From NCBI GenBank assembly GCA_000310025.1, contig FN649731.1, positions 2,948,825 to 3,012,824 of the forward strand: DNA of 64,000 nucleotides, written 5' to 3'. This stretch comes from Ectocarpus siliculosus (Eukaryota > Sar > Phaeophyceae > Ectocarpales > Ectocarpaceae). A program made the translations under genes and the position numbers. The notes beneath the pieces were generated by a model. That model saw only the letters and a program-made list of their open reading frames with translations, had not been told where the DNA came from and did not search any database. Position 1 is the first letter of the stretch; each line of letters starts with the position of its first letter. This document shows positions 1-64,000 of this stretch, in pieces.

Positions 1-240
1 TCCTCCCCCCCACAAAAAAACCCCCCCCAATGTGGGCATTTTTTTTTTTTTGTTTTTGGGCCCCCCCAAAAAAAAAGTTTTTTTTTTTTCCCCCCCCCCC
101 CCACCCCACTTTTTTTTTTTCCCCCCCCCCCCCAAAAACACCACCGCCAGGTCCTTATTTTTTCTCTCTCTCTCTCGGTGTCTGGCTCACCTCCACCCCC
201 GCCGCCATACATCCTTCCCTCCCCCCCCCCCCCCTCTCTT
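1..240. other. Low-complexity homopolymer region at window edge
   Basis: This stretch is almost entirely runs of C, T and A, with no usable coding signal. Positions about 134-156 repeat, with changes, the sequence at about 257-280, which lies at the end of the DHHC exon. This looks like poor-quality sequence or a mis-assembled copy at a contig end rather than biology. It is probably why the 3' exons of the DHHC gene are missing. Confidence 0.7.
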
Positions 241-246
241 TCTCAC

Positions 247-629
247 CTCCACCACCAAAAACACCACCGCCATGTCCTTCGCCGGGGAGGTTTGGCAAGC
301 GCCGATGTTCTTGAGGCACGCGCAGAACCGGCACACCGCCAGAAGCAGGGCGTACGCGGAGATGACCAACACGTACGAAATGAACTGGATGAAGAACTTG
401 TGGTTGCCGATGCCGACGCAGTTGTTTACCCACGGGCAATGGTGGTCCATCTGGAGGCGTATCGGGCGAGCGGCGGAGTGTGGCGGAAGGGGGGACAGGG
501 AGATAGGGAGAAACAGAGAAGGTTGGGGCAAAGAGAGCAGACAACGAGGTACAAGACAGGACGTTAAGACCACATGCAGGACGTTAAGACCACATGCAGG
601 ACGTTAAGACCACATGCAGCTAGCGACCA

Positions 630-680
<51 letters not shown>

Positions 681-3089
681 TCGAACAAAGAGGTGCCTAA
701 ACAGCAAGCACCCCATAGACAGGTAGATAGACAAAGAGAGAGACGACTATAGACCGCAAGAGATACAGACGATAAGAGAGACACAAGAAACACAAGAAGA
801 AACAAATCGCCGCATCTACAAGGAACAGGCGGCCAGACGCAACACGACGGACAAGCAATCCCACAAAACCGACGGGCGACGATCGAGACCCGTGTAGCAT
901 CCACGTATATTCTGCAGAGGTATAAACATCCCCTTTCGACTGTGGTGCTGTCTCGAACTGGTGGTCTTTCTGTGAGAGTATGTGAACTTTCTAAAAACGG
1001 TACGGAGAACGCCATGGTAGTGACAGAGTACGGTAGGTTGCATCGTAGTGCGCAGGCGGGGCAGGCGAAGCGTCAACCACAGGCTGTTCACAAGGCGCGC
1101 AACAACATGTGGTCGAAATACCACAAGCGATCGCAAGAAGCGGAACAACAAAAATTCCATCGAAGACTACCACATCAGTACATAGTCGTTCGCAAAACCC
1201 GGCGCGGCTAAGCATGCTCACTGAAAATACTCCAACACATCCCGTTCGACTGTGGGTATATCTCGAATGGGTATGATAGTCTTTCTGTGGGCGTATTCAT
1301 TTTTCCTAATACATGACAGCAACGGGAGGCGTAAACAAGACCTTCCAACGCACACGGCAGTCAACCCCCGACCAAAGTTGCGAAACAGGCTCAGCACGTG
1401 GCCGTCGAAAGCACGAAAGAGAAACAGAACCTGACTGGAACAACAAGGCGTTCCCGAAACATAAGGCACAAAAAAATAAAACCCTGCCAGGTACACGCTT
1501 GGCCGTCAACGGATATCAGGAAAGCGGACAGTGCCTGTTTGGAACAAAAAACATTCGCGACACAAATAGGACCTTCCACGATGCCTGGTGTTTGGTGTGT
1601 ATTTGGCCTCTAATGCCTGAAGGCGGGGCGAGTCAGTCGGGACGCACCCCAAAAGCACAGCGTTGTCATCAGAAGCCCTTCCGGGAGCGCCTTTCCCCAA
1701 CACAGAAAACAAACAGATGGCCCATCCTGACCCCCTTCCAATATATATCCCATGTAATATAACGATGCCATTCAAAACAACGCTCCCACAACACCAGCAA
1801 TAAGAAGAAACTACCACTCTCTGTATGGAAATATAGGGAGAATTCGAACAATCACAATTTGTGAGTATCCGAACGGAGTATAAATCCCGAACAGAGTGAT
1901 ACCACTTCAAATCATAAATACCTTCACGACGCATCGGCGGCAGATCGAGCAGTGGTGCGCGCGCACGGGCTTGTACGCGTTGCACTTGCGGCAGAACCGT
2001 CGCGAGTCCGCTGCGAAGTCTCTCCCGTTGCCGCTTGCGCCGCCGCCGCCCGCCGCCTCCACCTCGGCAGCTGGCGGCTGCCATCAAGACAAAAAGAGGT
2101 ACAAAAAGAAAAAGGGCGCACAACAAAATTATTGATATGGGACATCATCACGTGCGGGAACGGCGTGGGCGTGGGCAAGGGGGGGGGGGTACTCATAGTT
2201 GTGCATGCCGTACTCGTTATACCATTGACCTCATTCAAGTGTGTTCTGAACATCACGCCGAATAGTGCGCCGGGCCCTGCGACAGCACGGAATAATTTCT
2301 GCGCGCCCGCTTGCCCGGCCGGGTCGAGCTCGACCGTTCCTCTCGACAGATGTGCGTACCTACACTGCGCCCACGAATGCCGGTACACCACACAATCAAT
2401 AAGAGCGTGTATACTCGATACAGTTCCCGGAGATGCTCACGTCCAACATACTCGACGCGGATAAACCACCAACAACAGCAGTAAGAATCGCTTTCTACCA
2501 TGTCGGCCCTGTGTGTAACGAGAACGAGGCTCGCCGTACTTGATTATCCCCTCGCCGCTGGCCTGACTTTACCGCATTATTTTTTTCATGCAAAAACACA
2601 GTGAATTCATCTCCATCCACAGATAAGGAAGAGTCCGGCATAAATTAGCTATGAACTCATACATAGCGTTATACCATGAATGACCGGGTGATTCTACGAC
2701 CAGCATACAGCACGAATTCATCTCCATCCACATATGAAAGTCAGGGACAAACTAGCAACTAAATTATAGCTTCATACCAACAACAAACCTGTGTTTCTAC
2801 GACTCCCTGAGAAGCGATACAGAAGTACTATTTTTTTTCCCCTTTTTTTCTCACCAAGGCGTGGCACGACACGGCTCCCGGATCCGTCAGCATGGCCCTC
2901 GCGTGCGAAGCGTGGGCGAGGCAGGCGAGCAGGTTAAAGGCCACCACGTGGATCACCCCGAAGAAGGATCGCCCCAGCCACTGCCCGACCACGCACACCG
3001 TCACCGCGTACTGGGCGTAGGCCACGAGGCCGTACGTGATGACGGCACAGATCAGGCCGCACGGGTCCAGGTTACCCCAGACGGGGGAT
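247..3089 (-). CDS. DHHC-type protein S-palmitoyltransferase (partial)
   Basis: Transfers palmitate to cysteines of membrane-associated proteins and is itself an integral membrane enzyme. Three exons read on the minus strand in phase 0: 3089-2855, 2077-1922 and 450-247, all with AG acceptors and GT donors. The first encodes two hydrophobic helices followed by the family motif TDPG. The second gives the first half of the cysteine-rich domain (CRKC, then HHCSIC and RRC). The third gives [13 protein letters not shown], with the catalytic DHHC cysteine, then a third helix ([19 protein letters not shown]). All expected zinc ligands are present. The start exon (above 3089) and the part with the fourth helix and C-tail (left of the window) are not seen, so the feature is partial at both ends. 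Introns carry duplicated repeats. Family assignment is secure; substrate is unknown. Confidence 0.93.
558..618. repeat. 20-bp tandem repeat, three copies
   Basis: Three head-to-tail, apparently identical copies of a 20-bp unit beginning CAGGACGTTAAGACC lie in the second DHHC intron. Confidence 0.95.
632..680. repeat. (GA)n microsatellite
   Basis: A nearly pure GA dinucleotide run in the intron between the second and third DHHC exons. Confidence 0.97.
2595..2805. repeat. Diverged tandem duplication in DHHC intron
   Basis: Two copies about 105 bp apart share GAATTCATCTCCATCCACA, then related sequence ending in TTCTACGAC. Related fragments recur near 24880 and 56590, so this is part of a dispersed repeat family. 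Confidence 0.6.
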
Positions 3090-3712
3090 CTGTGGAGAGC
3101 GGGAGAGGAGCAGGGGGGGGGGGGGGGGTACTACTCATAGTCGTGCATGCCGTAGTCCGTAGACCATTTACGTCGCATTCCTGTAAAGCCGGGGCGGAGC
3201 ACGCCGGGTTTTCACCGACCCAGGCTCTCATAACACCAAGCGCGAAGCGCCGTGAGGCATTCGGCGAGTCACATAGAGGGGAGGGGGGTTCGGCTTGTTG
3301 GCCTCGCCACCGGGATATAATTCACTGCGTAGAGTTCAATACTCACAGGCGTCGCACCCATGCTTGTTCTTTTCCCGCACGTCTTTCGCCGAACGACCAC
3401 GCGTTTTTTATCTTTGGTTCAAAATGTCAATCCAATACGAGCCGACACAACCAGAGGCACGTTTTTCGTTTGAATCGAGGAACAACCCTCGGACAAGTAA
3501 TCGAGACCAAACCAACAGAAGGGCCACCCAAGACCATGCGCCGCTTTCCCGTCCTTGTTGGGATTCTTGACCTTTCTCACGAAAGTTGGGGACTTCAAGT
3601 CCATTTCGGGCGCTCCACTGGCAACCCGTGAGAGCGAGATGTTCAGATCCAGCTACAGGCGAACCCGCGCGCCTCGCCCTCTTACGAAGCATGCTACACC
3701 GATCGGAGGGGG

Positions 3713-4398
3713 CCATGTTCAGGTGCTTCGCCAAGACAGCTACCATCACCTACCGTCGCCATCCATGCGCCACGCCAGGAGCCAGATGCTGTACACATCA
3801 GAAGTAGCGGGCTGCCGGCTGCCCACGACTCCGCCGCGAGCCGTTCTTCTCCAAGACGTCACCCCCCCTTCAGCCGCAACGCCGCCCGCCCGGCGCCGCG
3901 GCGTGCCACCCTGCAGCCCATGACGCCGCCGACACGTGGAGGAGGCAGTGGGAGGCCATCCTTTGGCGAGGTTTCTTCGCGGCACCAGGTGGAGGGCATG
4001 TCCCCGATGGCCTCACTGGGTAGGTCAGGATAATGATTGTATGGGCATTCGAGCGATGCCGGTTGTAGATGCCCATACAATTCATCCTGACCTAGCCAGT
4101 GAGACCATCGGGGACATGCCCTCCACCTGATGGCGCAACAAAGGAACTAGCCAAAAATAGCCTCCCACTGCCTGCTCCATGTGTCGACGCCGTCATGGGC
4201 TTGCAGGGAGGCACGCCGCGGGGCCGGGCGGGCGGCGTTGAGGCTGAAGATATGAGATCTTGAGAGACGACATGCCGGCGTAGTCCTGGCAAGCCCGCCG
4301 CTGCTGCTGTACACCATCCGGCTCCTGGCGTGCCGCATCGCTTGCGATGGAAGGAGTGGTGGCCGTGGCGGCTGTCTTGGCGAAGCTCACGAACATGG
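3713..4398. repeat. Long inverted repeat (foldback element), ~335-bp arms
   Basis: The left arm (3713-4048) is the imperfect reverse complement of the right arm (4069-4398), with a spacer of only about 20 bases. Both outer ends begin CCATGTTC on their own strand and share GCTTCGCCAAGACAGC, GGCAGTGGGAGG and CATGTCCCCGATGG. Small insertions and substitutions are scattered, so the copies have diverged. Short ORFs in the arms mirror one another and are not treated as genes. It could be a foldback transposon or a hairpin RNA source; the sequence alone does not decide. Confidence 0.9.
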
Positions 4399-6811
4399 TT
4401 TTCCTCGGATTTGGTGTTGCAATCCTCGCAAGCGGGTGATGCGCATCCAGGACCGTCCATGTCGTCGCGGTGAAGTGTGGTTAGGGTTGAGTGGAATCTG
4501 CGATGTGAATCTTCCTCGATAGGTGGTTCGGACATTCTAACTTCGGTAGAGGGCCCTCAATGACGCCGGTATGTGCCCGGCAAATCAACATGCGCTATTC
4601 AAAGCACACGGGGTACCGAGTGAGTTGTTTTGCCACGGATATGGCGAGAATCAGTCTGTGTTGGCCATGTTCGCCGACATCTTTCCCAAAGCGCACGGGG
4701 TACCGAATGAGTCATTCGCCGCGGATATGGTGACAACCAAAGAGACGGTCGGTGACGCTCCCGGCGTTAGCAGCACCAGAGGTATGTAGGGGTACATAAG
4801 AGAACCTACGCCATGGGGGGAACGCACGCCCTTCCGGGAGCGGCCGCGCACAACCCATTTCCCCGCCTAGCCACCGGTGGAGGCGCTTTCGGCCTCGTCA
4901 CCCACCCTCTCCTCTCGGGCTATCGTACCGCCGCGACACCCCACGATCGAGTGGGGAACTACCAATGGTCCGCAGCTCGCATGACCGCGGCTCGGCTCCG
5001 CAAACTACTCTGGTGTGCTTGATTGAGGGCCGTTCTGAATGACGACAACGACCCGTGTACTTTTTACGCGCTCCTTAAGGGTAGGAGGGGCTAGGCCGGT
5101 CAGTCGCTAATAGCGGGGACCCTTGTACAAGGCCTCGTGGAGCTAGTGGGGTGGAAGACGAAACGGATAGCCCAGCGTTAGGTAGGCCCGACGACACATA
5201 CGTGGGGGGCGGGGGGTTCCTCCGCTAAGCGACCGCGAGATCAGGACCGAAGCGAGCAGGAGCAGCGGAATAATACAAGCAGTTGATCTGCCGTTGCAAG
5301 AAGGCTTTGCTGAACGGTTTGCGTTCGGGTCCTAATGACAATCGAACGTCGGTTTTAGGCATCTGGGGAAGTTTGGGATAAAATCCCAGGCAGGCAACAA
5401 CAGGGAATGGAAAGTCGGAATAATGAAGTATGGGTGGATCCCGCACTATAGCCAGAGGCCTCATTCCTCATTTCATCCCAAACTTTACATCGTCGATGCT
5501 ACACATCCCGAAGCAAAATAATGTCGGAATCATGTAACCTCGAAGGGGATCCGCGGATGACAACCGATTTGCCTGCAGAGAGGCTTGGAGAGAGCACCCC
5601 CCACGCACCCACTCGTCACAAGCCTTCCCAACCCTAACGGCGGGGAAAGTGCGGTGGGAATAACAGCCGGTCTCTCCGCCCGCCCAACCGTGTTTATTGC
5701 CCGGGGAATTGCTTTCTGCGCGACGGCCACGTTGACGACACGGAGGACGTCAACGCGGGGTAGTAACCCTGGGTGGAGCCTCCAGGCTTTTCGTAGCTGG
5801 AGGCCTCGTTTCATCCCAAACTTCAAATCGTCGAGCGATCCCGCGAAGTATCTGTGGTAACGTCGATAAAAATATGCTTGTACCGCTGTAGTCTAGTATG
5901 TAGCACAGACTACTGCGTGGCAGGAGCACAAAGCCTTCGAAATTCAAGTGGTGGCAATGAAACAGCTGGCTTCCGTCTTTAAGGTCTTGTGATGAGTGCG
6001 CACCGTACGGTATACGTACCTGGTGTGACAGCTACGCCTGTAGTATGGTACGGTACAATACGGAGTACTGATACAGTGCCGCCGCAGTCTTCCACATGGA
6101 TGCGAAGTCCCGTCCAGCAAAACGGATTTCAGGACACAGCAGTCAGTCGTGCACAAGCGAACATCCAATGCAAGGCGTGCGAGGACGAGGACAAAGACGG
6201 GGTGCTTCTGCTGAGGTACGTCGTTGTCTCGTTCGGAAGTGAGGGAGGCTAGCCTGCAACGTGGAAACAAGACACAAGACACACGACACACAAGACCTCC
6301 GTCCCCCAGAACACAAAGCGCCTGTATCATCCAACAGACGATATGCAAATATGTGCGTCGGAGAGAATCACAAATTCAAGAGACACACGAAGCAATCGTC
6401 CTTTTCACTTCCAATGCCTCACCCTTCCGCTGTTCCGCACATCTGTCTGCCCATCGCCCTGCGTTTCCGACAGCACCCGCGTGTCGTTGCTGTGCGTGGT
6501 GTAGGCGAGAGCAAAAGCAAGGCAGGTTGCATTGGTTGGTGCACAGTTACAGAGATGTACCTGTATTCGTAAGCCAGACATGTACATTCTGCGGAACCCC
6601 GAGACGTCGATTTGAAGCTGGAAGCCAAAGCTGGATCAGCAGACTGCCCTGGCTAGTGCGTCCTCTCCACAGTCTCTGACAATCCCGATGCTGCTCGTTT
6701 GCATAGTTCTTGCCTCTGTGCTGGTCCAGTCTTCCAGCTTCTTGACACCGTTTCCCGTTAGCACAAGCAGAAACAGCAACTCTGCCATCAAGGTAAGCTT
6801 CGTCGAGACTA
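4399..6811. other. Intergenic region with duplications, no gene recognised
   Basis: No supported gene. A diverged tandem duplication at 4601-4740 (period 87 bp) encodes two similar peptides containing KAHGVP, but no longer frame or family is visible. Another duplicated segment, containing TTTCATCCCAAACTT, occurs at about 5465-5500 and 5810-5845, with a reverse-oriented partial match near 5370. This looks like decayed repetitive DNA. Confidence 0.5.
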
Positions 6812-7028
6812 CCGTATATGACACAAGATAACACACCCCCTGGCCCGATTTTCAAAGCTTGATTACTCGATGACGAAGAGGATACATAAACGAAATGATA
6901 CATTTTCGAAAAGATCTCAACGAGACGGTTCCAACGCCGCCGTTTTCGGCGCTGTGAGTCTTCCTGCTGTTGAGAAATCGAGCTTTGAAAAACGGTCAAG
7001 GGGGTGTGTTATCTTGTGTCATATACGG
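6812..7028. mobile_element. 217-bp MITE with TA target duplication
   Basis: The outer ~29 bases at each end are a perfect inverted repeat starting CCGTATATGACACAAG, and weaker complementarity continues to about 60 bp. Each end is directly flanked by TA, as expected for Tc1/mariner-type target duplications. It has no coding capacity. A diverged relative with the same layout, length and TA flanks lies at 44935-45148. Perfect outer TIRs suggest this copy is fairly recent. Confidence 0.85.
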
Positions 7029-7399
7029 TATGGCGCATGTTTGTATCGAAAGACTCTCCGCAACCCCAACCCGTTGTACATATGCCTATGCTGCCTGCAT
7101 CGTCCGTGCTGTAGCAGCAACCTGCCCGTACGACTCTGTTGGTGTATTAACCGGTCTCTAAATGACGTTGGGCACGGGGAGGATCATGGCCGCTCCCCCC
7201 CTCCCCCCGTTTAAGAAATACCCGGGTATTTGCAGCTGGGCGATCTTTGGACTCTGTCGGATACAATCACCCTCACTTACGGCTGACGAAGTGATACCGC
7301 TAACGGCGGGGGAGCGGCTCCGAGATCCGGCTGTGGCCGATGCATCATTCGGGTGCTACGGCAGCTGCTGATGTTTGGGGAAGGCCAACGTTGGATGCA

Positions 7400-8145
7400 A
7401 ACGTTGCCACAATCACCGCAAGGGGTAACCCCGCGGCACGGCACCAAACCCCGTGTTCAGAACCGGGGTGGAGAGGCCCAATGGCAGCTGGCGGTATACA
7501 TCTTGTCTCGTCGGTCGGTATCTGTGGGCCAAGCTACATAAGCTGGAGATATCGCGCTTCTCCGGCGAAGACAACCTGGATCTGTTCGAGAAACGCCCCG
7601 ACCTGGAGGAGCTGGTGCCCCCTGCGTCGTCACGCTGTGTGGCTAGCACCCGGTCGCTCGTGGGTGGTATGGCCGCACGGGGCGCTGGGTCGTTTAGAGC
7701 CGAGAGCGGAACGAGGAGATGCTCGCAAAACACGGAAGCCCAAAATAAATAACGGTTTCCTGCCCTTTCCGCTTGGCGCATATAGAGAGCAGTACCGCCA
7801 TGTGCCATCCAGGAGCGTGGGTGTAGCGGTACTCGCCCCACCGCAGCGGTTGCGCTGTGTGACCAAGCGTCGGCGATGCGGGCGCGAACCAGCTCGTCGA
7901 GGTATTCTCTCGAACACATCGATGTCGTCGTCTCGCCGGAAAGGAGCGCAACACATACCTCCAGCTTGGTCCACAGACCTAAGGCCCACCATCCGACCTT
8001 CCCACGGCTATGTAGTTTCGGCCACAACGTGCCGCCAGCCGCCGTCGCGCCTCTACCCCGGCCCTGCCCTGAACACGGGCTGTTGCTGCCTGCCGCGCCG
8101 CAGGGTGTTACCCCTGCGATGTGATTGTTGCGATAATGCCTACAT
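7400..8145. repeat. Long imperfect inverted repeat with ~300-bp arms
   Basis: The reverse complement of about 7400-7690 aligns with 7830-8145. Shared blocks include CTGAACACGGG, TACCCC, CACAGCGTGA/GCTGTGTGA and CTCGAACA. The loop is about 140 bases. A 374-codon frame (7340-8464) runs through both arms and the loop, but it is explained by the palindrome and its composition is not protein-like. The left arm also carries a short protein-like frame (SGEDNLDLFEKRPDLEEL) with a diverged counterpart on the opposite strand of the right arm. The arms may therefore derive from a duplicated coding fragment. Confidence 0.75.
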
Positions 8146-9274
8146 CGAAGGATGTTCTGCCCCTACACCAGCCGCTCCCGCAGCCGCGGCACGCGAAACA
8201 GGTTCCACGGCAGCAGGCACAGCCAGCCGTGCTAGGAACGGGGGCCGTGCCGGCGGCCGGCGGGGGCAAGGCGTCGCCCTCGTCGCCCCAATCACCAGAA
8301 GCGACCGATCGATCGCGAGCCGCTCCTCCGTCGTTTGCAACATGTTTGCTCCGTTACGTATGCATAGCCACAGCTTGTTGACGATTGTCTCCAAGACGAG
8401 TGGCACCTCACCCCTGGGGATGGCAAAGACCGCCCAGCGTAGGTTTCTTCTGCAGGAGTTCTAGTCCTTTTGGCTGCAGCGATACTCGACTTGGTCTTGC
8501 TTGCCAGCAAGTACTGCAGCATGGGTACGAGCCCCCCTTTCACATATGAAAGTGTAGCTGTAGCTGTTGTTGGTGTTCAGGAGAGATGCAGCCTTGAAAC
8601 CCTACTTCCGACTCTTGTCATTTTCTCCGATGTACTGCTGTGGGAGAAGAAAGCTTTCTCGCCGTTTCGCAAGAAGAAGAGTTTCCAGGAACGGCCTGCT
8701 ACCTGGCAACAAGCCAAGATCTCTGAGCACACCTCTGCCTTCTCTTCTGCGTACGTTGCACACCGAGTACGTGTTTACCCCCATCTGTTGGGGACGCACT
8801 TATTCGGATTGTGAGGACGACCACGCAAAGAAAAACCACACAAAATGTACTTGTTAATATCAAGATGTTTGCATTCTAGATTAATGCGATCAAGCCGTTG
8901 ACTTCACCTGCCGATTGCGACGGGGAAGTGGAGGGACATCGCGGGATTTTGAGCTTTCAATACTTGTACCGACCGCGAAAGCCGACTGACCGATGAGCAG
9001 ACATCAAGTATGTTAGAGCCAGAGGTAGGGAAAGAGAAAGCGATTAGCTTGGGAGGAGAGACATCGTCGTACGGGCAACTCGCTATTTCATCTGAACTCG
9101 CAGCACAGATAGGACTAGCCGTATACTGCTAATCGATGATACTGCTCAATCAACTACGCTGACCTGTTCGAAAACGTTTGCCGTTCGCACCCGCCTGTTT
9201 GGCCGTGCATGTTCAACTCTGCAAAACTATTTTGTCCGGTTGTCCGCGCTGTCACCCACACCCAGAGCTTCAGA
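8146..9274. other. Upstream region of the peroxiredoxin gene
   Basis: No gene recognised. The last few hundred bases before 9275 should hold the promoter and 5' UTR of the PrxQ gene, but no confident TATA box or other element could be picked out. Confidence 0.4.
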
Positions 9275-9818
9275 ATGGGAATGGATCACCTCAAGGTATG
9301 ACGCTTGGTTCATGGAAACCTTGAAAGGGGGACGCATGAATCCTCCGATCGTTCGAAATCGCGCATGCCCTACAAAGGTGTAGTTTTTCCAGCAACGAAC
9401 GTACGGGTCGTCATCGTTGACAATTTTTTTGCATACACGATCCCCTCGGGGATCGTGTTAGACGTGTCTCGTAAATCGAACAAAACTTGGTTCCCAAAGC
9501 TTGTAACTCTGCCGGGAATCTAAAGGGAAACGAGGTTGGCGTATGTAGCATTTGCCGGGAAGTGCGTGTCTATGGCTCGTTCTCGTGCGTCCGTGTTGCG
9601 ACACTTCCGGTAGGGACAACAGCTGTTGTTTGACCGAGTCAGACGCTCTCCTAGTCGTAGTGTCAGCGGAGAACAGCGCAAGGACGGCTCTCGAATAGAC
9701 CCATGCACCGGTCTTTGCAAGGAAATATGTCTACTATTGTCGCTGTTGGTGTTGGTTTTGTTGTTGGTGGTGTTGGGGGTATTGCTGTGGCCTGCATATA
9801 GTTGTCGTTGTTATGTGC

Positions 9819-9858
<40 letters not shown>

Positions 9859-10537
9859 CCTTATGTTGGTGTTCTTGTTGGTGGTGATAGTGTGATAGTG
9901 ACGTTGACAGCGACCGCAGCGAATTTTGGTCAGCGCTCGACGCAGCTTTTAGAACCGCCGCGTCGTGCTCTTCTTGTGGCTTCTCCCATCACCAAAAGGG
10001 GAGGCAAAGAGGGATGATGGCATGAAAACATGACCCAAGAGACCAGACAACACGTTTGCCGCCGCCGATTGGGGCCCAGTTGCTTTGGCGGCCATTATCC
10101 GACGTGCTCCGTCCCCACCTAGGGGTATGCAGAGATCATGACGTAGTAGTTCGACCCGGGAGACGTTGATTGACCGCACAACAAACGGCGACGACAGCAA
10201 AGGCTGCTGTTGATGATAAAGAATAACCTACCGACGATGACAACCATATAACCGCACCGCCAACATACGCTTGGAAGAACGATTACATTGCGTCTACAAC
10301 GCCTTCGTCGCCGTCCCTGAAAAAATTAGATTGGTTCGGATGCCCCAGCTTTCTCAGTGAAAGACCAGGACGGTGCCGAGGTCACCTTGGCGTCGTTCAA
10401 GGGCCAGAAGAACGTCATCGTGTACTTTTATCCGAAGGACGCCACGGTAAGTGAAATCATGAACACCCGTACGCTTGGTTTTTCGGTTGTGTTGTTATGC
10501 CGAAAGCAACGACTGTCTGGGGGATCCGGTACTCTCG

Positions 10538-10574
<37 letters not shown>

Positions 10575-13500
10575 CGTGCAGTATTGGTGAGCGGCAGTAG
10601 TGTCGATTGCAGTTGTCCGCCGACCGATTCGAAGCAATTGCTATGTAGATGGGTGGTTCTGCTAGCACTGCACTTTCCCCTCTTGTTGGCGGCTTTATCT
10701 GTCTTTCCTGTTTATAGTAGGACTCACCGCACGTGCCAGAGTGTCCGTGACGCCACCGTTTTCACTGTCAGACAGGGCGCCCTTCCGAGCCCTTCTCGTT
10801 CGATAACGTTGGATAGATGAGTTCAAAAACAACAGAAATTCCATAAGTTCCTGATGAAACCGACGAAGTCAATGCTTCAAGCTGCGTAACATTGTGGTAG
10901 GTCGGCATGCGTTCTTTTCGGAAGAATTATGTGAACCGTGAGAAACAACCAATGCAAGCCCCGCCCCCCCCCCCCCCTGTTTACGGCGTTCTCTGGATTG
11001 GCCTCGCGGTGTTTGTTGGAACCCCCCTTCATTTCCTTGGCCTACTACGTAAAGCCTGGTTGCACCAAGGAGGCTTGCACGTGAGTCGTAGGTGTTCTCC
11101 GCACAACAGCGTGTCTTCCTCTCGCAAGGTGTTGGTATTGCGGTGTTGTTCGGTTTCGTACTACTGTGGTCGAGGTCCAGCGTGCTTGTTATTTAGCGTG
11201 GGGCATGTACGCATGCTACATAATCACGTTGTTGTGTATTTTGTGTGTGTTGTTGTTGTTACCTAAGTTGTTGCTGACGCCGTATCGTTGTCGTTGCCGT
11301 CGGTATTGCTACTTCTCTTAGCCCGTTTAGGTTGCTCTTGCCCTTCCGCCTTCCGTTACCACCGTTCCTGTGTTCTGAAAGACGAAAGCGGGCGGCCGTG
11401 TGTTTGGCAACCTAGGCAACACAAATGTTCGAGAGAAGCCCGCGGAACCCGTTTCATGAGGCTAGCTGCTTGCATGCCTGTCCCTTTTCATGAGGCCTTG
11501 GCATGATTTACCCTTTACTGTGCCCACACGTTTCTCGGGACACAGACGGCGGCAAAGCCTTGCCCTATACTGCTGTGCTCACACTTTTTTCAGGACACAG
11601 ACGGCGGCACAGCCGATTAGGACCCCGCGTTCAGTACGTCAGTTGAGCATGTAGTTTTTGTTTTTCAGACTCAAGACGAATAATTAACCTTAGGTGGGTC
11701 TGTTGGTTGGCCTCCCCGCAACGTTAGCCGTGCGCATGCCTCTACCCTGGACCTCAGGAGGAAACTTCACACTGCCCAGCCACAATCTCCGCCACTCCCG
11801 CCGGACTATAATCAGTTTTTCCGCTTTCCCTCCTACCATCAGGTTTCGGGACCTGCAGAGCGACTACGACGCCTTGGACTGCGTCGTTCTGGGAGTTTCG
11901 GCCGACAGCGAGGCCAGCCACCAGGACTTCATTGCGGACCTGGGCCTCAACTTCAGCCTTCTGGCAGACACCGACAGGTCAGTGGGCGTTGGTGGAGGGT
12001 TGACTATTGGTATGTTGTCGTGGTCGACATTTTACATTCATCTCTTGCTTGGGACATTTCCGTGAAAGGTAAGAGAGGCTGAACAATTGTGTGTGTGTGT
12101 GTGTGTGTGTGTTAATTTTTGGCAAACAGCCGGCGTGACGCACATGTGGAAACGAAAAGGTGTACTTCGTTGAAACAACCGCGCTAAACTGGCCGACAGT
12201 GCGTCAGTCTCAGTGCGTCTTTAAACGGAAAACGCGTCTTAAGGGCACGATCTGGGGGCCCGTGTGTGTGTGCCTGTGTGGAGTAGATGACCCAACGAAG
12301 GGACGCTTCTGTTTAATTCTTTGTAAACCTTCGTCAAATCAACGTAAGACCGTTTTGTTTGTCTTAACCCTTAAAAGGGGCAGGGCCTTTTCACCTTTTT
12401 CTTAGCGCCGGCAATGTACCGCGCTAGATCTTTCCCCTCCATTTTGTTTTTTTCGATTCTCTCTCCGTAGGGTGGTATGTGTTCATGTTAGCTATCGCCA
12501 GGTCACAAAAATATTTTTCGAACTCGGCATGCTATCAGCGAATGGGAAGTTGGCGACGACCTTTTATGTGCCCCCTTAATTGGGCCATGTCTCTGTACTC
12601 ATACAGTAGCACTCTCGTTCGTAGAGTGTTTACTTCCATCGGTCCTCAAATCTCAACAAAGCCTAGACAGAGCATGCTGGGGCTTCGGTCGACCAAGTAG
12701 GCGGTGGTACGGGCGCGGTGAGGGCATGAACTTGTTTTGTTCAGGTCTCTATCACTGAAGCACAAGATACAAGCCAAGTTTGAAGGGCTTCATCGTCCTG
12801 CGGACATTATTTAGTTGATGGGTGCCCTCTTTTGCACCCAGTCTTGGGACTGACCGGAGCCACGGTGGCCGGCTGGCTTAAAGGAAGGGCGCGGGGGCGG
12901 CGGAAGAGTTGTGCCTAGTTTGCTTCCGATCCACAAAGGGCGTATAATAGTAGCGTTTTCGCGGTGTTAGCGATGCTCGCTTCTTTTTGTCTTAACGCAT
13001 CTGTTTCTCTGTGAAGAAGAACGAGAAATACTGTCTGGCGGGGATTGTTTGTACATACATACAGTATATGTTCGCCCTCCAGACACACACATAAATATAT
13101 ACACATAGTCTTTTTCCAACTTCCCCCCCGGGAAAAGAAAAAAGAAAGGGCTTCAGTTTACAGCAAAACACAAAACTTGCTTGAACAACAGATCCCTGAT
13201 AAACGCCTACGGCGCGATGAAGGCCGAGGACGAAAGCAAGATCCAGAGGAGCACGGTGGTGATCGACAAGGAAGGCAAAGTGGCGGCAGTATGGAATCCG
13301 GTAAGAAAGATGCCGCCGCTAACCCTGTACGGTGGCATACGACAGCTGAACTATTAGATATATCCGTACCTTAGATACCAGGTGTATCCGTCGTTATTTA
13401 GATACTTAGCTCTTGAGACATTCATGCGTACCATTTCTCACTGAACCCGCACCATGCCATTAAATCGCTTGTGCCGCGTCCCGCCGCGCTTTACGTTTCG

Positions 13501-14261
13501 ATCGACGGGTTCTTGTGTTCGTTGCCCCCCGGATTGGAAGAAGAAGAGATTTCGCTAACCACACGCCCTTTTCGACATACTCAATCGTTTAGCTGCCCAC
13601 CATACCGCAGTCTGCTTTGGGTTGGCACGAGGGGGGGGGGTCGTCACACGCGATAAAGAGAAGCACGGCCCGGGGTTCGATTCTTGTTTGCTTGAGGGGG
13701 GCTTGTCATGAGCAAGAAGAGCTCCGCGGGTGAACTTCCGCAGGGCGTGTCAAAAGAACCTGCTGTGATACCACAGATGATCTGCACCGAAAACAAAAAA
13801 AAATGATGTTGTCGTGATTGTTTTAGAAGACACGCTTGCAGGATTCGTTATCGGTTGAAGACACCGAGCTTGTAAGCCGCAAGCGGGTCTCGATGGCAAC
13901 ATGCCATAGAGAGAAGAAAGAAGACGTTCCTCCCGGGCTACCTTAAACGTTTACTACCTCAAAACTCCGACATTCATGGCGCGCCAGTTGCCTACAGGCA
14001 GCATCGCTCCGCGCGCTGCATAGCACAGCAATATGTTGCACCGTCCTTGTCTCTGTATTCCGTGCTTTGCTCTATTGTACTCATTTCTTAGTCGTCACGC
14101 CCGACCACTGCTTACCCAAAGCCGCACCTGACCCACTACTACGTGGCTATGTGGTGACACTCGGCTCTTGATAGTCGTTTTCTTTTTCGTATTTTTTGGG
14201 GCAGGTGACGGCGGCAGAGGAGCACCCTGTGGAGGTCCTGGAGAAGATTAAGGGCATGTAG
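9275..14261 (+). CDS. PRXQ: Peroxiredoxin Q / Bcp-type thiol peroxidase
   Basis: Reduces hydrogen and organic peroxides using a thiol cycle. Six exons: 9275-9295, 10330-10446, 11055-11080, 11843-11977, 13192-13300 and 14205-14261. All have GT-AG introns and phases that match, giving 154 residues, close to the 156 of E. coli Bcp. Residues 30-45 read [12 protein letters not shown]-like sequence before PGCTKEAC. This supplies the peroxidatic Cys49 and a resolving Cys54 five residues on, as in atypical two-Cys PrxQ enzymes. Arg119 (QRSTVVID) fits the conserved catalytic Arg. The end at GM-stop is normal for the family. The start was chosen because MGMDHLK joins in phase to IGSDAPAF. With this start there is no presequence, so a cytosolic enzyme is predicted. 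Oddities: a 26-nt microexon carries both cysteines, and exon 1 has only seven codons. Confidence 0.95.
9821..9856. repeat. (CTG)12 microsatellite
   Basis: Pure CTG run in PrxQ intron 1. Confidence 0.95.
10537..10573. repeat. (GTT)n microsatellite
   Basis: GTT run in PrxQ intron 2, about 90 bases after the donor. Confidence 0.95.
12088..12112. repeat. (GT)n microsatellite
   Basis: GT run in PrxQ intron 4. Confidence 0.95.
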
Positions 14262-15531
14262 ACTAGCTCTCTCTGTTGGCAGGGAAGCAGTTTCACCGCG
14301 TATGTAACCTACCGAGAAGCAAGCAGAGGGCATTCGGTGGATGAGTGCGTACTATGTTTCAAGGGTTTTTACTATGTCGTGAACCTGGTCGGTTACATGG
14401 GAGAGGGTGTGTGTGAGTGCGTGTCTTTTACTTTTTCTTGGTGGAACATTTTTTCCCACCACACGAAAAGTGGAGATACCCAGCGTACAATTGGATCAAA
14501 GATTTTTTAGGTGTGACGGGGTTCCTTGGTTCTGAACCGCCACAATATTATGTTGACGAGGACCGGCTGATTGTTATTGTTGTTGGCCGGGGGCGGCGGG
14601 GTACCGTTGGCCGGCTCGCTAATCAAAGGTTGCTATGTACTACTTGAATAGCTGTTTATTTAAAACTGCATGGATGGGCGCGCTGCGAACTGACCGAGGG
14701 AAACGTCCCAGTGTTCATTACTCACGGCCCTCCCCCCGCCCGTTGTGCTGGAGAAGGGAGAGAGTTATGTCGAACGACGTGTTGCTAAGTGCATCCTCCC
14801 GGCACTCCGCCTTTCTGTGTTGTGCGGCCCTCCTACCCACTAACAATGAGGTCGCGCGGGGGGTCTTTTTTTTGGCTCATTTTGTGGCCACGCTACGGTA
14901 CATGACAATACAATAAGAAAAGCGGAAGGCGTTTCAATCCTCCGCTAACAACTCTGTCGCAGTATCGTTGTCAATTGTCCACACACTGTGGAGACATCCT
15001 TTTTTATCATCCAAACCCTATTTGAATAGTAGTTTTGCCCTGTGACCACGGAAGGCATCATCCGCGTTGTTGTCAGTCAGTGGGACCGGTATGGATGGAT
15101 ACTTATTTGAAGGTACTGAGCAGAGAGAGACCGGAGTGTATTCTAAACAATGTGAAGACAACATCAATAACAACAGCCGGGAGAAAGAAATAAGACTGAC
15201 AAGTCAAAACAAAATTTGAGTAAAGAAAGTGAAGCTCCCACGCGGCACTCCAACCAACCATCAAAGGGCCTCGAAAGGAGCACGCCTGGTTGGGGGCGGG
15301 GAGGGACTCACTACAATGCTCCATGTTGATTTTTTGCGAATATTTTTTTCTTCGTGCTTTCTCCTTTTTCTCCAGGTGTTTTCGCAGGCAAGAGGAGTCA
15401 TCACACATAATGTGTCCGTGATAACCATTGTTTCAGGATTGTTAGCACTGTAGACTGTAGACTGCGCCACCAGCTCTGGGCGTGTACCGTATATCGAAGA
15501 ACGACAAAAAAGAAAAAAAGGGAAAAACTTA
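14262..15531. other. Intergenic region between PrxQ and tRNA-Thr
   Basis: Contains the PrxQ 3' UTR and the sequence downstream of the minus-strand tRNA. At 15232-15245 there is a 14-base exact copy of the 3' end of the nearby tRNA. No protein gene recognised. Confidence 0.5.
15511..15526 (-). terminator. Pol III poly-T terminator of tRNA-Thr
   Basis: On the minus strand the tRNA is followed within about 15 bases by TTTTT and longer T runs, the usual RNA polymerase III stop signal. Confidence 0.6.
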
Positions 15532-15605
15532 AGCTCCCACGCGGAGTTGAACCACGGACCTTGTGCTTACTAAGCACACGCTCTAACCAACTGAGCTATG
15601 AGAGC
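15532..15605 (-). tRNA. tRNA-Thr (anticodon AGT)
   Basis: The minus strand folds into a full cloverleaf of 74 nt. The acceptor stem is GCTCTCA/TGGGAGC, the D stem GCTC/GAGC with loop AGTTGGTTA, the anticodon stem TGTGC/GCACA with loop TTAGTAA (anticodon AGT), and the T arm CGTGG-TTCAACT-CCGCG. No intron. Poly-T tracts directly downstream on the minus strand fit a Pol III terminator. Anticodon AGT (inosine at the first position) reads Thr codons. Confidence 0.95.
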
Positions 15606-15981
15606 TGTTGATGTGTGGGTGCGTCCCGTTGGGTATATAAATTCTACGGGGACCTCACATGTAGACGCCACCAAACCCCATCTTGGCTAGACACAACAAA
15701 TTCATCTCTTCGACAGAAAAGAGTCCACGGTGCGATGCACCTAGGTAATGTGTAGAAAAATTATCTTGCTACGCCGATCATTCACCTTGTAGCTGGTGCA
15801 GGTCCACCCCCCCCCCCCCTCCCTTAGCAGCATTTTTTTTTTCGATGATAAATCCCCCCGCACCGGTGAAAGCCAACCTGCTGCCTCATCATGTCAACCT
15901 GCCTCGTTGCCCTGTCGTACACACCTCCTATACATGCTTATGCTGTACCTTGGATGGCGCTAAGGCTTTGAGTGCTTCACC
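15606..15981. other. Short intergenic region upstream of the SRPBCC gene
   Basis: Lies between the divergent tRNA-Thr and SRPBCC genes and should hold the promoter of the latter. It has a poly-C run near 15807-15820 and a poly-T run near 15833. No defined promoter element was recognised. Confidence 0.4.
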
Positions 15982-18900
15982 ATGAGAAACGGGGCTCTGT
16001 TGGCTGTTGCAGGTGCCGCCGTACTGATCAATGCGTTCTGCTCCAGCGGCGTGATACGCTGCGACGCCCTTGTCTTGCGCGGAGGCATCAAGCGGCGTGA
16101 TAGCACCATCAGACGAGTGAGAGGTGGGGTGTCAGACCTCCGAGCTGCTTGGATCGATGAACAGGTGACTTGCTTATCCACATATAGACCAGTGTGTGGG
16201 GGTGCGTGAGGCCAAGCAGGGAAATTAATACCGGTACACCGTGTTTTGGTTGCGGAGTATGAAGAAAGCCGATGGTCATGTTTGTCATGTTGGATGTCGT
16301 CATCATGTCATCCCCACAGCGTGCGCCTCGATCAATCTCAGCACGCCCACAAGTGCTACAGCTATGCGTTGCGTTCCCTTGTCTTATGCTCAAGTAACCG
16401 TAGGAAAAAGTCGACCTTGACTCTGTAGATGCCTACCTACCACCGCCGGGCAAGTTCTATGAACTTCCGTAACGCTGCAAAAACGGGAAGAGATCCCAGG
16501 TTCTTCGACACGTAAATTTACCCACGCCTGCTTATTTACTGATGATGCAACCAAGCCAACGGCACCTACGGACCGGTATTTTTACTGTCGCCCGCGGTCC
16601 ACTATATACTGCTGTAGTGTTGAAATGCACATCTGTGGGCGGCGCATCAACCGGGTTGAGGACGGAGTCCTGGCTGGAGGAACGAAGCCAGACTGATCCA
16701 TTCAACAAACACATCTACAATATGCATAGTAGTCTAGTCCTACAGCAGCATGTCTCGTGGGCATCTTGGTTTGCCTGTGGGTCTCCCTTGCCGCTTGGTA
16801 GCGTGACGAAGGCAACACTTGAAGGGCCACGGCGGTAGCCGCTCTTTTCAACAATGAACCGCAGGGAGCCTTCCGCGCAATGCCCCAAAAGACGACATGC
16901 TGCTGGAGGCGACGTCGCTTGACTGACCCTGTTCTTGCTCCCCCGCGCGGGGTGCGGTTGCTCCTTCGGGTACGTGTGTCTTGCTCTGTGGCGACAAGGT
17001 CTCGCTCGAGGTGCCAGCGTCCACCCAGGACGCGTACTCCCTGTATTCGGATCTCCAGAGGCAGCCGGAGTGGTCTCCCTGGCTCAAAAGTGTCCAGGTA
17101 GCAGCAGTGCATGGATAGATACGACAGTGCTTACCGTACATTTCGTTTGTTTCCTTCAAGGGGCCGGTGCGTGCGCGATTCGTCTGAGCTAACCGTTCGA
17201 GGTCGAACCTACTACTATTGTGACACAAGAATGCCAAAAGGCGGTGTAGATTCACCTGCTGGCTTCTTTCGGCCCAGTGAGTGCGTGAGAAACCGTGTAG
17301 GTTCAGCGTCCGAGACAGTTGTAAAGACGGCGATACAGCGGCCAAGAGGAAGCAATCGTTATCTGCGTACCTGAGAGTGCAAGTGTCCAGGCTGAGACGA
17401 AGTCGGCCAGGGTAACCATGGAGGAGCTGAGTTTGTTAAGCAAATAGTGTCACCGCGTGGAAACTGTTAATTAGTTGAAGACTGGACAGGACCCTGCCCT
17501 TTTGACCGAACCTGCGCAAATAATCCCCTCTTTTGGCGGTCGGCATCGTCCCCAGCAACGAACGAAGGTTTTCACGGCATACCCTTCATTCCCTCCTTCC
17601 TGTTTCTGTGTTCCACCGGTGCCTTGGCCTGCAATTTTGTTCCGGTTTGTTCTGGCTCTCTCTGTGCGTGTGTGCCCGTCTGGCTTTTGCTGTGGTCGCC
17701 TTCGGCACGACGTTAGTTTGGTGTTGACGCGGTGACCTCACGTACGTGGCTCCCAATCCACGTTCCGCTCTCTGCCCTGTGCCACCCCCCCCCGGTGCCC
17801 TTCTCAGTACCAGATCTTCATCGTCGACACCAAACGCCTCCCCTGCGAAATCTCCTTTCGCCAATGTTTTGTAAGCCGCATGGCTTCGCGAACACCAACC
17901 AGTATATACCTTAAGCAGCGTCTGCGTTCCTCGTTCCTCCTGTGTATATGCCGTCTGGCCACAGCATGACCGCGCAACCGGGACCTCGAAGTGGGTCATC
18001 CAATCCAACGGCATCAAGGTTTCCTGGAACGCCCAAAACACCGTGGAGGTACGCGCGTCGGCTTTTGGGGGGGGGCGGGAAAACCGGTCTATCATGGCCG
18101 TAGCTGTTTTGGTTGTTTAGGGACGGCCCGTGACGTCATCTCGACGATGCAAGCCTTGAAAAGCCGGAGTGGGTGCCTCTACTTCAAGGAGCCAGAGACG
18201 AGATTCAGGATGATGTCTACCGCTTGACACATAGATGATATCTGCCACCAGGACGTCGGTGGCACGAGGGCATATCAAATTGCCCCGACGTTGACGACCA
18301 ACGCTACGACGCTTGAATGACTTCTTCTCTGCTCGCACGCGATAGGTGTACGGGTCGGAGGTGGCGTGGGAGAGCACGACGGGCCTCAGCAACCGGGGTC
18401 GAGTGACGTTCGACGACAAGGGGGGCGAGCGATGCCTCATGACGCTGACGCTGTCGTACAACCTGCCGTACGTAAGTCGTCGCCGTTCCCGACAACTCAG
18501 CCTGCAGCCACCTGTGTACAGGCCGAATGACTCTGTTTCGGCGAAGGATCGCCGTCTTGTTGTTCCGACTTGTGTTGCTACTGCTGTGAGGTGTGCCGTG
18601 AACACCTCTATGGCCGTGCCCCTACTACGTAGTCTTGAAGAAGCAGCCGGGGGGCTTGAGAGTGTCTTTCAAGCACACGAGTGCATGGTGCGGCCTATGC
18701 CGGTCGCTGTTGTCACGGGGTGGGTTCGGGTGCGGAGTCTCGAGCATGGCTACAATACTGACCATGTGTATATATCGTGATTTTGTTGGGTTCCGCATCT
18801 CACTGCTGTAGGTGACTGTTAGGACCGGCCACCTTGTTTGTGAGGGTGGGATTCTTACCTGTTGGACGAGGTGTTTCTTTGCTCTACGGGTTTTGTGTGC

Positions 18901-20085
18901 TTTGGTCCGAACGGCTATAGCTTCGTCTAGTCGAGATGTCGCACGCGGCTGTGGCCATGCCGTTTGCTCTTTGGGGTACGTCCATCAGATACTCTGGATC
19001 GACACACTCGCAAGCTATGTGTCTGTCTTCTTCTTGAGTCTCCGTGTCTATTGCTGTTGTCACTTTGCGCGGCGTGCCCACCCATCTACCGACGTTGCAG
19101 GTGATAGCGTCCGTGCTGCGGTTGGAGGCCGTCGAAAGGTTCGTCAAGCGGACCATCCTCAGGTAAACACAACAGCAGCAGCAGCAGCAGAGACAATGAC
19201 AAGCGTAAAGAAAGGAAGGGCCTGGCGCTTTCGTGTATTTCCCATTTGCACCCCCAACACTCGAAAGATGCGCGGGGCATTTGCCACCCTGGTTTGCTCA
19301 TTACCGCAGGATTTTGCCCCCCCCCCCCCCCTGTCTGTGTGTATGTTTAGTGACTTAAGGCTCGTTAAGCACTGAAAATGGCAACTAGTGTTGCTCTAGG
19401 CGGCGGCTACAGGACGTTCGCTTCAAGCTACGAGAACTACATTATTTTGGTAAAAAAAGAACGCCTTTAAGGAGGTCACAGAGACGCTGAAGAATGACTC
19501 GTGTGTACAGTAGCAGACATTTCCTGTATTAGCGAGCACCTGGATGTTTTATCCGTGTTGCTTGCGAGGGAGTGAAGCAGCACTCCATCTCCAATGCACG
19601 CGGTGTGGAACAATGGTCAAACGAACCTTCGGGGTAGACACCTGGGAAGAACCCCCATCCTTTACACCCGCCTGCCGCCTTTTCTCCTGTTCGTCTCATC
19701 ACGGTGGCGCGGCTTCTGTCACTACACGGCTGCGTCTGCACCCACTCACCATTGGCCGCCTTCCTTCTCGGCCGGACAAAAACCGCGACGGATACATACG
19801 AACGCGTCGGTGCAAACAGCGACCTTGCGCGGTTCAAGAAGGTGCTGATTCGACAGCTGGAGACGGCGCCTGCCTCTCCTAAATTTAGCACCGCTCCCAA
19901 GGAATCGGTCCACGGCACCCCTGGTGCTGGTGCTGGTGCTACTGCTGCTGCCGCTGCTTCAACTGTCGCCGGTGCTGCCACTTCCAGCGCTGCGCCTGCA
20001 GCTGCTCCTGCACCTACTCCTCCTGCGGTGGCTGCTCCTACGACGACCCCTGCTTCGTCTGCCGCTGTCACCACCACCACCACCA

Positions 20086-20117
<32 letters not shown>

Positions 20118-20324
20118 ACTGCTGACGACGCTGCTGGTGCTCCGAGCGTAGCCGCCGGCGCGGATGGCGTGGAATCAGAGGGCGAGGCCAAGGACAGTAC
20201 TCGCGCTCCTGGGCGACGATCGCGATGGAGACGGAGATTTCGGAGATTGCTGCGGCGAGACCGGGGCCGAGAAGCTGCCGCGCCTTCGGCGGTGGCGGCG
20301 GGGGTAGAACATGACGGATCGTAA
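15982..20324 (+). CDS. SRPBCC (START/polyketide-cyclase-like) protein, probable plastid targeting
   Basis: A helix-grip-fold protein that would bind a hydrophobic ligand; the ligand is unknown. Exons: 15982-16164, 16999-17097, 17965-18048, 18346-18471, 19101-19162 and 19820-20324. Exons 1-4 join in phase 0 and exon 5 to 6 in a matched split codon, giving about 352 residues. Exon 1 encodes a hydrophobic signal followed by INAFCSSG, like the signal-peptide/Phe junction of stramenopile plastid presequences. Domain landmarks are VSLEVPAS, YSDLQRQPEWSPWLKSV, GIKVSW, VAWES, GLSNRGRVTF and the C-terminal helix RFVKRTILSDLARFKK. This is followed by a long Ala/Thr/Pro tail and an Arg-rich end (RRSRWRRRFRRLLRR). 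An alternative last exon at 19400-19490 would give a short, basic end and a 214-residue protein. It is in phase too, but matches the family less well. Confidence 0.85.
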
Positions 20325-23300
20325 GGACAAACGGAGACGTGGGAATGAAACTTGTAGGACCTCGGGGTTTCGTGGCGCCGTTTTTGCCGGCAATCATGTT
20401 AACAGTAAGTACAGTGAACGGGTAGTCTTTCTATGCTTTCTGTGCTATGTATATTTTCGAAAAAAATATCATGCAAGCAAGCGAGTGAATCGATCGTTTT
20501 TTTGTAGTATAAATTTTGCTCATCTATAAACTTTGCTCATCTATGGTCATAGGCAGCTGGTCTTAATTGGGCCTGCGCGTTTGTTTCTTGCTGAAACAAC
20601 GATGGGGGTTGGACACATGCACACACCTTTTTCCGGCTCGCGGCTTGATGGTGTTTTCCCGCGTTGCTGCCGAGCTGCTGCAGCCCTTTTGCATGTCTTT
20701 TGTCGTTCTTCGACCAGAGACCGGTGAGTTACATGCATGCATGCCTGTTGCTTGGAAACCCGAGGACGAGACGAAAAGCTCGATCAATGGGCAGAGCCGT
20801 TCACTGCACCCACCCGCGGCGTGATGGCACCCAGTGGGTCGCGGCATTGCGTCGCATCCACGGCCTTTTGACAGTCGTTCCCGCCACAGGGGGAGAAAAC
20901 GAGAAACGCTCCCTATAGGATTTCAGCTGAATGCCACGAAAGTTATGATCGTTTCCGTCGGCATCGGCAAAATCGTGTTTGCGATTAGATATGCCTGCCA
21001 GAATCTATGTTAGCATCCGTTCTCCGGGGGGGTGAGTGTTTTTTTGCCCCAATCTGATAAGCCCACCCCTCCCGCTTTTCTAAACAAAACAACACGATTT
21101 TTTGTTGATAGAATCGACGTTAAAAACGACCGTTCAGCGGGGGCTAATTTCTTGCTGCTGTCTTGCCATCCCTACATTACCACGGGCTCCAAAGGCGCAG
21201 GCAGCACAGAACGCAAAGCCCTGTTGTCACTTTCTTGCGAACAAGTGTTGAAATCTCCACCCTTCTCATCTGAACTATTTACACACAAAAATACATACTG
21301 CTGGGCATTTCCCCTACCCAATGTCAGCAACTACCACCGTACGCCACCAAAAAAACTGGGAGTCGCGCCAAGTGCTCACCAGCGTAAGAGAAGAGTGATT
21401 TTGTCTGAAAAAACAAAAAACGAAGACATAATCCGACAGAGCTACGCGAGGAAAACAAGCAAGTGTCTTCAAAATTCCTCGATTCTTTTTTCAATTTTTC
21501 TGTTCGTCCTCCTTCGGACCGGACGAATGAGACCTTCGCGCGCTCATCGCATTCCACCCGACAGTGATGCATACGAGCTAGCTACTGCTGTGCTGGCGCC
21601 CGCTCCCCTTGGTCCACCTTCCGCTGAGCGGGAGAGACACAAATAGACTTGTTGTTCTTGACATGAAACGTTCCGGTCTCCACTCAGTACCTTCTAGGGT
21701 CCGTACTCGTCCAACTGCATAGGACGCCTTCCGTGGTCACAAGCCAGCTACCTGAAGACGAGACATGTGATGGGTACTCTAAATTCAAGTATGCACCCGA
21801 AAAATACTGATCTGTCAGAGCTCCAGAGATCCTGGAAAATGCAAAACTTCCGTGGTCACAAGCCAGCTACACCTGAAGACGAGACACTGGAGTACTCCAA
21901 ATTCAAGTGTACACTCGAATAGTACTGATTGGTCAGAGCTCGCGAGATAGAAGATGCAAACTCTACCCGAGAGCCCGAGAGAAACAATCCCAACGCCAAT
22001 TAATTATCGTTCATCTTAAGGACTCGTTTCACACCCAGCATGGAGGCGTACAGTACGCCGCCAAACCCCTGAAGCAAGTATCTCTACTGCTTGCTTGCTG
22101 CCTCTCTTTCCATGTCGATGCTACAGTATATCCTTCACCTTGTTTTTTTTATGGAGTTCTTCACCGGAAAGAAGTACAGCGACAACGGCATCAAGCGAAA
22201 GCCCAAAATACACACAAAAACACGCGCGTTCTAGGAAACAAGAGCTAACTAGTAAGGGGGCCTACAGACCCAACACCCGACCACACTACAATACATGCTG
22301 CGTTTACGCGGTCGTGGGATAAGGGCAGCAGCAGCTGAAAAAATGAGGTCGATAACTTTTATCTTGAACGCACTGCCACAGTCGCAGCATTTGCGACCTC
22401 AACACACACCAGCACCCTGTGAAGTGTAATTCGAGCCTGTGTTTTGCGTACATTCTGACTTTGTTTTTTTCCGCCGGTTTTGAATTGAAGATGAACTTGC
22501 ATATTCACTGCAACTCTGCACAACCGCCATCAGGCAGACCGACCCTTCATTCATGAACTATGTACCCTTCGTGGCACTTCGCAGGCCGCTCCTCCCTCCC
22601 ACTGCTGTCGTCATGTTGCATATTTCTACACTCAACTAAATAAAGGTAAAGGGTGCATGGCGAACAAAAAGGACTACCGGGGGGAGGGGGCAGAGGGGCA
22701 AACAATGCATCTTCCTACGCATACCATCACGCCCAACTGATTATTTCTAGTTTCCACCCGAAAGTATGTGGAATAGTAGGGTTGACACATCAGACCTATT
22801 CGCGCCAAAGGAAGAAAAAGGGATCTCAATACCCCACCACAGACAGACTCAGAGAGACGGCGATCGAATGATCCACTACCATAACTTTCTGAAGGACAAA
22901 AACGGACGGTGGCATGCAAGACACAGGGCAGCCCACGGGAAATGAGGGGTTCTAGCGGTTTTTTCCTTGCCATCACTGATATATATACTACCATTGGCCA
23001 GCAGACCAGCGCGATCAATGCTATGTATTTTCCAACATAGAAAACACACACATACACTCCAAGATCATGGCACTTAGAAGCATTTCCTGTTTTTCAACAA
23101 CCGCACTGAGACTCACGTCTTTTCATTTGCCAGCCGATTAGCGCGGTCGACGCTAATAACAAAGACACACACACCACACACACACGCACGCAAGATGCAT
23201 TGGTCGTGCCATCCCCATTCAGAAACAACAACACAACTCACGAAGAAATGAAAGCAAACGCAGATTTGCTCAGAGAAAAAGGTCGCGCTAAGCTCTGAGG

Positions 23301-23571
23301 CTCACTGAGTGCGACGATCGAGTGCCCACCGGGGATGTAGCTGCCGCCGCTTCGGATATGGCACAATCATGAAACAAACAAACCAAGCACCGTAAGCACT
23401 ACCTACTGCTGTAGGCCCGGATTCACCTGACAACACCAAGGTCAACAACAGCAACAACCTCCTAGAGACGCGACAAAATCAACCGCGTTTGAACCGTTTC
23501 GAGCACCGCAGGCAGCCGTCGCGACTCGGATCCCCCTGTATATCCCCAAGAAGATCCCCCTGTGTATATCC
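20325..23571. other. 3.2-kb region between convergent genes
   Basis: No gene supported. A 204-codon frame at 21032-21646 has no recognisable domain and lacks normal amino-acid balance, so it is treated as chance. A diverged tandem duplication lies at 21728-21960. CA-rich simple sequence occurs near 23040-23190. The 3' UTRs of the SRPBCC and RING genes must lie at the edges. Confidence 0.5.
21728..21960. repeat. Diverged tandem duplication, period 119 bp
   Basis: Two copies, each starting CTTCCGTGGTCACAAGCCAG, continue in parallel through GAAGACGAGACA, AAATTCAAGT and TACTGAT with scattered changes. Confidence 0.9.
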
Positions 23572-25548
23572 TCACGAAGGGGGGTCTTCTGATGACGATG
23601 CGGCCGTGCTCAGAGGCACATCTCCCGCGCCGCCAGCTACGGCTCCACCGCCATCTCCGCCAGCGGTACGGCTGGCAGCGGTAGGCACCGTTGGAGGTGC
23701 GGCCGCGGCCGCGGCCTGGTTCCTGTAGACGCCAGCCCCGCTGAACTCGCCGCCGCTGTTGCACCACACGTTCATGTCTGCGCGACAGTAGGGGCAGTCC
23801 ACGTGGTCCCGCATCCAGATATCGATACACTATTTTTTTTTCGTGTAGAGGAAAAGGATCGAGACGAGAGAAAAGGAGGGGGGGTGGGTGGGTGAGGGGT
23901 ATTGCTTGTTTGTTGGACATCCACTTGGTCTTGTGAACAATTGTGTAGATCCATCAAGCGCAAGAACAGACGCAGACAAAGCATGCATTTGTAGCATGGT
24001 GAATTTTTACAGAACAACCCTTAACCTTGTCCTGCATCTGTTCGCGACGGAACAAGAAGGGGTTGGGCGCCCTCAAGAGCCACAGGGACGAGTGGCGAGA
24101 AAAAGCTTGCCAGCGAACCAACCAAGTCGAGTCTAAATCGCGGAACAGTCAAACATAGATGATGCACCCGCAGCACATGCTGAGCACATCAAGCGCCGGG
24201 GCCGGGCATACAAACGTCCCCTCGAACTGCCGCTAAACTACCACAAAAAAAAGCAACACGTAACCTCACCCCGTTGCTGGCAACCAACCCCCCGTCGAGC
24301 TTCCTCCCCGCTAGACACGGAGCATGCGAGGATCTCCAAAGTGCCTTACGGAGTACCACATACAGCCATGAGTTTTACTCCCCATCCCCTTACCTACAGA
24401 CAATCGTGGCTGATGATGTCCACGCCGCCCCGCTACGCTAAAAAACAATCGGGCTTACAGACCGTACAGCCAGCCATGAGTAAACTCCTCATGTCGCAAT
24501 CTACACGCGTCAGTGGCGTTCGGTGCTGTTCCGCGATGTCCTGCAAGCCGGCTTACGGGAGAGCCATGAGGCTAATCATCATGCCCCTATCCTGCAGCGG
24601 TTGTTGAGGCTGAAAGTATCGCCGTCACTCCCTCAGGGCATACAAGTGCGCGAGAGAAAACGTCTCATCCCCTCCCAGACGCGTTTGTGGCTTGAGTTGT
24701 TCCCTCCCGCTGGCATCACTGGCTTCTCAGAACCGTAAGGACTTGGTAAAAAACAAACAAGCTCCAACAAGCTTCATCAGGTTTCACTCGTCTCCCCCCC
24801 AACTGCTGTAAAGACTTGCTATACACACATCTCGTCTGAGAATTATCAGGCGCGGGTACCGCAGCACTTTTTTTTGTGTACATTTTTCTTGATAAATATA
24901 ACACAAAAAATCCATCTCTATCCATAGACGAGGGTCTAGGATTGGCAATTGATTCATAGCGTCAGCGGAGAACTAATATCTACCTGCCTTTTTCTGTGCC
25001 CTATTACAAAAAAAGTTTTCGGTAAAAAAAAAGAAAAAAGTGTGAGCCCCGGGGGCTCCGCAACTGACCTCAGTGTGGTACAGGTGCCCGCACGGCAGGA
25101 GCGTTACCGCCTCGTCCACGAAGTACCCGAACAGGCACACCGAGCAGGACGCGTTCAGCTCGGACGCGCGGATCACCTGCCGCCCGTCGCGCTCCAAATA
25201 TGCCGGCGGCGGCAGCGGCGGTGGCGGCGGCTGCCCCAGCTCCGCCGCATCAGGGTTGTTGCTGTTGCTGCTGACGCCTTCGTTGGCGCTGCCGCTGACT
25301 CCTGACGGCTTCGCCGCCGATGGGGGGCTCTGGCCTTGCCGTCGTCGCTGCTCTTCTCTTCGAGTTATCAGAGTCTCTTCGGTGTCGTTCGCGCCATCGC
25401 CATCGCCCCCCTGTGTGACGATGACGATGACGATGTTGGTCGTTTTCGGAGCGTGTAATGCAGGCCAGAGAGGCGTCGGAAAAGCGGAAAGTCGAGAGCG
25501 GCCGTGCAGGGAAAATACTGTCCGCTCTGTACGGCCGTGGCATGCACG
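23572..25548 (-). CDS. RING-H2 E3 ubiquitin ligase, C-terminal part
   Basis: Would bring an E2-ubiquitin to a substrate. Two exons join in phase 0: one ending at 25069 (5' limit uncertain, frame open from about 25548) and 23829-23572. The joined RING reads CSVCLFGYFVDEAVTLLPCG, HLYHTE, then CIDIWMRDHVDCPYCR. That is C-x2-C ... C-x-H-x2-H ... C-x2-C with every zinc ligand present; the His at ligand position five makes it RING-H2. The segment before the RING is acidic, then Pro-rich and disordered. After it comes a Gly/Ala-rich tail ending SSSEDPPS-stop. No Met exists in frame in the first exon, so upstream exons are required. The transmembrane exons at 26974-30279 on the same strand are the likely source. 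The intron between the two RING exons is 1.2 kb with weak internal repeats (24340-24600). Confidence 0.88.
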
Positions 25549-26973
25549 CTAGGGCTTGTCGTCGCAGCAGCCCTGTAAGAACTAAGGTTGTCCGGCTACG
25601 TCAGAGCCAGCAGGCCCTTTTAGGAGTCCCGTAAATCTTCAACCTCTAAACGAAATATTTTCTCCTAAAGACATCTTCAGGCGAAAGGAATATTGAACAG
25701 GCTGCTTCCCACGGCCATGTGTACCTTGGCACAAGTGTTGGGACGGAGGCGTCAAGGGCATCATGCGACCATGGACATGCACTTTGCATGGACATGCGCG
25801 TGTAGGTTGTGTACATGCGGTGGGTGGCAACGGATGCCTCCAACTCTTGCCGCATACCACTCCCGGAATGTTTTAAACGCACACCTGACCGATTGACGAG
25901 TCGTCACTTCCACTTCCCCCCCGGTCCCAGGGCCATCTGCCGCGTCGCCTGCGGTCCAATTGAAACAAAAAATAAAAAAGTGAAGGAAGCGAACTAATCA
26001 AGAGGATTCATCTTGTCTACACACACGCATGGGATGAGTGTTCTTGCTAGGTGCAAAAAAAAAAGTATTGACACCACCAAGCAACAGATGCATTGCCAGG
26101 GTCGGTCGGTATGGTAGGATAGGATATGCAATACTCGGGCAACCAACCCTGGTACATATTGCCCTCGCGGAATACCCGTACCAGAATCTTTTTTGTAACC
26201 TGGTACGACATCCCATACCCTGTCCGACACTCAAGGGGGGTAGCTTTCGTAGTTTTTTCAAAATTCCCGAGGTTGCCGTACCAAAAGACTCTTGCAAATG
26301 TACCATATTTCTTGCTCGCCCCCAATTAGACTGCATGTTGTGGAGAGTTTTGCATACGAACGACAGCGGCAGAGAGACGAATACCGAAATTATGTTTGCT
26401 TGTGCGAAAGCGCGTCTGCGCCCGTTCACTTCTTCCGCTGTGCGTGCGTCCGATGTGCAGAACCATACGGGTCAAGCCCATCGCCTTGTTCTGATACGTG
26501 CACCGCGGTTGTACATTTACAACGAGAAACTCACGGACGCGCATGCAAAACGGCGGGGGAGAGGTGCAACACAAACAGATGGATAAATAAATCTCTATAC
26601 ATCAATCTCATACAGTACACCATAAATTCGCAAGACTACTGTATAGACTGTTACTTCTGTTTCGGTGAGATTCCCTGGGCTCTTCGAGGGCCAAAAGCAC
26701 GTCAGTTGCGCGAGCTGTTAACCGTCGCAACTGGCGGCTGGCAGCCTCCGGCCCTGCTGCCTCCTTCTTTTTCACCTTGCACCATCACACCTCCTGATGA
26801 CACTCTCGAGTTCTCATTCCTGAGGGATAGCTTGTACAAACCTACTTGCATGGCACCAGGCACGCATCGAAAAGAGGAGGAAGAGAGACCATTAATACAG
26901 CCAAAACGAAACGCTTGTCTCCAACCGCGTCGCGGGGTCCGGGGGAGGCGGCGCGTGCCCCCCACGCTCTCAC

Positions 26974-29900
26974 CTCCCTTGGCTCCCCTTTCTCGACCCG
27001 TCCGCCCCTGCCGTCTCCTCCTCCTCCTCCTCCTCCTCCTTCCCTTCTCCCTTCGTTCGCGAGGGGCCCCGCAGCGACGACGAGGAAGGGGACCCCGACC
27101 CCGACCCCGACGACGCACCACCACCGGGTCGCTGCGTCGGGTACATCTCGAAGCCGCGACCTGCGGACCGCTCGCGGAACACTCCCTCCGGGTCGTACTT
27201 GAAGTCTATGCACATGGCCCGCGCCTGTCGTGCGTGTGCGCGCGCATGTGTATGTGTTTTGCATTAGCATCGACCGCGCTGGTCGGCTGGCCGGCCAAAT
27301 GGAAAGGCGTCAGTCTCAGTGCGGTTCAAAGTGTATGCGTTACTCGTGTTGGCATCGACCGCGCTGATCGGCTTGCCAAATGGAAAGACGCCAGTCTCAG
27401 TGCGGCTGAAAACAGAACACTTGTAAGCGTGTTCGCAGCGCCGAAAGGCCTTGGAGGGGGGGCGGGGCAACAGCGATACATGCGTATGGCCTTCTGCATC
27501 AAAAGATCGTGGTCCATCGCAGAACTATCATTTTTCAATGTGAGATATTTGATTGGACATAAAAACCGTTATGCAAGGTGTTGGCAGCATGTAAACCGGT
27601 TTAAGATCATCCGACTCGAAACGTCATTTGGCGGCATTTTATAACGCTGGGTCACCAAAGACATGTTCAATTTCGAGAATGGCGCCTCCACAAACGGCAT
27701 TTAGTTACTTCATGGCCGCCCACGAACGGCGGCTGTCGCCTACTGCATCCATCCGGCTGCTGTTGCCTGCTGCGTCCGACGCCTCCGCACGACGCGCGAG
27801 GAGCGTGGTCCAACTTTCCTGGGCAAAGGTCTGCTTGCGATCTTGACTGAACAAGGTACACTTATCTCCGAGGTGGTTCCCGCGATACAGGCTGTTTGGA
27901 CTGCTGCACTGGAATACTCTTCGTACCATGAATTTTCTGCTGTACGCACGAAGAGTTCTTTCTTGCCTTGTGCTGCTGTACTGCCTGAGTGCGGTGCTAG
28001 GAGGTAGGGATGGAGCTGTTTCCAAGTTACGTAATGCAAACACAGGTTTGTTTGTGGTCCCTCTCCTCTCTCTCTCTCTCTCTCTCGCCAACATGTGATG
28101 TGATCGCACAACATTACACCACGTGTTGATCATGCTGTCTATCTGTCTGTCTGTCTGTCGGTCTGTCTCTGTCCCTGTCTCTGTCTCTGTCTCTCTGTCT
28201 CTCTCTATAGCTGGGATGTGGTCGCACATAGACACCAACAGGTGTCCATATCCCTCCTCTTGCTGCGAATCCCACACTTAAGAGAGATCGCAAACATTGC
28301 GCCCTTCGCACACTCAGCTTGATCGCAACCCCCAACCACCGTGCGAGCGACCTCACCTTTCTCGATACCCCCCTCAACCGTACCCCTCCTGGGTCGTCCA
28401 CCGCCAACGCCCGAACCAGCTCCACGCCAGACAAGCCGGTCTCGCGAATCTGATTGGTCATTCGCCATTTTGACGGTTGCAGGTTAGGAGCAAAAAAACT
28501 CATCAAACACGCATTCAAAATACGATCGGCTCATTCGTCCACGACGAGGGGAAGAGAACCAACCCCAAACGCCATTTTGACGGTTTCGGTTTAGTGACGG
28601 TACAAAAATCTTCCTGGCGGGAACGGAAAAAAACAAAAAAATCTTCACCTTTCGTAAAACAAACAATCTTCGTTGCAAAAAACAAACAAACATTGCCTCG
28701 ATTGATTGCTCGTGTCGTTCGCCGAACAAGCAGGAGCCGCACGTGTTCCGGAAGCGGCACCGTACCATCGTCAACGCCGGTTTTTGGGTACCCCGTCCGC
28801 GCGAATTCGCACGCACGGCATCGAGGCAGACTTGGAGGTGTATAAGATTTCTGCTTTCAAGCAGTAAATAACCGCTGCTTCTTCGGCCAAACAAAGACGA
28901 CACAAGCAGCAGCAACAGCGCAAACCATCTTTGGAGCGCAGGGAAACAGCAACCACCCAAAATGGTGCTCCCGCAATAAAAATACGAAAAAACACTAACC
29001 CACGAGCTTTGCCCTGCCGTTTCTGCCTCAGCAGAGGGCACAGCTGCCTCAGCAGAAGGCACAGAGCGGGGACGCAACGCACACTCTCAACAAAACGCCA
29101 ACTTCTCCACACGAAACCCGTCTCTCCTCCTCCACCGGACAGGTAAACCGCGGCAAGCTACGGACGTAACCCACACGCTATACGACGGTACCCCACATAC
29201 TATACGACGGTACTACCCACATTCTGGTACCGCTTGACGAGGACGTACAACAGCGAAACCGTCACGAGGAGGCAGACCCCCATCAACTTCAGGTCCTTCA
29301 GCTCCCACGCCACTGGCCCAACACAAGATTGGAAGGTTGAGGGGTGGGTATTGGAAGGGTATAAAGGGGTAGGGGGGGATCAGGGGGGTTCCGTCAGATG
29401 GGACGACGCGTGCGGGGGACAACCGCACCCACGAGCCAAAACTGCAAATGAAATTGACGAGGCAAAAAAGGGCGAAACGCAGCAGAGAGAACATAAACAC
29501 ACAACGGGAGTTCGAAATTGACTCGTGGGATGTACACACAACGGGGGTTCGATTTTGACGTGAGTTGTGGGATGTCAAGGGATGGATTGATCCACAAGGT
29601 CTATTCCGAGGGAGCTGGTAGTGAGTACTTTTGGGGGGTGCAAGTCGTGGTGAACCTTTGTTTCTGTGAGTTGTATCAGCAAAACACACGTTGCTGTCAA
29701 TTTCCTTCTTTGTACCGCACACGCAGCCGCACAGCTAACAGCTGCCAAAATACAAGAAAGAGGCCGACAAAGCTCCGAGCCAAAGAGCAGAGCAGCAAGA
29801 AGCCCGCCCTTCCCCCAACGCATCCCAAGAACGAGTTCTGGCGTGTAAGCGTCGTCGCTCCTCGGTCACATGAGAATTTTTGGTGTGGCCGCCAAACGTT

Positions 29901-30279
29901 TAACATTTAACACCGGTAGCCCTTGAGGTACTAAACGTGTTGGCGTTCAAGAACTGCTTACCGACCACCTTGCAATTGATGGGCCGCCAACTGTTAACCT
30001 CCTACGCTAAGGGTGTTTATCCATGACTTTTGTTGCCGCCGAGCTGCAAGACCGCTCACGAGCAGAAGGGGGGGGGGCGGAGTCGCTAAGCTACTTCACC
30101 ACCTTTGGTCACAAGACAACGCTGACAGACAGAGAGGGGGGGCGGGGCTGCTTACATCACTACTACGACCTACCTTCCCAAAGCTGCGAGAAAATGAAGG
30201 CGACGAATCCCCAGACTAGCAAGCCGGCGATGCGGCGACACCAAAGGGCCGCCACGTCCGCTCGGTGGTCTCGTACAGA
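26974..30279 (-). CDS. Two-helix membrane protein exons, probably N-terminus of the RING-H2 ligase
   Basis: Four exons with good splice sites: 30279-30174, 29312-29221 (or to 29217), 28449-28357 and 27224-26974. The first ends one base into a codon and the second supplies the other two (giving Val). The later joins are phase 0. The product has a helix IAGLLVWGFVAFIFSQLW, a short charged loop (WELKDLK), a second helix MGVCLLVTVSLLYVLV, then a soluble segment containing SGVELVRAL, GVRLRG and MCIDFKYDPEGVF. It ends in a Ser/Gly-rich and Glu-run (EEEEEEEE) region. I recognise no family in the membrane part. The inference that it is fused to the RING exons rests on strand, order, open phases and the absence of a stop. 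The joining exon was not found: 26974 ends in phase 2. Confidence 0.55.
27267..27430. repeat. Tandem duplication, period 85 bp
   Basis: Two copies start GCATCGACCGCGCTG and share GCCAAATGGAAAG and CAGTCTCAGTGCGG. They lie just upstream (minus-strand sense) of the exon starting at 27224. Confidence 0.9.
28062..28210. repeat. CT / CTGT simple-sequence tracts
   Basis: A (CT)n run near 28063-28086 is followed by a longer compound tract of CTGT and CTGTCT units from about 28137 to 28207, in an intron of the membrane-protein exons. Confidence 0.9.
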
Positions 30280-33258
30280 CTTTGAGGGACGAAAAAAAAA
30301 GAAGGGAGCGACAACAACAAACAGCAGCAGTGCAACATCGCGGAGGGGAAACCAAACACATTCAAGGGCAAAGCGCGGGGGGAGGGAGGAGGCATATATT
30401 GTTAGATGTACCAGTGCTGCTGTTAGCATGTTGCGGAGCCACACTACGGAGAGCACACGAGGATACGTGGGGCCGGAGCGCGGCAGCAAGGGGTTTCGTA
30501 TAGAACGGGGTGGCTTCGCTGCAGGCATCTGCACGCAGGGACGAAGATGCGCGCCGTTCACGACAGGCAGTGGTGTTGACCTGGGCTTTTGCACGAACTG
30601 CGAGCAGATTCTCTCGGTGCCTGCTGATACTTTTTGGGGCGCATCCGCTTGACCGATTCTCGAAGCTCGACCACTCCACGACGAAGAGGGAGGGTGCCAC
30701 ACCCAAATGATAGCCTTTTGGAAGCCCCTCCAAAAGACGGTTCCAACGCCGATGTTGTCGGCACCGTCGCTGTAATCGCTGCAGGGTTATCTATGCCCAA
30801 AGGCAAGGGCGAGGAGGCACGTGTCGACTTCAGCGCGAGGTAGAAGCAAGCTCTATCTGCAAGTCTGCGGTTGAGAGCGCTGGGCTTCCTGAGCTACGAT
30901 GCGGTGGGAATCCAATCGTAGAGAGGGTGCAGTGTTCAAAGGCCGAATTGAGGCCATTAGACCAGTCAGCGCTGGCTAGCCTAGTAGCTTCATTTCGGCT
31001 GCTAAAGGTGGAGTCTGGTGAGTATAAGAGGGTGAGGTGGAACCTACGGGTAGAGGCAAAGGCGAGCAAGGCTCTTGTAGCTCGTACAGTAGGCAAGGAA
31101 GGAACCCTCGCGGTGCAGGTGCAGCACTTGGGTCTTCGGGCGAAATATTCGGGACCACCTTCGCGAGAAACTATATACCATTGAGGGAAAAGAAGCGGGA
31201 GCGGGTACGCAGACCCTATTCCCTAACCCTTACCCTGACCCAACTTCCCCTATTGCATGCCTTATCCAACATGTTCACTCAACAGAAAAAAAACTCAAAG
31301 GCTACTGAAGATTCATTGGATGGATACATTTTTTCTGTTAGCGAGGGGAATCAGCGGTCACCCTACTCGGAGTGCAAGCGTGGGGCTCTTCGGACCCCAG
31401 GACTATCTTGGTTTCGAAGCAGCTGATATCAACCTATTAGACTAGGCAACACCCATATAACCCTAACGGTTCGACTTCGGCATCTATAGAGTGGGTCACA
31501 ACAACGGGAGAGCGAGTCAACGGAGGCGAAACCTTACGGCTTGAACCCTAGGCCCCCAAATCCTAACTCCGAACACCACCGCCTGATGTGAGGTCTGTGC
31601 TAACAGCAACTATAAATAGGTTGGCTCGTGCTCGAGGGAAGTTGGTAGTGGGTGCGTACAGTATTCCGACAAGGAGACGGGGCCACCATGGAGACCACCA
31701 TTCCGACCAAGGGGTAAACCCGCAAAAATTGAATGCATCCAGGGTTGAGCATGTAAGCCATGCACCCACTCCCTCGACAGGCCGAAAACACCCCATTCAG
31801 GGAAAAAAAAAGGATACAGCAGTAGTAACATGTAAATGTTCCCCAGCCTCGAGTCCCCGTCCTGTTCCACTACAACAGGCACAGTATTCTATCCCTTCCA
31901 CCGGCAACCAGTTGATTTTCAAGCATACCAGTAGTAAATTTGGTACTCATAGCCAAAAGGTTTTCTGCTTTGGCAGGGGCATGAAACCGGCTAAAAACTC
32001 TAACGCTAACCCTAACCGTATCCCCAGACCCACAAGATAGGTGCTAGGTTGGCGCTGGGTGGCGTAAGTTGATGGGCCGGCATTGGCGCTAGGCAGGGTG
32101 GTGTTGATGGGATATATCTAGTTTGTTATTGCTTGGATAAAGTGTAGAGGGGCTAGGTTGGCATTGATGGGATATATATATATCTAGGTACTGCTTGGAT
32201 GTGTGCTAGGTTGATTCCTGACGTGGGTATTGTAGGTATGATAGGTGCTACAGCAGTAGGTTGGTGGGCCTTGGAGTAGGCCTCGGTCGCTCTTGGTGGC
32301 AGACGGTGCTCCTGCAGGTCTGTCTGTGTCCAGCCAAGTGTGGTTGCAAAATGGCTTGCGTGCGTCCCCGCGAGTTTTTTCGGAGGAAAACACTTGCACT
32401 GAAATAGTTGCGGACGTGTGTGTCAGGCTACTACAATATAAGCAGTGAAAATGCTGGTGTGTCCTGCCCAAGAACAAACATCTTCCAGACAATAGAGCGA
32501 GCGAAAATGTTTCTAAAAAGCCAGAAACATACTCCCGTGTAGATAGAATATCACGAGGAGATCGACGGCTCAACCGACCAACAACGTACGTACTTGGACA
32601 CAAACTGGTTTTGCTCATAACATATGTATCATCGAACACGAATGGTCACCGTAGCTACACTAAATAGGACCTGTTGTTGGTGTTGGTGTTGGTGTTGCTG
32701 TGGGCGGATGGGTCGACGGGCAGACGGGCGATTGGAACGCCGCGAGCGGCGGAAAAAAAATCGAGTGCGGAAAATACACACGATTTTTTCTTTTTCTCCG
32801 CGGTAGATATGCATTTATCGTAAGACACTCTGGCGGGCCGTGAAACTTTGCGAGCATGCACGGAATTGCCCCACACACAACCTATCCCACCGCCTGTTCC
32901 CATCTCGCTGCTGGTGTCATCGCATCACGCATGCGTCGTCTTCAACAGCGTACTATTCTATGTTGACGTTGTTGCATTCTGCGTACCCCCTGTTCTTCCC
33001 GCGGAAATGAGAAATGAGCAGCCCGTTGTGCGACATTTGGTTGCCCACAACGGCTGGGGGGCGACACGATAGACTTCAAGCGCGCCGTATGCAGAAGGGA
33101 AGCGGCAAGGAAGGAATCGGCCACACAGAAAATTGATCATGCCGCTGCGGAGCTGATCGTTTCCCTGCTGCTGCCTGCAGCTGCCTGTGATCGTGCTGTT
33201 GATTGCTGGGCAGGGGTCGTACCCCGAAAGCAGTTGCGCCGCACGCGGCACTGCTCAC
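30280..33258. other. Long intron or intergenic stretch with repeat relics
   Basis: No gene supported. 30650-30790 is similar to the internal part of the TA-flanked MITE family (GACGGTTCCAACGCCG, and GACCGATTCTCGAAGCTCGA), but clear terminal repeats are missing, so it is a decayed relative. 32040-32220 has short diverged repeats containing TTGATGGGATATAT. Scattered CTAACCCTAACC-like pieces (31225, 31457, 31993) are too short to call telomeric. If 33259-33351 is the first exon of the RING gene, all of this is its first intron. Confidence 0.4.
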
Positions 33259-33351
33259 CTCTTCCTCCAGCTGCGCCCACCGTGGGCCGGCCACCCTCCC
33301 CTCCTCTAGCTCCAAGGTTTCCTGTGCATGGCTGCTGTCATTGGCCTCCAT
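33259..33351 (-). CDS. Possible first coding exon (MEANDSS...)
   Basis: An ATG opens a 31-codon acidic frame (MEANDSSHAQETLELEEG...QLEEE) that ends in phase 0 at a good donor, GAG|GTGAGC. The exon at 30279-30174 begins in phase 0 on the same strand, so this could be the start of the membrane RING ligase, separated by a 3-kb intron. It could also be the start of another gene or a chance frame. Confidence 0.35.
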
Positions 33352-34648
33352 TGTGGAGCCCAAGATTTGCTGCTTCGTACTGCTGTCAAGGATGATGTGT
33401 AGTTGCTTTTGAGGTCGGGGCGGGAGGAAATGGAAAACTGGATGGAGGCCGTTTGTTTTAACTTTCCGCCGAAACGCCATGAATGGGCCGAAACGACACA
33501 TCTGTCACGACCGATGACGGACGCGCCATCATCCATCACGGTTCGGCTACACGATTCGCTGTTGCGCATGCTTCCAAATAGTAGATGAAGAGGCCGTACT
33601 TGCGTGGTCCTAGGAGAACGGCATCCCAGTCTCGAGGAGGAGGAGGAGGCGATACGACGTACGACAGGGTTGAACTTCGGCGAACGGTGTCTCGCTCTGA
33701 CGGAGACTAAAGCTGCTACTGAGCCACCACCAACTGGTGGTTGAAGTGGGGGTTCCGAGCGCAGTTTGTCGCGTCAAGGAGTGGAAACGCGGTGACTCAA
33801 GATATGTCCGACAAGCAGGGCCAAGGGCATCTCGGTGTGGGAAAGCCCTCTGTCGCCGACGAAAAGGTGAAGAGTGAGAGAGAGACCGTTCGATCGTTAT
33901 GGCCCGGAGGCACAAGGTTGACATCATTGTGTCACATTCGGCAAAATCTGCACAAACATCATCCGTCTATAGTTCGATGCCTGGTTGCGCGGTACGCCCG
34001 TGTAGGTAGCAGGAAGGAAGAGCGGTGTGTGTACATAGTCGAAACATCGACAACGGGAATCTACTGTACGTAAGTTTGTAGACAGTCGACAATATGCTGC
34101 CGTACGCAATCAAGTGCTCTATTTTCGGGTCCCGAAGGTGGAGTCGACAATCAACACATTGTCGGCGGGGGGCCTGCTCGCTCAGCAATCTCACACGAAA
34201 AGAGAGCAGCAGCCAAAGACATTGTCTTGGTGGATTTGGCACATAGTTTATATATACTGTAGACTGCTGTTTTGTATTCAACGCGTGTGGGCTACAAGCG
34301 CCCCTCTGAATTCCATCTCACACGTGGTGCTTCTTCTTTGGCGGAGGACGTGACTCCTCACCATATTTTACTGTGAAGGCGTACCCGCACAAGGTTCATG
34401 TGTATCACTTCTATGCGGCTCATCTGTGCGTCTAGTGTTCCCGCTCGAAGTCGTAGAGGCAACCCGATCTTGGGCGAGGAGAGAGTTCCGGTCATCTGAT
34501 TTACATGTGTAATCCCTCCATGCAATAGCTTCAAACATACTTCTTGTCACCACGGAATATCTCATATGTACCTTTGAGTCAGAAAGAGGACGAGCAGGGT
34601 AGAGACATGGACGATTTTTAGGGTAAAGACTACACAGCGGTCAGTATG
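33352..34648. other. Intergenic region, nothing recognised
   Basis: No gene, RNA or strong repeat was seen. Long frames on either strand lack domain features. Confidence 0.35.
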
Positions 34649-34954
34649 TAGGCTTCGCAAAATAAGCCGATGACCTGCTTGTATCGATCTGGCAAGCACA
34701 GCGTTGATCACAGGGATGACAACCCTGGGGAGATGTGCTCGTGGCTTGAAAGCTTGACCGACTCAGGCATTACCTTTCGTTGAGAAGCACGATAACCACT
34801 GGGCTACAGTACCACTCAGCGCTGACTGGTAGTCCGGTCTGGCCTTGCAGCCGCGAACACGTCCCCCCCAGGGTTGCCATCCCTGCGATCAGCGCTGTCT
34901 TGCCCGGAGATTGCCATCGGTACAAGAGGTTCATCGGCTTATTTTGCGAAGCCT
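34649..34954. repeat. Inverted repeat (foldback), ~110-bp arms
   Basis: The left arm begins TAGGCTTCGCAAAATAAGCC and the right arm ends GGCTTATTTTGCGAAGCCTA, an exact 20-base match. Complementarity continues inward, imperfectly, to about 34760 and 34834. The 73-base loop carries sequence that resembles the half-palindrome at 34994-35067. Confidence 0.88.
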
Positions 34955-34993
34955 ATTTCCTCAGACTTTTTTCCCCATATATCGGTCACTTTC

Positions 34994-35067
34994 GTTGAGA
35001 AGCATGATGACCACTAGACCACCGGTCAGCGCTGACTAGTGGTGTAGTGGTCATCGTGCTTCTCAAC
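34994..35067. repeat. Compact palindrome, related to the neighbouring loop
   Basis: A 74-base near-perfect hairpin: GTTGAGAAGCATGATGACCA on the left pairs with TGGTCATCGTGCTTCTCAAC on the right, around a CAGCGCTG centre. The loop of the element at 34649-34954 holds a third copy of the GTTGAGAAGCACGAT segment. Confidence 0.88.
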
Positions 35068-35717
35068 ATTAAGTACGTCCGTCAATCCCATCTCAGTCGG
35101 GTGTTGTCCTTCGGCGGTAAATCGACTGTCCAAAACAACAAAACCTCTCCACATGTATGCGGGCTGTGCGATAGAGTACGACAAACCTCGTGGCAAGAGA
35201 TCGTTTTATCAGGGACTGCGATGCGCTCAACCTTCAATGGGTGTAAAGCTGATGAAGTAGCTCCAAGAGACTCGTTCGAAAAAGTGGTCGCTACCTTGGT
35301 CCCTCCCGTCCCAGATGGATGAAGCTTACAGGAACTTTCGTTAACGACTATTATACACCACGAAGACTCCACAAAGAACCCGTAGAATATCGAACGCGTG
35401 TGTAGAGTGAAGTGTTTGGACATACATGTGTACAGGCAGTTTCTGTAAATTGATGCCGGTTGTTGCCGATTTCCTTTGTTCTCCTTGACGATGCTTTCCT
35501 ATCGCCTTGCACGCACACCACGAAGAAGCCGGAATCCAACAGGCAGAACGTGGGTAGAAATCGACACTCGAGTTGTCCCATCCTGTCAAGCACACACCGA
35601 AGAACAGAAAGTCACCTGACTCCAAATGCCCCTGAACCTGGCCATAACGCCACACCATCACACGATTACCGCCAAATACCATGACATCTTCACGAACACG
35701 CGAAGGTGTAGCCAACG

Positions 35718-35718
<1 letters not shown>

Positions 35719-35757
<39 letters not shown>
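35719..35757. repeat. (CTG)13 microsatellite
   Basis: Pure CTG/CAG trinucleotide run; on the minus strand it reads as Gln codons within an uncertain frame. Confidence 0.95.
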
Positions 35758-36024
35758 CTTTCGTGCAATGTAGGGCGGCACATCGGGAGGCGGCGTGAGC
35801 GGCGACGATGGTGATGCGAGAGCTTCCCGCGACAGAGAGGACGGGAGGCCTGCCTGTCTGCCCTTGCCATCCCCTCCGAGGCTGCCATCCAAGAGGACGC
35901 TGACAGACAGGTGCACCGCAGCAGCAGCAGCAGCAAGCAAGCGTAGAAACGTTGCAAGGGGAGAACCAGGACGCTCAGATGCGAGTAATCTCGCGTCAGC
36001 CACCGTCAGATCCCACAGGGAGAG

Positions 36025-36087
36025 CTTCCGAAACCTAGGCGGACTCTTATCTGTGGATAGAGATGGACTTCGCCTAGGTTTTGGAAG
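36025..36087. repeat. Short hairpin
   Basis: CTTCCGAAACCTAGGCG pairs with CGCCTAGGTTTTGGAAG across a 29-base loop, with a single mismatch in the stem. Confidence 0.8.
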
Positions 36088-36343
36088 AACAAAAAAACTA
36101 TCTGTATTTTCGACACGTTTTCTTCAGAGAGGGTTCCAGGTGGGCATGATATCCGCGGGAAATAAAAGCAACCGCACAGAGGGCCGGCATGACCAGATTG
36201 TGAATAGACAGAAGCGGTGCTACATGTGCTGAGGCCCGCACTAAATGGAAAACTGACCTCCTGTAGGTTGAGCAGTCTAGCTCGAAACGGCACAAGCGAC
36301 AGGCAGACTGCAGGCGCTCATCATTCTTCTTGTTGTTAATCGA

Positions 36344-37146
36344 CTACGCAACGGTTGGCAGCGTGATGGACAGCACGGTGGCGAGGTTCGAGGCCTCTTG
36401 TAAGCTCACCGAGCAGGGCACAGCGGCGGCGCCCTCGGCGGCGCGGACGGCCTTGGCGACGGTGTCGTCGGCAGCAAACACCGTCCGGACTCCGTCCTGG
36501 GATAAGAACGCAACCCCGTGAGTCGACAGACAAACGTTATTGTCATTCGGTAGCCGCTGGTCTCCTTTAATTACGGCATGGGCAGAGGGAGGGCACGGTG
36601 TTCAACCTCCTTTGCTCTCGATTGTAGGTTGAGTTAGAACGACGACAAGAAGATGTAGTTCGCGATTCTCATGTCGCCCGAAAAACGCATCCCTCCCGGG
36701 CGTGAGTGCTACCAGAAACTTAATGCTTGCACTTCAGTTGCGCGGTTTCCACCCGAGCTTCTCGACGTGTGATGTTTGTTGCTTTGAGATGTTTTCCACG
36801 GACAGAGTGCCAGTGTGGCCACGTGCTTGGGTGTGACATCGTTACTCGTCAACGATGAGGGGGGCTTGTTTTCCGAAAGAAGAGATAAACACAGGAAGCT
36901 CTCGCCGTCCTTCATTTGAGCGCGTGTTCTGTCGTTGAGGACAAGCCATCGATAGCTGCACACTCACCAGACCCCCCGTCGCGAGGTTTAACACCTTATA
37001 TGTACAGTAGTACAAAGCACGGGGGCCACCGGACTCTTTGATGCCGCGGGTATATGCATCTACGCCCAACATCATCTCCGCACAGTCTGAAGCCAACGAC
37101 CCTTCTTTTAATATCGCGCGCGCGTTCAACACCACCCTCGGTTTGC
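36344..37146 (-). CDS. Unidentified protein, C-terminal exons
   Basis: Two exons, 37146-36968 and 36496-36344, join in phase 0. The donor is CTG|GTGAGT and the acceptor TTCTTATCCCAG, which follows a good pyrimidine tract. The encoded segment includes NARAILKEGSLASDCAEMML, TRGIKESGGPRALYYCTYKV and TVFAADDTVAKAVRAAEG, ending ITLPTVA-stop. Amino-acid balance is that of a normal folded protein. I do not recognise the family. The start lies upstream (above 37146) and was not located, and the first codon of the upstream exon is split. It is divergent from the calponin-homology gene that begins about 0.5 kb away, so they may share a promoter region. Confidence 0.6.
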
Positions 37147-37648
37147 CTCAGCTCTAGCCATTGCTCCAACTGAGCGCCTTTTGGTTGGAATTGTCGTGCG
37201 CGATGAAGGTAGTATCATGGTATTAATCTGTGTGCTGTGATGCTACTGCTATACACCGGCCGCGCACAAGCAACAACCCGACTCGGGACGGAGCATCTTA
37301 GAAAACACAGATGCAATCAAAGACAGCATCTTGCACGATTGGTTACTAGCAAGGGATAACCAGGCCGTGCTTCCCCATCCCAACCGGCCTCGTGTCGTGA
37401 CGCGAGCTCCGACGACGATCACGTCTCGCCCGTTCCTCTGCGGCATGAAAGTCAAATTCAACGCCCCTTCTGTGCCGTGTGTATGTATGTGTTTTTGTTG
37501 TTCCCATCGACCACGCTACTGTACCCCGCTGATCAATGACAATACGTCCGTCCATATTGCGGTTGAAAACACAAAGGGATTCTAAAGGCCATCATGATCT
37601 GTATCGTGTGTGTGTGTGTGCGTTTGTGTGGACAACGCCATGGAACAG

Positions 37649-39945
37649 TGCTCACTTGGAGGCGAGGGAGCGCACGGCTCAGGCCTGGATAGAAGCCGTG
37701 TCGGGGAGAGCCTGCGTGGAGTACCAGACCAAGCAATTCGCTAGAAACCTAATGAGGTGTGTCTGTGTGTGTGGGGGGGGGTCGGTACCGGGGCGGGCGA
37801 AATACCGCTTTTGTATAAATAGTTCGAAGACGAAACACACCCAGGCCAGGGCGTCCGTAACCGCGAAAGCTAAAGCTTGGCATCGACCGCGCTCACCGTG
37901 CGACAAGCGCCAACACTTACACCTTTTGTGGAAGAAACCGAGGGAATGAGAGGGGGGTACTTGGAGAGGAAGAATGGAGGAGGGGGGAGGGCACGGCACG
38001 CACTCCAGGCGTAGTCGAGTGAATGTTCAAGGACGGGATGTACGGGTTGCTCGATCCCTCGACGATCGCGCTTGCGAGCAGCTTCTCGTTGTTTCCACTC
38101 GCTGTCTGGGGTCACCCCTCGCCATTGCTACCTTTTTCTCTGCGGACGGTGCTGCATGCGCTTGCGTCGATAATCACGGTCTCTGCTCCATTCATTCGCC
38201 CGTGTGTTCGTTCCGGCGGCAGTGGTGAAATCCTCTGTGCCTTGGTCAACGCCATCCGCCCGGGAACGATCCCCCACGTGCACGAGAGCCAGCTAGGGTT
38301 CGAGCAGGTACCCCCGTAGATTTAATAACAGGCATGCACACGAATGTTGACACCGGGAGGGGGGTGGAGTGACGTGGGGAGTCGTCGACGGGAGACTATA
38401 TACGCGGAGGGCGGGGGCGTGAGTGTGTCGCAACAGAACAGCACCCTTGTGCGGTGATCAGCGTTAGGGTATCTTCATCGTGCGGCATCTTCGTGCCGCT
38501 TGGTATTTGATACCCCGGTGACGTCCCCAAGATCTTAGTTTTCACAGCGACGTCCGCTTCGGGTCCGCGAGGGGAGGGAGGGGAGGGAGGGAGGGGTGGT
38601 GGTGGTTGTATACCGTACCATGACATCCATTGCTCCCGGTATAGAAGTGGTCGGTATCAGTGGTAGTGCTACAATGGTACGTAGTAAGCTGTTTCATCGC
38701 TGCCATGAAAAGAGACAGGCATGACGTAATTCAGCTGGCACTACGGTAGTTAGCTGCTTCATCGCTGCCATGAGATAGAGACAGGCATGACGTAGTTCAG
38801 CTGGCTGGTCTCGCTTCTCCCGGGTCCCCGCCACGACAAGGGATTCCTTCGAGCGATCGATCGATAGCTCTCGGTCGGTAATGGGAGGGTGGCTCCGCCA
38901 CCATGGGCACATGATTGACCTGCAACGTGAGCTTCCGTAGTAGGGCACGCTCTCCTCAATCCGGCTGCACAGCCTTGACGACGTCCATACAACGTTCGCT
39001 TCCACATGACTAAAAGCACAACGACATTTCACGGGCGTGTGTGACTGTTTTCTCGTCTCGGCGGCCAGATGGAGAACATCAACAGCTTCCTCTCGGCGTG
39101 CTGCAAGCTCGGGGTACAGGCCCACGCCCTCGTCGACACCGCCGACGTGTTCGAGATGAGGGACACCGCCAAGGTCGTGGAGTGCGTGGTGAGCGAGCGG
39201 TCTGCGTGTCGAGTGCCTCCCAGCGCTGTTGGTCATCGGTGGCGTGCCGGACTGTGATGCTTCGGGCTCTCTCGGTGTCTCTCCTAACCTTTTGTCGGTC
39301 ATGATCTGTCCAATTTCACGTTCAATAAAGCATCTGTTGCCTCCCTCCGTGTCAATCTGTTGGTGCGTCTCTCAATCTCTCGCTCTCCCTCTTTCTTGCG
39401 TGTGTTTCTCGCTCCGCTATTTCGTGAACTTCTTCTGCGTATCGGTTCGAGTATAGCAGTGAAATACTTACTGACGATGCCCTTCGACGGTCCCGCCTGC
39501 CCTGCTGCGTGTCCCGTGCTCTACCCTCCCGTTTCCGAAAAATACGTGCGAAAACAATAAAAAACAACGACACCACGTCCAACACCACCATCGCCGCACC
39601 GCCACAACCGCAACCGCACCTCGGAAACAAAAAACACAGCACGCTCTCGGGAGCGCGGTGCAGGTGTCCTGCCCGGAGTTCGGCGGCCCCCACCTCGGCC
39701 CCGCCGCCGATCCCACATTGGTCGCCGCTGTCCCTCCCGCGGACGAAGACGAAGGCGATGACGGCGGTGACGGCGACGGCAAGGACAACGCTGTTGCTGA
39801 CGACGATGACGATGAAGATGGGGCCTTTGGCGACTTTTGGCGAGCTTCCGTGAGGTGCGTGGTCATCTCCTCGATCGATCGCACCGAGGGGCAGAGGAGC
39901 GAGCGGCCTTCCGTGCCTCGAAATGCGCTTGGTTGGGTGATGTAG
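37649..39945 (+). CDS. Calponin-homology (CH) domain protein, transgelin/calponin-like
   Basis: A single CH domain of the actin-associated calponin type. Four exons: 37649-37756, 38223-38307, 39069-39188 and 39640-39945, all phase-matched. Landmarks in order are AQAWIEAVSG, FARNLMSGEILCALVNAIRP, QLGFEQMENINSFLSACCKL, DTADVFEMRDTAKVVECV and HALGSAVQ...FGGPHLGP. These fit helices of the CH fold and the closing GPxLG motif of the family. After the domain comes an acidic, disordered tail (runs of Asp/Glu, DDDDDEDGAFGDFW). The frame stops at 39945, but a possible donor at about 39855 could extend the gene. The 5' end is missing: 37649 begins one base into a codon, and no start exon was identified upstream. 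It probably binds or bundles actin in the cytoplasm; this is inferred from the family. Confidence 0.92.
38687..38816. repeat. Tandem duplication, period 66 bp
   Basis: Two copies sharing TTCATCGCTGCCATGA and GAGACAGGCATGACGTA, in the second intron of the CH gene. Confidence 0.92.
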
Positions 39946-40675
39946 CAGCTGTTGCGGGTGTACACGAAGCGGCGGCTAGTCCACGTCCAAGCTGGCATGG
40001 GGTGGTGCTGGTGTAAACGATCAACACGCTTCCTTGCCGTGTATCGACCCTTCCACCCCCAATCTCTCCCACAGAAACGGAAACAAATGAAGAACGGATA
40101 TGACGTAGACTTGTTTTTTGCTTGTTTGGCGCCAGGCGGAACGTGCCGCACCGAACTCCGACTGCTGCAAGAAGAAACGTAGGAACTCATGTCGAATCGC
40201 TTGAGTTACAGCAGTGGCAAAACTCAAAAGGCTGAAACTGCTGCGTGGGTGACGATAAATTCTACTTGTAGAGAATAAGTTGAAGGGATTCCATACTACA
40301 ATATCTATCGCGTCACGGACGGCTGCGGGCGTTGCGGCAACGGCGATCGATGACGGGGTCTTGCGGGTTTTCTCGTACCAGCTCAGAGTGTGGGACGGTT
40401 TCGCCGTGAACGAAACCCTTGGCGAAACCTTAGATGGAATAACTACCCTTCCGCAAGAGTGTGTCGATCTTGAGCCATACCCGGGTCAACTTTTCACCGG
40501 AAGCATACGCGGATTTTGTTCTACTTGGTTCGTAAATCACTCCGTTTCATTCATATCTACGATCCCAATCAAGCACCATTCTTCGACGGCTGCTAGGAAC
40601 GGTATATACGCCATCAAGCAAGCACCCGGGCAATAATTACAACTTACCCGCGAGCGCACGCGTGCGCTTGGAACC

Positions 40676-42293
40676 ATGTCATCGAGCAGGACCGGTGGAA
40701 ACGCACCCCGCGAAGGCGGCGGCGGTCGTGACGGGGACGTTGCCGGCGACAACACGCTCGTGCTCAATATGCAGGTGCGCCCACCCAAACACCGACACAC
40801 GTAAACAAATGCTGCTCTACCCCGCTCGGTCTCTTCCCGACGCCCCCCCTCCTCAAAACGGATATTAGCCGATAAAGTCCGTCGTGCTCCTCCTCGTGTT
40901 TTACGTTGTGAGTTGGTAATCCGCCCCCGCTGCCTGGTGCTCATCGTACGAAGCATAGCGACGTGCCTACGCGAGAACAAAATCTACCCCGCTTACCCCC
41001 ACTCCCTCCTCCCCCCTGCCGCACCTCTCGACCTTCCGCAATCTGATTTCGTCTTGGCCCCGTATGAACATGGCAGGATGTGGAACGTCCCCGTTCGACC
41101 CGACGAGGCTTCACGACAACGGTGGGGAGCATCACGGACCTGGACCCACCGGCCACGCTGTCAGCTCGGGCGCGCCAGATGTGTCCCACGGAGGTATGCC
41201 AACAAGCTCAAGCACGAACAAGCACGCTACCAAACTGTTTGACAGCGTTCACCATGGGTTCACCGTCGAAGAGCGTGGCAACTGAAAGGCCGATAACGTT
41301 TTCCTGTCCCGCGGGCCGACCTCGATTCACACACCCCCGCCCCCGCTGCTCTCCCCGGGTATGTTTCCGCAGATGGTCAACTCCCCGCGAGCATTGGTGT
41401 TCAACGCTGATCCTGTCGGCCACCCGACTCGATCCCCGACGTTACGGGCGGCGTGGGAGTCGAACGCGACCAACGGAGGGCGTGCCGCCGCCGGCCGCAG
41501 CGCTTGGGGCACCGACGCGTACCCGGCCAAGCGGGCTGCAAAGGTGGGGCGGGTGTTCGTATGGACAAGGGCGCGACACCTACGTTTACGCGGAATACTG
41601 TTGCTGTCTTGAAACCACCAAGCTTTGTTCGGGTCCCCTTTTTACGCCTCGCCGGTTGTTTGGTCGACCGCGCTCGTTTTGGAGACCCTTGTTGCTTGGT
41701 TTTTGGGCTGGTGTTTGCAACCCGCTCTAGATGAACATTCCCGGACCCATGCGTCTGACGCCATTGACTCCAGCGTCTCGCTGACCATATTCTGGTGCAA
41801 TACTGTAGAGTTTTTGTTTTGTTTTTTTTTCCTTGCAGAGTGTTCCAACGAGCATGGCGACTGCCGTCGATCCTTGCGGTTTTCGCTGGGCGCCTTCCGT
41901 CGCCCCCGCTTCTGTAGCCCTAACTCTCTGCCGAAATTGCACCTATGCCTGTAATGCCCACAATCCCCACCGCTGCTGACGCCATCTAGAATCAACGTGC
42001 ATATTTGTAGCGCCCATCGCCCCCCACTGCTGTCTTTGCCTTTCCTTCAGGCCACTTCCAACCTATCGGCGACCTCCTCACGCGGCATGACGCTCTCGCC
42101 GGCAGGGATATGGGGAACAGGCGCGGGAACGGCACCGAGAGAAGGAATAGGCAAGAGCGCCAGCCCAGCGGCGGCCAGCGCAAATTCGGCCACTGCCGCC
42201 GCCGTCGCCGCCTCACACACCGGAAGCGAGGACCCCGAAGGCACCGAAGAGGGCGCGGAGGAAACGGGGGGGGGGGGAGGGGGGAGGCGCTAG
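40676..42293 (+). CDS. Unidentified protein with disordered, Ala/Ser/Gly-rich ends
   Basis: Four exons, 40676-40774, 41077-41193, 41373-41543 and 42051-42293, are all in phase 0 with GT-AG borders. They give 209 residues from ATG to stop. The N-terminus is Gly-rich (PREGGGGRDG). The middle is the most conserved-looking part: GFTTTVGSITDLDPPATLSA, ALVFNADPVGHPTRSPTLRA, and SAWGTDAYPAKRAAK. The C-terminus is Ala/Ser-rich, then acidic, then a Gly run ending in RR-stop. No domain is recognised, and no membrane segment or signal is present. A possible extra exon starts at 41839 (acceptor TTCCTTGCAG), but its frame closes before a clear donor. It lies downstream of the CH gene on the same strand, with 0.7 kb between. 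Confidence 0.65.
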
Positions 42294-44684
42294 GAAGAAC
42301 GGAGGAATGCCCGGAAACCCGATGTGACCTTGTGCGAGCGTGTGTGCCCCCCCTGTGGTCTCGTAGCAGCCGACAAAAACAATGAATTGTAATGGGGCAT
42401 TGACGAGCGCCACTCACCTCTGTTGAGTCACTACCGTCTTCTCGATTCCCTCCGTCACCGACGCCTCCTCAAGAGGCGGCAAGAGGGGCTTGAATCCCGG
42501 CGGGGGATGGGGCGAGGGGGATGGAGGGGGGGATTCCTTGCGGCAGGGCGAATGAAGGAGTCGGGCCAGGCTGTGTTTTTCTTGACCTTGGGTGTGATTG
42601 CCTCAGACTGCAACGGCCATGATGTAGAATCATCGGCCTGGGGGTCGCTATCAATTCCTACCAACGCGGTATCGCGTCGAGCCTATCGTGGAGCTTGTAA
42701 CGGCACCCACAGCGTTTACAGGTACAAAACGTTGCACGGACGAGAGAGTGGGGGGGGGGAGGTTACGGTCGATCGAACCGTGGGTGTCGAGAGCAGTGTC
42801 CTTGGTTAGGCTGGCTTCGTTCGGTCGTTGTGCTTGAAGGTGTTGCCTGTCGTCACAGCAGCGCTCATGTTCCTTCGTGATCGATCGTCGATGTTCCTGA
42901 TTCTCAGGCGTTGGACCATCAATTCCGCGCGTGTCGGATCTTTGGTCTCCCGCCGATGGCAGTGCCACCAGCACAAAGAGGCGATAGTCGAAACGGTGTG
43001 TCAGAGGTCAGAGCCCCATCTTGTCGGCGAAGAAAATGGATGGGATTGAGAGATATTTCGCGTGTGGAAAAGTAACAAGTGTATGGGGGGGTGTCCATCG
43101 GCGGGGATGATGTTGAAAGCTGTAAGTGGCTGCGTTGATCAATTAGTTGGACAGATCGGGTTTACAGACCTAGCAGATCAAAGTTGGGGCCTCAGCAAAA
43201 GGAGCGAGAGGCCTGCAGAGAGAGGGAGAGGGTGGACCGCGGGCCGTAGGCAGCAATTTGAGTCCGAGTGGTAACGAAGTATTGCGGGGAAGGAGGGTTC
43301 AACCACGTGAAAGAATCAAGGGGGTGGTAGAGAGAGGTTCTTCACCGTGTCAACAGTCAAAAGAACACAGCGGAAACAGACCCCACGAAATGATAGCGAC
43401 CTTCATTGTTCATGCCGTCATTTCACGTGAGCCAAACAGTGTTGTAGCAGACAGCATACCTGTTGTGGATGTACGTCACATGCAAGTGCGTGAACGAAAG
43501 AGAAGATTCTACTGTACAGTATCACAAGGTAAAAAAAGTGGAGGGTTCCTCCGTGTTTGCTTGACCTTATTGCAATGCCGCACATCAACAGCCTTCGTAC
43601 GGAAGCTTCCAGACAGCTTCGGGTGGATGTCGATTTATTATGTGCTGATGTGGAAACCAGGATATGTAGGTATCTTCCCAGGAGTAGGGACGCACATACA
43701 ACCGTATAGATCCGTGACCCCAGGAACGACGTTCTCGAGGTCTGAAGATCTTTACAACGAAAAGACCCTCCGTCTGCTGTGACCAGCCGGAGGGTAGAAG
43801 CGAGCCCCTGAAGCTCACTCTCACCTTTCACCCTAGCAAGGCTGACTAACGTCAGCCACGCTTGGCCATTCCTTGCCACACTGCAATAAGAGCGAAATTA
43901 CCTCCGTTGGTGAACGGTTATTCACCACTTCAGGCACCTTTGCTCATAACAGAGCAAGGGTATTCTCACTGATGCACAAACGCTAGAATACGACCGGATA
44001 AATATCTCCCATTCCGCTCCACGCATTTCGCGCTAGGCCCCGCCAAATATGGGGACACCGAAACACGAAACACCCACCAGCATCGACGTGGTCACTTTCG
44101 GCACAAATTGAACATCAGGCAATGACGAAATGACACAAATTCCACCGTTTTGTTCGATCGAAGCTCTTTCTTAGGAAAAATACGAGTCGAATCCACCGAG
44201 AGGTTGGAATCGCCCTCGCCGAAAAATGAGGGGAGGAAGAGACAAGAGTCCAAAATACATCAATGGCTTGATATTGCTAAATCGAATACGAGCAAGTCCA
44301 AAAATACACCAATTGCTTTGATAATGCCAATTCGAATATGAGCAAGATCCCCGTTCTCCGCAGCAAAACCGAAGAAACACATTCAGCTAGACCCCGGCCG
44401 CGCACCACGCCTCAAACGAATATTGACGTTCGTCTATTGCTACTGGCTGCGAAATCCTGATTGTCTGTTGTAGTTTTCGTGTCTAGCCTGGGCACTGGAA
44501 CCAAGCCCGCACGCAATCTCAACACCACACCTGTGTCCTTCGATCTGTAGACCACCTCCCTACCCCCGTTCGAAACCGGAGTGCTTTCGCCCGTCGTCAC
44601 CCGCAAAACATGCGGCACTGACCATTCTCATAAAAAGGCACCCTTATACGCAGCAGAATAGGCCGCCATGTCGGGGCTCAGTTC
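42294..44684. other. 2.4-kb region, no gene recognised
   Basis: Frames such as 43258-43782 (+) show no domain and lack a convincing context. A tandem duplication lies at 44248-44345. Nothing else stands out. Confidence 0.4.
44248..44345. repeat. Tandem duplication, period ~49 bp
   Basis: Two diverged copies share GTCCAAAAATACA, TTGATA and TCGAATA-GAGCAAG. Confidence 0.85.
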
Positions 44685-44856
44685 ATGCCGAGAACGCTGT
44701 GGTACTTCCCACCGGTATCGAAAAATCTCGGGGCGGTATCTGTCTTCGTTTCTCATCTGGCCCGTACATTACGTATGCCCATGGAAAATGGCGTTACTGT
44801 CCATGGGAACCCCGCCACGGCCGTACAACCGACCGCGTCTTCTCCGCTCAACAAAG
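44685..44856 (+). CDS. Possible first exon of an unknown gene
   Basis: An ATG opens 57 codons of balanced composition (MPRTLWYFPPVSKNLGAVSV and so on, ending SSPLNK) that stop at a strong consensus donor, AAAG|GTAAGT. No downstream exon was found. The TA-flanked MITE at 44935 would lie in its intron. This is weak evidence and could be chance; another frame with an ATG at 44668 is also open. Confidence 0.3.
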
Positions 44857-44934
44857 GTAAGTACCGGCGACCCCTCCAACATCAATACTCTGCGCCAATC
44901 GTGATCACCTCTCCGAAATTGCGGAGTAGACGTA

Positions 44935-45148
44935 GGTGGCATGACATCGCATACCACACCCCCCTCGACCGATTTTCACAGCTCGATGACTCCGCGATGA
45001 AGACGATCCATGAATGACACAACGAAGTTTTTGGGAAATCTCCTCCGCTCCAACGCCGCCATCTTCGACGATGCGACTCTTTTCTGCAGGGGAGAAATCG
45101 AGTTTTGACAGTCGATCCAGGGTGTGTGATGTCTTGCGTCATGTCACC
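44935..45148. mobile_element. Older MITE copy with TA flanks
   Basis: Starts GGTGGCATGACA and ends with the inverted counterpart CATGTCACC, with TA on each side. Internal segments (CCGATTTTCACAGCTCGATG, CCAACGCCGCC, GAAATCGAG) match the element at 6812-7028. The terminal repeats have diverged, so this copy is older. Confidence 0.75.
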
Positions 45149-45285
45149 TACGGAAATCCTGTTGCTGTATCACCAACCGTGCTGCGAAGGAGCGAAAAAC
45201 CAGCCCAAAAAGAGGGTCAACCGATCAATCCGTCACAGCAGCTGCAGTTCGTTCCTGCTTCTTCTCCCGTACCCAATTACACTTT

Positions 45286-46740
45286 TTAGAATTTTCCCGA
45301 TCGGTTCTGGCGCTTGATCTTTTCTCGGCTGTCGAGCTGAACGAATCGCCTGAACTCGTCGAGCGTGTAGTCGTCCTCCTTCGTACGCTTTAACCTCGCA
45401 AGACTTGGCAGCTACGGGGCCGACGGAGGGGGCAGCGGACGAGGAAAGTAGGGAGGAGGGGGATATCCTGGTCAGCTGCTACACGTAGCTATTGCTCGAC
45501 GGCGCCATGTAACAAAATCAACACAGTTTTGAAAAACGCGCGAAGTGTGTGTACATGAGCAGAGGGTGGACACGCATAAGTTGTTGCGTCGAATACTCTT
45601 GTTCCCTGGAGCGCACACGTCCCTTTAGATGGGGCGGGTTGGCCGGAAGTGTACTGTAGACGCCACGGCGACCACCGCAAACCCACGCGCGCCAGTTTAT
45701 CGAAAACTGGTTGTGTTTGTTGAAAGGCAATGCTGGTTCGGCTGTCGCGGTGCGGGCATGCAGCCGCCATCAAAATCACCCATCGAGTTCATTACGAGAG
45801 TGCTCGAAAATGACACTTTGGTTCAGGCCATAAATAACATACGCTATGCACATTGATTCACTTTTTTTAAAATTCCTGGACCTCAATACACGGACGGGGC
45901 AAGGTTGCAAGTCATCGTAAGGGACAAAAATGCAGAAAGCACTCCCAGCGCCTTTCCACCGCAACCTTTGCCGAAGACGAGAAACTCCGAAAAGTTGTGC
46001 TGTTGACGGCTTTCGGACTTTTGTCAATATCTAGATTTCGTCAGCTTCAGGCGACCGTTGTATCCGATACCCCCAACGCCGGCAACGGCACGCTCCTGGC
46101 AACCATCAACCGTCTTTTATCCCAAAGAAGCCTCCTGAATCAGCAACGAAAACATCGCCTACCAAAGAACGACACCGTATCAGACCCTGTAGTTGTACAT
46201 CGAGCAAGACTCTTCCTGTGAGAAATCGACCCCCCTAAGGCAAGACGGGGTTGAGCATGGTGCCCGCCCGCCCCTCAAACGCTACACAACAACCCCCCTC
46301 CGCCAGCAAAAACCTTAGCAAGAAGAATCAACACATACCCTTTGGACTGGGTTATTCTCTTGAACGGGTAGGTATTCTTCAGAGTGATTTTCTGTAAAAG
46401 CGTAGTTCAATTGTTAGGCCTGTTTTTTATTATTTCGACCGGGCTGCTGTCGGTTTCGCTTTATCGTTCGGGTCGCGGAGATGCCACGTTTTCTTAAGAA
46501 TGTGTGCATGTACCAGGCATAATATAAGGGTACATACAGCAGTACCTGCATATTCCACAGCCATTCCGGGTATTCCTCGTCGGGCATGACCGAAGGGTCC
46601 TTTCCATCCTTCAGGAAATTGATAGGCGTCACGCCTAGCCCGTGCTCCCCCGCGCTGTCTTTCGCGCTGTCGCCGCCGCCGCCGCCCTTGCCCCCCTTCT
46701 TCCCGCCGGACGCCGCTGAGGCGCCCGCCTTCGCCATCAT
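45286..46740 (-). CDS. MRPL54: Mitochondrial large-subunit ribosomal protein mL54
   Basis: A component of the mitochondrial 54S/39S ribosomal subunit. Two exons, 46740-46546 and 45411-45286, join in phase 0 (CAG|GTACTG donor, CCCCGTAG acceptor) and give 106 residues, a normal size for the family. The N-terminus is Gly/Lys-rich (KKGGKGGGGG). The core reads NFLKDGKDPSVMPDEEYPEW then LWNM, the diagnostic mL54 block. The C-terminus is DEFRRFVQLDSREKIKRQN and ends SGKF-stop, like the basic tail of the family. Two Met codons open the frame (46740 and 46737). A classic long mitochondrial presequence is not obvious. The intron is 1.1 kb and contains the over-represented 10-mer right at its donor end. 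Confidence 0.9.
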
Positions 46741-48068
46741 CCCTCTCGCGCGAACGCCGGCGGTGGGTCTGCGACAGGTGGTAGTAGAGCCCGCCGCTCC
46801 TTTTCGTGCGCCGGGTGTTCGCGCATATATTGACGCGGGTGGTTTTTTTCGTGCAGGGAGGGAGAGGGAGGGTTTGGGTACAGTATTCGCGGGGCGTAAG
46901 TACGCCGCCTTTGGGGAGTCGGCTCATTTGCCGCCACGGCTGAATACAAGGAAGGCTGCACGCGCGACAACACCCGGACACGCAACATGCGCAGTTCACT
47001 CAGAGTTTGGGGCACACTCTATCGTACACGTTGGGTGAAGAACTTCGACAGCTACTCTATTCTACACTGAGAGCGTAGGGTCACGCCTCATGCAGCACAG
47101 GGGAGACGCTGCAAGACTTCGCAGTCTGTCTACTGCTGTACCGGCGAGAGACATGCATGCAGACCCTCACAGGCAATGCTGGGCGGTCGCCAACAAGCGC
47201 ACCGCTACAACAAGCGTCGATGCCATCGCATCGCAGCAGGTGCTCGTCCTTCTAGATAGCATCTACTTTCGTGATTGTTTCGGCAGTCATGTGGAGGTCA
47301 TGTTTGGCATGCTGCACAACTGGACCTCCGAGAAGAGCGCATGGATTTACGCGGCGTGGCCTGCACAATCTGTGGTCTATGACCCGGATGTTTAGACCGC
47401 TGGGTGCTGTGCAGCATTGCTTGTTGGACTCAATGTCGGACAACTCACGACACACGAGCTAGAAGCAACATTTCGATGGGCGTGCAACCCTGGTGGGCAC
47501 CAACTGTTACCTAATAAGCTCCGTGGTGGGACACAAGGACGGTGCCAAGCTACAGGTAGACTAACACAGTTGGGTAGGTGCAGATCCCGCGGTGAGTTAC
47601 TGATTCCCCCCCTGCCTGCCGTATGCAGGCTACTGCTGTAGGCGGATCGCAGATGGTGAGAGATGAGCAGAGTCGTGCCTAACACACATAATCGCGTAAC
47701 AAATCACAACTTCGTTCTCCTACACAGGTCATTTCACATGCCAGAGTGCACAAACCACGCAATTGTAGGCCGTGCCGCAGCTACTGCTGCTGCTGTACTG
47801 GGACGCAATGTACAGCGCAGCTACGAAAGCAGCAGCCACATGTTGCTCAGCACAAAACTTTGCTTACCAACATGTCTCGGCAAAGCTTCCGCGCATCGCA
47901 GGCGCACCACTCGTCTTGCGGATGAACTCAACATGATAAACCCGTCGTGCGTGCCAGGACTTCTGTCTCTGTCTTGCTCTGCTCGCTGTGATCTGCTGTG
48001 TGATGAGGCGCGGTTGTGGGACGCTCACGGGGGTTCTGTGCGTGTGAACTGCCCCCCAACCTGTACAG
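46741..48068. other. Intergenic or upstream intronic region
   Basis: No gene recognised. Upstream exons of the gene at 48069 should lie here, but none could be chosen with confidence. Two copies of TACTGCTGTA occur (47131, 47631). Confidence 0.4.
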
Positions 48069-48669
48069 GTTGCGGACCCCCTCGAACAGCAGGATGCAGT
48101 GCATGCATGCCGCAAAGCACGCACCAAGCAGCAAGCCGAGCTACGCATCTATCTAGCTCTTCCACCTTATTTTCTTCCACGGCGACTCATCGATCATGAA
48201 CGGCACGTCCTGGAAAGGTTGATCTGTCGGTAGTAATCTCCAGCAACGACGGGTACGTGCACTGTGTCGTTGGAAGAACTGGCTCTATTATTTTCTCTCA
48301 CTGTCGGTGTCGTACCCTACACTACAGCCTGCGGTTGTGTCTGGTGTGGGTTGTGCGCCCTAGTCTCCCTCTTACCTGTAGCGTGGCAGTGAATCAACTA
48401 AACTCTATCTGCCGTGACGTCGTTGTGAGTACTAACTGGTGAGATCCTCCTCGACAGAAGACGCACAACGGACCCTTCGGTCCCAGCGCGATGACCTCGA
48501 TCGGCGCTGGAGCACATTATTACTGCCGCTCTCAAGACATCTGGGCCTGTTCAACTTGCTGCTTAAGGCCGGGAAAAATAGCGGAGGGCAGGGTGGAGGG
48601 GGAGTGGGAGGCGGGCGTACCGTGATCGAAACGTCGATCGATCTGGTGTCGATCGTGTTGCGCTTATAA
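48069..48669 (+). CDS. Unidentified protein, C-terminal exons
   Basis: Two exon-like segments. 48069-48217 follows CTGTACAG and encodes VADPLEQQDAVHACRKARTK, then QQAELRIYLALPPYFLPRRL and a charged helix. 48458-48669 follows a textbook branch site (TACTAAC at 48430) and acceptor, and encodes LRSQRDDLDRRWSTLL and HLGLFNLLLKAG. It then runs through a Gly-rich spacer to IVLRL-stop. Both have the composition of a soluble helical protein. The phases do not match directly (the first ends in phase 2, the second needs phase 1), so a small exon between them or another donor is needed. Family not recognised. Confidence 0.6.
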
Positions 48670-50929
48670 TAATAAGAGGTCTGGGCGTTTTCCTACACGT
48701 ACGCTAGATCAATCCTTCCGATGTAACCCAGTGTATGCATAGGAGCCACAACTTCTCCTCTCCGTACACCACAAAAAAGAGGGCCCTGCCAACGTTCGTA
48801 AGGCCACCGGCCTTCCTTGGACACTGACCACAGACTTGAACCCGCTATTTATTCGCACCCAGGCATCCCGAAGCTACAAAATGGGGGCACGCTGAAGCGC
48901 CAAATAGGGGGCAGACATCGAGCCCGAACAAAAAAAAAAGCGCAGATGGGTTCACATCCCGCTCGGGCCACCTTCTATGGCGCAGCTGGAAAGCGGTGCG
49001 GGCCTTCTTGCAGCGCGGCCCTTCGTCGGCAGCCCAAGACCACGAAGGGAACGAAATGTGTGTTCGGAATTCGGAACCGTGATGAGGGACTGGACGCGGT
49101 CGTGGACCTATTACGGCAATGCGGAGCGGGCAATACAGCCATCTTTGACAACGAGTCATCCACGATCAGACTCCCGCGTATAGATTTCTGGATTTCGGCC
49201 GGGATGGGAATGGTACGCTTGGCAAGACGAGACCGGAGTTGTATGCCCTCGGCTCCGGCCGCCTGGACGTGGCCTCGTCGTCATTGGCTGGTCACAAGCT
49301 GTCGAGATCACGAGGAAAGCCGGTAGCTATCGCGGGAATATTGGACGGTGGATCTTCACAAGCGTGGGTGCAGCTGAAGAATATCGGGAGTGTTGGTGGC
49401 ATGCCAAGAGGATGGGAGAGGGCCTGAGAGAGGTATGGTGATGTTGCTACATAGCAGAACGTTTTTCGGACGGTGATGAGGCTTACTGTGAAAACCAATC
49501 ATTCCGGAACCGTATACTTACGTAGCGACTTAATGTTTGGCGAGACACTGTGCGTTGCACTGATTCTGCACTCAATAGAACGTGATCTCTTTCCCATTCG
49601 CACTTTTTGCAAAAGTGGGTGTGTCTTGTTGCCATTAAGAAGCAGACGGCCCGCAGCGCGGTTTGGTTTGGCGTAGTCGCCCTCCTCGTAAAAAATTGTT
49701 GAGACATTCCAACCTTAAGAGTACCACACCATTCCCGGCTCGTTCATTCTACTCCGGTGTACACAACCCTCGTCTCACCGGCTGGGTTCCACTACGTGAA
49801 ATCGGGCCCCAGGGTCTGATGTTGTGCATGCACGTGTTTGTCGCATGAGAGCACCACCTTTGGTTGTCTGTGAGTGGGGGCCGAAGTTGACGGAGTTTCG
49901 AAATATTTGCCTGCAAGTCTTGTCGAGATGCTGGTTCTCACTATGTGACACACATACCGTGTGATACCGTGTGCTCTTGACTCCCATTATTCCTTTTGCC
50001 AAACCCAGAACTCTCCAGCCAGAAGTGTTGGGTGTCGGAGTCAACTGGCTATGACGCACAGCAATAATAGGCGCCTGTACCAGCCAGGCGTACGAGCTCG
50101 TCTGCCGATGGGAAGAAGAGTTGATTTTTGGTGGAGCACCTCTTTACTTCCGGGCGGGTGAGCGGCCTGCTACGCAGCATAAGACGTGGCGCTCACCAGG
50201 GCCTGGCACCAAATCAAAGTTGCACATGAAATGCGTTAATTACGGGGGGCACTTGCCTTCACTTCGTTTCTTGTCACCGCCCAGCTATGTTCGGGTCTAT
50301 GGGAAAATGCCTGTTTGAAATAAGAACGAACGGTGTTCCAGAACCTGCTGATGCTGTGGGTGGACCGTTTGATACTTTGCCGAACTCATGATGCAGGCTA
50401 GACCAGGATTCTGATGAGTCGCTCGGATGGGTTGCATGTATTCGTCGGGAGCGGAGATGAACTTGGCTCTCTCTGCGAGCGACGAATCAGACGTGATGAG
50501 CTTGTTGGTTGAAGAACGTAGATCGACCCCCCCCCCCCCCCTCCCATTGTTATTTTTTTGTTGTGCTTGAGAAGTACGGGGTAGCTGTTTTGTTGTGCAT
50601 AAGCAAGAAGGGAAGGTATCATCGAGACATCTGACGGCAGCAGGGCCGGTCGGTGTGTTCACTGACGGTGTACTAAGTGTTTCGGGGTGCTCGGCAGGAG
50701 AGTACTCATCTATGGGGTCTCCTGGGGTGTTACGCGGTAGATCGTTTGGGTATGATGAGCATGACGCGCGGGGACCCTCTTGTCTTGCCTCCCTCATGTC
50801 TGCGATTCGTTAGCAGTCAAGGGCTTGGGTCAACCTTCTTTCTCTTCCGGCCTATGACGAAAAGCTAGCTAGCTGCTGCACCCGAATAATCAGTCAACGC
50901 GGGAAAAAAATATGATCCGTCAGTCAGTC
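48670..50929. other. 2.3-kb region, no firm gene
   Basis: A 170-codon plus frame at 48817-49326 includes a protein-like stretch (GIRNRDEGLDAVVDLLRQCG) but lies between improbable sequence and has no recognised domain; it may be a decayed fragment. A poly-C run lies near 50530. Nothing else was supported. Confidence 0.35.
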
Positions 50930-51335
50930 CACTGGACACTGCAAACATCCCAAAACTTGAGCTGGCGTTGGACGTCCCACGGATACGTCATGTCCATGGA
51001 CATTTCCACGGACATCCACGGGAGACGTCCCCACTGGTCCCCACGGATGGCGGCCAAATGTCTACGGGCGTATTTGCGTGGAGATGTCCACGAACAAACG
51101 CGTCCGCACAAAATTCGTCCGTGGACGCCTAAATAATACGCTCTACCTAGTCACAACAAGACATGCATAGACTACATCCACAACAGTCAGTCATGGATGG
51201 ACGCCGACGGACGGACGTCGTTTCATGAGCGTTCATGGACGGACGCCCATCGACAACCATGGACTGCCATGTCTGTGGATATCCGTCCGTGGATGGACGG
51301 ACGTGGCCGTGGACGTCCATGGACACGTCCACCAA
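50930..51335. repeat. Patch of degenerate GGACGTCCATGGAC-type repeats
   Basis: Dozens of short, overlapping variants of TCCATGGAC, GTCCACGGAC and GGACGGACG occur in both orientations over 400 bases, broken by an ordinary stretch at about 51125-51190. Many units are self-complementary, so the patch can fold extensively. Confidence 0.8.
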
Positions 51336-52497
51336 AGAGTCAAATAGTGATACGTAGCAAAATAATTGGTAGATAATAACTCGTTCAGTGATACCCTGTG
51401 CCCGATCACGAGACGACAGAGTTACAATAATTGTGGCACATATATCATACCGCTGTAACTAGTCTACTACGCTTAGTCTCTGTATACACATTGATTGCGA
51501 GCCTTGCTCAAATAGAGGTAATAGTCTAGATGTTTTATGGTGGGTCCAAGTAGGAGTAGGTGGATGTCAAAAGAATCACAAGCAGCAGCAGTGTGGTGTC
51601 ACCCAAGATCCTTCTGTGAAGAAGAAGACCACGCAAGCATCTGGTCAAACCAACCGACTCCAACTGCTGAGAACACTTCCATCACAGCCTATTTTCGTTG
51701 TTATGCCGACCACACTCACTCATCAACTCAAACTCTCGGTCTGTCTGATCGTCGAGTCCTGTGGTCTCGGTGGGGTGAAGTGTCAAGTCTGGGTGCACAA
51801 CTAAATTCGGTTTGGATGAGCCCTGAGGTGAGAGAGGTGAAATAGTATTTAGTACCTCTCTTTGAGTGATGAGTAGGTATAGTTGTTATTGGGTTGTTGT
51901 TTTCTTCACATTAAACTCGTGTCAGTTGCTAATCCCAGTATCTACCAGAGGCAGACCGTGGTCACAAAAATGCTAGAGCCATCAGAAGAAGATCTAAAGA
52001 ACACGCACACAATTATTAGCGAGAAGAAAAGGGCACAAGCCCGAAGAGGTACACCTACAATCCCTGCAGCACGTTTGCGTGCCCAAAACTGAACTACACG
52101 CCCACACACTACATTCGACTATGCAGCAGCATCATCCCCCCCCTGTCCCTCCAAAATGAATGAATGAGTAGGGAGGGAGGTGAAGAGGATATTTTTGTGT
52201 AACTCTGTGTTGATCCAACCGCCCGAATCGGGAAAATAACTTCTTCACCAATGTGTGCCAACAACAAACTCCTCTACAGCAGTGTAGCATGCAAATAGAG
52301 ACAGCGCTGCTGCCGTTTCCACCCCTGGAACTGCTCTACAGCGTAGACAACAGCTCGCTGGCCTATTCCCTTCAATCTGAAGTAACTTCTCAGCAGTAAG
52401 TACATGAAAATGTTAAACATGATCAACACGCTCGCGCGTGGTGGCCACCTTGAAGTTCTGCGCGAAGCAGCAAGCAAGACGACCCAGACGAGCACAG
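51336..52497. other. Region with one weak exon candidate
   Basis: A frame at about 51930-52092 (+) encodes a charged helical segment (TKMLEPSEEDLKNTHTIISE, then KKRAQARR) preceded by possible acceptors and ending at a stop. It is plausible as an exon but has no partner. The rest is unremarkable. Confidence 0.3.
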
Positions 52498-52712
52498 GCG
52501 GAGGTTGTCTGGAGAGAACTACCGGTAGTAGCAAGTAGTAGCGTAGTCAGACCCTGCATGATCCAACCATGTGGTGACAGCAGTGTGTGGGATGATGGTG
52601 GTTGGTGGACAGGCGGAGGTTGTCTGGAGAGAACTACTACCGGTAGTAGCGTAGTCAGACCATCCTGATGCAGTGGTGACAGCAGTGTGTGGTTGATGGT
52701 GGTTGGTGGTTC
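52496..52712. repeat. Tandem duplication, period 115 bp
   Basis: Two copies start AGGCGGAGGTTGTCTGGAGA and share ACCGGTAGTAGC, GTAGTCAGACC and GGTGACAGCAGTGTGTGG. Confidence 0.93.
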
Positions 52713-52767
52713 CAAGATGCGGATATTATCAGGTATTACAGCAGAAGCAGCAGCACATACATATACA

Positions 52768-52795
52768 TTGTTGTTGTTGTTGTTGTTGTTGTTGT
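52768..52795. repeat. (TTG)n microsatellite
   Basis: A trinucleotide run of nine TTG units. Confidence 0.95.
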
Positions 52796-53270
52796 CTTCA
52801 CATTAAAAACCGTTCCGATCTCTCTCTACCCCGTACCTTCATATGTCGCAGAGTCGTGGTCCTGCCATCATACCACGAACGGTGCGCATCGGTATCCAGA
52901 AGTACATAATAATATCATAGGAAAAATAAAACAAACACGCCGGCAGGAAGTACGGCTGTACCCGTTCGAGATAATCATATACATAGTGCTGTGCATAGGC
53001 CAGCCGCCAGTTCATCCGAGCGGTATCCATGCTCACCGCTCTGCCGCAAAAACGCGCAGCAGCGCATATGCGTATGTACATACATGCAGCAGAGATGATC
53101 GCATCATTAACAACACCAACGAACGGCGGCTGTGCAAGGAGGGTTCTTGGGTTCTTTAGCACGGTGGGGTGGCATTGGAATTCTACACATGAAACCTTGG
53201 AATGCCACCTTGTGGAATCTTGGAATTTTCGGTAGTTTATTCCCAATTCAACCATTCAACCATATACAAT

Positions 53271-53419
53271 ATGGCAGAGGATATGGCAAGCGGCACGCCG
53301 ACCTCGGGCGAGAGCGGGTTATCTTTTTTCGGTTCTCGCCGCACCCGCTCCCTACATCGCAGTATTCTACAGCAGCATCCCCGTTCCTTCCTCTATCGCG
53401 AAGCAGCAGCACGAGAGCG
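53271..53419 (+). CDS. Possible first coding exon (MAEDMASGT...)
   Basis: ATG in a good context opens 49 codons: MAEDMASGTPTSGESGLSFF, then a basic stretch (GSRRTRSLHRSILQQHPRSF) and AAARER. It ends at the consensus donor GCG|GTGAGT in phase 2. The protein would start with a disordered acidic/Ser segment. No downstream exon was matched. It does not join in frame to the bactofilin ATG at 54199, so it is either a separate gene or a gene whose next exon was missed. Confidence 0.45.
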
Positions 53420-54198
53420 GTGAGTGTCGCGTCCGAATGAATGTGTATGTACCTTTGCCACAAGCGTTGGGGTGCTGTTGTCCCGAAGAGTGTCGAATGG
53501 TGTAGTGGTCTACAGATCAATGTGTGCTCTGTGTGAAAACGGACGTCGGAACCATTTTTATTGCAGCAGGTGTAGTACGTGAAGATTGATTGCCCGCTCA
53601 GCAGGGGAACAGCCGGCAGAGCTTGTTGGACATTTTACGTTTTACCCCAGTGCAGACCATCGCGCACCCACCGCTTCTGCTGTCTTACCCCCCCACAATC
53701 CTCTCCTGCCGCTGCTGCTGACAACCCGCCACCCCCGACTCTCCTGGATAAGAACTTGCCGCGTCATCATCGCCAGGATTGGCCCAACATCGATCAGACA
53801 GCCACCATCCCGCCGGTACCCTCACCGCTTTCCCCCTGCTGCTTCGTTCAACTGGTGTCGTAAGCAACGGCTGCAGAAAGAACTATTGCACAACAGGGGC
53901 GAGAGCAAGAGGAGATCGATCATCCACAACAGCAAGCGCAACCCAGCTCATCGGGCGTAGCAGCAGTCTTCAGTCTTCGGCGCGGGAGGCGTGAAATCTC
54001 TTGTCTTCAACGCGGACAAACCAGCAGCAGCCCGACCGATCAACCAGCCCGGCAACAGCAGCAGCAACAGCGGGACAGCCGGCTAGCTAGCTCGCGCGTG
54101 CCTCTGGAGGAGAGGGTCGTCGTCTACGACAGGTCGGACTTTTCCACAAAAAGCGCACATCAGCAGTTCCACACACACACATTCATTTACCAACCAAG
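53420..54198. other. Upstream/5' UTR region of the bactofilin-like gene
   Basis: CAG- and CCA-rich DNA with short A-rich patches leads to the ATG at 54199. CAGCAG clusters at about 54020-54075 fit a 5' UTR. No core promoter motif is assigned. Confidence 0.4.
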
Positions 54199-54510
54199 AT
54201 GTTCAAGCGGCGGTCATCCAAGGAGCTAAGCGCCAAGATCGGATACGACCATGTCAACGGCAAGGCGTCGAGAAACATGTCCGTGTCTTCCCTGTCCTCG
54301 AGCACCTCCGCCGCCAACAACGCCGTCGCCCCGGTGGCCAGCATCCCGCCCCCCGGCGGCCACCTCCACCACAAGCAGGGCTCTTTCTCGTCCGGCTCGT
54401 CCTCCTACCGAAAAACGACCGGCATGCCCTCTCCCGAGGGCGACAGCGGAGATGACCCGTCCGCCGAGAGGCCCTCCCCGCTAGCGGCGCTCAAGCCGCT
54501 CCCTCCCGCC

Positions 54511-54553
<43 letters not shown>

Positions 54554-54840
54554 TTATCTCGACCAAGGCTCCCAGCAAGGTCAACAAGTCGGCGGCGGCG
54601 GCGCCGAAGGTAGTAGCCGAGCCGCCCTCCAAGAGCCTGGTGATCGGCGAAGGGGTGCTGTTCGAGGGGGCCACGGAAGGTTGCGCGGCGGCCGTGGTTG
54701 GCGGGAAGCTCGTCGGGACGGTCAAGTCCAAGCGGCTGGAGGTGACGAGGGCGGGCAAGATGGAGGGCACGGCGGTCGTTGAGATGGCCGAGATCGCTGG
54801 CACGTTCGAGGGAAACCTCACGGCCACCAAGGCGCTAAAG
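54199..54840 (+). CDS. Bactofilin-like cytoskeletal protein, first exon (partial)
   Basis: Bactofilins are beta-helical proteins that polymerise without nucleotide and are best known as bacterial cytoskeletal scaffolds. This exon encodes 214 residues and ends in phase 0 at AAG|GTGCGT. Residues 1-105 are a Ser-, Pro- and Lys-rich disordered region (MFKRRSSKELSAKIG...). Residues 106-118 are a 13-Gln run from a CAG array. The bactofilin core starts at about 146: SLVIGEGVLFEGATEG, VVGGKLVGTVKSKRLEV, AGKMEGTAVVEMAEI and AGTFEGNLTATKALK. These are the short, Gly-punctuated strands of the family. Only about two thirds of a normal ~100-residue domain is here. The remaining strands must lie in later exons, possibly in the gap at 59668-60006, as none was found. 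Codon use fits the host genes, and the intron and polyQ argue against recent bacterial contamination. Confidence 0.9.
54514..54552. repeat. (CAG)13 coding microsatellite
   Basis: Perfect CAG run encoding the 13-Gln linker of the bactofilin-like protein; likely length-variable. Confidence 0.97.
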
Positions 54841-55756
54841 GTGCGTTCACACTTTCCTACAGTTTTCGCGCGTGCGATGATGATGAAGCAGCAGCAGCAG
54901 GTTTTTTCTCTAGTCTACTGCTGTGGTGATAAAAATTGAATTGATAGTATTTGAGAGGCGAGCGAGGGAGCCCGTTTTGAGCACCCGCGTGCTTCTTCTT
55001 CTTATTTCGCGTCGAGACAAACAACAGCAGCGTGCGCTCACGAGGCGTTTAAGTGCCAACAAACGTGCACAACCAACACAGCAGCACGACGTGTTTATGG
55101 TTTCTTTCCTCTCTACCAGATCTCCTCTTTCTTGTGCCACTGAAAGAAATGACAAACCGCCAGCGGGCTCCGTCCGTGCCCGCCTCAATCATTCTGCGTG
55201 TAATTGTAGCACATTGGAGGTGGCACCAGCATTGCTTCTTGCTCTCTCACGGTGTCAGCGCCTGCTGTCCAGCTGCCCCGTGTCGCGCTTGTTCATCCCT
55301 CCCTACCTCCCGCCCCGGAGACGTAGAAATGACGACGAAGAATTGTTTCAAACTTTAACTTTTGTGGCGAATTGGATCTGCACACAACGTTCCGCCGTCC
55401 GCGTGGAAAAATGTTCCTTCGCCGTGCTACGTGACGCGGTGAGCAGGCCATGACCCCCTTCTGCCCTTTTTCTCAACCGTTTGGGGGCAGCCAAGACTCA
55501 ACCGTTTGGGGGCAGCCAAGACTAGTTTTGCGGACTGCCAATCAATGCCACTGCTACCGGTCGGTGCAGCTGTGCCATCCGTAGGAAAAGCGTCCTCGTC
55601 AACAGCAGCAGCAGCAGAAATTGCGTAGAGGTATCAGGCTGCTTCCAAACGCTGGCTCTCTTGCTTGCTTGCTATAAATTAAGTTTAAATTGATTGCCGA
55701 ACGGCGCCGATGATGACATAAACTTTCCTCTCTCTCTCTCTGATGATGACATAAAC

Positions 55757-55810
<54 letters not shown>

Positions 55811-56808
55811 AGGCGTTTTTTTTTTTTCCTGCTTTAAGTGCCCTGGCCGCCGAGGACCTCTCTCGACCGTAGGCGGAGCCATATTTTGCCGCCAAAAACA
55901 CAACAACCGATGCTTCCCTCCGTATACCTCTCACAACTACTTTTCTGTCCATTGCTGCTGCTGCCGTACCGTGCGCACGGAAATGCGAAGTTTTCGTCCA
56001 CGGCGGGTGCGTGTGTTTGTACAAAGTTTCGCCGATTTCCCATGGTCGTTACAATTGTACAAGTATAACTTCCATGTCTCTCCTCTCTCCTCCTTGCCCG
56101 TCTCCGACTTCTTTTTCTCTTGGTCTGTGGTTGGCAGTTGGCAGTTGGCAGCAGCAGCAGCCGTTTTGTATTTTCTCCATTTGAGAACCATATTGTAGCC
56201 TCTTGCCGAGAGAGGGAGAGAGATGGATGTGTGCATGCATTCGCGCCACACCCCTTTGCTTAGGCGCTGAAATTTGTTAAACGGCAGTAATGGCGAAGAA
56301 AGGGATGATGTGCACAGCAGCTATTTAGCAGTGAAAATAAATCCCATCTCAAACAAACGTCAGGGAAGATGGGAGCTACAGTACTACAAGCAGTACTTGG
56401 CACCAGCTGGTATCACTGATACAAATCTTCATCAGTGTAAGGCTTCAAAAGACTCGAAATAAGAAGTAACTCCAGTACCTGGCCGGTTTTCCTCCACTCA
56501 CTTAAAGACCCCACCACATCCCCTTCGACTGCTGCTGGGGGTATATCTCCCACCGGTAGTATTTTTTTTTTGTTAATATGACACAACGAATCCATCTCTA
56601 TCATAGAAAAAAGTCTGAGACAGATTAGCAATGAATTCATAGCGTCAGTATTTCTATGCGTGTATGTATTTTTCATTTTTCCTACAAGCAGTGTATGTTT
56701 GTACAGCAACAGCGCCCGAACAGCAGTATTTCTATTTTGTTCTTTCCCGCCAGCAGGGGGTGGAAGACTGCAGTAGATCGTTACACACAAAAATCCAGGA
56801 TGTACAAC
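54841..56808. other. Probable intron / intergenic DNA with simple repeats
   Basis: Directly follows the bactofilin donor. A long (CT)n tract occupies about 55757-55807, preceded by a duplicated GATGATGACATAAACTTTCC unit. 56505-56690 holds the fullest copy of a dispersed repeat also seen near 930, 1237, 2600 and 24880. No exon recognised. Confidence 0.5.
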
Positions 56809-57675
56809 GATTACCGTAAACGACGGAGTTTTCCAGCAGTTTTCCCCCGGGGAGTGGATCGTTTTTTTTCTGAAACCAACCCCCCCGGGGGGAAATTGAC
56901 GTACCGCGGGGGGTTAGTTTTTTTCTTTCCAACGCTACCTCGGGGGGAAGCCCCCCCCCGGAGGGTTGTGCAAAAGAATGATGGTCACCATACACACAGA
57001 GAGAGAGTGGCGAAACTGACATGGATAAGGTTCACGAGCAAGCGTTCAACAAGCAGAGGGAGGAGGAACGTAAGAGCAACAAAGACGAAGAGAAAAAAGA
57101 CAGCAAGAGGTATCATTGCCTAAGCTCATGCACAAGAATTCGCAGTTTGTCCGCAGGAATAAGCTGTTTTTATGGTTCGGTTCTACCTTGGGCTGTGAGA
57201 TCCAAAAAAATGAGTATGATTATTTTTTCCCTTTGTGCGCAAGGTTTCGTCAGCATGCTATGGTACGTTTGAGCTGACTCCAGGGATGATAAGTAGTGCG
57301 AGAAATAGACAAGAAAACGAAAGCATTTCACCCATAGAACAACGGCGAGGGCCAAGTGACAAACGGTACACCTAAGTCTCGCTCGAAGCGCAGATCTGCA
57401 AATGAATTTTCCGTCCCATGTCATGCTTTTTGTGCCCCGCGCTGCATTAAAATCGACTCAGAAAATAAGGGAAATACTTCCCCACAGGGGGGAACTCGTG
57501 GGAAACTGGTACCCCGGGGGAAATTGAAATACCAGGGTCTTGTTTTTTTTTTTGTCGAAAACTATCTACCCCGGCGCTAATTCAACGAAACCATGCTTCC
57601 AGGCCGAAAAGGTAATGGGGGTGGGGGAAATCTGTACTAGGGGGGGAAACTCCGTATTATAGTTTACGGTAGTCA
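56809..57675. mobile_element. Candidate TIR element, ~870 bp
   Basis: The left end GATTACCGTAAAC...ACGGAGTTTTCC has an inverted counterpart at the right end, reading GGAAACTCCGTATTATAGTTTACGGTAGTC. Inside each end are similar CCCCGGGG- and GGGGAAATTGA-containing blocks. A 30-codon charged frame at 57021 (MDKVHEQAFNKQREEERKSN) is the only protein-like content. Target-site duplication is not clear. Calling it mobile is an inference from the inverted ends. Confidence 0.55.
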
Positions 57676-59573
57676 GTCGATTGACGGGGGGCACCACCCT
57701 ATCCAGCATCTATCTATCTCCGTTCGTTGTACTTGAAAGTACTGCAGAGTCTACTTCTACATCCTTTTCCCTGGTGTAACTGATCTACACTATTTAGAAC
57801 ATGTCTTCGTTCGTGTTGAACGAGACTCTTAAAGTATTGGGGGGAGCTTCCGTCAGGCACGGCGCGAGACGTTGCGCGACATGTATATGTATCATATGCG
57901 TGGAGAGTGGGCGGTGTTTGGAGGAGAGAAGATCTTGGCACCGACTACAGCAGTATGATAGTCGTCTTCCGATGCTGCCGAAACACATGGTACTGCTGTA
58001 GGTCTTGGCGATGTTCGCGCCGCCGCGCCTGCTTACCATTTTCTCGGCATGGGAGAAGAAGATATGTACTGCGTTGGTATAAATAACCGCGCGGCGAAAA
58101 TTGTCCCCCGGGCGAAACACGCATCATCATCACCGTTCACCCTTTGTGTGTAAATGGACTCCGACTCCGGACGAAAAATACCTGGAACAATGGAGTGAGA
58201 CGCACTGCTGTCCATTCGACCGTATATTATATTCTGCGTGTGATCTACCGACTTCCGTTGTTTACGTGTTGTGTGTTCCTTACACTGCTTATTTGCATTT
58301 CCCATCCCGAAAAAACAGTTCTTCTGGTGTACTATTTGTAGGAACAAGTAACGCGGGACGAAGAGTTTTCTTTTCGTATTTTCCAAATTAAGAAATATAG
58401 TTGTGGAAGAATCAAAATACCGATGGGATTCACTCATGATCACATGATCAATGGTGATCGATGGGCCCGGATGCATTCTGTCATGGCCCCGTCGCTGCAC
58501 TCATTGTGTGATAAAAGTCCTCCGGTTCACGGCAAGCTGCTGAGAATATCATGTTCAGGCAGCGCCATGGCCCCCTCTAGGTTGACCCACGAGCAATGAT
58601 TTTGTTTCTCTTTGTGGCGTGGCGAATGACGAAGAATGAATGCACTGAGCCTCGAGCCTGCAGAGCTCAGCCACACCTAAGAAGGTGGTGCTCATGTGGG
58701 GTGTTCGTCTGGATACTGAAATCAAGTGCTGCAGTGGACATTTAAATCGCAAACTGGCATGCTTATATGTACGTAGAAGGTCGGAAGTCATTTCAGGTGC
58801 CGTTTCAAGCACATCACCGAAGTAAAGTCACAAGACCTCGACGTCTCAAAGCTACTCGTTACTTTTTTACGCATTATTTTGATGCCATGATTTTAACGAA
58901 TTTTAGCACCTTGTGGAGGACACTACTAGGGGTAGAAGTGTTGTATCCATTGGTGCACATACAACAATAGGACGAGGTACGATCTGAGCGGAGTATGATT
59001 GCTCGTCGTTAAGCAACAAGAAACCCTGCTATGGATACGACGCTTCCAAAGCCACCTATGCATAACTACCGAGAAGGGGGTTGGGAGGTCTTCGGTTCTG
59101 GTCTTCGCTCGCTCGTGGAATCCATGGTTGCTTAGCATACGACAGTAGAAAAACACGTGTAACGTTATTCATTTGTCCATGGCTCTAATCTGTGGGTACA
59201 ACAACAGTAGCAGTGGAGATGAATTCGAGGGATTTTCTTCAGAAAAATAACAAGAACAGACCAGGTAACGTTTTTATGTTCACGTACGATGCGAGCGTGT
59301 GTGCTCACGATCCTCCTATATACTGCCCGTGTTGTAGACGGGCATTGTTGGATGTACAACGTGTTGCTTGTTTTTACGACGACACCGCATGACACGTAGA
59401 CTCCCTGCAACGCTTGAGCGCGAGAACACCCGTCTCCTCGTCCTGCCACAAGGGCTCTCGATCACGCAACAGGGATATATTTATGACCAACAAGTGTCGC
59501 ACGATCGTCGGGGGTGATTGCGATAGCCCTCCGTCTCCACACGCAAACCATGCTCTCAACAAAATTTCCACTC
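57676..59573. other. 1.9-kb region, no gene recognised
   Basis: Short frames only (for example 57801-58001 and 58101-58391), none with a recognised feature. Two TACTGCTGTA motifs in opposite orientation at 57946 and 57991 flank a 35-base segment. Confidence 0.35.
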
Positions 59574-59667
59574 GGAGGGCCCCTTGCTCTTATCATGGCT
59601 TACACCGAACGTATTTCGAGGGCGGGCCCCTTGCTCTCACCATGGCTTCAACCGAGCGTACCCCCCC
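59574..59667. repeat. ~46-bp tandem repeat running into the gap
   Basis: Two units containing GGGCCCCTTGCTCT and CATGGCTT-A-CCGA-CGTA run straight into the run of Ns, so the array probably continues through the gap. Confidence 0.85.
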
Positions 59668-60006
59668 NNNNNNNNNNNNNNNNNNNNNNNNNNNNNNNNN
59701 NNNNNNNNNNNNNNNNNNNNNNNNNNNNNNNNNNNNNNNNNNNNNNNNNNNNNNNNNNNNNNNNNNNNNNNNNNNNNNNNNNNNNNNNNNNNNNNNNNNN
59801 NNNNNNNNNNNNNNNNNNNNNNNNNNNNNNNNNNNNNNNNNNNNNNNNNNNNNNNNNNNNNNNNNNNNNNNNNNNNNNNNNNNNNNNNNNNNNNNNNNNN
59901 NNNNNNNNNNNNNNNNNNNNNNNNNNNNNNNNNNNNNNNNNNNNNNNNNNNNNNNNNNNNNNNNNNNNNNNNNNNNNNNNNNNNNNNNNNNNNNNNNNNN
60001 NNNNNN
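59668..60006. other. Assembly gap (339 N)
   Basis: A run of undetermined bases between a C-rich left edge and a G/T-rich right edge. Frames drawn across it are meaningless. Confidence 1.
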
Positions 60007-61165
60007 GGGTTTTTCCGGGTGGTTTGGGGGGGGGGGTACGGGGCGTGCTTTGCGAGGGGTGGTCTAGGGGGTCAAAAGTGGTCTCTTCGCGTCCTGATAT
60101 AGGATGCACAGCAGCCAGTGCAGCGGGAAAAAACTCTTGTTTGCTGTTCGATTTCCAGAAGGGGAGCAACAGTCAAGATTGGTAGGTGAGATCGGTTGGA
60201 CGATCGAAACATGTAGCGACGTCACGCCTCGCCCATAGCTGCAACCCCCGTTGCCGTGTGTGCGCTGTTTTAGCAGAGTGTGGGTTTAGTCGTTAATTTA
60301 AGTGATGATAATTTCTGTTTTGTTTTTTTTTACTTACGGTAAGTTTGTTTTTTGGGCTGTATCCATCCCGTACACACGGGCGACAAAAGAAAAAGGGGTC
60401 TGTGGCTCAGCAACTGATTATTATGTGATGAGAGAGCTAGGGAGTGGTGTATAATGGCTTTCTTGTCTCAGGTTCCAAGTTGTCCTCCCTCGTCTTTCGT
60501 CGGTCGTATTTTTGTTGTGGTCGGTTTCTGTCCCCTGTCCCCGCGTCGGCATTGCGACAGACCGACTGCCTCCAGCTGTTGAAAACCGTGTTTTTTCTTG
60601 TGCGTCTGAGTGCTAGAGTTGTGTGTGTTTTTTTCACGAACGAACACGAAAATGGAGGCAGGTTCGTTCACCTCCTCCTTGAATCCATTCTCATCCGTGA
60701 AGAAGAAGAAACGAAGCCAGGGTTGTGTATCGGCGATGTGTCTTGGTTGTGCTTTCTTTGGCCTTCTTGATTCGATACTTAATACTACCATACGTGTCTT
60801 GTGCCGTCGTCATTTTACGTCTTGGTTTCGCCTTCTTTCTATCTATTTGTATGTGTCCACGGCTTTTCTTGTAGAGGGGAAGAGAGCCACACTGCATGGC
60901 ACAGCAACGGGCAGCAGGCAGGAAGACACACGGGCAAACTAAGAACGAAAACAGAAAATCTGGTAGCTGTTATGCAACGTTTGTCGCTGCTGGCTGCAGT
61001 TGTTGATGATGATGGTATGCTTTGGTTGTATCTGGGTTGTTCCAGGTATGTAGGCTTGCCTGGCACAGCTTTTTTTTTGTTCGGGCGTGAGTGCGCACTC
61101 CTCTCTTTTCTGTTCTCTATCAAATGATGGCAAGCATCACATCATCGGCGAATGAACTACGATTC

Positions 61166-61204
<39 letters not shown>

Positions 61205-62702
61205 AGGAAGCAGAGGTTGAGCGCATGGATGTATGCCTGCCGCGATTTTGAGAGCCATATTTTTCCTTCATCTCCCGTATTCGGAGAGAGTATTTTTCTA
61301 TCCTATTCTTCTGTGTGACGAGAAGCATGTGCCTGTATCTGTACAGAGTTGTGACTGTGCCTGGAGGGGAGAGGTCAGGCTGTGGAGATGCTGTTGGTTG
61401 AACGTAAAGGGCCCGATAACCATCTCTGCACGCGCCCTGCATTGATTTATCGTGCATCAGAGAGCTACGGAGTGAAGTAGACCGCGGCGGGGAGACGGGG
61501 CATGTTTGGAAAGCATGGGCATTCATTCACTGTTGGTCGCTAAAATCGAGGCTTCCTTTTCCTTGCCTTGCGCTTTTCTGATCTGTTGCCCTATGCATAC
61601 TCCGACGTGTTTGTCTCTATCCTTCCTCACGTGGCTGGCGGGGAGCGGGTACACTTACCGCTGAAAGCGATAGCCCCAGCCATCCCATCGTGGTTTGTTG
61701 AGTTTTTTCTCGATGTACTAATACGACATAGCAGCAGGCAGGCTGTCTGTGTAGTACGTCGGCTACGGCAAGAGCTAGCTGTACTACAGCAGTATGTTTA
61801 TGCGGAATCGAGGAATCGTGGTTTTGAGAGTGTGAGTTTGAAGGGAGAAGGGGAATAGTAGCCTACGGTATGAATGCATGTCTTTGTTTTTCGTCGTCGG
61901 TGAAGTGCGGCGAACGTAAGCATACCGTACTTGCTCATGGAGGGAGGGGCGGGGGGGATCGAGCGTTGGCCGTTGGGCCGTGTTGTAGATTAATTGTTTT
62001 TTAGGCGGTGTCTTCTTTCGCTACGAAAGTTCCGAGTATTGGGACCGGCAGGGGAAGGATATCATAAGATTATCTTGTTTCTTTATGCATACGTATTATA
62101 ATGTTGTCTTTCATGTGTAGTATGCATAATAGGTGGATACAGCAGCAGTTGGTTGGCGTGGTCCTGAGCTGGTGCAGGTTTTGTGTGCGTCAGTGGCCGG
62201 TGGGACACGCTTAGTTTGTTGGTGTATAGGGGCAGTAGTCATCGATAGATGATATCTTGGCCACCTTTCAGTTATGTTCCCTTCTGTCGTCGGTGTCCAT
62301 GTGATGACAGCAGCAGTCGCGCCACGCACCACACGCTGCCTGATACAATGGAGCGGACTGCGCTTTTTTTTTTGTTCGTCGTCGTATACATTATAACAAT
62401 ATAATGATTCGTCGTTTTTTTTTTTTTTTTCTCGAGTTATTACGTCGTCTTCTCCTTGTCCCGCCATATTCCGCGTACACTGGTCTGTTTGCGGCTGGCT
62501 ACCACCTAGAAATGATTTTTTGTATGGTCTAGCATACATTGCGACGATGGTTTTCTTGGTAGAGTTTGTTCATTTTGAGAAAGAGAGAGACGAAAGGCAG
62601 AGAGAATTCAATGATTTGATATTTTTAGGCAGAGTGGGGATGATAATATTTATTTGTTGAGAGTTTTCTTTCGCTTTTTCTCATTTTGTTGTGCGCGTGC
62701 AG
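60007..62702. other. 2.7-kb region, mostly AT-richer non-coding DNA
   Basis: A (GA)n tract lies at about 61167-61203 and poly-T runs at 60325, 62367 and 62417. Frames at 60610-60942 and 61568-61858 show no domain. No gene supported. Confidence 0.45.
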
Positions 62703-62848
62703 GTGCGCAGCTGGGTGACCCTGTGACCCTGTTCTCTGATAATGATGAGAGCATTGCGTTCTTCGATGCGCGTTCTTCGATGAACGCCGATCGTCCGTCG
62801 CGTAAACCGGCTGACCAACAAACGCAGAACAATCAAGTCTTGGTTTGA
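62703..62848 (+). CDS. Probable terminal coding exon, unknown protein
   Basis: After a CAG acceptor (GTGCGCGTGCAG) the frame reads AQLGDPVTLFSDNDESIAFF, then DARSSMNADRPSRKPADQQT and ends QNNQVLV-stop. It is hydrophilic and Asn/Asp/Ser-rich, typical of a C-terminal tail, and unlike the surrounding DNA. It enters in phase 1 if the first AG is used (62701-62702) or phase 0 with the AG at 62709-62710. It could belong to the bactofilin-like gene, which is on the same strand and lacks its end, but nothing proves that. Confidence 0.45.
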
Positions 62849-64000
62849 AGAGGACGAACAATCAACCAATCACCGTCGTCGAGCTCGTGCGTTTCTGCGA
62901 GAAAAGCGAAGACGGTGTTCGGTCAGGTGTTGATTGTAGGTTCCCTTTGTCGTACATGTAAGGCATCAAATCAAATCGCCGAGTCATTCGTCGTGTGTAT
63001 CAACAGAGGGAGGTCCTGCCTGTCCTCAATGCGTTTTTCTTGTGCAGGCACGGCATGCTCTTGTCGGCAGGAGGTGATGGTTGGCATGAGGCAAATAAAG
63101 CCACGTCCTTCACTTCCTCCTTCGTGCGGTTGCTATGCATTGCATGCTCGTTGCAACAACAGTGGTGGAGGGCCCGGTGTCAGCGCCCCCCCCCCCCCTT
63201 GTTTAGCGAGATAGATGCTCTGCAAGACGGCCACAGAATCGCGTAGCGACCGCCACACGCCCAACAGACCAATAGCCGCTAAATAATAACGGCAAACGAT
63301 AATAACAGCGTCTCACCACGAAACATGGGGGGACTGTCGCCGTAATAAATAATGGGATGAACAAAACAACATTTTGAGTAGCGACGGCCATGCTCCCCCT
63401 CCTGCCACTAATTAGGGGTCCCAACCTACACCGTGACGGCCTATACTCGGGGGAGGCGGCCGATGAGTCAGTCTCCTCCTCGAGCAAGAGAGCCAGCCCT
63501 GATTCATCAGCATTGCTTCATCATGACCCTTGCTCTTGCCTTGCTTGGATCGTTTGCTTGCTTGCCCTGACCTTGAAACGCGACCCAACAACACCAACAA
63601 GGCGCTCGCTCACCACAACCAACCGTCTCTGCTTCTGAACCGCATCTTGCAACTTGGGGCAGCAAACGGGAGTCTTTCTTGGTATTGCGTAGCGGGACGA
63701 AGGGAGCACAAACAGGCCAAGTCAATCATTCGGAGAACAAAGCACCGGCTCGCTCGCAAGACCTTTCGTCGCATCGGCTAGCTAGCTAGATGGTCCACGT
63801 AGAAGAAGAGAGATAACTTGTCAGCGTTAAAACTCATCACACGAAAACACGAAATCAACCCCGAGTGGGAATGACAAGCCCAGAGCGCCACATCTTCGCC
63901 ACCAGCTTGAGGTGAGATTGAGTTTAACGTTGTGGTTCCGGTGAGCGGGCCGGCACTCTATCTCTGTACAATAGTATACTGCTGGCGTCGTGCAGCCGCT
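62849..64000. other. Right end of window, nothing firm
   Basis: Includes a poly-C run near 63187-63199. A short plus frame (63390-63638) includes a Ser-rich stretch (ADESVSSSSKRASPDSSALL) but has no splice context. No gene called. Confidence 0.4.

Follow-up and report, generated by a model that had tools for sequence, protein, structure and literature searches.

A bactofilin gene family in the brown alga Ectocarpus siliculosus, with a likely membrane-targeting start

The window, a 64,000-nucleotide stretch of the genome of Ectocarpus siliculosus, contains an exon that encodes two thirds of a bactofilin core, and this exon belongs to an established eukaryotic bactofilin family and not to contaminating DNA. 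The best explanation, to which we assign a probability of roughly 55%, is that an intron-split nuclear gene, probably expressed, encodes a scaffold that polymerises by itself and is tethered to a membrane, with a long disordered arm. What was observed here comprises the domain match, the bacterial subgroup to which the core appears closest, the motif at the N-terminus, the family of paralogs and the shared introns. The features of the exon and of the DNA adjoining it were as follows.

54199–54840, + strand: first coding exon identified for the bactofilin gene, spanning 214 codons (an open frame with a GC3 of 0.88, a PF04519 match and a GT at 54841).
54199–54222, + strand: putative N-terminal membrane-targeting sequence MFKRRSSK (likeness to bacterial MF-basic starts).
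54223–54630, + strand: probably disordered linker, aa 9–144, rich in Ser, Ala, Pro and Gln (composition, Kyte-Doolittle).
54514–54552, + strand: (CAG)13 encoding Gln13, aa 106–118, pure CAG (read from the sequence).
54631–54840, + strand: N-terminal two thirds of the bactofilin domain, aa 145–214 (PF04519 and subgroup-profile matches).
54841–54846, + strand: candidate 5' splice site GTGCGT, phase 0, adjoining Pfam position 68 (the exon of paralog C14, with a putative donor of its own, ends at the equal profile position and phase).
54841–59667, + strand: putative intron, at least this long (profile searches, regular expressions and an acceptor scan gave no C-terminal exon).

The frame of the ATG at 54199 was open from 54091, and the GC content of the exon at codon positions 1, 2 and 3 (0.61, 0.51 and 0.88) resembled that of coding DNA. 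The start codon, the 214 open codons, the run of 13 Gln and the donor-like GTGCGT at 54841 were as the original prediction had described them. The predicted protein consisted of three parts, namely the start MFKRRSSK, a linker to residue 144, and the core at residues 145–214. A bactofilin core had been proposed for residues 146–214, and the HMM search bore this out with a PF04519 (Bactofilin) match at aa 148–213 (E 1.5e-8, 35.3 bits, cut-off 27.9); the same exon scored 41.8 bits (E 1.8e-8) in a whole-genome PF04519 search. The exon reached profile positions 2–68 of 98 only, leaving the core incomplete. On a profile of 22 bacterial rows from a subgroup that we label AEIxGxFEG, the 70-aa core scored 49.1 bits and the best shuffle 13.8 (2000 made, 1987 scored), which is far from chance. 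A profile of the subgroup that included the window core (A3) matched two bacterial structures of the same domain family, Caulobacter crescentus BacA (2n3d; E 6.5e-7) and the Thermus thermophilus bactofilin (6ria; E 2.3e-4), the latter (6ria/6rib) serving as the filament model; the direct phmmer match to BacA was weak (E 0.0038). A TFIIA match at aa 10–133 (E 0.0042) was rejected, as it scored 17.5 bits against a cut-off of 36.2 and sat on the low-complexity linker.

The window lies within a 3.9 Mb contig of a 189 Mb genome in which the chlorophyll-binding family PF00504 gave 87 matches (counted per exon), so that it is that of a photosynthetic eukaryote; its size, its GC content and its CAG-rich DNA would suit a brown alga. 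Contigs C92, C232 and C488 carried many equal-scoring PF00504 matches, C92 alone at least ten, a few to tens of kilobases apart, reflecting either a gene array that was amplified recently or redundancy in the assembly. Searching the whole genome with PF04519 alone gave seven bactofilin matches at six loci, to which the bacterial query L028 added C7 at 369 kb (E 0.0013), C14 (0.003), an upstream exon on C2 (0.23) and C7 at 362 kb (0.56); matches on C52 (0.79, with an internal stop; L028 query) and C5 (0.037; C23 query) were left uncounted. At least nine bactofilin loci were present (C6, which is the window, C2, C4, C7a, C7b, C14, C23, C24, and C30). Seven exceeded the Pfam cut-off, the window and C24 by themselves and C2, C23, C30, C7b and C4 as joined exons, while C14 (20.3 bits) and C7a (19.6 bits) were single exons below it. 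The gene on C2 was complete, with GT-AG introns and a product covering profile positions 2–97.

L009 376–5189 (C2:7015875–7020688): complete C2 bactofilin paralog, three exons, 218 aa (exons and GT-AG introns read).

For expression work this paralog is a better choice than the gene in the window. A GT-AG intron could be read on both sides in five loci (C2, C4, C7b, C23, and C30). The window exon (GTFEGNLTATKALK) and the C14 exon (GRLHGTLSASTLLE) both ended in phase 0 at Pfam position 68 and appear to share an intron site, a correspondence based on the Pfam profile and motif spacing, with donors assigned by the analyst. A second site, in phase 1 near position 40, was common to C2, C7a, C7b, and C30. 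Aligned directly, the window protein and the C14 exon were out of register and not matched end-to-end (E 0.02 over 16 residues), too weakly to confirm the common site; the best alignment of this protein to C2 (E 4e-4) was likewise out of register and not end-to-end. Shared intron sites suggest that duplication occurred after the introns had been gained. The original prediction of an old rather than recent acquisition agrees with the presence of at least nine divergent intron-bearing loci and with the intron site seemingly common to the window exon and a paralog. It had also described an intron-containing nuclear gene; the gene is indeed a nuclear gene of a eukaryote, while its intron is indicated by the donor-like site and by the paralogs, later exons not having been found.

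Bacterial relatives of the core were abundant. With E values up to 10, a plasmid search returned three records, among them an annotated bactofilin from Comamonas (E 4e-4), which was aligned with the window core (alignment A2) and run on the genome collection. At least 591 stretches matched the pattern; among the matches listed, 370 encode relatives, and the best 80 of these 370 were kept. By their titles all 80 belonged to alpha- or betaproteobacteria, or to unplaced Proteobacteria/Pseudomonadota, in a list biased by seeding with the subgroup; the genera are ones that we take to be alpha- or betaproteobacterial. In an even draw of 398 genomes from the phylum of L028 (its own genome included), 36 matched the window core at E 0.001. 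The window core was 31–45% identical to nine alphaproteobacterial relatives among the best 80, and 36–43% identical to the alphaproteobacterial AEIxGxFEG bactofilins L025, L028, L031, and L048, with AEIAGTFEG common to both sides.

Phylogenetic analysis of 61 rows grouped the window core with the 22 bacterial AEIxGxFEG rows (support 99/89), nearest by path to L028 and L025, on a very long branch (2.61); without the window row the 22 bacteria already formed a group (55/0). When the window's own columns were used, a 55-row tree placed the 22 rows, the window and C2 together (98/94), with few columns and with C23, C24, C4, L124, L187, and L184 left out. Profile scores (subgroup/canonical, in bits) leaned to the subgroup for the window (49/31; exactly 49.1 and 31.1 for its core), C7b (44/25), C14 (34/17), C7a (29/14), and C2 (58/53), and to canonical bactofilins for C23 (30/66), C24 (16/46), and C4 (33/52); for C30 they were 25/27 in the main exon and 5.8/10.8 in the first exon. 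C23, C24 and C4 formed another algal group, placed among canonical bactofilins, in the 61-row tree (99/84). In AU tests, a window row outside the 22 subgroup bacteria and C2 was not rejected (p 0.434), and a clade of the window and C2 was equally good (p 0.513). Two separate acquisitions are not claimed, since a single clade of the five algal genes tested was not rejected either (p 0.107), the free two-type tree being 22.3 log-likelihood units better. The core appears, from its sequence, to group with the proteobacterial AEIxGxFEG subgroup rather than with canonical bactofilins, and the window row may sit within that subgroup, next to it or apart from it. A phylogeny against bacterial homologues had been proposed with the original prediction; it gave this grouping (99/89, 98/94), in line with bacterial-type ancestry, at a placement made uncertain by the AU result, the long branch and the seeded sampling.

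Three scans of viral contigs, with the exon core, A2 and a C23-type alignment, found no relative, and the best match among phages had an E of 9. Because the scans did not recover the bactofilin that one study reports in Imitevirales giant viruses (PMC12192438), they are weak evidence either way on a virus route. Two proteobacterial contigs (C28 and C29 of G016) carried very long frames (1751 and 964 aa) in which some stretches resemble bactofilin weakly, including four on C29.

The first eight residues may be a second bacterial trait. According to a study of bacterial bactofilins, the C. crescentus BacA peptide MFSKQAKS binds the membrane via two hydrophobic residues and two lysines, and the global bacterial consensus of the membrane-targeting start, compiled with non-bacterial entries left out, is MFSKKKK (PMC12448750). 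The algal protein starts with MFKRRSSKELS, 147 residues before the core, and so has by sequence likeness alone the N-terminal MF and following basic residues of membrane-targeted bactofilins. Among 28 bacterial subgroup proteins, comprising the 22 tree rows and six more alphaproteobacterial proteins picked by hand, 16 had MF[RG][RK] in frame 58–129 residues upstream of the core; the 12 that lacked it included L014, L015, L020, L024, L037, L043, and L060, six of these seven being betaproteobacterial. The start MFRRKSSD of L025 and L048 compares with the algal MFKRRSSK. The looser MFx[KR] occurred upstream of the core in 19 of the best 80 relatives, seven of them alphaproteobacterial with MFRRK and 12 others with MFNK or MFSK, and in 9 of 30 canonical rows (L152–L181). 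An MFRRK-type start was thus carried by seven of the nine alphaproteobacterial relatives and absent in L030 and L067. L025, L028, L031, and L048 all combine it with a tail of 75–78 residues before the core, whereas the alga has putative introns, 147 residues including Gln13, and a C-terminal part that was not found. MFKRRSSK seems to be a retained membrane-targeting sequence, and would in that case support 54199 as the true start.

An unlikely alternative is a genuine bactofilin of mitochondrial ancestry or address, derived by transfer from the endosymbiont and imported into mitochondria. The nearest rows by path, L028 and L025, are alphaproteobacterial and the N-terminus is basic, as would be expected. 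However, the helical hydrophobic moment of aa 1–18 was only 0.12 and strongly hydrophobic stretches were lacking; both speak against a mitochondrial helix or a signal peptide. The moment is a crude test, by which the L025 start scores 0.40. The likeness of the start to those of bacterial proteins also speaks against it, as do the unsettled placement of the window row and the sampling seeded with the subgroup.

The rest of the core was sought downstream. Neither a subgroup profile, C-terminal profiles, regular expressions nor an acceptor-anchored matrix scan gave anything above controls in the window from 54841 (from 54001 for one search) and the next 10 kb (L013), 19 kb in total, so that the C-terminal exon was not found there. 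The best acceptor scan score was 8.1, compared with 7.3 on the reverse strand and 5.9–17.2 for the best of each of ten shuffles. The C-terminal profile recovered the exons of C2, C7b and C30, a circular control as all three were in its model, and the C4 exon, outside the model, reached only E 0.04. Two features followed.

59668–60006, no strand: run of N, 339 b, an assembly gap or withheld stretch and candidate site of the last exon.
60007–63000, + strand: G+T-rich stretch, 0.57–0.62 per 500 b, possible 3' untranslated region of the bactofilin gene (composition).

The N run is the best guess for where the last exon lies, and the support for it is modest. A direct repeat of 40 nt (85% identical, spacing 47) was seen just before the N run at 59574–59660, and the gap may stem from a longer tandem array. 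The 95th percentile of G+T in the window was 0.59; G+T was 0.55–0.60 for 2 kb past the stop of C2, and C23 had no such enrichment (0.41–0.57). G+T-rich stretches of this kind may mark 3' untranslated regions in the Ectocarpus genome.

These searches bear on another reading, that the gene is decaying or truncated, having lost its C-terminal exon, and that the exon is a relic or encodes a short protein unable to polymerise. The lack of a C-terminal exon in the 19 kb favours it, as does the read-through past 54840, in which a stop at 54937 follows 32 unrelated residues. Against this are the 214 open codons with a coding signature, a donor-like site that coincides with the end of C14 on the profile, and the 339-b N run, which could hold the exon. 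We consider truncation as improbable as the mitochondrial alternative.

Quite improbable, too, is that the domain has a general role in the cytosol or the nucleus as a beta-helical module for interactions, and that the basic N-terminus resembles the bacterial starts by chance. The motif is short and the pattern was set after it had been seen, and 61 of the best 80 relatives lacked MFx[KR]. Yet the strict pattern MF[KRG][KR][KR] occurred in only one of 2967 stop-free ATG-led 9-mers from 11 algal stretches, the MFKRRSSK start itself, and F2 with at least three basic residues at positions 3–8 occurred in four; the C2 product, which starts with MLQSKRRSFSRK, also has a hydrophobic-basic start.

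In the linker, disorder-promoting residues made up 71% of aa 9–143, and over the first 114 aa of the protein the Kyte-Doolittle mean per 15 residues peaked at 0.73. The polyglutamine run of the linker was set aside as a special feature, as CAG/CTG runs of at least 12 number three in the 64 kb, and it is an ordinary CAG microsatellite; its length may be variable and nothing points to a function. The other two runs, both (CTG)12, lie at 9821 and 35719. The suggestion that the protein was adapted to eukaryotic regulation through a long disordered N-terminus found no support, as bacterial MF[RG][RK] proteins also have 58–129 residues where the alga has 147, and the first eight algal residues resemble a bacterial membrane-targeting peptide. 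It is the N-terminal peptide, not the polyglutamine, that merits a second look. Elsewhere in the window were a tRNA gene (15532–15605, − strand, Rfam 63.6 bits) and ten long frames, of 45 listed, without a Pfam match at E 0.01.

A bolder reading, which we regard as very doubtful, is that a membrane-bound cytoskeleton came from alphaproteobacteria, perhaps as early as the mitochondrial endosymbiont or else by an early stramenopile transfer, was kept, was duplicated (at least nine loci of two types), was lengthened by a polyglutamine arm, and now organises membrane in an alga without a bacterial peptidoglycan wall. Bacterial contamination of the assembly is practically ruled out, for although all matches outside the Ectocarpus genome were bacterial, in collections searched without eukaryotes, the window lies inside a 3.9 Mb contig and GT-AG introns interrupt members of the family, in some cases at common positions.

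The preferred reading, a membrane-tethered scaffold, would work as follows, with fold, polymerisation, membrane binding and client recruitment carried over from bacterial work. The protein start would anchor to the membrane, M1 and F2 entering the lipid core and K3, R4, R5, and K8 lying on acidic headgroups, and the long flexible arm would link this anchor to the beta-helical core. Needing no nucleotide, the cores would join end to end into non-polar filaments, and the product may therefore act as a passive membrane-bound scaffold gathering client proteins. In bacterial bactofilins, membrane binding and polymerisation are described as reinforcing each other and recruiting clients in one paper (PMC12448750), and filaments as non-polar with N-to-N and C-to-C contacts, location being affected by flanking disordered parts, in another (PMC12364344). 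Counting against this explanation, the last third of the core, the site of the bacterial C-to-C contact, was not found; a hydrophobic residue equivalent to C. crescentus F130, which makes this contact, is expected in that part.

No paper joining bactofilin with Ectocarpus or with an oomycete was found in the literature searched, and where bactofilin and a brown alga occurred together the alga was mentioned for alginate only. The abstract of Deng et al. 2019 is reported to mention oomycetes. Some bactofilins are noted in eukaryotic stramenopiles, citing Deng et al. 2019, in a further paper (PMC9448923); these possibly belong to the same lineage. Eukaryotic bactofilins of stramenopiles are therefore already in print and the kind is known, while the literature searched was not seen to describe how large the family is, its relation to the subgroup, the introns in common or the probable membrane-targeting start.

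Many bacterial bactofilins act in morphogenesis via peptidoglycan synthesis, as outlined in one study (PMC12364344). The Ectocarpus family offers a concrete case that can be tested by localisation, filament formation and knockout, a CRISPR method being reported for brown algae (PMC12853178). If the preferred reading is true, a eukaryote without a peptidoglycan wall has kept a bactofilin family, which would mean that the filament-on-membrane module is workable with other clients.
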